Positions 1 to 64,000 of a stretch of 64,000 nt of DNA are shown here, piece by piece. The position numbers and the translations under genes are program-made. This DNA comes from Phytophthora quininea (lineage: Eukaryota > Oomycota > Peronosporomycetes > Peronosporales > Peronosporaceae). Positions within the stretch are counted from its first letter, which is position 1, and each line of letters opens with the position of its first letter. The notes under the pieces were generated by a model that was not told the DNA's origin, searched no databases, and worked only from the letters and a program-made list of their open reading frames with translations. The stretch spans positions 744,001 through 808,000 of the forward strand of contig JAAVTG010000043.1 in NCBI GenBank assembly GCA_011947345.1, written 5' to 3'.

Positions 1-612
1 CCAGTGGTAAGTCTCTTTGTCCGTTCGAAACGCAGTGTACTTTCGACTAGCGGGGGCGATGCGCATCTGGTGGTAGCCTTGCGCCAGGTCGATCGTTGAA
101 AACACTGAGCACCCCACCATCTTGTCAAACAACTCGTCAATTCTTGGCAGCGGAATTTTGGGCACTTCAGTCTGGCTGTTGACATACCGGTAGTCCACTA
201 CCCAGCGGATGGGGAGATTGCTGTTTCCGCTCTTGATCCACTGCGATCGACTGGGTGCTGCGCCAGTGGCGGCGTCCTTCTTCGGGACCCCGAAGATGTT
301 GGAGACCTACGGCGAGTCGGACGCTTCTAGCCATCCTTTACGAAGCAACTCGCCCACAAATATCTCCAGCGCGTACTGTTCGGTGCGGGATAGTCGAAAC
401 GAAGCCCTCGAGCTAGGCTCTGCTCCAGACTTCATGGTAAGATCAAATTCAACTGCACGCTGCTTGGGCAGCTCGTCCGGCAACTCCGTCGGAAACACGT
501 CTGCATATTCAGTCAATAGTGACTGTGGTGTAGCGGGTTGACGGGAGCGCCCCGGTCCGCGCGGAGATGGAGTGGTCGGGACTAGAGAACAATCAAAATG
601 GGGGCGCTCCAA
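1..612 (-). pseudogene. Gypsy reverse transcriptase N-terminal fragment
   Basis: The frame opens with a YADVFPTELPDELP motif typical of the segment before Gypsy reverse transcriptase. It continues through WVVDYRYVN and FSTIDLAQGYHQ, the first conserved RT blocks with the first catalytic aspartate in TIDLAQGY. An in-frame TAG near position 309 replaces an expected tryptophan codon just before NIFGVPKK. The fragment is cut by the window edge, so the YxDD box is not visible. It belongs with the gag and protease remnants to its right. Confidence 0.85.
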
Positions 613-1353
613 TTAAGTACGGCATCTGATCACATCAGATCCCCGATCAAGTACGACTGGCGATCCGACGACATGGGTTCGGATCCTCCCGATCAAGTGC
701 GATCCGACGACATGGGTACAGATCTTTACGATCCGACGTCTGATCTTTACAGATGGTTACGACTATGGGGATCCAAGAGCTGGCTCAAAGCCCAGCCTCG
801 ATTTTGATGTGCCGACCCGAGGGATGCCTGCAGCAGATCGATCAAGAGCGACAACCCCAGAAACGCTAAACCAGCTGGGAACTGTAGCTCCGGAGCCAAC
901 CAAGGAGCCCAGAGAGCGACGCGTGTCCAACAAACGGGTAGTTTTAGTTCAGTCCGCATTTAGCTACGAAGAGCACAAGTCCACACCGGCAGATAAGCGG
1001 TAATATACCCTCGTGCCGCCCAAGTTCGACTTTGCCTCGTGCCAGCCTCCCCTCGTAGAAGAATCGCCCCGAACCACAATCTATAGGGTGGGGTCGGGCG
1101 CTACGAGTTGTCGGTTGTGTGGATCCAACCAACCCCGAAGTGTCACGAGAACGGCACTATAAATAGAGACGTCTACGCGGAGCAAGCGGTAGGGCCGAGC
1201 GATTGACGGAGAGAGAGCGCGCGTGTGCGGAAGACCGATTGATCAAGCGATAGGGATCAGCGGGTCTAGAAGAAGAGAAGAGAAGAAGACAACCGGAAGT
1301 GTGGGAAGCCCATCCTCGCACGGCCACCAACCAAGAACTCAAGTACCAAGGTT
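599..1353 (+). repeat. LTR-like insert with TATA box inside the Gypsy remnant
   Basis: This stretch separates the protease and reverse transcriptase parts of the old Gypsy copy and carries no coding signal. It has an 18-bp direct repeat (CGATCCGACGACATGGGT at 661 and 700) and a good TATA box, TATAAATA, at 1158-1165. It ends near a TTACA. These fit the U3/R part of a solo LTR in plus orientation. I could not find a matching target duplication, so both edges are approximate. Confidence 0.35.
1158..1165 (+). promoter_or_regulatory. TATA box of the putative solo LTR
   Basis: TATAAATA followed by a GA-rich stretch (1180-1290) is the only strong TATA box in this part of the window. Oomycete cellular promoters usually lack TATA boxes while LTR promoters often have one, which supports an LTR origin. 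Confidence 0.4.
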
Positions 1354-2015
1354 ACATTCCTGCCCACAGCGTTATCGCGCTTTGGAATTACGTTAGTCAA
1401 GTCCTGGGGAAAACGCGACGTCGTTTTAACCGAGGTGACGTCGCATTTGTGAGTTGGAGATCCCCTGCCTCTAGATCCGAGATCGGATTTTCTGGTAAGC
1501 CACTCCACCACATGACTCTAGGAACTCTGGCACCGTGTCGGGCGAGGTCGCTGTCGACACCTTCACTCGATACACGTCTTCATACGACCCAACCTTCAAG
1601 TTTGTCTGGAATGCCAATTCGTTCACATGTTCGGGTAAGAGCCACTGCCCACGCGAATTGTCGCTGCGTTGGAGAATTCGGCTACCATCAGTACCGCACT
1701 CGTACTGGTCCAGGAAGGCTGTGTCTTCCGCTGTTACCAGTTGGGAAAGATTAAACAAGATATTTCCAAGATATGTGCACGAGAATGGCAGTCGACAAGA
1801 TCAGGAGAGTTGTGAGGCATCACAGTATTCATTTTTCATAGTTCTATAACTAGTAGGCACTGGTAGTAGTTTCACAACGGCCGCCAAGATTGCCTCTTCA
1901 TCACTCTAAAATAATACACCAACAGAGCAACGCTGTTCCTCGTCCTTGCTTCGTTCCTGCCTTCAACGCAGCTTCCTCGGCCCTAAAGACGTGGCTGGTC
2001 TCCCTAACGTGAAGT

Positions 2016-2825
2016 CTACTTCAGGAGTGGGTGCCACCATATTGCAATATCTGCTGACAGCAAGACCGGGTTCAAGTCATCTAGATAGAACGCGCCGCGC
2101 TCCTTCGCTCGACGGTCTTCTTCCGGATTGGCAGCTCGCACTGCGGCTTCAAAGGCGTCCATCTCCGCGTGAAAAGCAGTGCGGAGGCTGCAGAGGCCTG
2201 CATCAAGTTGCACCTCATGCGTTCGCCAATTGATTGCGGGGTTGTACTCGTCGAAAAACGGCTTGCCGAAAATGACATCGTGGGTCGGAGGAAGGTCCCA
2301 CTCGGAGAACTCCATTGCAGCCAACACAGCGCCATCGAACACCACATCTGTGACGTAGCCGACGTCAGTTGTTCACGACCGCGACGAGGTTGTCAATGAT
2401 CACAACTGTTGTTTGCTTAGGAGAGGAAGCATCGAAGATTACTACCAAAGGACTGGCCACCAGAGCAGCTAGCAGATAGAAGTCTCTCTGAAAACAACAA
2501 TGCACTTTTCAATTTACCGCCACCGGAGTAATACCTACAACTTCGTGACAACATCCGTTTTCACCTCGTTGACCCACTGCACCTTGGTCTTCGAGCCATC
2601 GAATCGTTCGGCCACGGCCCGCTTGCTTCGAACCACATTGCTGGAAAGACCTTTGCGAATCACGTTATGGTCGGCGCCACTGCCAAGTAGGATGATCACC
2701 TCTCGTCCCTCCAGCGTCCCCGACTTCCGTAGTAGTTGGTGACGACTAGAACTTGTCAGCCCAACGCCGTTAATAGTCAGCTGGTCAAACACTCCCGGCT
2801 CATCGTGCTCACGCACGTGACCCAC
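2016..2825 (-). pseudogene. Gypsy aspartic protease remnant, catalytic Asp lost
   Basis: Two minus-strand frames make up a retropepsin-like domain. The first (2535-2825) holds the active-site region, but the expected D-S-G-A reads L-G-S-G-A-D-H, so the catalytic aspartate is glycine. The second (2016-2345) holds the downstream hydrophobic core around MEFSEWDLPPTHDVIFGKPF and the NPAINW motif usual in Gypsy protease tails. Stops lie between the halves. The protease cannot be active as read. Confidence 0.7.
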
Positions 2826-3691
2826 TCGATGCCTGGTGATGTTACCCGAGCGCTCAGGTAGTGGCCTGTCATTCCTGCCCCGCTACCGGCAGCTGGCCAT
2901 GCGGTGCCCCGGTTTCTTGCAGAAAAACACAAGTTACGCTGGAAACACTCGTCACGCGACACAAAGCGACCTTGGCCAATTTCTATCGGCTCGGGACCTG
3001 ACCCACCTTGAATCGCCGGAACATCTCGGTTCGTGCTGGGGCGGCCTCGTGCTCGGGCACCATCTTGACCGCTGAGTTCTTGAGAAGGGTGAGCGCGCTC
3101 ATATTCCATGGCTACGCTGATGGCATCTCGAACTGTGGTGCAACGTCTGTACACCACCTCTGCTCTGGTCTGCGCCACTAATCCCCTGGTGAACAAGGTG
3201 ATCTTGTCAATCTTCGACATATCCTTGACACGCATAATCAATTGGCGGTATCGTGTGACGTAATCGGCCAGATCACGGCACTCACGCTGCTTCAGCCAAT
3301 AGAGCGCATCGCGCAGTCGCTCCTGCAAGTCGGCCGGAATAAATTCTCGGCGCAACGCGTCAGCCTGCTCATCAATCGTGCTGATCTCTCCTTGTTGCGT
3401 AACATACCATGCAGCAGCTTGGCCTTGTAAATTTGAGACCATCATAGCAAGAACACGTCGACTGTCGCTGGCGTGCGTGTAGTCGATGTCCTTAGCCTCG
3501 AAAAAGAGACGTGCCTGATCGGGGAAGAGCTCCAAGCTCTCGTCCAGTGCTCCGCCGTATTTAGGCATATAAATGCCTTCAACTCGTTTCTCGGCCGGAG
3601 GCCGATTTACCAGCTTAGCCATAAGCTCTTGCTGCTGTTGAAGCAGCGTAGTCACCTCCGCAAACATGCGGGCACTCAGGTCTGGGTCCAT
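2777..3691 (-). CDS. Gypsy gag (capsid), frame-broken at its zinc knuckle
   Basis: The 304-residue frame begins at an ATG at 3691 and is a retrotransposon capsid: a glutamine-rich N-terminus, then the retrotrans_gag region with QGQAAAWYV and the FIPADLQERLRDAL-YWLKQ block. The tail should carry a CCHC knuckle: CFQRNLCF is present, but the frame then runs into unrelated sequence, so a base change has broken the knuckle. It overlaps the start of the protease remnant. Confidence 0.8.
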   Translation of the reverse strand: MDPDLSARMFAEVTTLLQQQQELMAKLVNRPPAEKRVEGIYMPKYGGALDESLELFPDQARLFFEAKDIDYTHASDSRRVLAMMVSNLQGQAAAWYVTQQGEISTIDEQADALRREFIPADLQERLRDALYWLKQRECRDLADYVTRYRQLIMRVKDMSKIDKITLFTRGLVAQTRAEVVYRRCTTVRDAISVAMEYERAHPSQELSGQDGARARGRPSTNRDVPAIQGGSGPEPIEIGQGRFVSRDECFQRNLCFSARNRGTAWPAAGSGAGMTGHYLSARVTSPGIEWVTCVSTMSRECLTS

Positions 3692-3699
3692 GCTTCCAG

Positions 3700-4710
3700 A
3701 TACTTCGGTACGAATGTACGCTTACAGCGGGCACGAAGGCACGGCACTAGCCCTCGAGAGGGCACGAAGGCTCAACTCCTTGAGAGGGGACGGAGGCTCA
3801 CTCTCGTAACTCAGAGACGGTCTGCGTCTCGATGTAGTGTGGGCCAGGCATTCAGCTTGGTTTCACTTCGCGCAGCTGGACTCCGCTGGGACAAGTTACC
3901 TCATTGTGTCCGCCAGCTACCAAGCTGTGTGGACAAGCAGGTGACGCAACCTTTGTGTCCGACGAGGACAGCTGAGGGTGAAAATTGTGTTGTAGTACGC
4001 CAATGCATTTGTGTGAATGCATGTCGTGTCCACCAAGGCTGCCTGTCGCTCCGATTGAGTGGCTGGCAGGCCTTGGGCGAGAACGAGCTAGTTAGCACTA
4101 GATTCAAGATCTCGCTCACTTTACAATTTGCCAAGGATCTAAGACATCAGTATATTCGGCTACTACTTCTGCGGGTTGGCCCCGCACTGCCGGTGTCCTC
4201 CTACTAGTTCCGTGCTTCAAAACCCCGGGCATACTACACACGACGAAACTTCGGGTATCGGCCACCCCACTCCAGAACTTGACCAACAAGCGCTACCAAG
4301 TGTGGAGACTGTGTGCACGGGATCTCCACGGGCAATACTTCAACAAGACGCAGAGGAAAGTCTTCGAGGCAAGGTAGTGAGGAGGTCGAGATGTAGTCAC
4401 CGTTGACGGAGAACACTTGAGTAGTTGAACGCAGAAAGTGGAATGGCATTTTTAGTGAAGCAGCACCAAAACAACAACACGTACTGCTACGAGGACATGC
4501 AGAGCATGCAGCACGACGCCGTGGCGCCCAAGGCCGATCTCGAATCGGCGGCGATATACAACATGCAACACCACAAGGTGTGCCTCCCTGGGTCCAAGCG
4601 AATCTCCCAATCCCCACCCATTTCCAAGAGCGCTGTCCATGAGGTTCCGGTGATAGCACGATCGCATCTTGCGAGCACCTCGAAGATGCCATGCCGCATC
4701 TCGGGTCGGC
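3700..4710. other. Non-coding stretch, probable 5' LTR/leader of the Gypsy remnant
   Basis: No convincing gene is present. Positions 3735-3800 hold a degenerate direct repeat of a unit like GGCACGAAGGCTCAACTC. By position this should be the 5' LTR and leader of the decayed Gypsy copy, but no partner LTR is inside the window to confirm it. The MULE starts at 4711. Confidence 0.3.
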
Positions 4711-4748
4711 CTTACTTTTGAGTAAACGGGGCTGAACGCTGAGTAAGT
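4711..4748 (+). repeat. Left terminal inverted repeat of the MULE
   Basis: It pairs with 7889-7926 read in reverse complement, sharing CTTACT-TTGAGTAA, CTGAA and CTGAGTAA blocks at the same spacing. Confidence 0.65.
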
Positions 4749-5450
4749 ACTGACAATCGAGTAAATGAGCCCGATCTCATACGCTCACGGGTGCTGGGTC
4801 GTGTAGCTGACTTCTGAGTAATTTAGATGAATGTAAAAGGATAGTACGTGCATTGTGGAGGCATTTTTTCTTTGTATTTTCTTGGTTAAACATGTAGTCC
4901 TCCTATGCATATCACATACAGATCAATTTCTTGTCCCCCTGCGCTCCTTACATTGCGATGCTCGCTGTGATGTCCAAACCTAGAACGTACGCTCTGTTAA
5001 CCGCTTCGGCTAGCTCTTGACTCTCGAGACCGACCAATCATCCATCCGATAGCTTGATGGACCAGACGAACAACCCCCGCGCTCCGACCACGTTACAACC
5101 ACACCAACCCTCGTTTCATCTTGACCGTCAGAGCCTGTAACTTCTTGGAGGACATTCCAATGAAGTGGACGAGCAGGAAATTGTAGGAACAGGGCAACAA
5201 GGTTGTCCACAGAAAAGAAATGCTCACTGCTGCGATCTTCACACAGAGCTCCACGACTTCTTTTCTGCCCACCGGCCACTTTTCGCACCGGAAGACGTGC
5301 TATCAACCCCTCCATTCGCATGTCCTTCTGCAGCACCATTGCCGCTACCACGTGAGCGCACTGCCAGCCAGTCGACCAATATCCGAGACAGTCACATCAA
5401 TATTTTTGACGGATTGACTTGATCTGCAACAAGAAATCGTCAGTACACTT

Positions 5451-7634
5451 TTAGCGATGAAATGAATAGTCTGCGCAACTAACATCTTTTGCAGGAACTG
5501 GGGACTGGTTTGATAGTTTCAAAGCCTGCAGGTGCAACAGATCGACCTTGTGAAGCGACAAGAACAGCAGCTCTACTTCGTTAACGGCTGGTACTGACTC
5601 CAGATTCCCGTGTAATGAGCTCAGAAACCTACAACAGAATAAACGAGTGTCAGTATAGACTAGTCGAGCGCGGATAGTGTCGTACTTCTGAACGCGTTCG
5701 CGCGTGACTTGGTTCCCGTGGACATTTCTTCCGTCCACAACAAATTTGGACGCGTTGAATATTAAGGCTTTCAGCACCTTTTGTCTTGTTACACGAAAGC
5801 TGTAGTAGTTTTCACGAGTACCAAGCAACCGCTTCGCCTTCGTGACCACCTCTGCCAGCCAGGGACCTATTATACAACACGTGCGATTAGATATTGTGAT
5901 TCTACAACACACACCATTCAACTTACCTTCACAAAAATGCGCTTGCACCAAATGAGTCGAGACAGTTGATTGATGGAACAATACACTCGGCAGTGACTCG
6001 TTTAGCACTGTGGCAGTGCTGGCACGCAGACCCCCGACGCACGTCTTCTTGATCACGCGATGGTGCGATTCTAACGCGTTTTGTGATGGTGTTATACCCG
6101 GAGTTGCGCACGTACCGAACCAGTTCGCCCAAAACCCGGAGAGATAGTACTCTTCTATCCAATCCGTGTACTTGTTCTCCTGTTGATCTCGCCAGTACTT
6201 CAAGACGAACTTGGCCAACGCCGCGAACTGGTCCTTTGATCGTGCCTCGTGCAAGTACTTGATGTTTGGCCACACTTTAGTCTCGAAAACCTCGTCGTTC
6301 TAAAAATCATTTCACTGTAAGCGTCAACTAACAAAAGTTACAAATGGGAACATACCTGCAGCAGTTTCATCTTGGACCGGGCTTTCCGACAAAAGTGCGG
6401 GTAGCAGTTTAGCAAGCGTATGCCAGGCCACACCGCTTGAAACGCGTTCGCAATGTACGCAGTGTGGTCTAAACTGCCAAATTGAAGTTTTAGCTCGACA
6501 TTGAAGAATTTCTCGGCAAATTCGCGTGCTGTTCTGAATAACTCCTCGTAGACCAGTTGATTTTCCGTTCTTGTGAACATGTACATCCACGGCATGAACG
6601 TTTTAGAGTACTTATTACGTGCAAAGTGGGTAGTGTACGATCCAAAATCAATCAAAGTCCAGCCACCTACAATAAATAAATTGTGTCAGTAAAAGTGGAG
6701 CAAAAATAATATAATGCTTGACTCACCTAAATGGAGCTTGTAAGTGCCATCGGTGACACCAATCAAACCATCTTCTCCTTGACCACGCGACGCATAGAAA
6801 ATGTTTCGTAGGCAAGTCCTAGACGTAACAATGATAGCGTACGATCGCGTCGTCGTACCGTTCTCGTCCTCTGAATCGAACTCGAAGTTTTTCAGAACTA
6901 CGAGATCGTGTTTGAATCCTTCTGTCTGGTTAGAGAAGGTTGTTGCATCTGTGTCTGGATCAAATTGAAGGCCAGGGCCATAAAACTGATCTGTAGTAGT
7001 GCATAGCTTGCCTGGAATCCACTGCAGCAGTTTCGCGTTGTTGTGAATTTCCCAGCCACCTAACGGTGAATACAACAAAAGAATAACCATCAGCATTAAC
7101 TAAATTTCACAAATGTAAATACGTACCTGCACTTTTCTTCTTTAGATAGGCCTTCCTGTTATTGAGCTGCTTTTGTGTAGGAAGCGAGGTCTTTGTTTTT
7201 GCTGTCACTCGCTTTGACAGAGTCTTCAGGCACTTTTGACCACCGGATCCACCGGTAAGTATGTCATCGGATTGCCGCTTCCAGCGCAAACGTATCCCCT
7301 GCTTCTTGGACGTCGAAAGTTGCGTGGTGTGGTCCCCCGTCTCTTCCAACGTAACAACCTCGCCGTCTTCGTCTGCCGAAACTCCTACTCGGAACTTCTT
7401 CCCGCAATTAACATGAGTACAACACTGGTAGACCTTCTGCCCATGCCCACTTGAGCCGTAGTTGTAGAGGACTTTGAAGTCAAAGTCGGACGTCCCACAC
7501 ATACCAACCTCTGCGGCTTCAACAGAAGAATATACACCAACTACGGTGTAATTGTACCGTGTACGCTGTCGAGGCTGCTCTTCCCCGACAGAATGCTCAG
7601 TACGTGCGCGCGCTTCTCCAGGATCGGAACTCAT
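5451..7634 (-). CDS. MULE transposase, five exons, apparently intact
   Basis: Exons 7634-7127, 7059-6727, 6666-6356, 6299-5927 and 5866-5451 join in frame at GT-AG introns of 56-67 bp and give about 646 residues. Exon 1 has a Cys/His-rich region (CTHVNCGKKF, then GDHTTQL) like the FLYWCH/WRKY-type DNA-binding finger of MULE transposases. The DDE catalytic residues can be placed at GVTDGTYKLH, FGSLDHTAYI and NALESHH. The last exon may hold one more intron ending at TTGTAG near 5627. The start is the first ATG after the right terminal repeat. The frame is open, so the element could still be active. Confidence 0.85.
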
Positions 7635-7888
7635 AGCAGGCTGTGCTTTGGTGTGGAGACTTCAAAAGTGAGATCGAAGAGCAACTAGGCTTGTACATGA
7701 AGACACCAAAGCTATAGCTCTCTGCCGTTTATTGTGTGGCAGAGGAATATCATACGATAATAAGGTTGAAACACGTAATCTCTGACGTTCGTCTTCACAT
7801 GTATTTCCTCAAAACCAAGGTCGTGTAGAGACGTGTACCATGTTGTACTCATTATTCAGACTCTTACTCAGACTTCAGGAAAAACACA

Positions 7889-7926
7889 CGTTACTCAGGA
7901 TTCAGGAAAAATTACTCAATAGTAAG
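7889..7926 (-). repeat. Right terminal inverted repeat of the MULE
   Basis: Inverted partner of 4711-4748. It is followed inward by two further CTGAGTAA-like subterminal copies on the minus strand. Confidence 0.65.
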
Positions 7927-8215
7927 TAGCACCCCCGCATCTCGATGATGCCAAGCAGCATCTCGACGATTCGGCATCCTGACAGAATATCTGGTGTGTA
8001 GCCTTTTGGTATCGCTAGAGGTTCTCCTGAAACGCTTCCCAACTCACACGATACAATACTCCTCCGCAACCAGTGGAGGCTTCTCGCAGCTTCTCGAAAG
8101 TGGAGTTCTCGGTGCGAGGGATGGCTCCTAATTTTCGTTCCCAGCAGAGGATTCTGAAATGAAAGGCTCAGGTGGATGACAGCCAAAGTTTGAGCGTCAG
8201 AACGTCAGAATAATT
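7927..8215. other. Intergenic stretch between MULE and RNase T2 3' end
   Basis: No gene supported. GCATCTCG-type motifs here resemble sequence just outside the other MULE end (around 4690), which could mean the true MULE ends lie a little further out. Confidence 0.3.
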
Positions 8216-9114
8216 TTATTGCATCTCAACAAACGGCGATACTACGGGAGGAACGTATTTGTCCAGGGTGATAGGGATTCCGGGGCTGCACGGTACAAAC
8301 ACCGCCGTGGAAACAGCATCTTTGCAGTCGATCGGGACGAGAGCTGCAGACAAATGGCTAGGTTTGGCAAAGCAGACGTGAATGGCGGCGAGCCGATTGC
8401 CAACGCTGTCGTTGTGAAATGCTGCAATCACTGAACACAATACTTGCACGCGCGTCGGATACAGCGCTGTCACTTCCGCCAGGGTTGTCTTCGGAGAAGC
8501 CGAAGCTGCCCAGCGGTTGATCTTTTCGGTTGCATTTTGTTGACGGCTGCGGCTCGCAACACAGCGTGGAAGTACCCTCGCGCGCTCGCTTCAAAGTCGC
8601 CCCCGCCGTCAGCGGCATAGCACAGTCCGTGTTTCTGGAACTCGTGGTTGTAGAGCTCGCACAGCGTTCGAAAGCTGGATGGCTGTGTGGGGTCCACCCA
8701 GACTTCGTCCATCGCTGCAAGCAGCTCGGGGAGTCTGCAGCGAAGCCCACTGCGCCGAACGGTTGATTGCGAATGTCATCGCTGACATTGCAGCAAGCGG
8801 AGAAGCCGCTGTAGTAGTTGGGCCAGAGCCCGTGGACGGAGAGGCGGCTGAGCGCTCTACGGGGCTCGCACACGATGCCGAGCGGGAACTTGTTGACGTT
8901 CCTGTGCGAGATGGTCAAGTCCACACCAGCGAGCAGGTCACGGCAGAATTGTGGCAGGAAGAGCTGCTCCAGCACGAGGAAATCAAAGTCGCCTGGCTGG
9001 TTCTTTTGCGCAGACAGGCTGGGTCTCGCGTCGGGCAGATCGGGCCTTGGGCAGCGCCCGCGCAAATGTCCACGCACTGCTGCGAGTCGGGCACCCATCC
9101 GCCCGGGTAGTCAA
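8216..9114 (-). pseudogene. Secreted ribonuclease T2, mature part (cut from its signal peptide)
   Basis: RNase T2 enzymes cut single-stranded RNA using two conserved histidine boxes. CAS-1 is seen as SVHGLWPNY and CAS-2 as NHEFQKHGLC, with several cysteines for disulfides around them. The frame joins the signal peptide at 15946-16014 exactly across the Gypsy insertion: the duplicated GTCAA supplies the Ile-Asp junction and YPGGWVPDS follows. Three single-base losses (near 9010, 8730 and 8535) interrupt the frame and match the window-wide error pattern. Even if those are sequencing errors, the 6.8-kb insertion should abolish a normal transcript. It ends at a stop at 8216. Confidence 0.85.
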
Positions 9115-9261
9115 TGTAACGGGGCGGTGCTTGTGGGGAATTTAACTCTGGCTATTCATCTGTGTGGCGCCCGACTTCGGGCGCCGTGAGCCAACAAAAC
9201 TAAGAGCTAATCTAATTGGTCGCCGTGGCGCACGGCGACCGTGTGACGGTACCCCGTCACA
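9115..9261 (-). repeat. 3' LTR of the chromovirus
   Basis: A 147-bp LTR, unusually short for Ty3/Gypsy. It contains three perfect inverted repeats: 9166-9185 (9-bp arms, 2-nt loop), 9218-9240 (10-bp arms, 3-nt loop) and 9242-9261 (8-bp arms, 4-nt loop), the last forming the LTR edge. Confidence 0.95.
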
Positions 9262-9272
9262 CCACCCCTACG
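9262..9272 (-). other. Polypurine tract
   Basis: The minus strand reads AGGGGTGG directly before the 3' LTR, in the position and composition of a plus-strand primer. Confidence 0.5.
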
Positions 9273-9356
9273 TAAGGTTGAAGCTGCGATGATCCCAAAC
9301 AGCTTGGTGAGCTCTTCACAATCGAAAGAGCCACCCGCGACAGCAGCAGTACGATC

Positions 9357-10262
9357 ATGGACAGAGACACCGTGGACGCCGAGCTCGTGACGTACGAGGA
9401 GGTCCTGGAGCGTTGGGCCTTCACGGACTGCAGTGGCTTCGACAACGCCCTCAGTGACAGCGAAATGCGTGCGCTGTTTAGCCGCTGGCGCGCCACGCGA
9501 AGCAAACCCGACGCTGCGATCGGCAGCGTCACCGCGCAGTCGATGGATCGGTCCTGGACGGCGTTCGTCAACCGCTGGAACACGGAGGGGCCAGCGGCGT
9601 TCCAGCAGAAACTCCTGCAGCGCGAGGAGCAGCACTCGCGCTTCTCCGTGGGGGCCTTGGCGGTCCAGATTTGCGAGTTGTCATGGGATGCCGACCGCGA
9701 CTGCTGCTTCGCTCATTATCGCATCGGATGTCCAAGTTGTCGCGGGTACAGCGTACCGCGACCAAGTGACGCTGTTTGGGAGCGCATCACAAGCGCCACA
9801 CCCCTTTCCGAAGCCGAGCGCAAGCTGGTGGGGCTGTTCCAGCGAGCGCTGCACGAGGCTAGGCGCGGCGAGGAGTCGCGCCCCGTGGAAGGCCTGCCTC
9901 GTACGCCTCCACGCAGTCCGGAACGTCCGCTAGCAGCACCTCCCGCGGCTCCCAGCTGTCGTCCAGCGGTCCAATCCACCGGACCAGATACCGGCGGGAG
10001 CTCGGGATATCCCCGTCGCAGCGACGAGCGCTGCGACTACCGGTGGAGTCGTCGTGATCAAGGATGGCTTCCACAATGTGACGAAAGTTACCATCGCGAT
10101 CAACAAGCGGAGCCGGGCCGTCGCGAAGGAACCGAGCGCGAGTGGGCGATGGCGCGTCGTCTGGAGCGCCTGGAGAGCTGCGTGGAGCAGCTGGAGCGGG
10201 AGAATCGAGCGTTGCGGCAGATGTTGTGGGTGCCGCGTCACGCGGCACCGGATTATCGCTAG
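9357..10262 (+). CDS. Antisense 301-residue open frame in the chromovirus 3' region
   Basis: An ATG-initiated frame runs opposite to pol from between the 3' LTR and the chromodomain stop into the integrase tail. Positions 9357-9858 overlap no sense domain. The N-terminal part has a balanced globular composition with many Trp, Cys and acidic residues (ALFSRWRATRSKPDAA; CPSCRGY). The C-terminus is a leucine-zipper-like helix (RRLERLESCVEQLERENRAL). Some plant LTR elements carry extra antisense genes, so a real accessory gene is possible. It could also be an open frame by chance in GC-rich DNA. No homologue recognised. Confidence 0.45.
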   Translation: MDRDTVDAELVTYEEVLERWAFTDCSGFDNALSDSEMRALFSRWRATRSKPDAAIGSVTAQSMDRSWTAFVNRWNTEGPAAFQQKLLQREEQHSRFSVGALAVQICELSWDADRDCCFAHYRIGCPSCRGYSVPRPSDAVWERITSATPLSEAERKLVGLFQRALHEARRGEESRPVEGLPRTPPRSPERPLAAPPAAPSCRPAVQSTGPDTGGSSGYPRRSDERCDYRWSRRDQGWLPQCDESYHRDQQAEPGRREGTEREWAMARRLERLESCVEQLERENRALRQMLWVPRHAAPDYR

Positions 10263-11771
10263 GGATCGACGCCGGGCGGTAGCGGCGCAGACGACCGACG
10301 TAAAACGTCGGGTGTAGTCGCAGGGCAGATGGTAGTTGTAGCCGATAAGCATCTCCAATGACCTTTAACACCTTGAATGGGCCAATGTACCGTGGCGCGA
10401 GCTTGTTTGCGCCCAGATTCGTCACAAGGGTTGGGGAAATCCCATTGGTAGATAATAGGACCTGGTCCCCAACGTGGAACCTTTCCACGTTTCGGCGTCC
10501 GCTGCGGTCCGCATTCTCCTTCTGGCGATCGACGGCAGCAGCGATCGCGTCGCGGACGTAGCGGACAATCGCCGCGCGCTGTTGCACGAACTCATGGACA
10601 GCCGCAGTGTCGCTCCGCTGCGGCGCCGCGTTGGGCGCAAAGTTTGACGGCGGAGGCCCAGTAGCCGAAACCGAATCAGGTGCAGTGCGAAGCTCAGCTG
10701 CGCGACGCGGACGCGGGTTGATCAGCGTCCGACTGGTCCAAGCTGCAACATCTCGTGGAGAAGCAGCCGACGCTCGCGCGGCGGCCCGTGTAAGAGGACC
10801 CTGGCTGGAGTCCCGCGTGGAAGACCTCGTGGTCACCGCGTTCACATTGGGGTTAGCGGTCAACTCGTGCGGCGCTGCGGAGGCGACACCAGTGGAAGTG
10901 GAGGTCGCAACGTCGTGGGTCCCTGACAGCTGAACTGGAAGGGGCGCTCCAGCCCAAGGAGCGCCGGAACGCGCGGGTGACGGCCAAAGTTGACGAAGAA
11001 TGGCGTCAGGCCAGTTGACGCGTGCACGGCGTTATTGATGGCGAACTCCACCATCGGCAGGAAAGAGCTCCATGACGTGAATGACGTGGCGTAACTCCGC
11101 AGCACGTCTTCGACAACCCGGTTAACTCGTTCGGTCTGGCCATCGGTCTCAGGATGTGACGCGGTGGACATCGCCAACCGCGTCCCGACAAGTTTGAAGA
11201 GTTCCGTCCAGAAAGCTGCAGTAAAACGCGGGTCTCGATCGGATACAATTGAGGATGGAAGTCCATGGTGGCGATACACTGTGTCGAGAAACAGCGCCGC
11301 CGACTGAGACGCGGTGATCGATGAGGCAACGGGAGCAAGGTGGGCCATCTTGCTAAATCGGTCGACGAAAACAAGTATGCCTGTGCGGCCTTGAGCGTCT
11401 CGTGGCAGACCAAAAACGAAATCCATGCTGACCGATGTCCACGGACCCGTCGCGACTGGAAGAGGTCGAAGCGGGGCTCGCTTCGACGGCGAAGGCTTGA
11501 CACGCTGGCACGCTTCACAGGAGCGGACCCACTTGCGTACCCACTTGTACATGTGTGGCCAGTAGAAGTCGCGCGATAGTGACGCGAATGTTTTCTCGCG
11601 TCCGAGGTGGCCGCCGCTAGGGGTATCGTGAAACTCATGGATCAGTCGGGCTCTGAGGTCGTCGTCAAGCGGGACGACTATGCGTGGCGGGTCCGCGCGA
11701 TCGACGCGGAAGGTCAGCAGATCCCCATCGAGACTGTAGCGGTCAACACGGGCGCGACTGCGAAGGGACAA
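9859..11771 (-). CDS. Chromovirus integrase with C-terminal chromodomain
   Basis: The integrase has the HHCC finger (HEFHDTPSGGHLG and CEACQ) and DDE residues in SMDFVFGLP, IVSDRDPRF and TDGQTERVNR. One lost base near 10930 leads to the second frame with a GPF-like module (YIGPFKVLKVIGDAYRL) and a chromodomain near the end (RRYLVRWIGPLDDSWEP). Chromodomains on chromovirus integrases direct insertion to modified chromatin. Here the copy landed in a gene rather than repeats. Confidence 0.9.
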
Positions 11772-14664
11772 GCGCGCCGCGCCGCGTCTGATGGTTCTCT
11801 CAGGTACTTAATCAATTCGGAGCACGCTGCGTCCGACTCGTACGCGGCCGCGATCAGGTTGCGGAGCGGAGTGGACGCTGCGACTTCAACAGCAGCGATG
11901 TCATCAGCGGTGCACATTGCGCATTCGTCGTCATCCTCGTCGCCAATCGCATGGCGACCCGATTGCACGTAATCTGGGCGACGCGAGAGTGCGTCGGCAA
12001 GGATGTTGGTCTTGCCCGGCTTGTAGTGAACGACGAAGTTGTACTCCGAGAAGAGCGACAGCCAACGCGCCATGCGCTGGGACAAGTGGGGACTCTTGGT
12101 CGCTGTCCGCAGCGACGCGTGATCCGTGTAGACCACGAAGGTCTGCTCGCCCAAGAGATACACGCGGAACTTGATGAGGGCGTATCGCATCGCCAACAGC
12201 TCCTTGTCGTGGACTGGATAATTCCGCTCCGCAGGCTTCAGTTGACGCGACTGGTAGCTCACCACTCGTTCGCGACCAGTGTCGTCGAACTGCATCAAGG
12301 CGCAACCGATCGCGAAGTCGCTCGCGTCACACACCACGTGAAAAGACTTCGAGTGGTCCGGGAGCATTAGGACTGGCGCGGTGGATAAGCTTGTCTTCAC
12401 CGCGTCGAAGGCTGCTTGGTGCTCGGGGCGCCACGACCACGTGGCGTCGGCTTTCAGGAGTTGCGACAGCGGCCGAACAGTCGAAGCGAAGTTCTTCGAG
12501 TAGTGGTGGAGATAAGTGGCGAGTCCGAGCCACTGCCGGAGCTGCTTCTGGTCCAGCGGGGTTGGCCAAGAGCAGATCGCCGCGATCTTCTCCGGGTCGG
12601 CTCGAACGCCGTCTTTGCTGACGTAGCTCCCGAGTACCGGGATCTCGGGAGCGCAGAAGATGCATTTCTTCAAGTTGGCGTACAGCTTGTTTTCCCGCAT
12701 CACCTCGAACACCTTGCGGAGGTGTTGAAGGTGGATGTCGACGTCCGTCGTGCCGCTCTCGGCACGACTGTGAATGAAGATGTCGTCGAAGTAGCTGGGC
12801 GCGAAGTCTCGATACGGGCGAAGAAGATTGGACACCATGCGGTTGAATGTGGCAGGGGCGTTCTTGAGCCCCTGCGGCATCACGAGCCATTCCCACAACA
12901 TTCCGCTGGGCGTGCTGACCGCGGTTAACGGCACGTCTTCTTCACGCATCAAGATTTGGTAGAAGCCATCCATCAGGTCGATAGCACTGTACACGGTGCT
13001 GCCAGACATAGTGTCGAGCACCATGTCCTTCCGTGGGATCGGCGTTTGTGCTGGGATGGTGGCGTCATTGAGCTTGTTGAAGGCGTGGACAATGCGCCAA
13101 CCGCCCGTCGCCTTCTTCACACAGAACGTAGGACTGGAGTGTGGAGAGAGGCTTTCACGGACGTGGCCGGCTTGCCGGCGACCCTCGAAGAACGCATCAA
13201 TTGCTTCGACTTGGTCGCGGGGAAGCGGCCATTGTCGCGTCACACAGTACTTCGATCCGGGAACGAGATCAATTTCGTGTCGAACACCACGATCGGGGGA
13301 GTTCAGCCGGAACCTTGTCGGGGAAGATGTCGATGAACTCGCGAACCAGCGGAGCAACTGGGTTACCAGCGGCTTCAAGTGCCGGTAACGACTGAGCCAA
13401 GTAGCGGGCTTCGCGGGCAGACTTAGGCTCAGCGCCTTGCGGGCGTTCCGGGCATCGAAGGCTTGGTCGCCAGCGTCAACATCGACAGCCGTGATGGTCG
13501 CGGAGTTGTCCGCGACGATCATGCAAACCTGCTCGATCTCACCATGTTTCAAGTCGTGGAGGAAGTGTTTCCACGACAGACCAGGCAACTTGGTGATCTC
13601 GGGTGCGTCGCACGGAGGACGTGCGACCTCGACGTCGCGCGTGCGCGGGTTCGTCGCCGCGTCATCTCGCACTAGAACAGAGATAACCTCGGAGTCAGAT
13701 GTGTCTGACTCGCTCGGAGGAGCGCGGGGACGCCGAGGCTGGCGGCGCCCACGGCGACGGACTGGCCGGGTGAACGCATCGGTAGCAGGCAGTGGGAGAC
13801 CACGCTCGACCAAGTCTGCTGTATTCAGACGCCGGGACACGACATCGGCGTCAACTTCATCAGAGAGCTCCTGCTCGACCACATGCGGGAGTCCCTGCTC
13901 GACCGCGCGTGGGAGGCCACGCTCAACCACATCTTCTTGTTTATCGTCAACGGAGAGCCGCTGCTCATCCGGGTGTGGGAACCCCTGTTCGACCACGTTG
14001 TTGTCCGCCGTCGAGAGCCACTGCTCATCGGGACGTGGGAACCCATGCTCGACCACGTCAGACACGTCTTGAGGCACCTGCTCAAGACCGGCGCAGGATG
14101 CGTGCTCGCATGCCGCACACGAAGGGCCATCGCCCACTTCAGGTGCGGCATGGGTCATGGAGTCGGAGTCCATGACTGCAACATGCGGCCATCGGTTCGG
14201 CGTTCCGCGCAAGAACGCCAGGACTGCATTCACGTCGATGTCACGTGGGCGGACCGTGCCGGTCAGCCAGTTAATCTCAGGCTGGTGACGGGCGAGCCAT
14301 GGGATGCCAAAGACGCAATCGAACGAGCCACTCAGCTCGATCACGAGGAACTCTTCGGAGCTTCGGAATCCGTCGAACTCGTACGTGAAGGTCGTAGAGC
14401 GCCGCGGCGTACGCCGTGGCTTGCCATCGGCGTATTTCACGATCATCTCCCCGGACCTTCGCGAAGGCTCAGGTCCGCCGGTAGCACCGACAAACTCTCG
14501 GCGCGAACGAAGTTGTTCGTCGCGCCCGAATCCAGCAGCGCGCGAAGCGGCCGCTTCGCACCATCAACGTGAACATTGAGGACAATCAGTCTCGTGTCGC
14601 TGCCGGAGGTGGTGGCAAATAGTTGTGCACGATGCACGGAAGGGCTAGGAGGAGGCTCTGCCAC
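11714..14664 (-). CDS. Chromovirus pol: protease, reverse transcriptase, RNase H
   Basis: The protease active site is LLDSGATNNF near 14520. The 910-residue main frame (14446-11714) begins with the protease tail, has a long variable acidic linker with repeated VVEQGLPH-like phrases, then RT with YSAIDLMDGFYQ, VMPQGLKNAPATF and the box YFDD (phenylalanine where V or I is usual), followed by RNase H (CDASDFAIGC). A lost G near 14455 separates the protease and RT frames. Confidence 0.9.
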
Positions 14665-14708
14665 CAGAGAGCCGTCGCTCCTTCCACGACCAGTAGGGCG
14701 CCCCGCGC

Positions 14709-15765
14709 CTACTGGTTGTCGCCATTTTTTGACTCGGCGACGATACCGTCAGCGTCTTCGGCGACAACATGCGCCAAGACCGGAGCGGGAGCGCGGCACA
14801 CAGCCGCGCGATGTCCAAGCTTGCGACAGCGGAAGCACCGCATGGGCCGAGTGCCTCGACTAGGGCCCGCCAGAGGCGGTCGGGTGGACGACGTTGGCGC
14901 CGGACCGGATCGTCGGCGCCCGTGGTAATCCTGAATGGCATCAAGCTCCATGGGCTCAGGCTCCGTGACGGAAGGGGTAGCGAGGAGAACGCCTCGGAAG
15001 CGGACACGCTGTAATCTTCACGTAGTGCTGTCTCGAAGGCTTCTTCAAGGGACCCTGGCGTCTTCCTGGTCAGGTAGAAACGCTGGTAGCCAGCGTTCAT
15101 ACCAGAGATGAAGACATGGACTTGAGTCGCCATGTCCACCGGATTCGTCGTGATGCACGACACCAGGTGTCGTGCCCGCTGAATGTATTCGAGCATGGAC
15201 AGCCGTCCCTGCTTGAGTGACAGAAAAGCCGAGCGTTGGACACGCTCGTCTTGAGGGGGCTCGAAGGCCAGGCGGAGGTCTGCCTTGAGCGACTCCATCG
15301 TCGAGAAGCAGGAGGAGTCGGCGACAAGTTTGCCGAGCGCCCATTCCTTGGCCTTCCCCGTCAACTTGGACAATAGGAACCGGGTACGAGCAAACTCGGT
15401 AGACAACTGCCGAGCTTCGATCGCGATGTCGATCTCACAGAACCAGCGATTCAGCTGGAGGCGAGCGTCGCCGTCACCACTGTAGGTGGAGACATCGAGC
15501 TTCACGATGTCGTTCTTGTTCTTGGTCGGCGTGGGAGTCGTCGCACGCTGACGCAGGTCAGCGAGCTCACGCGCCATGAACTCATGAGCAGCCAGGCGTT
15601 GGGCAGTCTCCGTTCCAGCAGTCAGCAACGTCTTGATGACTCCTTCTCCGGAGACCGCAGCGAGGCGGTGTAGCGCCTCCCACTCAAACACGGATAAGTG
15701 GGGAAGCTGGCGTGCTCAAGGGCACCAGCCCCTTCGTTGAAATTGGAAGCGTCGTTCACGTTCAT
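14709..15765 (-). CDS. Chromovirus gag with CCHC zinc knuckle
   Basis: The best start is the ATG at 15765 (MNVNDASNF); one lost base near 15705 joins it to the main capsid frame (15691 downward). The capsid region shows YSGDGDARLQLNRWF and LTGKAKEWAL, typical of the retrotrans_gag fold. A further lost base near 14965 leads into the frame with CFRCRKLGHRAAVC, a CCHC knuckle that binds genomic RNA. A functional -1 frameshift is conceivable, but the same type of break occurs in host genes all along the window. Confidence 0.85.
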
Positions 15766-15778
15766 GGTCGTGTGGGCG

Positions 15779-15796
15779 GACTACAAAGTGCTACCA
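15779..15796 (-). other. Primer-binding site
   Basis: Two bases inside the 5' LTR the minus strand reads TGGTAGCACTTTG. It starts with the TGG expected to pair with a tRNA CCA end, so this is the likely minus-strand primer site. The tRNA was not identified. Confidence 0.55.
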
Positions 15797-15798
15797 GA

Positions 15799-15945
15799 TG
15801 TAACGGGGCGGTGCTTGTGGGGAATTTAACTCTGGCTATTCATCTGTGTGGCGCCCGACTTCGGGCGCCGTGAGCCAACAAAACTAAGAGCTAATCTAAT
15901 TGGTCGCCGTGGCGCACGGCGACCGTGTGACGGTACCCCGTCACA
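15799..15945 (-). repeat. 5' LTR of the chromovirus
   Basis: Identical in sequence to 9115-9261, including the three stem-loops. It is followed by the target duplication GTCAA at 15946. Confidence 0.95.
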
Positions 15946-16014
15946 GTCAATGCTCGCAGCGAGAGGCAGGAGGGCCAGCAGCAGCAGCAGCAGCAGCGGG
16001 AGCTGGAGCGTCAT
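15946..16014 (-). pseudogene. Signal-peptide exon fragment of the split RNase T2 gene
   Basis: From the ATG at 16014 the frame reads MTLQL, a run of leucines, then LPLAAS and ID: a textbook secretion signal. The insertion lies directly after the Ile-Asp, so the export signal and the catalytic body are 6.8 kb apart. The start is only 37 bp from the first possible start of the divergent phosphogluconolactonase gene. Confidence 0.85.
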
Positions 16015-16051
16015 CTTGGTCAAAGATACTTCGACGCAATTGGCTCAAATT

Positions 16052-17106
16052 ATGCTCAAGTGGCTGCTTGGTGCTCTGCTTGCATGGTTGTCACTTTACA
16101 ATCTGCTCCCGCGTGCCGAGATGGTTCTGCGTGTGTCCAGCACTGCCGATGCGGTCGGCGCCGACGTCGGCCGGCTCATCCACGACCTGAGCCAGCAGGC
16201 CATTGCCGCCAACGGCCGCTTCACGGTGGCGCTCTCGGGCGGCTCCCTGCCCAAGGTTTGTCGGCCAATTCGCACTCCCTCTCGATGCTGACCCGCTACC
16301 TGCTGCCACAGATCCTCAACAAGGGCCTGCAGAACATCAAGGGCGACGTGGACTTCTCCAAGTGGTTTGTCTACTTTGCGGACGAGCGCTGCGTGGCGCT
16401 GGACCACGACGACAGCAACTACAAGGCCTGCAAGGCTGCGCTCTTTGACTTTGTAAGAGGAGGGCATTCCAATCGATTGGAATCGCTGCGTCGCTAACTT
16501 GCGCAACTGTCCACCAGATCCCCATGCCACCCAGTCAGATCTACAGCATCGACGCGACCCTCGCTAGCCCCGCTGCCATGGCCGTGGACTACACCAAGAA
16601 GCTGGCGGAGCTCTGGGGCAGCGACGTGAGTCCATTGCCTCCCCGCCCTTCCCTGTGTCGTTGCGCTAACCGTTATCTATCACCTGCAGCTGCCTCGCTT
16701 CGACCTGATCCTGCTGGGCATGGGCCCGGACGGCCACACGTGCTCGCTATTCCCTGGACACCCGCTGCTGGAGGAGAAGACGCTGTTCGTGGCATCCATC
16801 GAGGACTCGCCCAAGCCGCCCCCGCAGCGTATCACACTCACCTACCCGGTCGTCAACAATGCCGCCAACGTACGTGGGATGGAAAGTCTTAGTAGATTGC
16901 TGTCTCCATTTAACACGGTACCTGGTGTGCAGGTCGCGTTCGTCGCCACGGGCGCCGGCAAGGCGGAGCTGATCCCGCACATGGTGGGCATCGAGAAGCG
17001 CTCGCCACCGCTTCCAGCCGCCAACGTTAAGCCCACGGATGGCGTCGTCTACTGGTTCATTGACGAGGACGCGGCGGCCAAACTCTCGGACGAGGCCCGC
17101 ATGTAG
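16052..17106 (+). CDS. PGL: 6-phosphogluconolactonase
   Basis: Catalyses hydrolysis of 6-phosphogluconolactone, the second oxidative step of the pentose phosphate pathway. Exons 16052-16255, 16312-16452, 16518-16625, 16690-16869 and 16933-17106 join without a break to 268 residues, the usual family size. Visible motifs are [19 protein letters not shown] and the signature [16 protein letters not shown]. The first ATG adds a hydrophobic N-terminus ([16 protein letters not shown]) that could be a signal or membrane anchor; the ATG at 16121 would give a plain cytosolic enzyme. It is divergent from RNase T2, only 37-107 bp away, so the genes probably shared a promoter region. Confidence 0.9.
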
Positions 17107-17296
17107 ACAGGCACATACCGGAGGCTTGCACTTCAAAAATGACAGTCGATGCTTTCGCATGCTGCGATTGGCTAACGAGTTTAGGCCTTGATTGGCTGAA
17201 TAAATGCCTATACTTAACTCGTGATGATTGCATCCGAAAGATGACAGCAAGTTGCACACACATACCGGGAACGCTCACTTCGCAAGATCGCTCGCG

Positions 17297-19621
17297 ATGA
17301 CCACCGACAAGCAGAAGAACGCGCTGGCCGTGGCCGCATGCGGCGTGGCGCTGGCCGGGCTGGCGCTGTGGGCGCGCAACCAGCAGCAGACGCGCACAAG
17401 ACTGGCTCGCAGGGCGCTGACCCACCTGCGCTTCGACCTGAGCGTGGCGGAGGTGGAGGCCGAGACGCAGCGCATCCTGGCGGACATGAAGCGCGTGGAC
17501 GACGAGGTGGCGGCGCTCTCCGGCGCACAAGTGACGTTCGCGGGAACAGCGCAGAGGCTCATCGACCTGGACCACGAGATGCTGAGCCGCGTGACCAACG
17601 TGACGTTCCTGGGGCAGGTGGCGGCCGACAAGGCGACACGCGACGCCTGCACCAAGGCGGACGAAGCCATCGAGGACTTTTCAGTGCAGCGCAGCATGCG
17701 TGCGGACGTGTATAAGGCCATTCACACGCTCTACAAGGGCGCAGAGTACCAGAAGCTGGACAAGATCACGCAGCGCTACGTACACCGCCTCGTGCAGGAC
17801 TTTGAGCGCAACGGACTGCAGCTGCCCGAGGAGAAGCAGAAGGACGTGCAGGCCTGGAAGCAGAAGCTGTCTAAGCTGGGTATCCAGTTCCAGCAAAACC
17901 TCTCGGAGGAGGCCATCGAAGTCCAGTTCTCGCTTGAGGAGCTGCAGGGGCTCAGCGACGACTTTATCGCGGCGCTGGAGAAGGGTCCAGACGGCAAGTA
18001 CAAAATCGCGCTCTCGTACCCGACGGTGTTTCCGATTCTCAACACGTGCACGGTCGAGTCGACGCGCAAGGCTGTGGAGTACGCCTTCAACCGCCGCTGC
18101 ATCGACAAAAACGTCGCCATCCTCGAGGAGATGCTGGAGCTTCGACACAAGGTGGCACTTGCACTGGGATACGAGAACCACGCCGCATACGTCCTTGAGC
18201 AGCGGTACGTTTTGCTCGAAGTTTTGCAATCGTCATTGGGGTGTCGAGCTAATCAGCGTAAATCGTCGCGTACAGAATGGCAGAAAACCCCACGAACGTC
18301 AAGAAGTTCCTGTCGGATCTAGACAACAAGCTTGTCCCGCTTGCCAAGAAGGACCTCGACAACCTGCTGAAGCTGAAGGAAGCCGACTGCGAGCAGAACA
18401 AATGGAAGTTCGACGGCAAGATCAACATGTGGGATTTCCGCTTCTACATGGACCAGTTCGTGAAAAGCACTGCTCCATCGATGCTGAGAAGCTCCGTGAG
18501 TACTTCCCTCTCGATCACGTGACGAAGGAGCTTCTGGCAATGTACCAAGAGCTGTTGAGTCTGAAGTTCGTTGAGATCTCGCAGCCTCATGTGTGGCACA
18601 AGGAAGTCCGCATGTTTGCAGTGTACGATGCCCGTCCGCAGAAGGCTGGGCGTCTTGTTGGCCACTTCTACCTGGACCTGTTCCCGCGAGCGGGCAAGTA
18701 TGGCCACGCTGCTTGCTTCACGCTGCAGCAGGGCTGCTGCAACTCGAAGGGAGTCCGCGAGGTGAGTCTCCTTGAACGCTATCTCGCCTACATTGATGAT
18801 CTCGTTGACCCCTCCCTTTCCTCGTTTATTGATCAGTACCCCGCTGCTGCTATGGTAGCCAACTTCAACGCCCCGACAAAGTCGAAGCCGTCGCTGCTGG
18901 GGCATCAGGAAGTCGTAACGTACTTCCACGAGTTCGGTCATGTGATGCACTGCCTGTGCTCGGAAGTGGGCATTCCTCGCTTTGCTGGCACACGCGTAGA
19001 GCGTGACTTTGTGGAGGCTCCGAGCCAAATGCTCGAAAACTGGTGCTGGGAGAAGGAGCCGCTGCAGCGTCTGTCCTCGCACTACCAGTCCGGAGAGGTG
19101 CGTCTGCGTCGCGGTGCATGCTCTGTTGAGAATTTGTCTAACTCTCCGGTTGTTACCAACAGAAACTCTCGGACGACCTGATCGCCCGCCTGATCTCGAC
19201 GAAGAACGCCAACACGGGTCTGCTGAACAAACGCCAACTGCTGTTCGCCACGTTTGACCAGATCATCCATTCCAAGGCCAAGTCGAACACGGCGCAGCTC
19301 CTCAGCCAGTTGCAGACGGAGATCATGCTCATCGACATGACGCGCGATACCAACTTTGCCGGATCGTTCGGCCACTTGGCAGGCGGCTACGACGCGCAGT
19401 ACTACGGCTACATGTGGAGTGAGGTCTTCTCCATGGACATGTTCGTCTCTCGCTTCAAGAAGGAGGGCCTGATGAACCCCAAGACGGGGCTGGCGTATCG
19501 CGAGCTCATCCTAGCGCGTGGTGGCTCAGTGGACGCCAGCGTCATGCTGAAGGACTTTCTGGGTCGCGTACCGAACCAAGACGCGTTCCTGCTCAGCAAG
19601 GGGCTCAAGGTGGAGGCGTAG
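17297..19621 (+). CDS. M3 family metallopeptidase (thimet oligopeptidase/neurolysin-like)
   Basis: A zinc endopeptidase that trims short peptides. Exons 17297-18204, 18276-18761, 18837-19097 and 19163-19621; one base is missing near 18455 (MDQF to VREKHCS), and with it the coding length is an exact multiple of three giving about 704 residues, normal for the family. The zinc site is HEFGHVMH with the downstream glutamate in the EAPSQMLENW block. The N-terminus has a short hydrophobic segment (ALAVAACGVALAGLALWA) that may anchor or target it. Substrate not inferable. Confidence 0.9.
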
Positions 19622-19867
19622 AAGTGTCCTGTGTGATAAGGTGGATGGTAGTGTCCATTTTGAAACCCACGTGGGAACAAGTTGCTGTTTGCCACGTCAG
19701 AATTTCTTGTCAACATTCCTATTGACAATTAAAATTCGTCCATTGGTCAGTCACAGTAAGAAACATTATGGCATTGGTCAGATCCTCCATAAAATTTTGT
19801 AAAGGCGCATGATCTTCACAAAACGACCAGAGCTGTAAGCGCCGCGACTTTCCCTTCCCGCAGCAGC

Positions 19868-22293
19868 ATGTCGTTCGAGGCCCAAGTCGTGGGGCTGCCC
19901 GGCAACTCGTTCGCCTTCACCAACTGCGTGTACGTGCACCTGGATGACTTTATGAACCTGGTGAAGCGAACGCCGCCGGGCGTCGTGACCAAGGAGGACC
20001 TGCGCGCCCACGGGCTCAACGTCTGGCTCAATCGCAAGTTCGTGCTGGCCGCCAAACCCCACAAGGACATCCAGCCTGGCACTGTGGCCGTGGGCACTAT
20101 GCAGCGCATGTGCGTGGGTCTCCCCATGAACCAGGCCTGCGAGGTCTCTGTGTACGCCCCTCCAGCACCAAGGCCGTGCTCAGCACCGCCACATTTGAGA
20201 TCCAGCAGGTGCTGACGCGCGCCCAGGGCAATGAGCTCCGCGTTGTGGACTGCAAGATGCTCAAGGACCTCTTCGAGGCAGAGTACACGCACCAGGTCTT
20301 TGCGGTGGGGCAGATCATGGCTGTGCGCATCGACGGTCTCCCGGTGCGTCTGCAGTGCATCAACATCGACACGGTGGACGGCGACAGCAGTCTGGACTCG
20401 TTCGCCCCGAGGGTCGGGGCCTTTCTCCAGGGTGCTATCATCAACTTCACTAAGGGAAGGACGCCCCCGTCCGTCTCACCAACCAATCCAGCGGCATGAC
20501 GCGCACGGTCTTCAAGCCAGACTTTGACTTCTCCAAGCTCGGCATCGGAGGTCTCGACAAGGAGTTCAACGACATCTTTAGACGCGCCTTTGCCTCGCGG
20601 TTGTTCCCGACAGATGTGATCCAGAAGCTCGGCATCCAGCACGTCCGAGGCATGCTGCTGTTTGGACCACCCGGTTGCGGTAAGACGCTGATTGCACGCA
20701 AGATCTCGCAAGCGTTGACTGCCAAGGAACCTAAAGTAGTCAACGGGCCAGAGATTCTGGATAAGTTTGTCGGTGAGTCCGAGCGCAAGATCCGTGAGCT
20801 ATTCGCCGATGCGCGCAAGGATCAGGAGGAGCTCGGAGACGAGAGCGATGTGCATATCATCATCTTCGATGAAATTGACGCCATTTGCAAGCAGCGTGGC
20901 TCGAGTCGCGATGGCACAGGCGTCGGTGACAGTGTGGTGAACCAGCTCCTAACACAGATCGACGGTGTTGACAGTCTCAACAATGTGCTGGTGATTGGCA
21001 TGACGAACCGAAAGGTGAGGTTTTGCTTGACGCGTCGATTTGACTTATTTGACTGCACTAATGCAACACATTCTGGGATTCGTAGGACATGCTTGATGAG
21101 GCCCTGATGCGTCCCGGCCGTTTGGAGGTGCAGATCGAGATCAACCTGCCAGACGAAAAGGGCCGCGCGCAGATTCTCAAAATCCACACAGACCGTGCCC
21201 GAGACAAGGGGCATTGCACCCCAAGGTTATCGCGGATCTCGACAATTGTCTGGATCCTACCAAGCCAGTGAGCGATGACCCTGACTACAAAAACCTTGTC
21301 CAAAGGACAAAGAACTTTTCGGGCGCTGAACTGGAAGGTCTGGTGCGTGCAGCCACAGCACACGCGCTCTCTCGCGGAACGGATGGTCGGACCATGCACG
21401 CCATCACCAACTTTAACCCGGAAATCACCATGGAGGACTTTGCGCTGGCACTGGAGGAGGTCAAGCCCAAGTTTGGTGCCCCCAGCGATGAGCTCGCACT
21501 GTACTACAAGAACGGCTTGATCCCTTACGGCAAATCGTTCACCGAAGTGAAAGAGGCGCTGATGCGTGTGATTGATCAAGTACGCTCGAACGACAAGACG
21601 CCTCTGATGTCGGTGCTGCTTCACGGCGAACGTGGTGCAGGTAAAACCGCGCTCGCCACTTATTGCGCAGTTGCGAGCGAGTTCCCTTTGGTGCGTATGG
21701 TCAAGGCGTCAGAACTCATTTCCCGCGCGGAGAATGGCAAGTGCGCCTACATCAACACGCTGTTTGAGGAGGCGTACCGGTCCCCGCTTAGCATCATCAT
21801 CCTGGACGACATCGAGCGGCTCATGGACTACGTTGGTACGTCATCAGCTACTACACTGCGGAATTGATGCTGTACAGCTCACGAGCTTTGTTTCTATCGC
21901 AGGTATGGGCCCTCGGTTCTCCAACTTGGTGCTGCAGGCGCTGATGGTGTTGGTGCGCAACCCGGTGCCCGTGGCTGGACGAAAGCTCGTGGTGATCGGC
22001 GTCACGTCCAACATCACGGCCATGCAATCGGTGGAGCTGAGCGACGTGTTCGACCTGTGTCTGGAAGTGCCGCAGCTCACACAAAAGCACGAGCTGGACG
22101 CCGTGATCATCCACACAGGGTTGCCGGTGGAGGACGACCAGAAGGACGCGGTGCTCGGCGTGCTGTCGGACCGCCCCATCTCGGTCAAGAAGCTGCTGCT
22201 GGTGACGGAGATGGCCAAGGAGGAGCTCGCGCGCACGGGGAGAGCGCCATCACAGCGCAGCAGCTCATCGAGTGCGCCTACAAGTTCATTTAG
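19868..22293 (+). CDS. NSF: NSF/Sec18 vesicle-fusion AAA ATPase
   Basis: Disassembles SNARE complexes after membrane fusion. Exons 19868-21014, 21086-21835 and 21903-22293. Four single-base losses, at about 20158, 20455, 21209 and 22239, all in C or G runs, interrupt the frame; adding them back gives 763 residues, close to known NSF. The N-domain comes first, then D1 with Walker A GPPGCGKT, Walker B IIIFDEID and the [15 protein letters not shown] sensor region, then D2 with GERGAGKT and [10 protein letters not shown]. As NSF is essential, these breaks are almost certainly sequence errors. Confidence 0.95.
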
Positions 22294-22397
22294 TTCATTT
22301 AGACATGGCATAGACCAACAAGTGTGCCATCTGCTTGCACTTTTCTTGCCGTTTCCCACACAAAGATCCGCATCAAACGGCGCAGAGCTCCGTCGCG

Positions 22398-23560
22398 ATG
22401 GCCAAGAAGTCCAAGAAGCCCGCCGCCGCCAAGCCCCAGGACGCCCCCAAGACGGCGGACGGCGGGCCTGGCCACGAGCCGCTTGGCCCCGACGAGACGC
22501 AGACCAAGTCGCAGCGCCGCCGCGCCTCGGAGAAGATCGACCAGCTGCTGGAGGCGCGGCCCGACCCGGAGGCGCTCGAGCAGCGCAACGTGCTGCCGAC
22601 GGCCTCGACCAACGTGGCGCCCACACTGCAGGGCGTGCAGAGGCAGCTGCAGCGCAAGATCAGCGCCGATGGGCTGGCGCACAAGCTCGAGGGCCGCCCT
22701 GACGTGCAGGAGCTGCAGGACCGCGCCATCGTGCACGGGGAGACGGCGTGGCGCCCAGTCTGCAGGCCACGCAGGAGAAGCTGCAGCGGCAGCTTAACTC
22801 GGACAAGGTGAACCAGCATCTGACCAAGCGCCCGTCGATCGACGAGCTGCGCACCACGGGGGTGCTGGAAACGAGCGCCGAGCTGGCGCCGAGTCTCACG
22901 GCCACGGCCAAGAAGCTCGAGAGGAACCTCGTGCAAAACCAGGTGTCGCACCTGCTCGAGTCGAGGCCCGAGAAGGACGAGCTGGTCTCGCAGAACATCC
23001 TGGAAGGTAGGTGGCGCCAAAGATTTTTCTTTTGCTGTGCTGCAGTGGTTAATGACGAGAGGAATTCCTCGCTGTGTCCTGTTGTGGCAACTCTCCAGGG
23101 CAAGACGCTGCAGTGGCACCAGTGCTGCAAGGCGCCAAACATCAGCTCGAGCGCCAGTTGAAGGCAGACCAAATTGCAAGACAGCTGCGCCATAGACCCT
23201 CCCTGTCCGAGCTGGAGGAAAAGGGTCTCATTGACGGTGAGGCAACTGGCGTCCGACATTCGGAGTAGCGGCATATCGACTGACGGGGTGGCGTTCTCGT
23301 TTGCTAGAGGGGAGTTGGGAGACGACGGTCTGCCGAGGAAGCGCTCAACGTCACAGCGAGCACGCTACGCGTTGGCGCTCAAGGCAGCCAGCCGAATTGC
23401 GGCCGACAAGTTGATCTCGGCGGATGAGAAGGCGCGTCTGAAGGATTTGATTCTGAGCGATGACGAAAAGGTCGTAGCTGCACTCGAGTGTTACGAGCTG
23501 GATGAGGATATTGAAGAAATGCTGGACACACTGTACCGCGTGGCGAAGGTGTCGACGTGA
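22398..23560 (+). CDS. RPEL-repeat (actin-binding) protein
   Basis: Exons 22398-23006, 23099-23236 and 23310-23560; one lost base near 22746 is needed, after which the length is an exact multiple of three (332 residues). At least five RPEL-type repeats are visible, with cores LLEARPDPEALEQRNVL, LEGRPDVQELQDRAIV, LTKRPSIDELRTTGVL, LESRPEKDELVSQNIL and LRHRPSLSELEEKGLI. RPEL motifs bind monomeric actin in animal MRTF and Phactr proteins. The N-terminus is Lys/Ala/Pro rich; the C-terminus is an acidic helical tail. Likely a cytoskeletal or actin-sensing protein. Confidence 0.8.
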
Positions 23561-23831
23561 TGAAGATTTACGTCGTGGAGGGAGCACCTCAAGGAGAAGA
23601 GCGTGGCGTTTGGTGGGTGCCATGGCGTGCATGTGCTCGAGCCTGTTGTTTCCATTACGAGTTGCCAATGATTCTGCATACAATAGGAATTCCTGTTGAT
23701 TCCAAGTTGTTCGTTGCCTCTATGCGGATCGCGTGTCCATAAAAGCATCTACGCCGTCACGAAGTGCGCTGAGTTAACAACAACATGAGTTAGTGGCAGT
23801 TCATCTGACAAATACAGCGAGCAGGGGCCCC

Positions 23832-24832
23832 TTACTTGATCTGCAGCAACGAGTCTACCACACCGAAGAAGGTGCGGTCTTCAAATGGCATGGCCTGCGT
23901 CGCAGGCGGCTCCGGATGCTGTAGCCACGCAGAAAACAGCAAGAGGTGGCCATTCATCGCGACGAAGTCCTTTTGCAGCTGTGCCGACAGAGGAGATGCA
24001 TGCGATAGCGTCTCCACCAGCGTGTAACTGGAGCGTGGGAAGCTTTCCTTGTCGCGAGTCCTATTCGGGTACAAAAATGTAAGTTCTCCATTGTCGATAG
24101 CACTACTGCTGCCGCCTTCACAAACCAGCACTCTTCGTCCTTGAGAAGGCCGTAGAGTTCTACGACTGCCTGGTACAAAGCCTTCTGCTGTTCCTTAGAC
24201 GCCTGCACAGCTACAGGGTCAGCAAATGACAGTAATTTTACCAGAAACACTTGCCTATCGTACCTCATCAACGCCTACGGAGAAGAACCACCCTGGCAAT
24301 TCCGAGCCATTCATGCCGATCGATCCAGCAACACCAGCAATCCTGGGGTCATCGATTTTCTTGACACTTGTCGAGAACGACAGCGCTTCTAGCAGCTCAC
24401 TGAGTCTGCACCAGCAGCAAACCACAAAGTTCTAAATTCGCTCCGTTCCTCGTTGCGACTGCACTGGCCACCAAACTTACTTGGAGTCGGAAGTAGTGCT
24501 CGATTGCAGTCTCCGGAAGGAAGAGATGACTATGCACTCGGTCTTGTGACCTGGCCACGCCTTGACTTGGCATTCTCGGTCGCAGAACAGCGCCGCATCG
24601 CAGTTGGAGCACCGCTAGAAATTAACACCTCATGAGTGACAACCTTCAGACCAAACAAACTGCTCGGTCCGACCTTCAAACTCGCAACGCCCTCCAGTTT
24701 CTGGCGGCAGTAGTGGCAGCCAGAGCCGATGATCCACACCTCACCGCCGTGCTGCTTAAAGTGCTCCAGCAGCCGCATCTCGGCCGCGGCAGTAGCGTCC
24801 TCGCACAGCTGGTCATACGTCTTGTCCGACAT
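23832..24832 (-). CDS. MYND zinc-finger protein, function unknown
   Basis: From the ATG at 24832 (MSDKTYDQLCEDA) the first exon carries GCHYC, and after an intron of about 62 bp ending at TTTCTAG (near 24619) the frame continues RCSNCDAALFCDREC and GHKTEC. Together these give the full Cys/His set of a MYND finger, a protein-interaction module. Later exons include SELLEALSFS, IAGVAGSIGMNGSELPGWF and ELTFLYPNRTRDKESF, ending at 23832. One base seems lost near 24140. The splice pattern after the finger is my best reading. No catalytic domain recognised. Confidence 0.6.
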
Positions 24833-25024
24833 TGCGTCTGAATGGAGACCGACTACTTCAATACAAACATCAAGATAAAGGACCACTATTCGGGTGATTC
24901 ACTACATATGGCTTCATCGATGGCGGAGCTGATGGCGATTCGATTCTGGCAGGGCGGCGACCGTGGGAACGTGTCCATAGGGCAGCAGCTAAGCAGCTTG
25001 GGCAGGATTTCTTACTGTAGTAAG

Positions 25025-25992
25025 TCAATCTAAGCGGAAGGTAAATATCCGCGGCACTCGTTTGCCCCGCAACGACACTTGTGTCCTGCAGCGTGACCAT
25101 CTCTCTCCACCGGCATGCATGATTCCAGCTCCATAGTCGAAGGTCAGCTCCTTGCCAGACTCGACCTGTCTCCTCGTGAAGAACAGCAGCCTCGGAACGT
25201 ACGAGTCCACGCACACGGCCGCCACCTCCAGGTTGGGGTCGCAGCTGTGGTTGAAGAATCGCGTCAAGCTGCCGCTGGTGGACGCGTCCACGTTGGTGCG
25301 CACGACGTCAAAGTCGACACCGGAGACGCCTCGCCTCGCCACGTGCTCCCTCAGCGACAGCACGTAGTTGACGCCCCTGGGGTCGTACTCGTTTCGGTAG
25401 CGCCTTTGCATCTCTCGACTCGAGACCAGCTCACCCGTGTACTCGCCCACGAACTCGCCTCGTTGGATGTCCTGCGCAGCTAACACGCCCCATCCTTTGC
25501 CAGCGCATGGGGCGACAGCAACCTGAACTTGTCGACCAAGCATCGCTCGACGACATCGCTCGTCGCTCTGCTGCTGTTTGGTGCGTACGTCGACCGGCAG
25601 CTTGTGCTGGTTGCTGACGGTCGGGGAAACTGCACCGCCGCGAGGTAGAGGAAGTTCATGAGCCGAAAGAGTCTCTCCAGTCGACTGCGAGTGCTTCGAG
25701 TTGCTAGCCGCACTGGGACTGGTATCGCCTCCTTCCCTAGAGAGACGTCCTGCAGCACAGCGTCCAGCCACGTGGCGATGGCTTTTCGAGTCTCTCTGCA
25801 CGCGCATCCGAGCGACACTGCCGAGCTCTCGTCCAGAAATCTGTAGAGAGATCGGTGCGGGGAGAACATGAGTGAAAGCACATCGGACAGAGAGGCGCTC
25901 CCTTTCGCGCACAGCTTCTTCATGCTCTGTAGCAGCTCCACTGGAGGATCGATCGTGTGAGTGGCCTGTCGATGGACGCTGTGGATTGGCAA
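25025..25992 (-). pseudogene. SET-domain methyltransferase, left-arm copy (frame-broken)
   Basis: Inverted copy of the intact gene at 40258-41223, with the same SET motifs (GKGWGVLAAQDI, RFFNHSCDPNLE, GKELTFDYG). It differs by one fewer C in a C run near 25624 and one fewer GA in a GA repeat near 25107; together these separate the N-terminal frame from SET and destroy the post-SET zinc site. The first fits the base-calling pattern, the second does not. Either a decaying duplicate or a mis-called sequence. Confidence 0.75.
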
Positions 25993-26141
25993 GGCGGAAG
26001 CAAGTCACCGCGCGATCGAACATGCTCACGGTGGGGGTGTTGTGTTGATATTGATGACATAGCTAGTTAGTGTATAGACTTGAGATGCTACTTGGTACTT
26101 GGCACGCTCAACGCGGTTCATAGGGACGAGAGATACAACTT

Positions 26142-26708
26142 TTACAACCGCAAGAAGCGCTCGACGACGTGCGGGATGGCCTGGCAGCCGTCGCACGCGG
26201 CGTCCCTCGACTGCGGCTCGGTCTTGCTGCTGACGGCCATGCGGATGAAGGCGGCGCAGAAGCTCCGCAGCAGCTTCTTGCGGCGCTCCACGCCCGTCGC
26301 CAGCTTGGCGTACAGCCGCGGCTGGGCCAGCGAGTACAGGATGAAGTGCATGTACTTGCTGCAGTACTTGCAGATGTGGCCGTCGTCGTGCTTGCGTTGC
26401 GCGTAGGCCCAGGCCTGGTAGCGCAGCTGGGCAAAGTCGGAGAAGCGGCGCTCGATCCGGTAGTCGGGTCTTGAGGCGGAGGCTGCGGGCGCGTTTCGTG
26501 TGGGGATGCGCGACGTGTGGTGCAGCAGGAAGACGTCCAGCACGTACAAGACGACGCCGTTGCGCTCGACGGTGGCGTTGATTTCGACGCGGTCGATGGT
26601 CTCGAGGAACGAGATGGGGCCGGCGGCCTTGCACGAGTGGGTGGGGGTGAGGACCACGGGCGTCAGGCGCTGCAGCTGTGGCAGCATCGAGATGGCGGCG
26701 GTCGGCAT
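26142..26708 (-). CDS. PX-domain-like protein, left-arm copy
   Basis: A 188-residue frame from the ATG at 26708 (MPTAAISMLPQLQRL). It has alternating hydrophobic strands (GVVLYVLDVFLLHH), the YRIERRFSDFAQLRYQ motif characteristic of PX phosphoinositide-binding folds, and an inserted CKYCSKY. A helical tail ends in VVERFLRL. PX domains bind PI3P on endosomes; lipid binding here is an inference. Nearly identical to the right-arm copy at 36743-37309. Divergent 5' sequence is partly duplicated upstream (see 26716-27034). Confidence 0.6.
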   Translation of the reverse strand: MPTAAISMLPQLQRLTPVVLTPTHSCKAAGPISFLETIDRVEINATVERNGVVLYVLDVFLLHHTSRIPTRNAPAASASRPDYRIERRFSDFAQLRYQAWAYAQRKHDDGHICKYCSKYMHFILYSLAQPRLYAKLATGVERRKKLLRSFCAAFIRMAVSSKTEPQSRDAACDGCQAIPHVVERFLRL

Positions 26709-26715
26709 GGTCGTG

Positions 26716-27034
26716 CTCGTAGTAGAGTTGGGCAGCACTGGAGAAATTCAAGAGTGATTGGCGAGCGAGATACTATTGTACTTCCCTGTGCTTGCCGGCG
26801 GCAACGACAGCAGCATGCAAGTCATGTAGCCATGTACCGCTCTTTAGCACGTTCAAGCGCGGCAGACGGGGCAGCCATGTGGATGATAGAGGCTCTCTCC
26901 GAAACGATCGTGCGAGGCAGGCGCCCGGGTTGTATGGGGCTGGTCATTCCCAGGCATATCTCTTCGGCAGACGCGAGGGTATCCGCAGACACGTAGTAGA
27001 TTTGGGCAGCACTGGAGAAATTCAAGAGTGACAG
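26716..27034. repeat. 41-bp direct repeat upstream of the PX-like gene
   Basis: The segment GGGCAGCACTGGAGAAATTC and its flanks occurs at about 26716-26757 and again at 26994-27034, about 278 bp apart. Both encode on the minus strand the same short beginning, MNFSSAAQ. The same duplication is present in the right arm (near 36410 and 36690), so it predates the inverted duplication. The stretch between has no other supported gene. Confidence 0.7.
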
Positions 27035-27249
27035 CTCGAATCACGACACAGACTAACGCTAGCGTATAACACATCGAATGGAGCGTGTCTCGCGAGTGTC
27101 TCCGTTCTCCGTTGCTTGTGGCGACGTTCGACGTTCGACGTTCGCAGTGTGTCGGACATGGTACTCGATCGGTCTATAACGATGATCTCTTTTACAGCAT
27201 GCACTGACCACACTACTAGCAATTGCATTCACACAGGTGTGCCAGTAGA

Positions 27250-27600
27250 AATTACCAGTTCGAAATACCCGCTTAGTTGACGACTCGTCAACTAACAAAA
27301 AGGCAACTTGCTCTTCTGCTTGGTTTGCCGGCACCACCCCTCGGTCGTCTTGACCAAAGCAGACAGCTTCCACTTCGAGTGCACTCACTGCTCGCTAGGC
27401 TTTCAGGCGTGATCTGTATGATGAAGTTCATCAGGGGCGGACGAGCCGCCATTGACTCTACCGTGCTTGTCTTTGCGGAAGGAAGACGAGTTCAAGCACA
27501 CCGCCGGCACGCCTCGCTGCGAGAACGTCCGCATCAGGAAGATCAAGCGCTGTGTCCTTGATGTGGGTGGACACTAACCACGCGTTTGGAGACGTCTTCC
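27250..27600 (+). CDS. Unidentified arm gene with a possible zinc ribbon (left copy)
   Basis: Reading plus, the frame around 27312-27405 shows CLVCRHH followed after 18 residues by CTHCSLGF, a CxxC...CxxC zinc-ribbon-like spacing. Downstream another frame reads DEFKHTAG and CENVRIRKIKRCVLDV near 27490-27560. Stops and frame changes prevent a full model. It is inverted and repeated at about 31050-31400. I do not recognise a family. Confidence 0.3.
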
Positions 27601-28104
27601 GGCGCTTGGGTCGGTCTCGACGGCCATGGAGTCTGCAGCAATGACCGAGCCTCACTCGCTTCGGAGCGGCTCTCACCGAGGGCCGACCCCATTTGCGCCG
27701 AACGAAATTCGCGAGCCGAAACGCGAGAAAGCAGAGCAGCAGACATTCAGTAAGGACTCGAGTCGTTGCATTAGATTTTCAGCACTGGATGCTGCACGCA
27801 GATACTTGCCACCAGCGAATGCTCGCAGCTTCTGGGGGCGATCTGGGGCTCGAGAACGACTGTCGAGCATCTTGACTATGGGAGAAGTCCGACACTAGGG
27901 CCAACTCAAATCGTTGGCACCAACGACGTCCCCTTCGCGGACCGGGTGATTGCTTGCGTGCACAACAGGCGATTTTACGAGCCCAAACTCGTGAGCTCTC
28001 TTCTCGCTGCTCCGGGAATTTCAGCCATACTTAAACACTCCACAGCTCGCGCACGTCACGGCTGCCGACTCTAGCAGCACCATGCTGGCTCGGTCACCGA
28101 CGCG

Positions 28105-28572
28105 TTGGATTCTACAGCTAAAGCTGCGTATGAGTCGATGTGCAAACTGATAGCAGATACTGTCGACAACATTCTCGAAGCGTGTGAACACATTGGCTAT
28201 GCTAACCTCACTCGGGATAGCCTTCGAGTTGTTGACGATTGGGACAGCAACAACCTCTTCCTCCTCTCGAACACGCTCCCTGTGCTCATAATGCCATACT
28301 GGGACAACTCCATCTATGCGCGGCATACCGTGCCAACATGGGAAGGTGATGCGTGCGTTTTCCATTTGAAGGATGCCTTTAGTGACCAAACGTCTCCAAT
28401 GGCAAGTTTTCGAGCTGTAAACAAAAGCGTCCGATACGAGAGGACTATCGAGTGGCTGAGACTTCCAGGAGGTGTTTGGAGGAACGGTTGGTACGAAGAT
28501 CCACAGGGCACGCGCTGGTACTCAGACATGCTAAGTTCCTGCTCTGGTACTCAATATTACTTGCCACTTTGA
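28105..28572 (+). CDS. Hypothetical protein fragment in the spacer
   Basis: A 155-codon frame without an obvious ATG start. Composition is protein-like and rich in Trp and Tyr (VVDDWDSNN, MPYWDNSIYARH, GGVWRNGWYEDPQGTRWYSD). An upstream in-phase stretch in another frame (PFADRVIACVHNRRFYEPKL, near 27930) suggests the gene once began near 27900. Unknown family; probably a decayed gene or transposon part. Confidence 0.35.
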   Translation: MDSTAKAAYESMCKLIADTVDNILEACEHIGYANLTRDSLRVVDDWDSNNLFLLSNTLPVLIMPYWDNSIYARHTVPTWEGDACVFHLKDAFSDQTSPMASFRAVNKSVRYERTIEWLRLPGGVWRNGWYEDPQGTRWYSDMLSSCSGTQYYLPL

Positions 28573-28776
28573 CTGTTTGACGTGCGCTCCGGCGAAGACC
28601 AAGATTGCTCGAATCCAGCCAAATGTGCGGCCGACTCGCATATCGAGTGGTGGGGGATTAAATTCAGTGTCGGCAACCGTGGACACGAGTTCAACTCAAT
28701 ATACACCGCAAAACGCAACCGAATTCGGTTTGGCATTGTACGAGTTAAGCGAACTAACTACAGTGCGTAGTGTTTC

Positions 28777-29733
28777 TTGCTTTCAAACGCGACGACCAGC
28801 CTCGTGCTGCTGCACTGGATTTTGGCACTCACTACACTTCACACAGGAGCATTGCGAGGCAAAAGTCAGTGGTTCAGCGGGGATATTAACTGCCTCGCGG
28901 GGTCCAGTACATTTATGTTCCTGCCGGTCGTCTCGCTGCCTCGCTTGAAAATGACATTGACAGCCTTTTGGACGGTGGGCTGTAAATCAGCAAACCGCTC
29001 TCTCAGAGACATGGTTTGTTATTTACCCAGCAATCGCTCACTTGGTGGCGATCTACTTCAGTCTGCTCAATCTGTTCGCGAAAGTTTCCCGTCGACGTGT
29101 ATCGGAAGCGCTGCTCACACCAACAGTGGTGACATTATGCTTAATGCACTACATTCGACAAGAAGTAGCGACGTCTGGCTGGCTGAGTGGTGTCGATGGC
29201 CGAGTGTCAACCGTGGTTTTTCAGACAAGGCGAGGACAGTTAGCAGACTATTTCACAACGGATATTGCGTGGAGAATGAACGGCCAGTGATTGAGCTGTT
29301 TGCTGCTAAGCTGTGCAGCCTAAGTTTGAATCTGTTGCCGTTGATTTTTACTCGTTCGTTCTCAATCGAGCGAGACGTTTCCATCGGGCTTAGTGGGGTG
29401 GACAAGGCACTTGCAATGCGAGCACGACACGATGGCGGTCTCGGCCGCTTGCTGAACTATCTCGTTGCTGTCATCAATATCAAAGAACGTTGTCTGTCGT
29501 TGACAAGACTAGCAGCAGCAATTTCCCCGTTATCAAGCGAAAACAAGCACGTAAATCGCGAGGCTCCGTTTATTCCGGAAGCAACCCTGGGTGTAGAACT
29601 CGTGGCCGCGGTCTGTACAAGTGGCGGCGAAGCGCAGCCAAACGCGTCGACAACATTTCACGAGGTTGCGCTTGTAAGCAGCTATGAACTAGCTCGACGT
29701 GGTGTTTGGGGACAAGTACCTCATCACATTTGA
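28777..29733 (+). CDS. Hypothetical open frame in the spacer
   Basis: A 318-codon open frame lacking a clear ATG start, with a hydrophobic beginning (TTSLVLLHWILALTTLH) and later a serine/leucine-rich body. Parts of other frames in the same stretch (VATSGWLSGVDGRVSTVVFQ near 29170) look equally protein-like, so the true coding frame is uncertain. No domain recognised. Confidence 0.25.
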   Translation: MLSNATTSLVLLHWILALTTLHTGALRGKSQWFSGDINCLAGSSTFMFLPVVSLPRLKMTLTAFWTVGCKSANRSLRDMVCYLPSNRSLGGDLLQSAQSVRESFPSTCIGSAAHTNSGDIMLNALHSTRSSDVWLAEWCRWPSVNRGFSDKARTVSRLFHNGYCVENERPVIELFAAKLCSLSLNLLPLIFTRSFSIERDVSIGLSGVDKALAMRARHDGGLGRLLNYLVAVINIKERCLSLTRLAAAISPLSSENKHVNREAPFIPEATLGVELVAAVCTSGGEAQPNASTTFHEVALVSSYELARRGVWGQVPHHI

Positions 29734-30189
29734 CGAATAGGACTTACTGTTGTGATATGACTGGTGGCGGACTTCTTGATGCAGATGCTGAGTCGGCCGG
29801 AGCAGCTGAAGGTGGCGCTGCTGGGCGCGAGCACAATGGCGGAACCGACGAACGACAGCCGCAGGTTCTGCTGTGAACAGACGCTGGTGGAAGGATCCCG
29901 CCTGAGATAAGCGAGCAGCTGAAAGGGCATATTTCGGGATCACCAGGAGCTCGAGCCCAAGATGGCTCACTCTCGAATTCGCGACGGAGCACGCAGGACT
30001 CGGGACAGATCAAGCCAAGACCAGTGCAGGAGGCGGACACGCGCAGAAGCGCCCAAGCTGACGACAGGTGCAGTGGACGACGGACGTAACGGTGGCTGGA
30101 CGACGGACAGCAACTGAAGGACGGACACGGACAGTAGGTAGCAGCAGGATAGTGTCAGGGCCGGTGACAGCAGGCACCGAGCTCACGCA

Positions 30190-30363
30190 GGAGGACCAGT
30201 GGACCATCACTACTGTGTTCACGTTGGAGGACCAGTGGACCATTACCGCTGTATTCACGTTGGAGGACCAGTAGCTCAGGCTACTGAGTTCACGTTGGAG
30301 GGCCAGTAGCTACGGCTATTGAGTCCACGTTGAGGACCAGTACCCCAGTGCTGTATCCACGTT
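30190..30363 (+). repeat. Five tandem copies of a 35-36 bp unit
   Basis: Units begin GGAGGACCAGT and end TTCACGTT at 30190, 30226, 30262, 30297 and 30332. Copies 1 and 2 are nearly identical and copies 3 to 5 diverge progressively. Such arrays are common in LTR U3 regions and minisatellites. Confidence 0.85.
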
Positions 30364-31049
30364 GGACGTGTTGGAGGGCCCGAGTAGACGTGCTTGGAGT
30401 TCACGAAGTACAGGACCGGCGGGCGAGGCTAGCCGAGTTCACGGAGATCGACGACACTTGCAACAGGAGCGTCGGTTAAAGAGGAGGAGGTAATATAAAT
30501 TGGTGTTGAGCACCGGCGCAGGACAGCGACTTGCACCCTGTCGGCCAGTAGTGTCCGGTTGTAGTAAAGTTTACACAGCGAACCTCGTGGCATCGACGCA
30601 CGAAAGCACTTGGGCTACGATTACCCAGGAGCAGGGGTTCCAGAAGCTCATTACACTGTCATCCCTGGCTCCATTCCGGTCCTTCTGCCACCTCTGGAAT
30701 CACCATGTGTTTGCTTGGGTCTTGCTTCCATCGGCTGCTGGAGGCGACGCTGAAATAGCAGGCGGCAGAGCACTAGGGCGCGTTGGGTCAGAGGTGTGGC
30801 GCCTCAATGACCCGCGGCTGCAACAAATTCGCTGGTGGCAAGTATCTGCGTGCAGCATCCAGTGCTGAAAATCTAATGCAACGACTCGAGTCCTTACTGA
30901 ATGTCTGCTGCTCTGCTTTCTCGCGTTTCGGCTCGCGAATTTCGTTCGGCGCAAATGGGGTCGGGCCCTCGGTGAGAGCCGCTCCGAAGCGAGTGAGGCT
31001 CGGTCATTGCTGCAGACTCCATGGCCGTCGAGACCGACCCAAGCGCCGG

Positions 31050-31400
31050 AAGACGTCTCCAAACGCGTGGTTAGTGTCCACCCACATCAAGGACACAGCG
31101 CTTGATCTTCCTGATGCGGACGTTCTCGCAGCGAGGCGTGCCGGCGGTGTGCTTGAACTCGTCTTCCTTCCGCAAAGACAAGCACGGTAGAGTCAATGGC
31201 GGCTCGTCCGCCCCTGATGAACTTCATCATACAGATCACGCCTGAAAGCCTAGCGAGCAGTGAGTGCACTCGAAGTGGAAGCTGTCTGCTTTGGTCAAGA
31301 CGACCGAGGGGTGGTGCCGGCAAACCAAGCAGAAGAGCAAGTTGCCTTTTTTGTTAGTTGACGAGTCGTCAACTAAGCGGGTATTTCGAACTGGTAATTT
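31050..31400 (-). CDS. Unidentified arm gene with a possible zinc ribbon (right copy)
   Basis: Inverted copy of 27250-27600, with the same CxxC pairs read on the minus strand and the same breaks. No family recognised. Confidence 0.3.
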
Positions 31401-31589
31401 CTACTGGCACACCTGTGTGAATGCAATTGCTAGTAGTGTGGTCAGTGCATGCTGTAAAAGAGATCATCGTTATAGACCGATCGAGTACCATGTCCGACAC
31501 ACTGCGAACGTCGAACGTCGAACGTCGCCACAAGCAACGGAGAACGGAGACACCCGCGAGACACGCTCCATTCGATGTGTTATACGCTA

Positions 31590-31899
31590 TGTTGGAAGTT
31601 GACTTGGAGGAAGGTGAGTTGCTGTCGAGGCTCTGCTCAAGATGGCGAATTGAAAAGTGATTGAGGGAGCTTACGAAAAACTAACTACACTGCATGCACT
31701 GCCAGACGCCTCATAGCCACCACGCCAAGCACGCCCCCTTCTCCGCTGGACCCGACGAGCACGGCACGAATCTTCAATGTGCCAACTGCAACTTGCCTTT
31801 CACGCTGACCTGTCATCTCGCGAAGTCTTAGTCGTCGATGCCGCTGTCGTCACAATTCGGTTTACTCACTCGGGTTCGACGCTCCGCTCTGATCCAACA
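31590..31899 (-). repeat. 3' LTR of Copia element 1
   Basis: 310 bp, no difference seen from 36074-36383. Directly inside it the minus strand reads AGTGGGAG (31900-31907), the probable polypurine tract. Confidence 0.95.
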
Positions 31900-32025
31900 C
31901 TCCCACTCGGCGAACTCCGAGTTCGTCACGAAAACGCTTGAACTTGATGACCCCAAGCGCCTTGGTAAAGTGGTCAGCGATCATTTCTGAGGTAGGGCAG
32001 TAGCTGATGTGCACGTCGCCCTCCT

Positions 32026-35000
32026 TCACCTTTGCCGAAGCCAGTGATATTTGGTGTCAATGTGGCGTGAGCGCTGAGTGACAGCCTTGCTTTCAGCCAG
32101 GTGCTGAGCTCCTTGGTTGTCCTCGAACACAGTGATCTGGTCAACTTCCATGCCCAAATCCTTCAAGACCAGGTTGATCCCAATACACTCCTGAACGCCG
32201 CTCCCCATTGCGATGTATTCCGCCTCGGTGGAAGACAGCGTGACCATCGACTGCTTCTTCGACCCCCATTCAATCAGACAGCCATTGTAAAAGATGGCAT
32301 AGCCTGTCACCGATCTCGCACCGCGCTCCACAGCGAATGCAGCATCGCAGTACACAACGAGGCCCTTTTCAGCATTGCTCGTGCACAGCAGGCCAAACTC
32401 TTGAGTGCTGCCTAGGTAGCGAAACACGTGCTCTACGCCCTGCTTCAGACTGTCGGTCAGCGCCTCGATCTCTTGAGCAAGGATCCTCACTGCTGTAGCT
32501 AGGTCCGGTCTCGTGTTGACAGTCAGGTACAACAGTGCCCCGATCGCTGGACGTGGGCGAAAGCTTGTCACTGGCTGTTCCTTGCGGAGCTGATCGCGAA
32601 AACGCTCCTCCATAGGAGTGCGCGCGGGCCTCGCTTTGGCCATGTTGAATTGCTCGAGGATCGATTTCGTGTACTTCTGCTGGCTGATTGTCACTTCGTC
32701 TCCACTTGGCGACCACTGCAACTCCAACCCAAGAAAATAGCTGGCATCTTCAAAGTCATTTACCTCGTACACTGCCTCCATTGCAGCCTTGAATGAGAGT
32801 AGGTCCTCCTCGTGCGTGGCAAACACCAAAATGTCGTCGACATACACCAGGACGATCATCAAGTTGTCATCATCCACGCTGCCCTTTGAGAACAGGCAGT
32901 AGTCAGCTTCTCCTTGATAAAATCCCTGTGACTCCAAGAAAATCCGCAGGTTTTCATACCACGACCTCGAAGCTTGCTTCAACCCATACAACGCCTTGAG
33001 TAAACGCCACACGTGTCCACCAGCACTCTGGTAACCTTCAGCCGGTTCCAGATAGATTTCCTCGTCCAGATCTGAGTTGAGAAACGCAGTTTTCACATCC
33101 AGCTGCATGCGCTTCAAACGCCGCGCTACCACAATCACCAGCACAAGACGAAGAGTACTGTGACGCACCACCGGGCTGAACGTCTCCGTGTAATCTTCGC
33201 CGTATCTCTGACTGTAGCCTTTAGCGACAATACGTGCCTTGTATTTGTCCAGGCTCCCGTCAGCAAGTGTCTTCCTTTTGAAAACCCACTTCGACTTGAT
33301 AGCGGAACGTCCTGGCGGCAACGGTACCACCTCAAACGTCCCGTTTTCAAGGAGACTCTTGATCTCATCGTCCATGGCACACTCCCACTCGCTTCGATCA
33401 TCAGACTCGTTGACTTCATCAAGATTGAGTGGCTCCACACCCAGTGCCCAACTTGAGATGTCATTTGGCGTTAGTTCTTCGTAGATGAACCCGTCCTGCA
33501 CGTTCGTACCATCAAAGATGCTTGGCAAAACACGCTCCTCAACCATCGCACAGACTTCTTCCATCGACAAGTGCGACTCATCGTACTCCAACTTGCGTTG
33601 GCTTGGCCTCGGAATTCTGCTAGACCTGCGGACAGGAGCTGTTGCCTTTTCTCGACGTGGATCTCCTCGCAGTCGAGCTTCCAGGCGAGCTGCTCCCACT
33701 GGTTGGAGACTCCCTGAGGTTGGTTGAGCCGGTGTTTCCATCTCGCTGGGTGCTGGTGCCTCACTGGGTATCATGGCTACATCTTCCTTTTCTTCTTCGA
33801 CTGTCTCGAGACGTGCTGAAGGAGTGCTGCTCACCGCATCAAGCCGCAAGAGATCCAGTTGGGAGCTGATGGTGATCTCCTCAGCATCTTCAGAAGGAAG
33901 AAATTGATCTTCGTAGAAGACTACACTACGAGCTGTGATTGTTTCGCCTGTTCCATGACGCGGAATGAAAACCAAGTATGCACCACCAGTAGCATACCCG
34001 ATGAAAATGCCGTTCCGTGTCTTGGAGTCCAGCTTCTTCCGATGCTCCTTTGGCACCAGCACCTGTACCTTGCATCCGAACACTCGCAAGTTACTGATGT
34101 CTGGCGCTTTCCCAAACAAAGCCTCCATTGGAGTCTTCCCGTCAAGCACCTTTGTTGGGCAACGATTGCGCACGTATCCAGCGCACACAACAGCGTCTGC
34201 CCAGTACGCAGTTGGCAGGTTGGCCCCAATCATCATGGACCGCGCCATCTCGACAATCACTCGATTTCCACGCTCGACCTTGCCGTTCTGCTGTGGACTG
34301 TATGGAGTTGAGAACTCCTGCACGATGTCGTTCTTGTCGCAGTAGGCAGCAAACGCACCACCCGTATATTCTGCTGCGTTGTCTGACTTGATGAACGCAA
34401 CACGATACGTCGGAGCATGCGCCTTCATCTTGGCGATGCAGTCCTTCACAGCATCCAGTTGAGCTTGAGAGCTCTTCTCACGAAGCGGATACACCATGTC
34501 CAGATGAAATGGCTCCACAACGATATTCGCCATGCCAGTAAAGCCATCACGCGACGTCACTTGCATTGGCCCTACATAGTCAATCGCAAGCAAAATCTGG
34601 TTCTTCTTCAGGACACGCTTGTCCTTCGCAGCAAATGGCTTCTGCGATAGCTTGCCGCTCACACACGTTGGGCATGCCTGCTTCACGACGCCTTGCCAGG
34701 GTAACTTCAGCTCTCCCAGTAACTGTTGAACACTCTGCACGTTCAAGTGCCCAAGACGGCAATGCCACGTCTCGACGTGAGGAGCTTCGCTGGTCATCAT
34801 CGCAACGTCTTCGACCGGCTTGCTCACAGCTTCCAGCACATACATGTGACTGAGCTCTCTTGACGCTTGTAGAGTCACTCCATTCGAGGCACGAATGGCA
34901 CAGCCAACTCCTTTGAACTCCACCGTCATCCCACGACGTGATGCGGCACCAACCGACACAAGGTTGCGAGCAAGGCCCTTCACAAAGAGAACCTCTTGGA

Positions 35001-36069
35001 GCACACAGACTTCCTTTCCGTGCTTGTACAGCGGTGCTTGACCCACAGCCGTCGCAACCAAGCTATCACCTGACGCCACCGTGAGAACTCGAGGCTCCTC
35101 CAGCTCACGCACGCCAATCAAATTGTCCATATGCCCCGTCATGTGGCTCGTGGCACCGCTGTCCACGATCCATCCACGTTTGCAGTCTTCCGTCGCATCA
35201 TCGACAGAAAATGCCACACTAGCGGCCTCGCCGCCCTTGCTCTTTGGTAGCACTCGCTCCTTCGGGCAGTCTCGTGCGAAGTGCCCAATCTCTTGGCAGT
35301 TGTAGCATTTGACCTTGGTCATGTCGCGCTTCTTCTTGCCGCCCTTCTTGCCGGCCGCTTGCTCAGCAGAGAAGGCTGCGTTCGACTTGCTTCCACTGTT
35401 CGTTGAGCGACGGTTCTTCTGCTGGTCACGACGAATTGCCTCAGCTTGGCACCGCGTCACCATCGCCTCGAACGTTTGGCAAATCTCTAGCACGCCAACG
35501 AACCCGTTCCACGCAGGCCCCAAGCTCTGCATGAAGTTCTGCCGCTTCTCTTCGTCCGACAAAAGCACGCGCTGCTCTTGAAGGTCACCGATCACCCGCT
35601 TGGTGGTCTTGATATGCTCCGTCATGGAGTCCCCGTCAGCGAGGTACAGACTCATGTACTCTCGCTTCGCGGCACCGACGCTGGCGCTACACTTCACGTT
35701 GTAGGTCAGCCGTAGATGACGCAGCATGGCCAGCGGGTGGTCAAACAGGTACACCTCCGCTGCCAGCTTCTCAGTCAGCGCCGACAGAATGATGGACGAC
35801 GCCATCTTCAGCTTCATCAGCTGGTCGTGCAGTGGTGATAACGGAGCCACAATCCCGGACGTTCCAGCAGCGACTGCCTCGCTGTACACCCTGAGCTTCT
35901 CGGTCTCAGCAGCAAGCCCATCAGCCGACGGCGCCTCTCTTTCCACGTCAGCCCACAGTCCCTTGATCTCGAGGACCAGCTTCACCTGAGCTCCCCACGC
36001 TGGGAACCCAGTTCCGTTGAACTGCTTCAGCTTCGTCGTGAACACCGTGGCCGTAGTCGCGGACGTCAT
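32026..36069 (-). CDS. Copia gag-pol polyprotein (1347 residues, intact)
   Basis: A single frame starts only 4 bases inside the 5' LTR. In order: gag; CCHC knuckle CYNCQEIGHFARDC (about residue 258); protease VDSGATSHM (about 302); integrase finger WHCRLGHLN and CPTC; integrase core with AIDYVGPM, IKSDNAAEY and NGKVERGNR; an LTR-copia RT with VYVDDILVF (about 1050); RNase H with YCDAAFA and the STEAEYIAM motif. No stop or frame break, unlike most elements here. Order PR-IN-RT-RH defines Copia. Confidence 0.97.
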   Translation of the reverse strand: MTSATTATVFTTKLKQFNGTGFPAWGAQVKLVLEIKGLWADVEREAPSADGLAAETEKLRVYSEAVAAGTSGIVAPLSPLHDQLMKLKMASSIILSALTEKLAAEVYLFDHPLAMLRHLRLTYNVKCSASVGAAKREYMSLYLADGDSMTEHIKTTKRVIGDLQEQRVLLSDEEKRQNFMQSLGPAWNGFVGVLEICQTFEAMVTRCQAEAIRRDQQKNRRSTNSGSKSNAAFSAEQAAGKKGGKKKRDMTKVKCYNCQEIGHFARDCPKERVLPKSKGGEAASVAFSVDDATEDCKRGWIVDSGATSHMTGHMDNLIGVRELEEPRVLTVASGDSLVATAVGQAPLYKHGKEVCVLQEVLFVKGLARNLVSVGAASRRGMTVEFKGVGCAIRASNGVTLQASRELSHMYVLEAVSKPVEDVAMMTSEAPHVETWHCRLGHLNVQSVQQLLGELKLPWQGVVKQACPTCVSGKLSQKPFAAKDKRVLKKNQILLAIDYVGPMQVTSRDGFTGMANIVVEPFHLDMVYPLREKSSQAQLDAVKDCIAKMKAHAPTYRVAFIKSDNAAEYTGGAFAAYCDKNDIVQEFSTPYSPQQNGKVERGNRVIVEMARSMMIGANLPTAYWADAVVCAGYVRNRCPTKVLDGKTPMEALFGKAPDISNLRVFGCKVQVLVPKEHRKKLDSKTRNGIFIGYATGGAYLVFIPRHGTGETITARSVVFYEDQFLPSEDAEEITISSQLDLLRLDAVSSTPSARLETVEEEKEDVAMIPSEAPAPSEMETPAQPTSGSLQPVGAARLEARLRGDPRREKATAPVRRSSRIPRPSQRKLEYDESHLSMEEVCAMVEERVLPSIFDGTNVQDGFIYEELTPNDISSWALGVEPLNLDEVNESDDRSEWECAMDDEIKSLLENGTFEVVPLPPGRSAIKSKWVFKRKTLADGSLDKYKARIVAKGYSQRYGEDYTETFSPVVRHSTLRLVLVIVVARRLKRMQLDVKTAFLNSDLDEEIYLEPAEGYQSAGGHVWRLLKALYGLKQASRSWYENLRIFLESQGFYQGEADYCLFSKGSVDDDNLMIVLVYVDDILVFATHEEDLLSFKAAMEAVYEVNDFEDASYFLGLELQWSPSGDEVTISQQKYTKSILEQFNMAKARPARTPMEERFRDQLRKEQPVTSFRPRPAIGALLYLTVNTRPDLATAVRILAQEIEALTDSLKQGVEHVFRYLGSTQEFGLLCTSNAEKGLVVYCDAAFAVERGARSVTGYAIFYNGCLIEWGSKKQSMVTLSSTEAEYIAMGSGVQECIGINLVLKDLGMEVDQITVFEDNQGAQHLAESKAVTQRSRHIDTKYHWLRQR

Positions 36070-36073
36070 AACC
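36060..36073 (-). other. Primer-binding site overlapping the gag start codon
   Basis: Directly after the 5' LTR the minus strand reads GGTTATGACG. Drosophila copia primes from an internal half of initiator tRNA-Met at a site of the GGTTATG type, where ATG pairs with the CAU anticodon. The same GGTTATGA stands after the 5' LTR of Copia element 2. The primer assignment is by analogy. Confidence 0.55.
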
Positions 36074-36383
36074 TGTTGGAAGTTGACTTGGAGGAAGGTG
36101 AGTTGCTGTCGAGGCTCTGCTCAAGATGGCGAATTGAAAAGTGATTGAGGGAGCTTACGAAAAACTAACTACACTGCATGCACTGCCAGACGCCTCATAG
36201 CCACCACGCCAAGCACGCCCCCTTCTCCGCTGGACCCGACGAGCACGGCACGAATCTTCAATGTGCCAACTGCAACTTGCCTTTCACGCTGACCTGTCAT
36301 CTCGCGAAGTCTTAGTCGTCGATGCCGCTGTCGTCACAATTCGGTTTACTCACTCGGGTTCGACGCTCCGCTCTGATCCAACA
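36074..36383 (-). repeat. 5' LTR of Copia element 1
   Basis: 310 bp, identical partner of 31590-31899. It is followed on the minus strand by GGTTATGACG, where the ATG is the gag-pol start. Confidence 0.95.
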
Positions 36384-36742
36384 CGCTAGCATTAGTCTGT
36401 GTCGTGATTCGAGCTGTCACTCTTGAATTTCTCCAGTGCTGCCCAAATCTACTACGTGTCTGCGGATATCCTCGCGTCTGCCGAAGAGATATGCCTGGGA
36501 ATGACCAGCCCCATACAACCCGGGCGCCTGCCTCGCACGATCGTTTCGGAGAGAGCCTCTATCATCCACATGGCTGCCCCGTCTGCCGCGCTTGAACGTG
36601 CTAAAGAGCGGTACATGGCTACATGACTTGCATGCTGCTGTCGTTGCCGCCGGCAAGCACAGGAAGTAAGTACAATAGTATCTCGCTCGCCAATCACTCT
36701 TGAATTTCTCCAGTGCTGCCCAACTCTACTACGAGCACGACC

Positions 36743-37309
36743 ATGCCGACCACCGCCACCTCGATGCTGCCACAGCTGCAGCGCCTGACGCCCGTGGTCC
36801 TCACCCCCACCCACTCGTGCAAGGCCGCCGGCCCCATCTCGTTCCTCGAGACCATCGACCGCGTCGAAATCAACGCCACCGTCGAGCGCAACGGCGTCGT
36901 CTTGTACGTGCTGGACGTCTTCCTGCTGCACCACACGTCGCGCATCCCCACACGAAACGCGCCCGCAGCCTCCGCCTCAAGACCCGACTACCGGATCGAG
37001 CGCCGCTTCTCCGACTTTGCCCAGCTGCGCTACCAGGCCTGGGCCTACGCGCAACGCAAGCACGACGACGGCCACATCTGCAAGTACTGCAGCAAGTACA
37101 TGCACTTCATCCTGTACTCGCTGGCCCAGCCGCGGCTGTACGCCAAGCTGGCGACGGGCGTGGAGCGCCGCAAGAAGCTGCTGCGGAGCTTCTGCGCCGC
37201 CTTCATCCGCATGGCCGTCAGCAGCAAGACCGAGCCGCAGTCGAGGGACGCCGCGTGCGACGGCTGCCAGGCCATCCCGCACGTCGTCGAGCGCTTCTTG
37301 CGGTTGTAA
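36743..37309 (+). CDS. PX-domain-like protein, right-arm copy
   Basis: Same 188-residue product as 26142-26708 with two or three amino-acid changes near the N-terminus (MPTTATSM against MPTAAISM). PX motif YRIERRFSDF, inserted CKYC. The Harbinger element lies 84 bp after its stop, so the 3' untranslated region may be altered. Confidence 0.6.
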   Translation: MPTTATSMLPQLQRLTPVVLTPTHSCKAAGPISFLETIDRVEINATVERNGVVLYVLDVFLLHHTSRIPTRNAPAASASRPDYRIERRFSDFAQLRYQAWAYAQRKHDDGHICKYCSKYMHFILYSLAQPRLYAKLATGVERRKKLLRSFCAAFIRMAVSSKTEPQSRDAACDGCQAIPHVVERFLRL

Positions 37310-37392
37310 AAGTTGTATCTCTCGTCCCTATGAACCGCGTTGAGCGTGCCAAGTACCAAGTAGCATCTCAAGTCTATACACTAACTAGCTAT

Positions 37393-37411
37393 AGAGACCT
37401 TTCGAAGCCCG
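37393..37411 (+). repeat. Left Harbinger terminal inverted repeat
   Basis: Pairs with 40170-40188; first 13 bp identical. Confidence 0.85.
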
Positions 37412-37592
37412 TTTTGTTTTGCGATTGGCGGATAGCGAGCCATAAAAGGGGTGACCTGACGACCGCGTCCTTTCGTTCCCGTCCCGAAATTCGCAAAATC
37501 GGGCGGTTTCGCCCTCCTATCCGAAAAGGCGTTTGGAATAGCGGAACGGTGAGAGGTGACGAATCGCGAATTTCAATCCGATCTTGAATGAT

Positions 37593-38719
37593 ATGTTATT
37601 GGAGGTACAAGATCCCGCGGCAAAAGATTCACTGATCGTTTTGCTTGTCAAGCGCGCCATGGAGGACATTGCTTCCGTCTGGAGGTTCACGTCTTCGTTG
37701 CCACCCTCGCAGGAAACCGCTCTCGGCTCGCAGAATGGTGTCTGTCATGCATGGCGACCGGCAGTGGACCGTCGTAGTCGTCAGCGTAGCGAATCCAGCA
37801 GTGACAGCGAGGCAAGTGGCGCATATGGGAGTGATGGCGGGCACTACGGCGTCGATTTTGGTGCTGCCGACTCAGACTGCGAACGAGGTAGTGCCGATCT
37901 TCCGGAGGTTCCTCTTGCCCAGCCCAGCAATCTGGCTTTCGAGCGTGACAACGACGACGACGGATCTGCTGCAGCTGGGGACGACCAAAGCACTGAGCCG
38001 AAGAAACGCCGTCGATTTGGTCCCTTCCAGGACTACATGCTTGCCGTCCAAGTGAATGTGGATGAGCCATTCAAAGCTAGGCATGGCGAGGTTGGCAAGC
38101 AATGGGATGCGTTGGCCGCGAAGCTGAATTCCAGTAAGAATTTTAACATGCACGCGATTAAAGGAACGACAGCCAAAAACCGCTTCGAGACTCTGCTGGA
38201 GAAGCATGAGGTTTGGGAGAGTCAATCTGCACGCAAATCCGGCACGAACGAGGAAGAAGACGATTACATCGTTCTCATGACCGAGTTGAAGACCAAGGTG
38301 AGTGACCACGAAGCGGCAACGGAAGAGGAGAAGGAAAAAGAGCAAGAAAAGAGCACGAAAAGGTTGCATCTGGTGAGGTTGTGCGAGAGGCTGCAGTTTC
38401 TCGCCTAGGAAAGCGAAATGCAGTCGCAAGTGGAAATGAAGCTGCTCCGTCGAGCAACAAACGGAAGCAGAAGCAAGACGCCGCAATTGCTGGTATTTTT
38501 ACCGAAATCAATAAGCATAGAGCCGACATCATGTCGACCTTTGTTCAGGTGCAGAATTCCTTAGCAGAAAAAGCTGCAGCTGACCGTGCCAAGGAGCTGG
38601 AGAAGAAGCTTCAAATTGAGACTGAACGGACGAAGCGACGGCAGTTGGACCTGGAGTTTGAGAGAGAGCAACGCCAAAAGACCGTGAAGAACAGACCAAG
38701 TTATTGGCACTGTTGTTGA
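37593..38719 (+). CDS. Harbinger ORF1: Myb/SANT-like DNA-binding protein
   Basis: From the ATG at 37593 an acidic region precedes a helical domain around DYMLAVQVNVDEPFKARHGEVGKQWDAL and TAKNRFETLLEKH, which resembles the trihelix/SANT-type proteins that partner Harbinger transposases. A lost A near 38360 links this to the second frame, ending in a long charged coiled coil (KAAADRAKELEKKLQ) that stops at 38719. Such proteins help the nuclease reach the nucleus and the transposon ends. Family assignment is from layout and composition. Confidence 0.6.
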
Positions 38720-38738
38720 AGCGCAACCTGGAGTAACA

Positions 38739-40066
38739 TTACTCATTGCTAGTTCTGCGGGTATGAATCGGAGGTAAGAAGTAATCTCGTAAGGGAGGTG
38801 GTCGGCAGGAAAAATACGAACTGATTTGGTTTCCTCCATCCATGCACGTGGCCGCATTTGTCAGCAGTACGGCAACTCTTACCATGCGTCCAACCGGTGT
38901 CAATAGAATTTTGTGCTTTTTGTTCCAGTCCAAGAACGCCCATTTTCTTTTCACAATACCAAATAGCCACTCGATTGACACCCGAACCTTGCTCATCGCA
39001 ACATTGAACTGCTTCTGGTCTCCGGTAATATCCACAGATCGAAATGGGCTCGTTATGAGCTCGCCCACACCGTATGCGGGATCGCCGTACATGATCACGC
39101 CAAAAGTTTTCAGCACCGGGTGCTGGCTCAGGTAAGGCATGAGTCGGCTTTGAGAGAGCATTGTAGCATCGTGGCGGACACCTTCTACGGGACCAAAAAC
39201 GACATACAGAGACCTGTAAATGCAACAGTTAGTACGCGCAAAATATCATGAGAACACAACTAACTTACCATCAGGAGTGCAGACGCCTTGAAAGTTTAGA
39301 CAATGGCGCCGTTTGTGGCCACTGTAACATGCCTTCTGTAAGTTTTCACCATCTCCGATAGGAATATTGTTAAGCACTCCGTTTACAGTTCGAAACCCCC
39401 TTTGCGTTTGCCAGGACGGCAAATGAAGGCCTTCGTACCGTCGATAAACATCGACACACGCTCTGCAATGTCATTTGTTTTGTCGGATACAGCCCTGACG
39501 TACTCGTCGTGGCGCGATGCATATACACGATCGTTGAAAAATAGAGTGTGCCCCCATTTTTCGTCCAGAAAGCAGTCTGCACAAAGTGTGATTAGCACAA
39601 GTTAGTAGTAGTGCATGTGTTAGCAAGCGCGTACTTACATATATCCGTGATGATACGACTGCATGAAGAATCAGACCGACCAAACTGCTTCCTGACTCTG
39701 GACAGTTTTCCAGGATATGATAGGCGGTAGCAGAGCATTGCCAGCGCCTCCGCGCCCAAAATGCGATCTCCTGCTCCCGAAAAAACACGTGAGGATGCAC
39801 ATGATAACAGACAGCTCGATTAGCTGGGGACACGTAAACCGGAAGTCGGCAAGAGCGTCGGCATCTGGGTACGTGCTGAGGTCAACGCGGACGTCCGGAA
39901 CCAGAGGATATTCTAGCGGGTTGCACTGTTGAACCACCCATGCAGCAGCCATGGATAGTTCCAGGTCGTCGAGCACTTGGAGAAGAGCAATAACAGGGAA
40001 ACACTCGGTCGCTGGGCTCGCCATTTGGCGGCGGATGGTGGATCCTCCCGAAACGATAGTACCCAT
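38739..40066 (-). CDS. Harbinger DDE_4 nuclease (HARBI1-like), interrupted frames
   Basis: Exons must be joined across small introns (for example GTAAGTACG...TGTGCAG near 39645-39580, and GTAAGTTAG near 39260). Recognisable blocks: LAMLCYRLSYP with GRSDSSCSRIITDI; KWGHTLFFNDRVYA; MFIDGTKAFICRPG (first Asp); CYSGHKRRHCLNFQGV; YGDPAYGVGELITSPF (second Asp); VRVSIEWLFGIVKRKW (Glu). Two or three single-base problems (one in a G run near 39397) break the frame. Catalytic residues are all present. Confidence 0.75.
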
Positions 40067-40169
40067 TAGATCCTTAAACCCAAAGGTCGCGCAGCTTCGA
40101 AAGCAAAACTTGCTCGTTTACAGTTTACCGATTGCTGGATCGAGTTCGTTTCCATAAACGATAACCGAG

Positions 40170-40188
40170 CGAGCCTCGAAAGGTCTCT
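40170..40188 (-). repeat. Right Harbinger terminal inverted repeat
   Basis: Reverse complement starts AGAGACCTTTCGA, same as the left end. Confidence 0.85.
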
Positions 40189-40257
40189 TATGTCATCAAT
40201 ATCAACACAACACCCCCGCCGTGAGCATGTTCGATCGCGCGGTGACTTGCTTCCGCC

Positions 40258-41223
40258 TTGCCAATCCACAGCGTCCATCGACAGGCCACTCACACGATCG
40301 ATCCTCCAGTGGAGCTGCTACAGAGCATGAAGAAGCTGTGCGCGAAAGGGAGCGCCTCTCTGTCCGATGTGCTTTCACTCATGTTCTCCCCGCACCGATC
40401 TCTCTACAGATTTCTGGACGAGAGCTCGGCAGTGTCGCTCGGATGCGCGTGCAGAGAGACTCGAAAAGCCATCGCCACGTGGCTGGACGCTGTGGTGCAG
40501 GACGTCTCTCTAGGGAAGGAGGCGATACCAGTCCCAGTGCGGCTAGCAACTCGGAGCACTCGCAGTCGACTGGAGAGACTCTTTCGGCTCATGAACTTCC
40601 TCTACCTCGCGGCGGTGCAATTTCCCCCGACCGTCGGCAACCAGCACAAGCTGCCGGTCGACGTACGCACCAAACAGCAGCAGAGCGACGAGCGATGTCG
40701 TCGAGCGATGCTTGGTCGACAAGTTCAGGTTGCTGTCGCCCCATGCGCTGGCAAAGGATGGGGCGTGTTAGCTGCGCAGGACATCCAACGAGGCGAGTTC
40801 GTGGGCGAGTACACGGGTGAGCTGGTCTCGAGTCGAGAGATGCAAAGGCGCTACCAAAACGAGTACGACCCCAGGGGCGTCAACTACGTGCTGTCGCTGA
40901 GGGAGCACGTGGCGAGGCGAGGCGTCTCCGGTGTCGACTTTGACGTCGTGCGCACCAACGTGGACGCGTCCACCAGCGGCAGCTTGACGCGATTCTTCAA
41001 CCACAGCTGCGACCCCAACCTGGAGGTGGCAGCCGTGTGCGTGGACTCGTACGTTCCGAGGCTGCTATTCTTCACGAGGAAACAGGTCGAGTCTGGCAAG
41101 GAGCTGACCTTCGACTATGGAGCTGGAATCATGCATGCCGGTGGAGAGAGAGATGGTCACGCTGCAGGACACAAGTGTCGTTGCGGGGCAAACGAGTGCC
41201 GCGGATATTTACCTTCCGCTTAG
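40258..41223 (+). CDS. SET-domain protein lysine methyltransferase, intact copy
   Basis: A 321-codon open frame; the first ATG is at 40327 (MKKLCAKGSASLSDV), and an upstream exon is possible. The N-terminus is helical, without a pre-SET zinc cluster. SET motifs: GKGWGVLAAQDIQRGEFVGEYTGEL (SAM binding), RFFNHSCDPNLEV (active-site pseudoknot) and GKELTFDYG; the post-SET zinc site CRCGANECRGYL closes the protein. This fits the SUV39/G9a-like class methylating histone lysines, but the substrate cannot be read from sequence. It is the better of the two inverted copies and lies directly beside the Harbinger insertion, which may replace its promoter. Confidence 0.85.
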   Translation: MPIHSVHRQATHTIDPPVELLQSMKKLCAKGSASLSDVLSLMFSPHRSLYRFLDESSAVSLGCACRETRKAIATWLDAVVQDVSLGKEAIPVPVRLATRSTRSRLERLFRLMNFLYLAAVQFPPTVGNQHKLPVDVRTKQQQSDERCRRAMLGRQVQVAVAPCAGKGWGVLAAQDIQRGEFVGEYTGELVSSREMQRRYQNEYDPRGVNYVLSLREHVARRGVSGVDFDVVRTNVDASTSGSLTRFFNHSCDPNLEVAAVCVDSYVPRLLFFTRKQVESGKELTFDYGAGIMHAGGERDGHAAGHKCRCGANECRGYLPSA

Positions 41224-41513
41224 ATTGACTTACTACAGTAAGAAATCCTGCCCAAGCAGCTTAGCTGCTGCCCTATGGACACGTTCCCACGGTCGCCGCC
41301 CTGCCAGAATCGCCATCAGCTTGTCGCCGGACGAATTTGATCAAGTGCTGTTGCGCTGCATAACTCACGCTTCAAATGCGTTCGGCATTTACTTTGGCGT
41401 GGCATCGGCCCCAGTTTCGCGAACATCACAGGCATGGTTTCCTCTGTCCAAGCAGTGGTGTTCCAATGCCGATTGGTGGGTGTGATTCGGCAATCGACAA
41501 CTCAAGTCTGGCC

Positions 41514-42677
41514 TCAGACGCTCTTCTCGATGAAGAGCATACCACAGAGAAACCCACACGAAGACACCCCAGCGACCAGCTCTGTTACTGCCTCCTCCTG
41601 CCACAAGTTTGTTCGCGGGGAAGACTCCGGCTCATCGTCCACTTCGTAGCGAATCCTCGCTACTCTAGGAAAAGCGTCCACCATGGCCTGCTTAATCTTC
41701 AGAAAGTGCTGGCACTGCTTGCGAATGTCGGACGTCAAGGCGTACACGAGCTGCGAGGCGTCTCGATAGCCGAGCGTGTTAATCTTGAGGTGGTCCAGCG
41801 TCGTCCAGTACGAGCAGATATGGCGGACGATGATGTCGCCATGGCGCCTCGCCACGTTGGACGTGTAGAAGCCGCTGTACGGGATCATCTCCTCCCGCAT
41901 CTCGTACGTCCTCCGATCAATCTCCATCTGATGCAGCCCCTCCGCTTTCCAGCCCGGCAGCTTCTTCTGCACGGCTGCTCTCCAGTCGCTGACCATCTCG
42001 CCGACTTTTGCCTGGTACTTCTCCACCTCGTCAGCGTACAACCGACACACGGCACAGCTCACCTTCCCGGTCTCCTTGTCCACGTGCATGTTCTCCCAGT
42101 GCAGCCCGAACAGCGACGTCAGCTTGCCATTCTGAGCCACCAGCGCTTCGCTAATGCGTCGAGCGACGTCCTGGTCTGCATCGTCACTCGCTTTTGCTCG
42201 AGTATCGGAAGGATGCAGCCGCACGATCACCGGCCGAGCCGTGTAGACGGTAGCCGCGTACTTGAAGGAGATGTAGCTCTGTGGCAAGAGCTTGGTAACC
42301 ATAAAGTCGATGATGGATAGCAGCGGCACGTGCTGCCACTGCGGTGTGTCCCGCACCGTGTCCTTCCAGTACGTGAGCTCCTTACCAGCCGCCGCGCGCA
42401 CGTGGCAGTCCTCCCAGACGTCGGCAGGCTCGTCCTCCTCGTCCCAGTCGCCTTCCAGCCGCTCGTCCGCGCGCCAGGCCGGCGTCAGGTGCCACCAGTC
42501 GGCAGCGCATTTCTGGTGGAAGTGCTGGGCGTAGCGGGTCTTCTCCAGCGCCGTGGCCGTCAGCTCGCGGTCGTGGCGCAGCGCGCGACTGCTGTTGAGC
42601 AGGTTGATGGCCTCGCGCAGGTCCAGGAACTCCACCAGCAGTGCCACTGGCAGCCGCAGGAACACGCAGAAGCTCAT
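41514..42677 (-). CDS. Hypothetical protein, F-box-like N-terminus
   Basis: Intact frame of 387 residues from the ATG at 42677 (MSFCVFLRLPVALLVEFLDLREAINLLNSSRALRHD). That leucine-rich start resembles the helical F-box used to bind Skp1. A cysteine pair (VSCAVCRLY) and a region rich in Trp and aromatic residues follow. The rest has no motif I recognise. It lies just outside the right arm and converges with the SET gene. Confidence 0.6.
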   Translation of the reverse strand: MSFCVFLRLPVALLVEFLDLREAINLLNSSRALRHDRELTATALEKTRYAQHFHQKCAADWWHLTPAWRADERLEGDWDEEDEPADVWEDCHVRAAAGKELTYWKDTVRDTPQWQHVPLLSIIDFMVTKLLPQSYISFKYAATVYTARPVIVRLHPSDTRAKASDDADQDVARRISEALVAQNGKLTSLFGLHWENMHVDKETGKVSCAVCRLYADEVEKYQAKVGEMVSDWRAAVQKKLPGWKAEGLHQMEIDRRTYEMREEMIPYSGFYTSNVARRHGDIIVRHICSYWTTLDHLKINTLGYRDASQLVYALTSDIRKQCQHFLKIKQAMVDAFPRVARIRYEVDDEPESSPRTNLWQEEAVTELVAGVSSCGFLCGMLFIEKSV

Positions 42678-42757
42678 GGCGATGGTCCGACTCGATTGGT
42701 GAATAATGGATGGAAAGTTCAGACTCGGCAACACTGCTTGAGCTACTGGTCACTAGG

Positions 42758-44521
42758 CTATTCCTCTCGACCGACGGCGTTGGCGATGACGGGGTCCTTG
42801 GCGCAGGTCTTGTCGGCGGCGACGCCCACGAAGATGGGGAACCGAGGGATGCCGTCGTTCGTCAGCTCCTGACACTTGTACACGATGATGCTGCCGATGG
42901 CCGGGGGTTGTCGCGCTGCTTGTCCGACAGGCCGCTGGCCACTTTGAACATCTTGCCGCTGGTCATGCGGCAGCGCAGCGCGCCCACCATGCCTGTGTAT
43001 TTGCCTTTGCCGTCCTCGTACGCGAGCACCTCCGCCTCGCCGTCGTGGAAACTCTTAATCTTGAGCAGCGACGACGACCGCCCTTGCGCGTACTTGCTGC
43101 CTGGCTGACGAATCATGAGGCCTTCGCCGCCGAGCTTCTCGATCTCGTCGAACACTTTGTCCAAGTGCTCGAGGGACTTGCACCGGGAGTGCTCCACCCA
43201 CTCGATGTATTGAGACGAAGCCTTGGTCACTACCTCCTGAGCATGCTCCATGCGATCCTCGAACGGTTTGCCCTTGAGACTCGGAGCGTCAAACACCTTG
43301 TAGACGATCTTCCCCACTCTTTAGCGCCCTGTGTCTTAGCAATACCCACAGTGAACTGGAACGCACCCCGACCGCCGAAGAGCTCTCCATCGAGGTCAAC
43401 ATCGTCAGGGAAGCTGTCGGTGAACCAACTGGGCGCCGGGTACTCGTTCCCCAAGCGCGAGAGGAAGATCTTTTGGAGGAATCCCAGTAGGCGCGCACGC
43501 CGTCCAACTTCTCGCTGATCCACCAGCCCACGGGGTTGTCGCTCTCGCGATCCCATTTCTTCGCCAACAGTACTTTTGGTGCCGCGGCCTTCACCACAGT
43601 CTTGCTCTTGCCACGAGGCATGGTAGCTGACCCACGAGCACGCGCAGTCTCAAACTCCAGGCCCAGGAGCTCCTTCAAGTGCTTGCAGGTTCGAACATTC
43701 GGCGGGTGGCGCTGGTTTCTCCACGCGGGGCAGCTGCAAGAATATACCTGACCCAACCGCTTGACGATGTAGGCCGAACCTGACGACGCGCTCTTGACGT
43801 CGTGGAAGATGCCGTCCACCAGCAGAAGCTTGGGCTTGATCCCATTGATGGCCCCCGTCTCCTCGTCGTAGTCGACTTCTCCACCCTCTTCATCTGCTGT
43901 GGCTGCATCTGCAACCACCTGCTTTTTGGCCGGCGGGCCGTTCGATTCCGTCTCCTCCTCCTGCTCCGTCGTCTCCATTTGAGAGATTTTATCCTCCCAC
44001 TGATGCTCCGTGAACACAGTCACGCCCAACTTCTTGGCCTCCTGGAGCTTCTGGCCTGCCTTCTCTCCGCACACCAGGAACGTCGTGGCTTTGGTCATCC
44101 TCGGTTGCACTCGGAAGCCTTTACTCTCCGCCTCCCGACTCGCCTCTTTCCGGGGTCTGCTCAAAGTGCCAGTGAAGACCACCGTCCGCACCTGCTCGGC
44201 TGCTGCTGGTGTTGCTGCTACGTCTCTCTCCTTACGCTTCTTCTTTGGAGACTGCTCCAGTGTTTCTTCATCCTTCTTCTCTTGTTCTGGCGCCTTCTGC
44301 TGCATCTCCGACAGTTTCCACCTCCACTCGTCCTCGCTCAGCGTCTGTACACCCAACTTGTGCGCTTCCTCCGTCTTCTTGGCGCCCACTTTGGCCCCGC
44401 ACACGAGGAAGTTCGACGTCTTGCTCAGTCGACTCCCCACCTCCAAGCCGTGACGCACCGCCTCTGCAGCAGCTTCTTTCCGAGGCTGCGACAGCGTCCC
44501 TGTGAACACCACGACAGGCAT
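42758..44521 (-). CDS. BRCT-BRCT-SWIM-ATP-dependent DNA ligase
   Basis: From the ATG at 44521: BRCT 1 (VVFTGTLSQPRKEAA, about residues 1-75), a charged linker, BRCT 2 (VVFTGTLSRPRKEAS, about 115-190), a SWIM zinc finger (CSCPAW...CKHL), then a ligase core whose nucleotidyl-transfer lysine lies in SEKLDGVRAYW, with LDGELFGGRG, GGEGLMIR and LLKIKSF motifs and an OB-fold end at 42758. Three lost bases (near 43484, 43313 and 42904, in C or G runs) break the frame; about 588 residues after allowing for them. Small ligase cores of this type seal nicks; BRCT and SWIM suggest recruitment to repair sites. Confidence 0.85.
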
Positions 44522-44644
44522 CGCTTTCTCGAACCGCTGGACGGCAAAAGTCAAAGTGATCTACTTCAACCAATGTCGCTTCAGGTCAAGTATTGAATTA
44601 ACCAGGTGTGAGTGATGGTTACAGCAAATCGATATCCTGCCAGC

Positions 44645-47025
44645 ATGTCAAGCTCGTCGGCCGACGCCGCGGACGATGGCAGCGCCACGTCCAAGTGGAT
44701 GAAGATGATCTCGTCCACGTTTCTCGGAGAGACCACGGGCGCCTCCCTCTTCGCTCGACGCGCGTCAGGCAGCGCCGCTGCGGCCGGCGGCGTCTCTCCG
44801 GCGGCGCTGAGCGATTGGGCCAAGCTCAGGGCCGAGAGCAAACTGGACCCGACGCCGCAGCTCAAGATCGCACTTGTGGGCGGCTCCGCCGTGGGTAAGA
44901 CGAGTATTGTGCGGCGCTGGCTGCAGCGCTCGTACCCGGCCACGTACACCCCACAATCGGTGTGGACGTGAACTGCCTGGGCTACCGGCATCGCGGCCAG
45001 GAGCTGCTGCTGCAGCTGTGGGACGTCTCCAGCGCTGAGGCGGACGCCAGCGCTGCATCGCTGCACGCTCTGCTGTGCGAGGCCTGGACGGCATCTTTTC
45101 GTATTCAACGTGCACCGAGTGAGCTCCATCGCAGCCGTCGACAAGTGGCGCCATTGTCTGGCCAAGTATTTGTCCCCCAAGGAGACGCCGTGCTTCTTGC
45201 TGTCACACAAGGCGGACTTGCTACAGAAGAGGGTCATGACCAGCGACGACATTGCAGCCTACGCCCAGGCGGCCGGGTACAGGGGATGGATGTGGACGGT
45301 GGGGAAGCCAAACTTTGGAGAGAACGAAAGGAACCCGGCGGTGAAAGAGGCGCTGGAGCGCATGGTAGAATTCATTTGCAAGGACCGGATTGCCACGGAA
45401 TATACTCGAGTAGCACGTTTGACCAGGCCGTTGGGCATCTTGGAGACGGCTGGGAACCCTGCTCCGTTGGAGATCATCCAGACGGAAGATGCTTTGCACC
45501 ATTTCTCGACCTCGTTGCTGCGAATCCCGACAAAAGCCATTACAACACTACCGCGAGATGAAAACATGATGCCCATCAACGAAAACTTTAATGCGACTGA
45601 AAGTGAGGAGAAACGAGAGGATGCAGCTCATGTTGCTGCAGCTCTGCGTAGCGATAAACGAGCTGCAAACTATGGCGGCAACTGGATTCTAGGCAATAAC
45701 AAGGGCGTGTATCTGCGGGCGACAAACAGCAGCCTCCTCGGTAACGACGAGACTGACGATGACTCGGAGTCGGTGGAAGAGTTCACGTTTCCATTTTCTA
45801 GCTCGCGGCAAATTAACGAGGATGATGATGCCGCTGCAACTGCTGAAGCGCGGAGACGCGAAAAGGAAGAAGAGGATCGTGAACGGCGCAAAGAGGAGGA
45901 AAGGGCTGAGCGAGACCGTCGCAACGACAAAGAAGCATGGCATTTCTTTGCTGGCAGTATTAGTCGTGCTCAGGCGGAAAAACTTCTCGAGTACGTTCCA
46001 ATCTGCTATGAAGCGAAGGTAAACTGTTCTGACTGTTTTCCTGCGGTGTTGCGTGCAGAAATCGAGGAGAAGGCACTTTTCTTCTTCGCCGAAAAGATGC
46101 GCAGACGCTAATCCTCTCTTATATGGGGCCAGACTACGTGCATCATGTGCTCATTGAGTTTTCGAACCAAAGGTATCATGTTGGCTCGTCCAAGGTAAGG
46201 TCACTCATTTAACATTTGTCGGTCGGCTGGACTAAAACACTTGGGTTCTGCTGCACTAGGCATCATTATCGACATCTTTTGCTTCGCTTTGGAAGTGCCT
46301 GAGAAGTGTGGGGCGCTATGCGTACCGCGGGTTGATTTTCAGTCGCAACGTTGAGTTTAGTGTTGTCAACAAGCAAGAGCTGATCGTCGAAGACGAGAGT
46401 ATAGCTTCTGGCAGTCCAACCGACGCCACGACACCTACCAATGCCCCAACGATACCTGGGAGTATCTGGCGAACACGGACTCGAAGCGGCTCCAGCGGTT
46501 CGCTGGGGGATCGTAGCTGCAACAGCAATAGTCGCCATGCATCTCCCACGACAGCAACGCGGAAGCCCCGTCACTCTCCGGGGCTGCAAGCCAACCAGGA
46601 GCAGGTTCAAATTCCGACGCAGACTCGAGTGGACGAGCTGACCACGGAATTCTACGACCACCTGGCGCAGCGGTTGTCGTATCTGGATCAGCAGCAAAGG
46701 CCGAGACGCCCGAAGCGCACGGCACGATCGGACTGTCCGAGGACGTTGCCCCTCTCCTCGAAATGGTAAGCTATCGCTACTTCAGACGAGTCCCACGTAG
46801 TGTCTGATCGTTTCGTCATGTAGGTCAACCAGGAGAAGAGCGAACTGCGCCAAGTCCACGACAATAACGCCGAGACCCAGTGGCGGCAGCTCGTGAAGAA
46901 CATGGAGGCCTGGAACCGCATTGTCATGAATTTGGTACGCGTAGACGCCAGTCGCGAAAGAAATTCGTCTCACTGACCTGGTCATATTTTCTCTTTGCCA
47001 GGAACTCTGCTCGATCGCCCCGTAA
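44645..47025 (+). CDS. Rab-like GTPase fused to an SH2 domain, with coiled-coil tail
   Basis: From the ATG at 44645: a variable N-terminus, then a Rab32-like GTPase with P-loop GGSAVGKTS, switch I TIGVDVNC and strand LWDVSSAEAD. The usual WDTAGQ glutamine is absent, NKxD reads SHKAD, and the G5 region is GWMWTVGK, so nucleotide handling is probably atypical. An acidic/coiled region precedes an SH2 domain (AWHFFAGSISRAQAEKLL, GTFLLRRKDAQTLILSY, QRYHVGSSK) with the phosphotyrosine-binding arginine in FLLR. Exons 44645-46018, 46059-46194, 46260-46765, 46824-46934 and 47002-47025. Lost bases near 44950, 45092, 45097 and 46690; phase across the first intron does not fit simply. Confidence 0.8.
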
Positions 47026-47167
47026 AGCTCATCGTATCTGTATCAACACATGAAATAATACTTGTCGAGCAGAACTCGAGACGAGTTTTATTGTCATCGC
47101 ATGTTGCCTTTTCTGCAGCCATCCTGTCAGTTGGTTCTATTTTCGACCCAAATTGCTCACTTCAGAA

Positions 47168-49042
47168 ATGACCATGAACCAGACGGAGATGGAGGACGCG
47201 CCGCTGCTGGTGGGCGGCGGCTCCCGCTCGCGTCGCCCTCCGTCGTCCCCGCCAACCTCCAGAGCTTCACCGCAGAGCGACGTGGCCATGGACCTGGAAT
47301 CAGGCCGCCAGCGCAACTCGTCGAGCGACCGCAGCCTCCGACCGGAGCCCAAGCAGCAACCAGCGAGGGCCAAGGCCGACAGCGGCGCGTCGTCCGCCAG
47401 AAGCTCCAGAGCCGCTGAGAAGATCACGGTGGCCGCAGTGGTGGTGCACCTGCTCAAGGGCAACATCGGCCCCGGCGCCATGTCGCTGCCCAACGGCTTC
47501 TCCAAGACGGGCATCTACGCGGGGCCTGTGCTGTTCGTCCTCGTGGCGCTCGTCTCGGTGTACAACATGGACCTGCTGCTTAAGTGCAAACACATTGTGA
47601 GTCCCAAGGGGCCCATGAGCTTCGGAGACGTCGGGAGGGAAATTCTGGGCCCCAAGGGGAAGCTGCTCATCGACGTCTTCCTCGTGGGCACGCAGCTGGG
47701 CATCTGCTGCGTCTACTTCACCTTCGTGGCCACAAACATCCACGTCGTGCTGCCGCAGAGTCTGCAGGACGCCATCAATGAGCGGCAGATTATCTTTGCC
47801 ATCTTCCCGATTCTGCTCATGCTCTCGTGGGTGCGCACGCTGCGGCGTATCACGCCCTTCTCCGGTCTAGGTGAGTGGCTGTGTCCTTGCTCAAGGTGAC
47901 GAGAGGAATTTGATGAGAATTTGTGCGCAGCCAACTTCGCAGTGCTTTCGGGCATCGCCATCGTGTTTTACTACTCGATCGACTACTGGCAACACCCAAG
48001 GAAGCCACGAGAGCCGACGATATTTGCTGATTGGAGCCAACTACCTGAGTTCTACGGGACTGCAGTGTACTCGTTCGAGGGGATTGGATTGGTCCTGCCC
48101 ATCCAGAACGCCATGGCGCAGCCTGAACGCTTCCCGCGCATTCTGGCCATCTGCATGCTGTCCATTCTGGTGCTGTTCCTGTTCATTGGCGAGGTGCCAA
48201 CGATCGCCTTTGGCAGGATCGACAACGGCAGCATGACGGCTGTGCTTCACGACTACTGTGAAGGTTGGCTTGTCACGATGGTACGTGCTGCCACCTCATT
48301 GTTGTGTGCGATCTCTCTGCTTACTGTTTGGTATTTGTGCGGATAGGCGAACGTAGCGCTCGCGTTTGCGTGTACACTTTCTTTTCCCATCCAGTTCTAC
48401 CCAGCGATTGATGTGCTAGAGCGCATGCTACGGCACAAGTCAATGATGCGGCCAACACCACCAGCAGAGCCCACACAAGTCGCGTTGGAGGCGCGACGGC
48501 GACGAAAAGCTCGAAAGCAGTACCGCACCTTGCATGGACAGGATGGCGCTCTCGAGTACAGTCACCGCGACGACCACGACGTCATGCTGTCATCAAGCAG
48601 CACCAACAGTCATCCGCCGACGCTGTTTTCGCTCCAGACGGGCATGCGGCACTCGTTCTCGCCGATCGCCTCTCCTGCGATGGTCGCAGCTGCTGCTTCC
48701 GTCTCCACTTCTCGATCTTCTGCGACGTGTTTGGAGCGACTGGTGTGCAATCTGACGCCGTACGAATGCAATCGCACGCTGTTCCGATCCATGCTGTGCA
48801 CAAGCCTCATGGTCATCGCCGTCTGCGTCCCCGATGTTGGGCTGCTTATCAGTCTCTTCGGCTCCGTGGGGTCGAGTATGCTGGCGATCGTGCTGCCACC
48901 CATACTGTATCTGGTTGCTGCGGGGCCTACACTTTCGTTGCCATCGCGCGTGTTCCACTGGGGGATTGCGGTCTTTGGCGTCGTGGGGATGGTTGCCGGC
49001 ACCATACAGGCCATGCGCCAGGTCATCGACTCCTTCAACTAG
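47168..49042 (+). CDS. Amino-acid permease of the AAAP (SLC36-like) family
   Basis: Exons 47168-47870, 47931-48280 and 48347-49042 join without any break to about 582 residues. A Ser/Arg-rich cytosolic N-terminus precedes the first membrane segment with VVHLLKGNIGPGAMSLPNGF, the conserved start of AAAP transporters. About eleven hydrophobic segments follow, including YSFEGIGLVLPIQNAM in the usual place. A large hydrophilic loop with Ser/His-rich sequence (48480-48720) lies between late segments and is longer than in animal SLC36. Likely H+-coupled amino-acid transport at plasma or vacuolar membrane. Confidence 0.88.
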
Positions 49043-49417
49043 CTTGTACCGACATGATTAACTATTACTCGAAGATAATTATTTCCTTTTGTAAGTTCTT
49101 GCCAGCTTCGAACACAACGAAAAAGTCAACATGTTCCTACGAACCAGATTAAAGTTCAATGCTGTGCGTTATCGGTGCAAAGCTTGGGGAAACCCGTAAA
49201 GCTGCTTTACCATTTCAACAAAATCGATGGCTTTGTCGCTATGAAAACCCAGCCGCATCAAGGATCGGTGCAAGGGCGCTTTTAGTTTGCCAGGAAACCA
49301 AGAAATTGACCCCAGTTGGTTGCGTGGCATGCCGTAACAAGTCGACCTTAAGATTATCATCACGATGCATCCTCCACGGATCACTCCCTCGCCGACCTCA
49401 CTTTCATTTCCTCCACC

Positions 49418-50078
49418 ATGGACTCGCACCGACCAATTCAACTCTTGACCGCTCTGCTACTAGCAATCGGCTCGCCCCACGCTGCGAATTCTTCGCCTGG
49501 TGCCGCCACCTTCGGCGACATCACCTCGGGCAGCAACAAGTGTGTCGTCGGCATCCCCAGCACCTTCATCACCTTCGAGTACATGGACTGGGTCTGAGAC
49601 AAGCGCTTGAGCGAGAGTATGGCTATTCAAGAAGATCGATGTCAACGTTGTGGGCTTCGCCGTGCGTGACGCCAAGCTCTTGGACTGGAGCGACTCTCTC
49701 GGTACGATCTACGCCGATGTCCTCGACGTCGGTGGCATCCCGAAATGCCCCGACGAGTGCCATGAACACAGAGACCAATTTGCCGATGCCGACACCAGCT
49801 CCTGCAAGGGAAGCCTTTCGATATGTCCCTGTGGCCGTCGACAAAAGTTGGGAAAACATCGACGGAGCCGGCGGGGACTGGGGACAGCGTGTAGAGGTCG
49901 AAGCCATGCTGGAAGTCATGGATTTCGAGCCCCAGACATCTACAAGCCTGATGAGAAACCAGGCGACGATTTCCCACCGACTATCATGGGCCTGAGCCCG
50001 ACGGCGACCACTGCGGACGGAAGGATGCTCCGTAGTCTCGCTACGACTTCTAGACGCATTTGGTCGTTGGGGCTGTGA
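49418..50078 (+). pseudogene. Broken secreted-protein gene, family unknown
   Basis: The ATG at 49418 opens MDSHRPIQLLTALLLAIGSPHAANSS, a good secretion signal, then AATFGDITSGSNKCVVGIPSTF, and stops near 49597. Protein-like sequence continues in changing frames: DVNVVGFAVRDAKLLDWSDSLGTIYADV (49640-49730), FRYVPVAVDKSWENIDGAGGDW (49820-49880) and IYKPDEKPGDDFPPTIMGLSP (49940-50000). Several breaks in 660 bp. It lies between the permease and TM9SF genes. I do not recognise the family; in this lineage a secreted effector or wall protein is a reasonable guess only. Confidence 0.5.
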
Positions 50079-50309
50079 GTAAAGAAATAAATGTCCTTGG
50101 GCGAAAGCAGCTGAACGGATGAAAACTTTTAAGAGTTAGTCGTAGGTAAAGAACGCATGCAGCCCTACATGAACATTTCTTGTTTATCTTGAAGCGCCTA
50201 CTGCTCCGTCGCCAGTCTCGCTGCTATCCGTGAGCTCGTCCCGGCTTGTCTTTTGTCAGTCCTCCTTCAGCCGCTCGCTTCGGATGTCTGCGCACGCCTG
50301 GCACTCGTT

Positions 50310-52179
50310 TCACTCGCACTTAATGTTGCGATAGATGCGTTTTGTGAACACGCTGCTGCCCAGGTATCCGACAGTACCGCACATGATGAAGAACGCGAAG
50401 CAGAACAACCCCTACAGGAGAAAAGGTTAGTCACTAGCACAATTCAGCCAGTTGTGGTCACTTACATGTAGCCAAAGTAGAAACATGTCTGCAGAAAGCC
50501 CGACATGTTGGTCTTGAAGAAATAGAAATAGATGGCGTAGATGAAGACGTAGAGGGCGGTGCTGCCTGCTGCCGCGAACGATGTCCAATGCCATCGGTAG
50601 TTCTCAGCGTTGAGCAGGAAGTACGTGCACACGATAGTCACGCAGAGCGTCACAATCGTCAGGATGATGAACACCAGCAGCATGAAGCCGTACACGTAGT
50701 AGAACTTGTAGTTCCAGAACGACGCAAAGATGAAGTACATCTCAATGAAGATCGAACCGAACGGGAGCACACCCGTCAGCGCGATCAGAACCGGCGGACG
50801 AAGGTACCAGCGTGCCTCGGGGACTTCACGTGGGAACTTGTTCACTCGGCACGGGAAGCCTCCCTTTGCGGCCCCGTGGCGACCCAGAATCGTCCCTAGC
50901 ACAGCCAGCGGACACGACACAAAGAACCAGACCAGCACCACTTGCACAATGGTCACAAAAGGGATCGCGTACGTCGTGCCGTAAAGCACAGCCAAAGCGT
51001 TGATGAAAAACACCGACACGAACGTCACCGTGGGCAGCAGCGCCGATGATAGACACATCGCTCGGATCCAGTCTTTGGAAACGCGCGGGTAGAAGAACTG
51101 GTGGTAGAAGGCGCCACTCGCGTAGCCATTGGCCAGCGACGAGAACGCGTAGACCGTAAGCCCCACCGATACGATGCCTCCTGGCTCGACATAGAGTGAC
51201 GATCCGATGGCAATGAGCATCAGACAAACCGACAACACTAGCAGCTGAGCCCCCGTCCCGATCAGCGCCGTGAACAGCAGCAGGTAGGGCGGCGCACGAA
51301 AGACGTCTCCGTGCAGCAGCTTCCAGCCAGAGTTGGCGTCGTCTTTGAGCAGCGACGACTTGCCGTCCATCATGAGCTCCTCGGCGTCGTCCTCTGCAAA
51401 GCGAGCGTAGTCGTTCTTGAGCGTCCTGAGCAGAATGAGCGCCACGAGTCCGCAGAGGAAGATGACCATCATGAACGAGTTGAAGATGGAGAACCAGTGG
51501 ATCTGGTGCTCGAAGAACTCGTCCTCGAGGTACCTGTCGAAGCGGTCTTCGAACGGGATGGTCGTCTCGGACCAGACCACCTCGTACGTGAACTCGACCT
51601 TCTTGTTGGACGCGATGGACGTCAGCACGTCCGAGTACGTCAAGTTGACGTGGATGATGTGCGGCCCATTGTACGAGATCGAGTACTTTTTGTGCGTGTA
51701 CAGCACGCGGGTGCCGACAGGGAACTGCTGCAGGAACGCCACGTCGTCCGTGGGCTTCATGACCTTCCCCACCAGCCCCCACACGGGCAGGTCGTCCACG
51801 CTCATCTGGTACCAGTAATGCTCGTCCACGGCTGCCCCGAACTGCAGCGCGTCCGAGTCCGTCAACGTCTGCGCGCAGAGCCGCGTCTTGGGCGTGTCCA
51901 CCGCGAACTGTAGCTGCTGGCCAGAGTTGAGCAGCTCATTTCCTTCCAGGATTTCCCCGATGCCCAGCGCGTGCGCTTCCGGCTCCTCCGACTCCTGCGC
52001 GCGGCAGAAGGGCAGCGTGTTGTATGTATACGTTTCCTGTGGGTTGTTGAAGGGGCCGATCTTGTTCTCCCAGACCACCACCGACTCCCCACGCGGTACT
52101 CGTGGCTCTCCACGTCGGCTGACGCGCCGGGAAGCAGCACCGCCAGCGCAGTGAGCAGTACTGAGCGCCCCAGGACCAT
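50310..52179 (-). CDS. Transmembrane 9 superfamily protein (nonaspanin)
   Basis: From the ATG at 52179 a signal peptide (MVLGRSVLLTALAVLLPGASA) leads to a lumenal domain with NPQETYTYNTLPFC and LYTHKKYSISYNG, then nine membrane segments with GDVFRAPPYLLLF and the C-terminal exon IYRNIKCE, the TM9SF Golgi-retention type ending. Exons 52179-50466 and 50411-50310. Lost G residues near 52088 and 50409 restore a length divisible by three (about 605 residues). TM9SF proteins sort membrane proteins through the Golgi and endosomes. Confidence 0.93.
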
Positions 52180-52362
52180 ATTCACCTTCTCCACGCGACG
52201 CGGCCGAATAATGAACTACGGTTACATCCGGATGAAACATCCAACAATATTGAGTCACGATATCGTTCTACCGGATGTATCCGGAAGATGTCTTATCACT
52301 TCAACTCGACAGTATACCAATTTCACCTCGAACATTGCTCGTTATATTACAGCATCCTACCA

Positions 52363-54275
52363 CTATTTGCCCTTGACGGGGAAGCAAGGGAACTTGCGCA
52401 GATTGGGCATGTCGTCCATGGGCAAGAAGGCCGCCATGAACTCTTCGTTCGGAGACAGCCAGTCGTCCAGTAGCATCCCTTCTGTGAAGGAGCCCTCTGT
52501 GTCTGCTGGGTTGTAGGCGTACTCGCTCTCAGGATTGAGAGACCACATGAATCCCCCGACATAATTCTTCTCCATCAGCACTTTAATCGTCAGGTCAGTC
52601 GTGCGCTTCGTCGTTTTCTTCGGGTGCGCGTCCTTCGTGTACAAGCCCGCAAACTCCCCAGCAGCAGCGCCGAGGCCTTCTCGTCCACCAAGTAGCCAAA
52701 CATGTCGGTCATGGTGCCTTCCACGCGCGTCAACAGATCCTCATCCGACAGCTCCACATACGTGCTGAAGTCGGACGTGGTCCCGTCCCCGTAGAAATAC
52801 CGCTGCGGGTTCACTGCCGTCGTGTAGTAGTGCGGAGCCCACACGAGTTTGTTGTCGATGGTGAATTTGGGCTTCGTGTCACCTGCTTTCTGGAGTCCGC
52901 CGCCCCACCAGTCGTAGTAGTCGAGGTTTTCGCCAGCAATTGTGATCTTGTGGCTTGCCACGACGCCCTCGACGAAGCCCAACCACTGTGGACAGTTGCC
53001 ATGCATGACCTTGGCGATCTTCTCGCAGCCCACGACAAAGTCGTCGTCATCTCCCGTGCCCCACGTTGCTGTCTCTGGTTCGTTCTTCAGGTCAAGCCCC
53101 ATGACGTTCCAGTAGTCCTGGCCGCAGAGATTGGAGGACACAATGTCCACAGCGTTCAGGAAATCGTCCTGACTCACGCCAAGGTCCTTATCGAACCAGG
53201 TCGCGCCGGACTTTTGTTGGTCAACCGGTGCATGCTGATGAGCACGCCAATGTGGCGATACGCCAGGGACTTGACGAGCGTTTGTAAGGTCGAGATGAAA
53301 TCGGTCGCGTTGATGGCTCTGTTGCTGGACAAATTGATAACCCCTTCTGAGGTGGACTGTTGTTGAGCACATTCTCCACGGAGATTGGCAGTCGCACGGC
53401 ATTAAAGTTGTTTCTCGCCAGGAAAGCTGCAATTTCATACTGCAGTCACAATAAAAACTGGTGAGTCCGCAGTTGATTTCCCCCAAGACTAGTGTTCGTA
53501 CAGCTGTGGTTCCGTTTTCCGCATTCTCCCAGAGCCCAAATGGCACGGCCAAAGCAGTCTCCATACCAAACCAATTGACGCCTTTGATCTGAATTGACAC
53601 TTCAGTACCGTTGGCCGCCACCGCCACGATCTCGCCATTCTTGCTCTGGTAGTCGGGCATTTCGCACGCTGCAATGCAGATCACGTTGGTGAATAAAATC
53701 GTGGCGGCATTGGAGCGCAGAGGAAAGCGAACGTACTGACGGTGGTGTCGTAGGATTTTGGGTTGGCCACCTGGCCGTCGTCAGAGATGATGATGTTGTC
53801 GTCCGTCTTGCCATCTTTGATCGACCGTTTATTGGCAACGTGCTGCTCGTACGCCATGGTCCTCACGACACGCCGCTCGTGGGTGTTAATTGCGGCCTTT
53901 GTCAACATGCAGAGAAATCCCACGACGAGAACGATCAGCAGCAGCAGACCCGGCCATATCTAAAGGAAACCGCAGCGCCTTAGAAATCTTCTAGAGATCA
54001 ATCGCAACGAGAGCATTTACTCTATACTGTCCCTTGTAGTCCGCTATGTTTTCCTGCTCCCGCGGTTTCTTGACCACCAGCCTCATGTTCTGGGACGGCT
54101 CCGCTACTGAGTGCTGTGTGAATTTTCCATTATCCGAGAAGGCCGTCGCTGGCATCGTGTGTCGTACTGGGGCCGCTTCATCTCGAGACAGCTCGGTGGT
54201 GATCTGCCATGGCGTCAACGGCGTCGACGCTCGCCCCGCCGACCGCTCCACTACCAAACTGACGCGGTGATCCAT
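52363..54275 (-). CDS. Type II membrane GH5 cellulase, copy A
   Basis: The ATG at 54275 opens a cytosolic tail; after an intron (GTAAAT to TTTAG, about 54019-53958) a single membrane anchor (IWPGLLLLIVLVVGFL) precedes an extracellular GH5 domain: IKGVNWFGMETALAVPFGLW, GLDLKNEPE with the acid/base glutamate, YYDWWGGGL, VWAPHYY and GEFAGLY with the nucleophile. The tail is FPCFPVKGK. At least three single-base losses (for example near 52668 and 53215) and introns near 53720 and 53450 complicate the model. It probably cleaves beta-1,4-glucan in the cell's own cellulose wall or the host's. Confidence 0.82.
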
Positions 54276-54703
54276 GTGAACGCGGCCACCGTATAGTAGT
54301 CGACAACAATTCGACTATGCATGCCGATCAATAAGTGCGCTCGAGCTCTTCCTCTACCTTTGACGTCCGTGATACCTTATCTTGCCGCCTGTGACTTGGC
54401 GAACGTGGCATGTGCCACCCGCCCTACCAGCTGGGAATCGCGCTTGCACTGGTGTAAAGGCTGTGACTGCGTAAAGGACTCGAACACCAACTGGAAGTGG
54501 TGAGCGTTCCCCTTGCTGTCAACAGTTCTATAGCTTTTGCCTCGTGGGCATTTGGACCTCTTCCTGGAGGTAATCGCCCGTGATAGCCGACATCGTCCAA
54601 CAAACCTGGAGTGACGTCGCCGCATGGAGTCGCCGGTATAGCCCTTCTCCACCAGCAGGGTCCGTCGTACGCCTCAATTTGGAACGAGCGTCGTGGGAGC
54701 TCC
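54276..54703. other. Intergenic stretch upstream of GH5 copy A
   Basis: Probable promoter region of copy A. No gene, repeat or clear motif seen. It ends at the Copia insertion site. Confidence 0.4.
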
Positions 54704-55007
54704 TGTGAGATAGGCAGACTCACCGCGGAGGTGGTCGTGCCAGTGTGCTGTAAGAATCGGAATGCATGGTACGACACGAGGTCGTATCTGGGATCCTATC
54801 AGTATGTCGCTATCTGTTTGAATACACATTGTGCCAAAGGGGTGGAGGCCTGCAGTACTCCCTGCTGGCGAGTACTCACTTCAGACTTGTCTGTCCAGTG
54901 CGTACATCGCCCTCCACCCCCAACGCTGCGGACGTTCCCCGCAAACTCGTCTCCTACTTCTACATGCCTGTGACTACGCGAAGCCAAGCTTCCTCCGCCT
55001 CTCCTCA
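54704..55007 (+). repeat. 5' LTR of Copia element 2
   Basis: 304 bp, same sequence as 60421-60724. Confidence 0.93.
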
Positions 55008-55021
55008 GGTTATGAGCACCA
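55008..55021 (+). other. Primer-binding site overlapping the gag start codon
   Basis: GGTTATGAGCACC directly follows the 5' LTR. The ATG (55012) begins gag (MSTNNPLARSRQ). Same arrangement as Copia element 1, supporting internal initiator-tRNA priming as in Drosophila copia. Confidence 0.55.
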
Positions 55022-56830
55022 ACAACCCGCTAGCTAGAAGCAGGCAGGCAAGCCAAGTTGCTTCTGCGACCGTGAGTGCTGCCCAGGATCGCTATTGGCG
55101 TCAGCATCCTCGCCACGATGCCGCGACTACAGCCGGGCAGCAACATGTGCAGGTAGCCTCTTCGGTTGACGAAACGGACGTTGGGACAGCTGCAAGCCCT
55201 CCTAATGCTACGAGACACGACGTCTCTGATACCGCAGAAACGAGAAGCGTTCAAGCGGAGCCTAGTGCCCGCGTTGCTACTGTCGCAGACGCAACTGGAA
55301 ACGCTAGTGAACAGCATGGTGCCCCAGCGAGCTTGAGAAGCGCGCTCCTGGCTGCAAGCGCTGCTTTTGGGCCGCAGCAGCTTTTGACGATGCTCTTGGA
55401 TCAAGTAGAGCACCGCAGTGCGGTGAGTGAGCAGGCTGTGCCGATGCACAGTGGCGATTCATCCAGTGGGAGTCTGGTTGTGGGCGTGCTGGGTGGTGGA
55501 GATGCGACACACTCTTCCTCTCCCACCACCTCCCACATCCGAATTCGCCGTGAAGACAGAACTGCCAATGGCGTCGACCCGCCCTCGCCGCCCTCGCCAC
55601 CATCGTCGGCGTCATCCGACGCGAGCAGCTCTCACCATGATTCCCCGACGCGCAGCACCGACAGCCCAGCAGGAGCCGTGGTCGCGTCTTCTGGTCTTGG
55701 TGGCTTTAGTCGGCGCTCGCTAATGGACGCCAAGGACCGCGCGATGCTGACACGAGAGATCAAGGTGATCGAACTTGATGGTCACAAAAGTACGATGCAT
55801 GGAAGCAAGACTTGGAGCTGAAGCTGAACGAATGGGGGCTGATGGAGTTTCTTGACGGATCTGCTGCGCTAGATGAAGCTCGTGCTGCCAGTGATCCAGA
55901 GTACCAGTTTCTATTTGGTGAGAGGAAGACGAAAAGTTTCTCCGCCTTGGCGCTGTCGCTGAGCATCAAGCTACGCGAAGAGTACAAGGCCCCGATCGAG
56001 TCGCAGGACCCCGCTGTGCTCTTCAGCGCTCTCAAGGCACACTTTGAAAGGGGAAGGAGAATCCAATCTACCTAAAGCGGGAGTTTTACTCACGCATGCT
56101 CCGGAAAAACGAGCAAGTACAGCAGTACATTGACAGCCTCCGAGCCACCCGTCGCCGCATTGCCGAGTCCGGAGCCTCGATCACCGAGAATGAGCTGGCA
56201 CGCACAATTCTGTCTAACTGCGTCGATGTATACCCTACTGTGGCAATCAAGCACACAGAGTGGGCCAAGGTGAACACTGCTGTCGAACTGGACGTACAGC
56301 AGGCTGTTATCCAGCTGGAGACGGCAGAACAAGCTCAGCGCGAGGTTCGTCGTACGAGTGAAGCTGTTCCAGCCAATGGCCAAGGTTTAACGGAACCTCG
56401 CAAGGTAACTACTGTGACCAACAAGCCAGGAAACAAGAAGCGTGGCGCCCGAGGCAAGTCCCAGCAGAAGGGAAAGAGACCACGCCTCCAGATTGGACCT
56501 GACCATCGCTGCCTTAACTGCAACAGCAGCGAACATTGGTTCAGCAACTGTCCAAAGGAGCTGACCCCAGAGCTCCAAAAGAAGAAAGAAGAGTGGCTTG
56601 CTCGCTCAGGGAAGGGAAAGCAACCGCCCAAGGTACCTCAGTCTATGACGACGGTAATTCTGCATGCCTCGTCCACTAGCCGCCAGGAATCCGCTCGCAC
56701 AGGTGTGCATTTCGCTACATGCCCGACAGCACCGCGCTCAAGATCTGAAGCATTTGCGTCGTGCTGTAGCCAAGTTCCAGTGGGAGCGAGACGCACAGCT
56801 GGAGGTATCGACTTTAAGTACAGCATCTGA
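55012..56830 (+). CDS. Copia element 2 gag, frame-broken
   Basis: A long Ser/Ala-rich N-terminal region (MSTNNPLAR...) is followed after a lost A near 55792 by the capsid (YDAWKQDLELKLNEWGL), after another near 56052 by KENPIYLKREFYSRM and the zinc knuckle CLNCNSSEHWFSNC. More breaks lie between 56680 and 56850, where a tail with LKHLRRAVAKFQWERD leads to pol. An N-terminal extension of about 250 residues before capsid is longer than usual for Copia. Confidence 0.8.
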
Positions 56831-56854
56831 AATGGGAGTCCTGGGCCGTACTTC

Positions 56855-59800
56855 GTGATGGCTCATGTGAGCGACCCAGGACAAGACCCGCTGCCTCCAG
56901 GTGAAATTGAATGGATGCTTGATGGAGGCTCGCAGTGGAACGTAGCAAGCGATCTCACGCTATTTGCGCGGCTGGACGAGAGATCAGACGGACCCCAACT
57001 ACTATTTGGCAACGGTAGTACGGAGACTGCAACGATCCGTGGCTCTGTGTTGATGCACGTGATGAATAAGCACTCCAACACGCCTGAAGACCGCTTCCTT
57101 GATGATGTCGTATACTCTCCGAATGCCCCTGCTAACATCATCTCGCAAGGCTACATGCAGCTCAGTGGAGGCTTTCATTTGACGACATCTCTTGACCATC
57201 ACACAGCTTGGTTGACCAAGTCATCACTTCGACTTGAATTTAAAATGCGAGATGGCATTTACTACATGCGCGTGCCGCGGCAGCCGAAGCTAGTGATGAG
57301 CGTGATGACCCAGCTTGCAGTGATTCGTACTAGGCCGATGCATTTACTACACAACCGAATGGGCCACATCGGCATTGAAACGCTGCGCAAACTTGTGGCG
57401 CAACACGTGAACCTGGGTGTGAACCTGAATGAACGTGCTATCCGTTCTTGTGAATGTATTCCGTGCTCCGAGTCCAAGATGAGGCAGATGACCTACAGAC
57501 GCAACCCTCGTCGTCGAACGACCCCGTTAGAGAAGCTGTCGATGGATGTGTGCTCAATTGGAGATGCAACAGTCAGTGGTGAAACGATGTTCCTTCTCGT
57601 GGTCGATGAAGCCACTCGCTTTAAGTGGGGATATCTACTCAAGTCGAAAGGAGAGGCTGCCAGGCACGTGAAGGCGTTAGTCAAGCACCTGAAGTTGAAA
57701 TTCAAGAGCTGGCCAACTTTGATTCTGCATGGTGACCAAGGTGGTGAATTTCTTGGTGGTGATCTCGCGGAATTTTGTGAGCAGGAAGGGATCGAGGCCC
57801 AATTCACAAATGGGTATTCTCCCCAGGAAAACAGCATCGTGGAAAGAGCCAATGGCGTCGTCGTAACACGCCTCCGAACGCTACTGAGAGCCACCATGCT
57901 GCCAAATCTCTTGTGGGGTGAAGCATTCCACCATTCGATTTACACGTTGAATCGAACACCCACTACTGTTCTCGACTTCAAATCTCCGTATGAGATGCTG
58001 CATGGCCATCCTGCTGATCTCTCGTTGCTCCGGACATGGGGCTGTATCGCACAGATGCGTGTGCCGCCTGAAACCCGTCCGAAGAAGGAGAAACTAGCAT
58101 CTCGCACTGAAATGTGCTTGCTTCTTGGGTATGGAGTTGACACTAAGGGGTACAAGATGATGAATTTGTGTACCGGTGGCATCCGCACTTGCCGACTCGA
58201 AAATGCTCTTTTTCACGAAGAGTTTACGTGTGAATCATCGTACGTCAAGAAGTTGCTGAAGAACGCATTTCTGTATGGAGACTACGAGCTGCCAACACCT
58301 TTACCAGTTGTGCATATGAAATCCGGCATGGAATCGTATGCAGTGGACGTTGAGCAAACACAGCCTCCTGTGGGTATGTCTGCGGAACCGGCCAAGGTAA
58401 CGCCAAAGCGCAGTGATGCCGCACTGCCTTCGGCGAGTGGGAGAATTGTGGATAACGCTGTGCCTGGTACCGCTGAAGACATCGCTACTGCTGTGCCGAA
58501 GAAGCGTAAGCGAAAACCTGGTCTGATGCCTTATCGTGATGATACTGCTGATTCCGTTGTGCTTGACGATGATGCTGTGCCGCAACCGACATCACCAACT
58601 ACTCTTCCCGCCAGGCGCCGACGACGTGCAAATGTTCGGCTACACGACTACGTAGTAAACAACGTGCTGACGCATGACGTGGAGATCGATATTCCTGCTA
58701 ACGATAAGGAAGCGCGTGCATCTCCACAGTGGCCGCAATGGCGGGCTGCCATGCATGAAGAACTTCACTCGCTGCTAGCTCGCCATACTTGGGACCTCGT
58801 GCGGCGCGCCGAGGTTAATGGAGCCAAGGTGATCACCTGTCGCTGGGTGTACGCCTTGAAGCGTGATGAGCATGGAAACATCAAGCGCTACAAGGCAAGG
58901 TTGGTTATACATGGCTTCAAGCAAGAATTTGGAGTGAACTTTCACGAAACTTACGCTCCTGTGGTGCGTTTTGAATCCATTCGGGCGGCCATCTACTTTG
59001 CAATGACGCACGGATGGGACATACTTCAGTATGATGTGAAGACTGCCTTTCTGTATGGTGAGCTAGCTGAGCTTGTCTTCATGGAGCAACCGCCAGGGAT
59101 CGATGGCACCAATCCAGAGATGGTTTGCCGTCTTCTCAAGAGTTTGTATGGATTGCGTCAAGCCCCTCGCATCTGGAATGAAACGCTGGACGCACTACTC
59201 AAGCAGATTAATTTCGTGCGCCTCGACTCTGATTACGGTCTCTATGCGCTCAAGGCTGAAGATGGCAGCATACTAATGCTTCTCACTGTTTACGTGGATG
59301 ATTTGCTGCTGATGGGTCCAACAGCGCGGTGTGCACGCGTGGCAGCTCAGCTGAAGAAACAGTTTGAGTTAAGTGAGCTTGGACCTGTTCGATATTTGCT
59401 TGGCGTCGAGATTTTGGTGGATCGTCCTCGAATGCGTGTTATTTTCATTCAGCGTCAGTATGTACTTGATGTACTTCGGCGATTCAGCATGGAAAATGCT
59501 GTGGATTCGCCTATTCCACAGGCAACAGCGCCCGTGACCGCAGAGCCGCCGCAGTTGGAGAAGTACCCATTTCGTGAAGTTGTTGGAGCCTTACAATACT
59601 TGGTGTCTGCATCCCGTCCCGATATTGCACACGCAACACGCCATCTCGGCAAGTTCCTGACTTGCTATACCAGCGCCAATTATGCAGAAGCTATGCGAGT
59701 CTTGCGCTATCTACACGGCACTGCGGACTTCGGCCTTGTAATGGATGTAAAACACTCCAGCTCAGCATCGATTGTTGGGTACTCGGACGCCGACTACGCC

Positions 59801-60289
59801 AACGACCCGGATGATTCCAAGAGCGTGAGCGGCTACGTCAGTCTGCTGGATGGCAATGTCGTGTCGTACGCATCAAGAAAACAGACCATCAATGCGCAAA
59901 GCACGTGCGAAGCTGAATACATCGCGATGAACGAATGCACCCGAGATTTGCTGTGGTTTGAAGGTCTTCTTGACGAGATGGGTTGGAAGCACGATGTCCC
60001 TGTTCTTCGTGGCGACAACCTGGGTAGCATTCGCTTGGCGTCCAAGCCCGGCAAGCACAGAAACACCAAGCACATCTTAAACAAGTACCATCTGATCAGG
60101 CACCTTGTGGAGGAGAAGCACCTGCGGACGGAGCACGTTCGTACCGAGGACCAAATCGCCGACGTGATGACGAAGCCACTTGGAACTGTGAAGTTCCGCC
60201 GTTTTCGTACGGCTCTCAAAGTGTTGCAGGTGATCGCTGGTCGAGACATTATTACCGGTGGTGCTGTGGACGAAAGTGATATATCATGA
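56855..60289 (+). CDS. Copia element 2 pol (protease, integrase, RT, RNase H)
   Basis: An open frame of 1144 codons. The protease reads MLDGGSQWNV where D-S-G is usual; the integrase finger is HNRMGHIG with CECIPC; the core has MDVCSIGD, LHGDQGGEF and NSIVERANG; RT has TYAPVVRFESIR and VYVDDLLLM; RNase H has GYSDADYAND and CEAEYIAM. The order defines Copia. Pol belongs in one polyprotein with gag once the breaks between 56680 and 56850 are accounted for. Confidence 0.93.
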   Translation: MMAHVSDPGQDPLPPGEIEWMLDGGSQWNVASDLTLFARLDERSDGPQLLFGNGSTETATIRGSVLMHVMNKHSNTPEDRFLDDVVYSPNAPANIISQGYMQLSGGFHLTTSLDHHTAWLTKSSLRLEFKMRDGIYYMRVPRQPKLVMSVMTQLAVIRTRPMHLLHNRMGHIGIETLRKLVAQHVNLGVNLNERAIRSCECIPCSESKMRQMTYRRNPRRRTTPLEKLSMDVCSIGDATVSGETMFLLVVDEATRFKWGYLLKSKGEAARHVKALVKHLKLKFKSWPTLILHGDQGGEFLGGDLAEFCEQEGIEAQFTNGYSPQENSIVERANGVVVTRLRTLLRATMLPNLLWGEAFHHSIYTLNRTPTTVLDFKSPYEMLHGHPADLSLLRTWGCIAQMRVPPETRPKKEKLASRTEMCLLLGYGVDTKGYKMMNLCTGGIRTCRLENALFHEEFTCESSYVKKLLKNAFLYGDYELPTPLPVVHMKSGMESYAVDVEQTQPPVGMSAEPAKVTPKRSDAALPSASGRIVDNAVPGTAEDIATAVPKKRKRKPGLMPYRDDTADSVVLDDDAVPQPTSPTTLPARRRRRANVRLHDYVVNNVLTHDVEIDIPANDKEARASPQWPQWRAAMHEELHSLLARHTWDLVRRAEVNGAKVITCRWVYALKRDEHGNIKRYKARLVIHGFKQEFGVNFHETYAPVVRFESIRAAIYFAMTHGWDILQYDVKTAFLYGELAELVFMEQPPGIDGTNPEMVCRLLKSLYGLRQAPRIWNETLDALLKQINFVRLDSDYGLYALKAEDGSILMLLTVYVDDLLLMGPTARCARVAAQLKKQFELSELGPVRYLLGVEILVDRPRMRVIFIQRQYVLDVLRRFSMENAVDSPIPQATAPVTAEPPQLEKYPFREVVGALQYLVSASRPDIAHATRHLGKFLTCYTSANYAEAMRVLRYLHGTADFGLVMDVKHSSSASIVGYSDADYANDPDDSKSVSGYVSLLDGNVVSYASRKQTINAQSTCEAEYIAMNECTRDLLWFEGLLDEMGWKHDVPVLRGDNLGSIRLASKPGKHRNTKHILNKYHLIRHLVEEKHLRTEHVRTEDQIADVMTKPLGTVKFRRFRTALKVLQVIAGRDIITGGAVDESDIS

Positions 60290-60420
60290 TCTTCAACCTG
60301 TAACCGTTGCAACCGGAGCTCGCGGCCTTTGGGGCTGCTCGATGCAGACGTGCAACTAGCCCAAGGCTTGCTATGATTATTGCGATCGTGGTAGCTGAGG
60401 GCACCACGCTCGAGTGGGAG

Positions 60421-60724
60421 TGTGAGATAGGCAGACTCACCGCGGAGGTGGTCGTGCCAGTGTGCTGTAAGAATCGGAATGCATGGTACGACACGAGGTC
60501 GTATCTGGGATCCTATCAGTATGTCGCTATCTGTTTGAATACACATTGTGCCAAAGGGGTGGAGGCCTGCAGTACTCCCTGCTGGCGAGTACTCACTTCA
60601 GACTTGTCTGTCCAGTGCGTACATCGCCCTCCACCCCCAACGCTGCGGACGTTCCCCGCAAACTCGTCTCCTACTTCTACATGCCTGTGACTACGCGAAG
60701 CCAAGCTTCCTCCGCCTCTCCTCA
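60421..60724 (+). repeat. 3' LTR of Copia element 2
   Basis: 304 bp; preceded by the polypurine stretch AGTGGGAG (60413-60420), the same octamer as in Copia element 1. Confidence 0.93.
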
Positions 60725-61011
60725 CTCCCTCTCTGGGTGATCCGCTGGTCGCTTCTCCCCACGTCGCGTTCTTCAGATGGTTCTCTGGTGCTGTGTACTT
60801 GTCGGGCGCACAATGAAGACTTCAAATGCATGGGAAAACCTTTACCGTCTTCATTTCGCACCAAGGTGTGTTATACAATACGAAGCCCTTTGCTAATACT
60901 ACAGTCTCCCTACAGGTACTCGCCCTGCGAAGCCGTCGTCTACTCTGCAGCGATAAGACTTCCACGAACTGACCTGACCAACTCGAAGAGTCGAAGCTTC
61001 AGTTTCTCCAG
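60725..61011. other. Intergenic stretch between Copia 2 and GH5 copy B
   Basis: Holds the 3' flank of GH5 copy B and the target duplication CTCC at 60725. No gene seen. Confidence 0.4.
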
Positions 61012-62819
61012 CTAGGACGATGACGACGACGAAGATTTGATCTCTTGTGGGAAACACGGGAACATCTTGAGGTCTTTGATCTCATCCAGAGCAGCAATAC
61101 CCTCCACAAACACCTTGTTCGGGGTCAGCCAGTCGTCGTCCAGCAGGCCTTCAGTGAATGTGCCGTACGTGTCGGCTGGATTGTACTGGTAGGCACTCTC
61201 AGGGTTTAGAGACCACATGTAGCCGCCTGCGTATCCAGCCTTCAGCATCACCTCAATTGTAAAATCGGTTGTGCGCTTCGTGGTGAGCTTGGGGTGCTTG
61301 TCCTTGGCGTAGAGCCCTGCAAACTCGCCCATGACCATAGCATGGGAAGTGTCTGACAGCAAGTACCCAAACATCTTGTCCATGGTCTTCTCCACGTTGT
61401 TCCTCAGCGTGTCGTCGTCCAATTCCACGTAGTCATCGAGACCTCCCTCGGCGTTCTGCGTTCCCGAAGCGTAGAGGTACCAGGCAGGGCTCACACCAGT
61501 GTTGTAATAGTGTGGGGCCCACACGAGTTTGTTGTCGACGTCGAGGTCGATGGGGAAATCTCCAGCGTTCTCCATGCCCCCGCCCCACCAGTCGTAGTAC
61601 GTATTCGCTGCACCGTTCAGTGTGATGGTGCCCGAGCTTGCAATGCCTTCGACGAAGGCCAACCAGTTGGGACAGTCTTTCAGCATTCGATTGCCGATCA
61701 ACGTCGCTCCTTTTTGCCAGTCCGGGGCGTCTCCACCCCACGAGCACTCATGAGGTTCGTTCTTGAGGTCCAGGCCGATGACGTTCCAATACTTGGAGCC
61801 GCACAAGTTTTTAGTCAGGACATCAATGGCCCCCAAGAAATCGTCTTCCGAGACACCTAATTTGTCACTGTACCAAGCGCCACCCGACTCCTTCGGGTCG
61901 AGTGTGTGGAGACTGATCATGACGGTGATTTTGCGATACCCGAGCGCCTCCACAATGGACTGAATGGTGCTGACGTACGACGTAATGTTGATCGCCCGAT
62001 TCGTGTTGACGTTGATGAGGGACTTTTCAGGCGCCACGTCGTTGAGGATGTTCTTGATGCATACTGGCAGACGCACGCTATTGAACTTGTTACGTGCTAG
62101 GAAGGCTGCAATTTCATACACGGACGTGCCGTTGTCCATGTTCTCCCAGAGCCCAAAGGGGACTGCAAGGCCAGTCTCCATACCGAACCAATTGACGCCT
62201 TTGATGCCGACCGGGACCTCGGTGCCGTTCTTCGAGACGGCCCAGATCTGGCCGTCCTTACTTTGGTAGTCAGGAGTTCGCAGCCCATGTCTGGGTACGA
62301 CTTGGGGTTGCCCACCTGTCCGTCATCCGAGATGATGACCTGGTCGTCGTTCTGTCCGTCCTTGATCTTGCGCTTATCGCTTTGGCGCTGCTCGTAGTTG
62401 GCTTGGTCCACTTTGACCGCCTCGTTCTGGTCGATGGCCTGCAGAGTGACGGCAGCCACCGCTCCACCGACGATCATCAGGAGGACAAGCACTCCAGGCC
62501 AAGTCTGCAGAATTAGAAAGCAAGGTCAGTAGGCTGCTTCAAGGGAAAAGGTACTAAGGACTGGGCAGCTCACTCGGATGCGGCCTTTGTAGTCTTTGGT
62601 CTGCTCGGGTCTGAGCTCGTCCATCTCGGCAGCTTTGATCTTCATCTCGGTCATCCGCTGGCCGCCGGTCCCGTACGAGGCGGAGCCTCTGTCCCCCGAC
62701 CAGTTGAACTGCGGCTCGGCGGAGGTGTCGACGTGGGCGCTGAACCGGCCGCTGGAGAAGTCTCCGGTCGAGTAGGCCAGACTGCCGCGGCGTTCGTCCA
62801 CAGGGCGGTTCACCTCCAT
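61012..62819 (-). CDS. Type II membrane GH5 cellulase, copy B
   Basis: From the ATG at 62819 (MEVNRPVDERRG) a cytosolic tail, an intron (62573-62505), then a membrane anchor (TWPGVLVLLMIVGGAVAAVTL) and a GH5 domain with IKGVNWFGMETGLAVPFGLW, ITVMISLHTLDP, GLDLKNEPHE (acid/base), YYDWWGGG and MGEFAGLYAKD (nucleophile). The chain ends in a poly-serine tail. One lost C near 62275 is needed; then the length is an exact multiple of three (579 residues). It is the most complete of the three copies. Confidence 0.9.
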
Positions 62820-63106
62820 GCTCACGGGGATTGCATCCAAGCGAGGAGCCTCTGGGGCTTGAGCAGTCGATCGCAAAGTGAGGGGTGCTCTCTAGGCCAC
62901 CGCTGAACCCACGACTAATATCCAGGACTTGTGTGAGAATCACATCTGATGTCAGCAAGCAAGTCGTAAGCGCGAGCTAGCGCTGTAAGCCACGCCCGAC
63001 GCGTTGGAATTTTGCGCATGCAACAAGATCAAGTCGTTGAAGGATTGCTATTTGCTGTTCGTACTGATCACGGAGATTAATTTGGTAGCTGAAGTGCGGA
63101 GACGAT
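62820..63106. other. Intergenic region between GH5 copies B and C
   Basis: About 290 bp holding the promoter of copy B and 3' end of copy C. No further feature seen. Confidence 0.4.
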
Positions 63107-64000
63107 TTACCTTGCAGGTGACGAAGACGAGGACTCGATGGCCTGCGGGAAGCACGGGAACTGCGCGAGATCTTGGATCGCGTCCAACGCGGCCATGCCC
63201 TCCATAAACACCTTGTTCGGGGTCAGCCAGTCGTCTTCCAACAGCCCCTCGGTGAACGTGCCGTACGTGTCGGCCGGATTGTACTGGTAGGCGCTCTCAG
63301 GGTTTAGAGACCACATGTAGCCGCCTGCATATCCCTTCTCGAGCATCACCTCGATCGTAAAGTCCGTCGTGCGCTTCGTCGTGAGCTTGGGGTGCCTGTC
63401 CTTGCCATACAGGCCTGCAAATTCGCCCAGCACCATCGCATACGGGGACGACTGCTGCAGGTAGCCAAACATGGCGTTCATGGTGGCTGCAACGTTATGC
63501 TTCAGCGTGGCATTGTCCAGTTCCACGTAATCGTCGAGGCCTCCTTCTGCATTGGGGTGCCACCGCCGTAAAGATACCAAGCCACACTCACTCCGGTGTT
63601 GTAGTAGTGCGGGGCCCACACCAATTTGTTCTCAAGATTGAGCGCGACGGGGTTGGCGCCGGCATGCTCCAGACCTCCGCCCCACCAGTCGTAGTAGCCT
63701 CTCTTCTTGCCGTTCAGATTGATGGTGCCGCCGCTGTTGGCGATGCCTTCAACGAACGCCATCCAGTTGGGGCAGCCCTCCAGCATCTGGTTGCCGATCA
63801 GCGCCGCTCCGTCTTGCCAATTCGGGGCGTCTCCACCCCACGAACACTCGTACGGCTCGTTCTTCAAGTCCAAACCGACGATGTTCCAGTACTTGGAGCT
63901 GCACAGGTTCTTGGTCAGAATGTCAACGGCTTCGAGGAACTGATCTTGCGTCACGTTCAGCTCTTCGCTGTACCAGGCACCGCCGGATTTCCGCGGGTCT
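63107..64000 (-). CDS. GH5 cellulase, copy C (5' end beyond the window)
   Basis: C-terminal part of a third tandem GH5 gene, closer to copy B than A: GLDLKNEPYECSWGGDAP, YYDWWGGGLEHAG, VWAPHYYNTGVS, LGEFAGLYGKD, GGYMWSLNPESAYQYNPADTYG and a short serine tail (SSSSSPAR). Both catalytic glutamates are present. One lost C near 63557 breaks the frame. The membrane anchor and start lie past position 64000. Confidence 0.88.

What the first reader, a model, noticed from the sequence alone, without database searches (positions are those of the whole stretch)
44645..47025. Rab-like small GTPase fused to an SH2 domain in one gene
The gene encodes a Rab32-like G domain (GGSAVGKTS, TIGVDVNC) followed by an acidic linker, a clear SH2 domain (FLLR arginine; HHVLIEF and QRYHVG strands) and a C-terminal coiled coil. 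SH2 domains are rare outside animals and their relatives, and I know of no described Rab-SH2 protein. The catalytic glutamine region of the GTPase is replaced (WDVSSAE) and NKxD reads HKAD, so it may be a slow or nucleotide-locked switch that recruits a tyrosine-phosphorylated partner to a membrane. It has no visible C-terminal prenylation cysteines, so the SH2 or coiled coil might replace lipid anchoring.
Basis: partly seen in the sequence, partly recalled or inferred. Interest (0 to 1): 0.88.

Follow-up and report, generated by a model that had tools for sequence, protein, structure and literature searches.

The report
Oomycete Rab-like GTPase fused to SH2
Water moulds carry an old, conserved protein that joins a Rab-like GTPase domain, which seems to have lost its off-switch, to a phosphotyrosine-reading SH2 domain of the kind best known from animals, hinting at a link between tyrosine phosphorylation and membrane traffic in these organisms.

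Summary
One gene (44645-47025, +) encodes a Rab32-like G domain, a linker, an SH2 domain and a C-terminal helical region. G4, linker and the start of SH2 share one open exon, so the fusion is not a gene-model artefact. The window copy has frame changes in the G domain; a second copy in the assembly (contig C58, 98% identical) is open from the start codon into SH2. SH2 scores 36 bits (Pfam cut-off 21). In 15 aligned orthologs, 15 match Ras and SH2. All 38 organism-named homologs, of 57 found, are oomycetes. The catalytic Gln is absent in 45 of 45 homologs with a letter there, while P-loop Lys, switch-I Thr and G3 Asp are kept; the SH2 pocket residues are nearly invariant. I read it as a hydrolysis-poor pseudoGTPase of Rab32 descent, recruited by tyrosine-phosphorylated partners; nucleotide and phosphotyrosine binding are inferred, not shown. 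The genome also has a TK-like kinase and a classical tyrosine phosphatase. No paper found describes the fusion, but P. infestans SH2 proteins were counted in 2010, and automatic annotation names both domains.

The parts
44645..47025 (+). Rab-like/SH2 fusion gene, five exons proposed (44645-45990, 46059-46194, 46260-46765, 46824-46934, 47002-47025); the window copy changes reading frame within the G domain and near 46690
   Evidence: orthologs; open second copy on C58; splice sites inferred from homology and GT..AG
44861..45383 (+). Rab32-like G domain: G1 GGSAVGKTS, switch I TIGVDV, G3 WDVSSAE (no catalytic Gln), G4 HKAD, G5 WTVGK
   Evidence: (pieces)
45384..45937 (+). linker, mostly of low model confidence, with two conserved short motifs (AITTLPRD; GGxWxxGxxKGxYL) and a charged stretch
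45938..46346 (+). SH2 domain in three exon pieces (45938-45990, 46059-46194, 46260-46346) with alphaA2 Arg, betaB5 Arg (FLLR) and betaD4 His
45991..46058 (+). intron 1, inside the SH2 domain (GTACGT..GCAG)
   Evidence: the protein is continuous across this point in orthologs
46195..46259 (+). intron 2, inside the SH2 domain (GTAAGG..CTAG)
46588..47025 (+). C-terminal helical region (LQANQEQV...DELTTEFYDHLAQRL... WRQLVKNMEAWNRIVMNLE); frame change near 46690 in both genome copies
47168..49042 (+). neighbouring amino-acid transporter gene (Aa_trans), exon limits not worked out; fused to the Rab/SH2 gene in some database gene models, probably an annotation artefact that records conserved gene order
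   Evidence: the C-terminus of P0055 agrees with the ORF ending at 49042

Best explanation
It is a conserved oomycete adaptor protein. A Rab32-derived G domain has kept the residues that hold nucleotide and magnesium but has lost the catalytic Gln and G3 Gly, so it most likely sits in one nucleotide state, as Rnd-type pseudoGTPases do. Fused to it is an SH2 domain with an intact phosphotyrosine pocket, and then a C-terminal helical bundle or coiled coil. Tyrosine phosphorylation of a partner would recruit or release the protein through SH2, and the permanently presented Rab32-like surface would then gather Rab32-type effectors or traffic machinery there: control by phosphotyrosine instead of by GTP hydrolysis. 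Shown by computation: architecture, conservation, folds, loss of Gln, retention of pocket residues. Inferred: nucleotide state, phosphotyrosine binding, link to traffic.
Against: No biochemistry: HKxD and TVG[K/R] may abolish nucleotide binding, and the Ser at the G3 Gly position may block the active conformation. betaB7 is Lys, so ligand preference is open. Exon 3 alone has more non-synonymous than synonymous changes between the two copies (7 against 4). The models give domains but not their arrangement (mean pLDDT 59.2, pTM 0.36; 58.6 and 0.31). Nothing tested ties the protein to membranes or traffic. The window copy is out of frame in places.
Confidence: 0.55

Rival explanations
1. Class i pseudoGTPase scaffold: the G domain no longer binds nucleotide at all and serves only as a protein-docking fold beside a working SH2.
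For: G3, G4 and G5 all depart from consensus (WDVSSAE, HKAD, TVGK/R). p190RhoGAP pseudoGTPase domain pG1 binds no nucleotide (PMC5593906 passages).
Against: P-loop Lys and Ser/Thr, switch-I Thr and G3 Asp, the nucleotide- and Mg-binding residues, are kept in nearly all homologs that have a letter there; a fold without nucleotide would be expected to lose them.
Confidence: 0.2
2. Intramolecular latch: SH2 binds a phosphorylated tyrosine in the protein's own linker (conserved GGxWxxGxxKGxYL motif), folding back on the G domain, as the Src tail does (recalled).
For: The linker has low model confidence, as disordered stretches do, yet holds near-invariant motifs; Tyr in 49 of 52 homologs with a letter there.
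Against: Pythium oligandrum P0022 has Phe there; the other two exceptions, P0055 (Phe) and P0038 (Ser), look misaligned or frame-shifted. No phosphoproteomic evidence was looked at; the motif may dock something else.
Confidence: 0.12
3. A true GTP switch that hydrolyses by an unusual mechanism (class iii, RGK-like), with SH2 only localising it.
For: The RGK family keeps catalysis with divergent G motifs (PMC5593906 passages).
Against: Gln is missing in 45 of 45 and the G3 Gly is replaced (Ser in 41, Phe in 3, Cys in 1 of 45) (one of the 45, P0053, is a misaligned fragment).
Confidence: 0.1
4. Artefact: two neighbouring genes, a pseudogene, or an SH2 false positive.
For: The window copy changes frame several times, and the C-terminal frame change is in both copies. 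Some gene models are clearly over-fused with the neighbouring transporter.
Against: One exon spans G4 to SH2; the C58 copy is open over the G domain and into SH2; the architecture recurs across oomycete orders; pN/pS of 0.25 between the copies.
Confidence: 0.03

Closest known systems
Rab32/Rab38/Rab29 small GTPases
   Same: Best sequence matches in the PDB (80.4, 72.5 and 69.7 bits by profile), Rab fold, TIGVD switch I
   Different: No catalytic Gln or G3 Gly, HKxD for NKxD, no CC, CXC or CaaX end in any of 32 longer models, extra linker, SH2 and helices
Rnd, RGK and EhRabX-type pseudoGTPases
   Same: GTPase fold with altered G motifs (compare PMC5593906 and PMC8514894, passages read)
   Different: Rab32-like sequence and an SH2 domain in the same chain; biochemistry unknown
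Animal SH2 proteins that act on GTPases (p120RasGAP, VAV, RIN; roles recalled)
   Same: SH2 fold and pocket residues; p120RasGAP is the top Foldseek match and VAV among the closest sequences
   Different: There SH2 is joined to a GAP or GEF (recalled); here it is joined to the GTPase domain itself
P. infestans SH2 proteins counted in the 2010 kinome paper (PMC3019232)
   Same: P. infestans ortholog P0008 is named 'SH2 domain' in databases and may be one of the four
   Different: In the passages read the paper gives only a number, no architecture

Membership tests
SH2 domain | Pfam PF00017 score over curated cut-off | tested here: met
   36.3 bits against 21; 15 of 15 orthologs match at E<=0.01
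SH2 domain | betaB5 Arg, alphaA2 Arg, betaD4 His (positions assigned by alignment; roles recalled) | tested here: met
   40 of 43, 49 of 51, 41 of 43
SH2 domain | SH2 fold | tested here: met
SH2 domain | Binds phosphotyrosine | not testable with these tools
   needs peptide binding
Ras-superfamily small GTPase | Pfam Ras over cut-off, G1 P-loop, switch-I Thr, G3 Asp | tested here: met
   76.3 bits against 21.6 for ortholog P0006. The window copy's own pieces stay below the cut-off
Ras-superfamily small GTPase | Canonical G3 DxxGQ, G4 NKxD, G5 SAK | tested here: not met
   WDVSSAE, HKAD, TVG[K/R]
Rab family | C-terminal prenylation cysteines | tested here: not met
   None of 32 longer models ends in CC, CXC or CaaX; 4 of 32 have some Cys in the last 6 residues. 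Several C-termini may be mis-annotated, and P0055 ends in the transporter
Rab32/38 subfamily | Closest to Rab32/38 rather than other Rabs | tested here: inconclusive
   Rab32 is best by profile, Rab29 by single sequence, the fold is tied among Rabs; no tree was built
[quoted passage not shown]
PseudoGTPase class ii (Rnd-like) | Binds nucleotide without hydrolysis | not testable with these tools
   needs purified protein

The most novel reading that the evidence does not exclude
A Rab whose switch has been handed from GTP hydrolysis to phosphotyrosine: a permanently GTP-loaded Rab32-type module, placed on or off membranes by its own SH2 domain, invented in an ancestor of the oomycetes and kept since, giving a direct tyrosine-kinase-to-vesicle-traffic wire outside the animal lineage.
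Probability: 0.3. Interest if true: 0.85.

Novelty: new variant of a known kind. Interest (0 to 1): 0.68.

Why it matters
Phosphotyrosine signalling is usually told as an animal-lineage story. Here a phosphotyrosine reader is built into a trafficking-type GTPase and kept across oomycete orders; the genome examined also has tyrosine-kinase-like and tyrosine-phosphatase genes. It offers one conserved handle for asking whether oomycetes run working phosphotyrosine circuits, and it may be an example of a small GTPase that traded its hydrolytic switch for a phospho-switch.

Tried and rejected
Two separate genes or an SH2 false positive: rejected. Pseudogene: unlikely, since the other copy is open over the G domain and start of SH2 and pN/pS is 0.25, though the C-terminal frame change is shared by both copies and stays unexplained.

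Horizontal spread by plasmid or phage: no match for the SH2 piece in the plasmid collection nor for P0002 in the phage collection.

The SH2-region search scored only 82 candidates and missed even the Saprolegniales orthologs, so it says little on the origin of the SH2.

Literature: six searches aimed at the fusion or at oomycete SH2/Rab32 listed no paper whose title or shown abstract start describes a Rab-SH2 protein; some searches gave background. Only passages of seven papers were read. The likely key survey of SH2 proteins in 21 species (Liu 2011, PMC4255630) is not held, so prior description there cannot be excluded.

Foldseek on the full-length model returned G-domain matches in the rows shown; SH2 was therefore tested on a relative lacking the G domain. 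The fold of the C-terminal helices was not identified. No Rab phylogeny was built. A motif search DxxGQ over the 57 proteins hits 8, but the G3 column of the alignment holds no Gln; where in those 8 the hits lie was not tabulated.

Full report
OBSERVATION. The gene starts at 44645 (ATG) and ends at the TAA at 47023-47025 on the + strand. The G domain of the window copy lies in three reading-frame segments; from before G4 (HKAD) through the linker to the first SH2 helix one frame is open (44972-46111). SH2 is interrupted by two short introns (45991-46058 and 46195-46259), inferred from GT..AG sites and from orthologs that are continuous there. The spliced 103-aa SH2 piece scores 36.3 bits against a Pfam cut-off of 21; the window's G-domain pieces, searched apart, stay below the Ras cut-off.

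NOT AN ARTEFACT. The assembly (87 Mb, 993 contigs) holds a second copy on contig C58, 98.2% identical over 7.8 kb and collinear downstream at 97-98%, except for about 6 kb (54703-60731) without a match in the 20 kb compared; most likely it is the other haplotype. That copy is open in one frame from the start codon to the first half of SH2. The frame changes of the window's G domain are therefore either assembly errors or allelic damage; the neighbouring BRCT gene also appears to change frame, which favours assembly errors. One frame change near the C-terminal helices is in both copies and I cannot explain it. Over the ungapped codons compared, the two copies differ by 16 synonymous and 13 non-synonymous changes, pN/pS 0.25; in exon 3 alone it is 4 and 7.

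DISTRIBUTION. Two whole-protein searches and one SH2-region search gave 57 distinct proteins. The 38 with an organism name (my count of the tables; some names are cut short there) are all oomycetes: Phytophthora, Nothophytophthora, Peronospora, Hyaloperonospora, Plasmopara, Bremia, Peronosclerospora, Pythium, Albugo, Aphanomyces, Saprolegnia, Achlya and Thraustotheca. In an alignment of 15, all 15 match Ras, Roc and SH2. Six of the 57 also carry an amino-acid transporter domain (PF01490) in the table; domain order was checked in one Phytophthora and the Thraustotheca model (P0047, P0050). In the window that transporter is the next gene downstream, so the fused models probably record conserved gene order. 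Two unnamed proteins (P0021, 685 aa on a 2203-base contig; P0023, 540 aa on a 2144-base contig) run uninterrupted through the places of the SH2 introns of the window, which suggests transcripts spanning both domains; their nature as cDNA was not verified.

CONTEXT FOR A PHOSPHOTYROSINE ROLE. The genome has one nearly full-length classical PTP match (205 bits) among 9 PTP-family matches. Of 20 tyrosine/TKL-type kinase loci read, out of 145 matches, one has the tyrosine-kinase loop HRDIAARN. The P. infestans kinome paper reports two tyrosine kinases and only four plausible SH2 proteins (PMC3019232, passages). A 2012 Rab survey links a conserved Rab of the Rab32/29/7L1 group in Phytophthora with zoospore granules (which of these it means is not clear from the passages) and does not contain the term SH2 (PMC3425129, passages). 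Any link of this protein to those granules is speculation.

MECHANISM. The retained nucleotide and Mg ligands with loss of the Gln and G3 Gly fit the nucleotide-binding, non-hydrolysing class of pseudoGTPases (definition and Rnd example in PMC5593906, passages). With an intact phosphotyrosine pocket, the simplest account is recruitment by a tyrosine-phosphorylated partner, delivering a fixed-state Rab32-like surface. Every biochemical step here is inference.

NOVELTY. Both domains are known kinds; their union in one chain is, as far as the searches named in Tried and rejected show, undescribed. Automatic annotation already lists both domains (for example the Plasmopara entry), and an SH2 survey that I could not read may have noted it.

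Noticed in passing
L009 (G000 C593:118500-123500), ORF from 461 and exon from 2915, + strand: A second SH2 locus: an ORF with a TIR-like stretch (21.3 bits, below the cut-off of 28) and an NPHP3_N/NACHT-like ATPase (PF24883 52.5 bits), followed about 0.8 kb further on the same strand by an SH2 exon (30.9 bits, over cut-off). Possibly a TIR-NACHT-like-SH2 protein; the joining exons were not resolved.
   Followed up: partly
window 42862-44560, - strand: Neighbouring gene with two BRCT stretches and a downstream stretch that looks like a DNA ligase domain (motif recalled), with an apparent reading-frame change, suggesting indel errors in this assembly.
   Followed up: partly
window 47168-49042, + strand: Amino-acid transporter next to the Rab/SH2 gene; the pair is fused in database gene models from Phytophthora to Thraustotheca, suggesting old conserved gene order.
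   Followed up: partly
window about 46690 and the matching place in L008: A reading-frame change before the conserved C-terminal helices is shared by both genome copies.
   Followed up: no
window 54703-60731: About 6 kb of the window without a match in the 20 kb of C58 compared downstream of the second copy, between two stretches that match at 97-98%; possibly a haplotype-specific insertion.
   Followed up: no
G000 C732:158900-174500 (L034, L035): A pair of inverted GTPase genes, identical over most of their length, with WDLSG in place of WDTAGQ; they resemble the RJL family (recalled).
   Followed up: no
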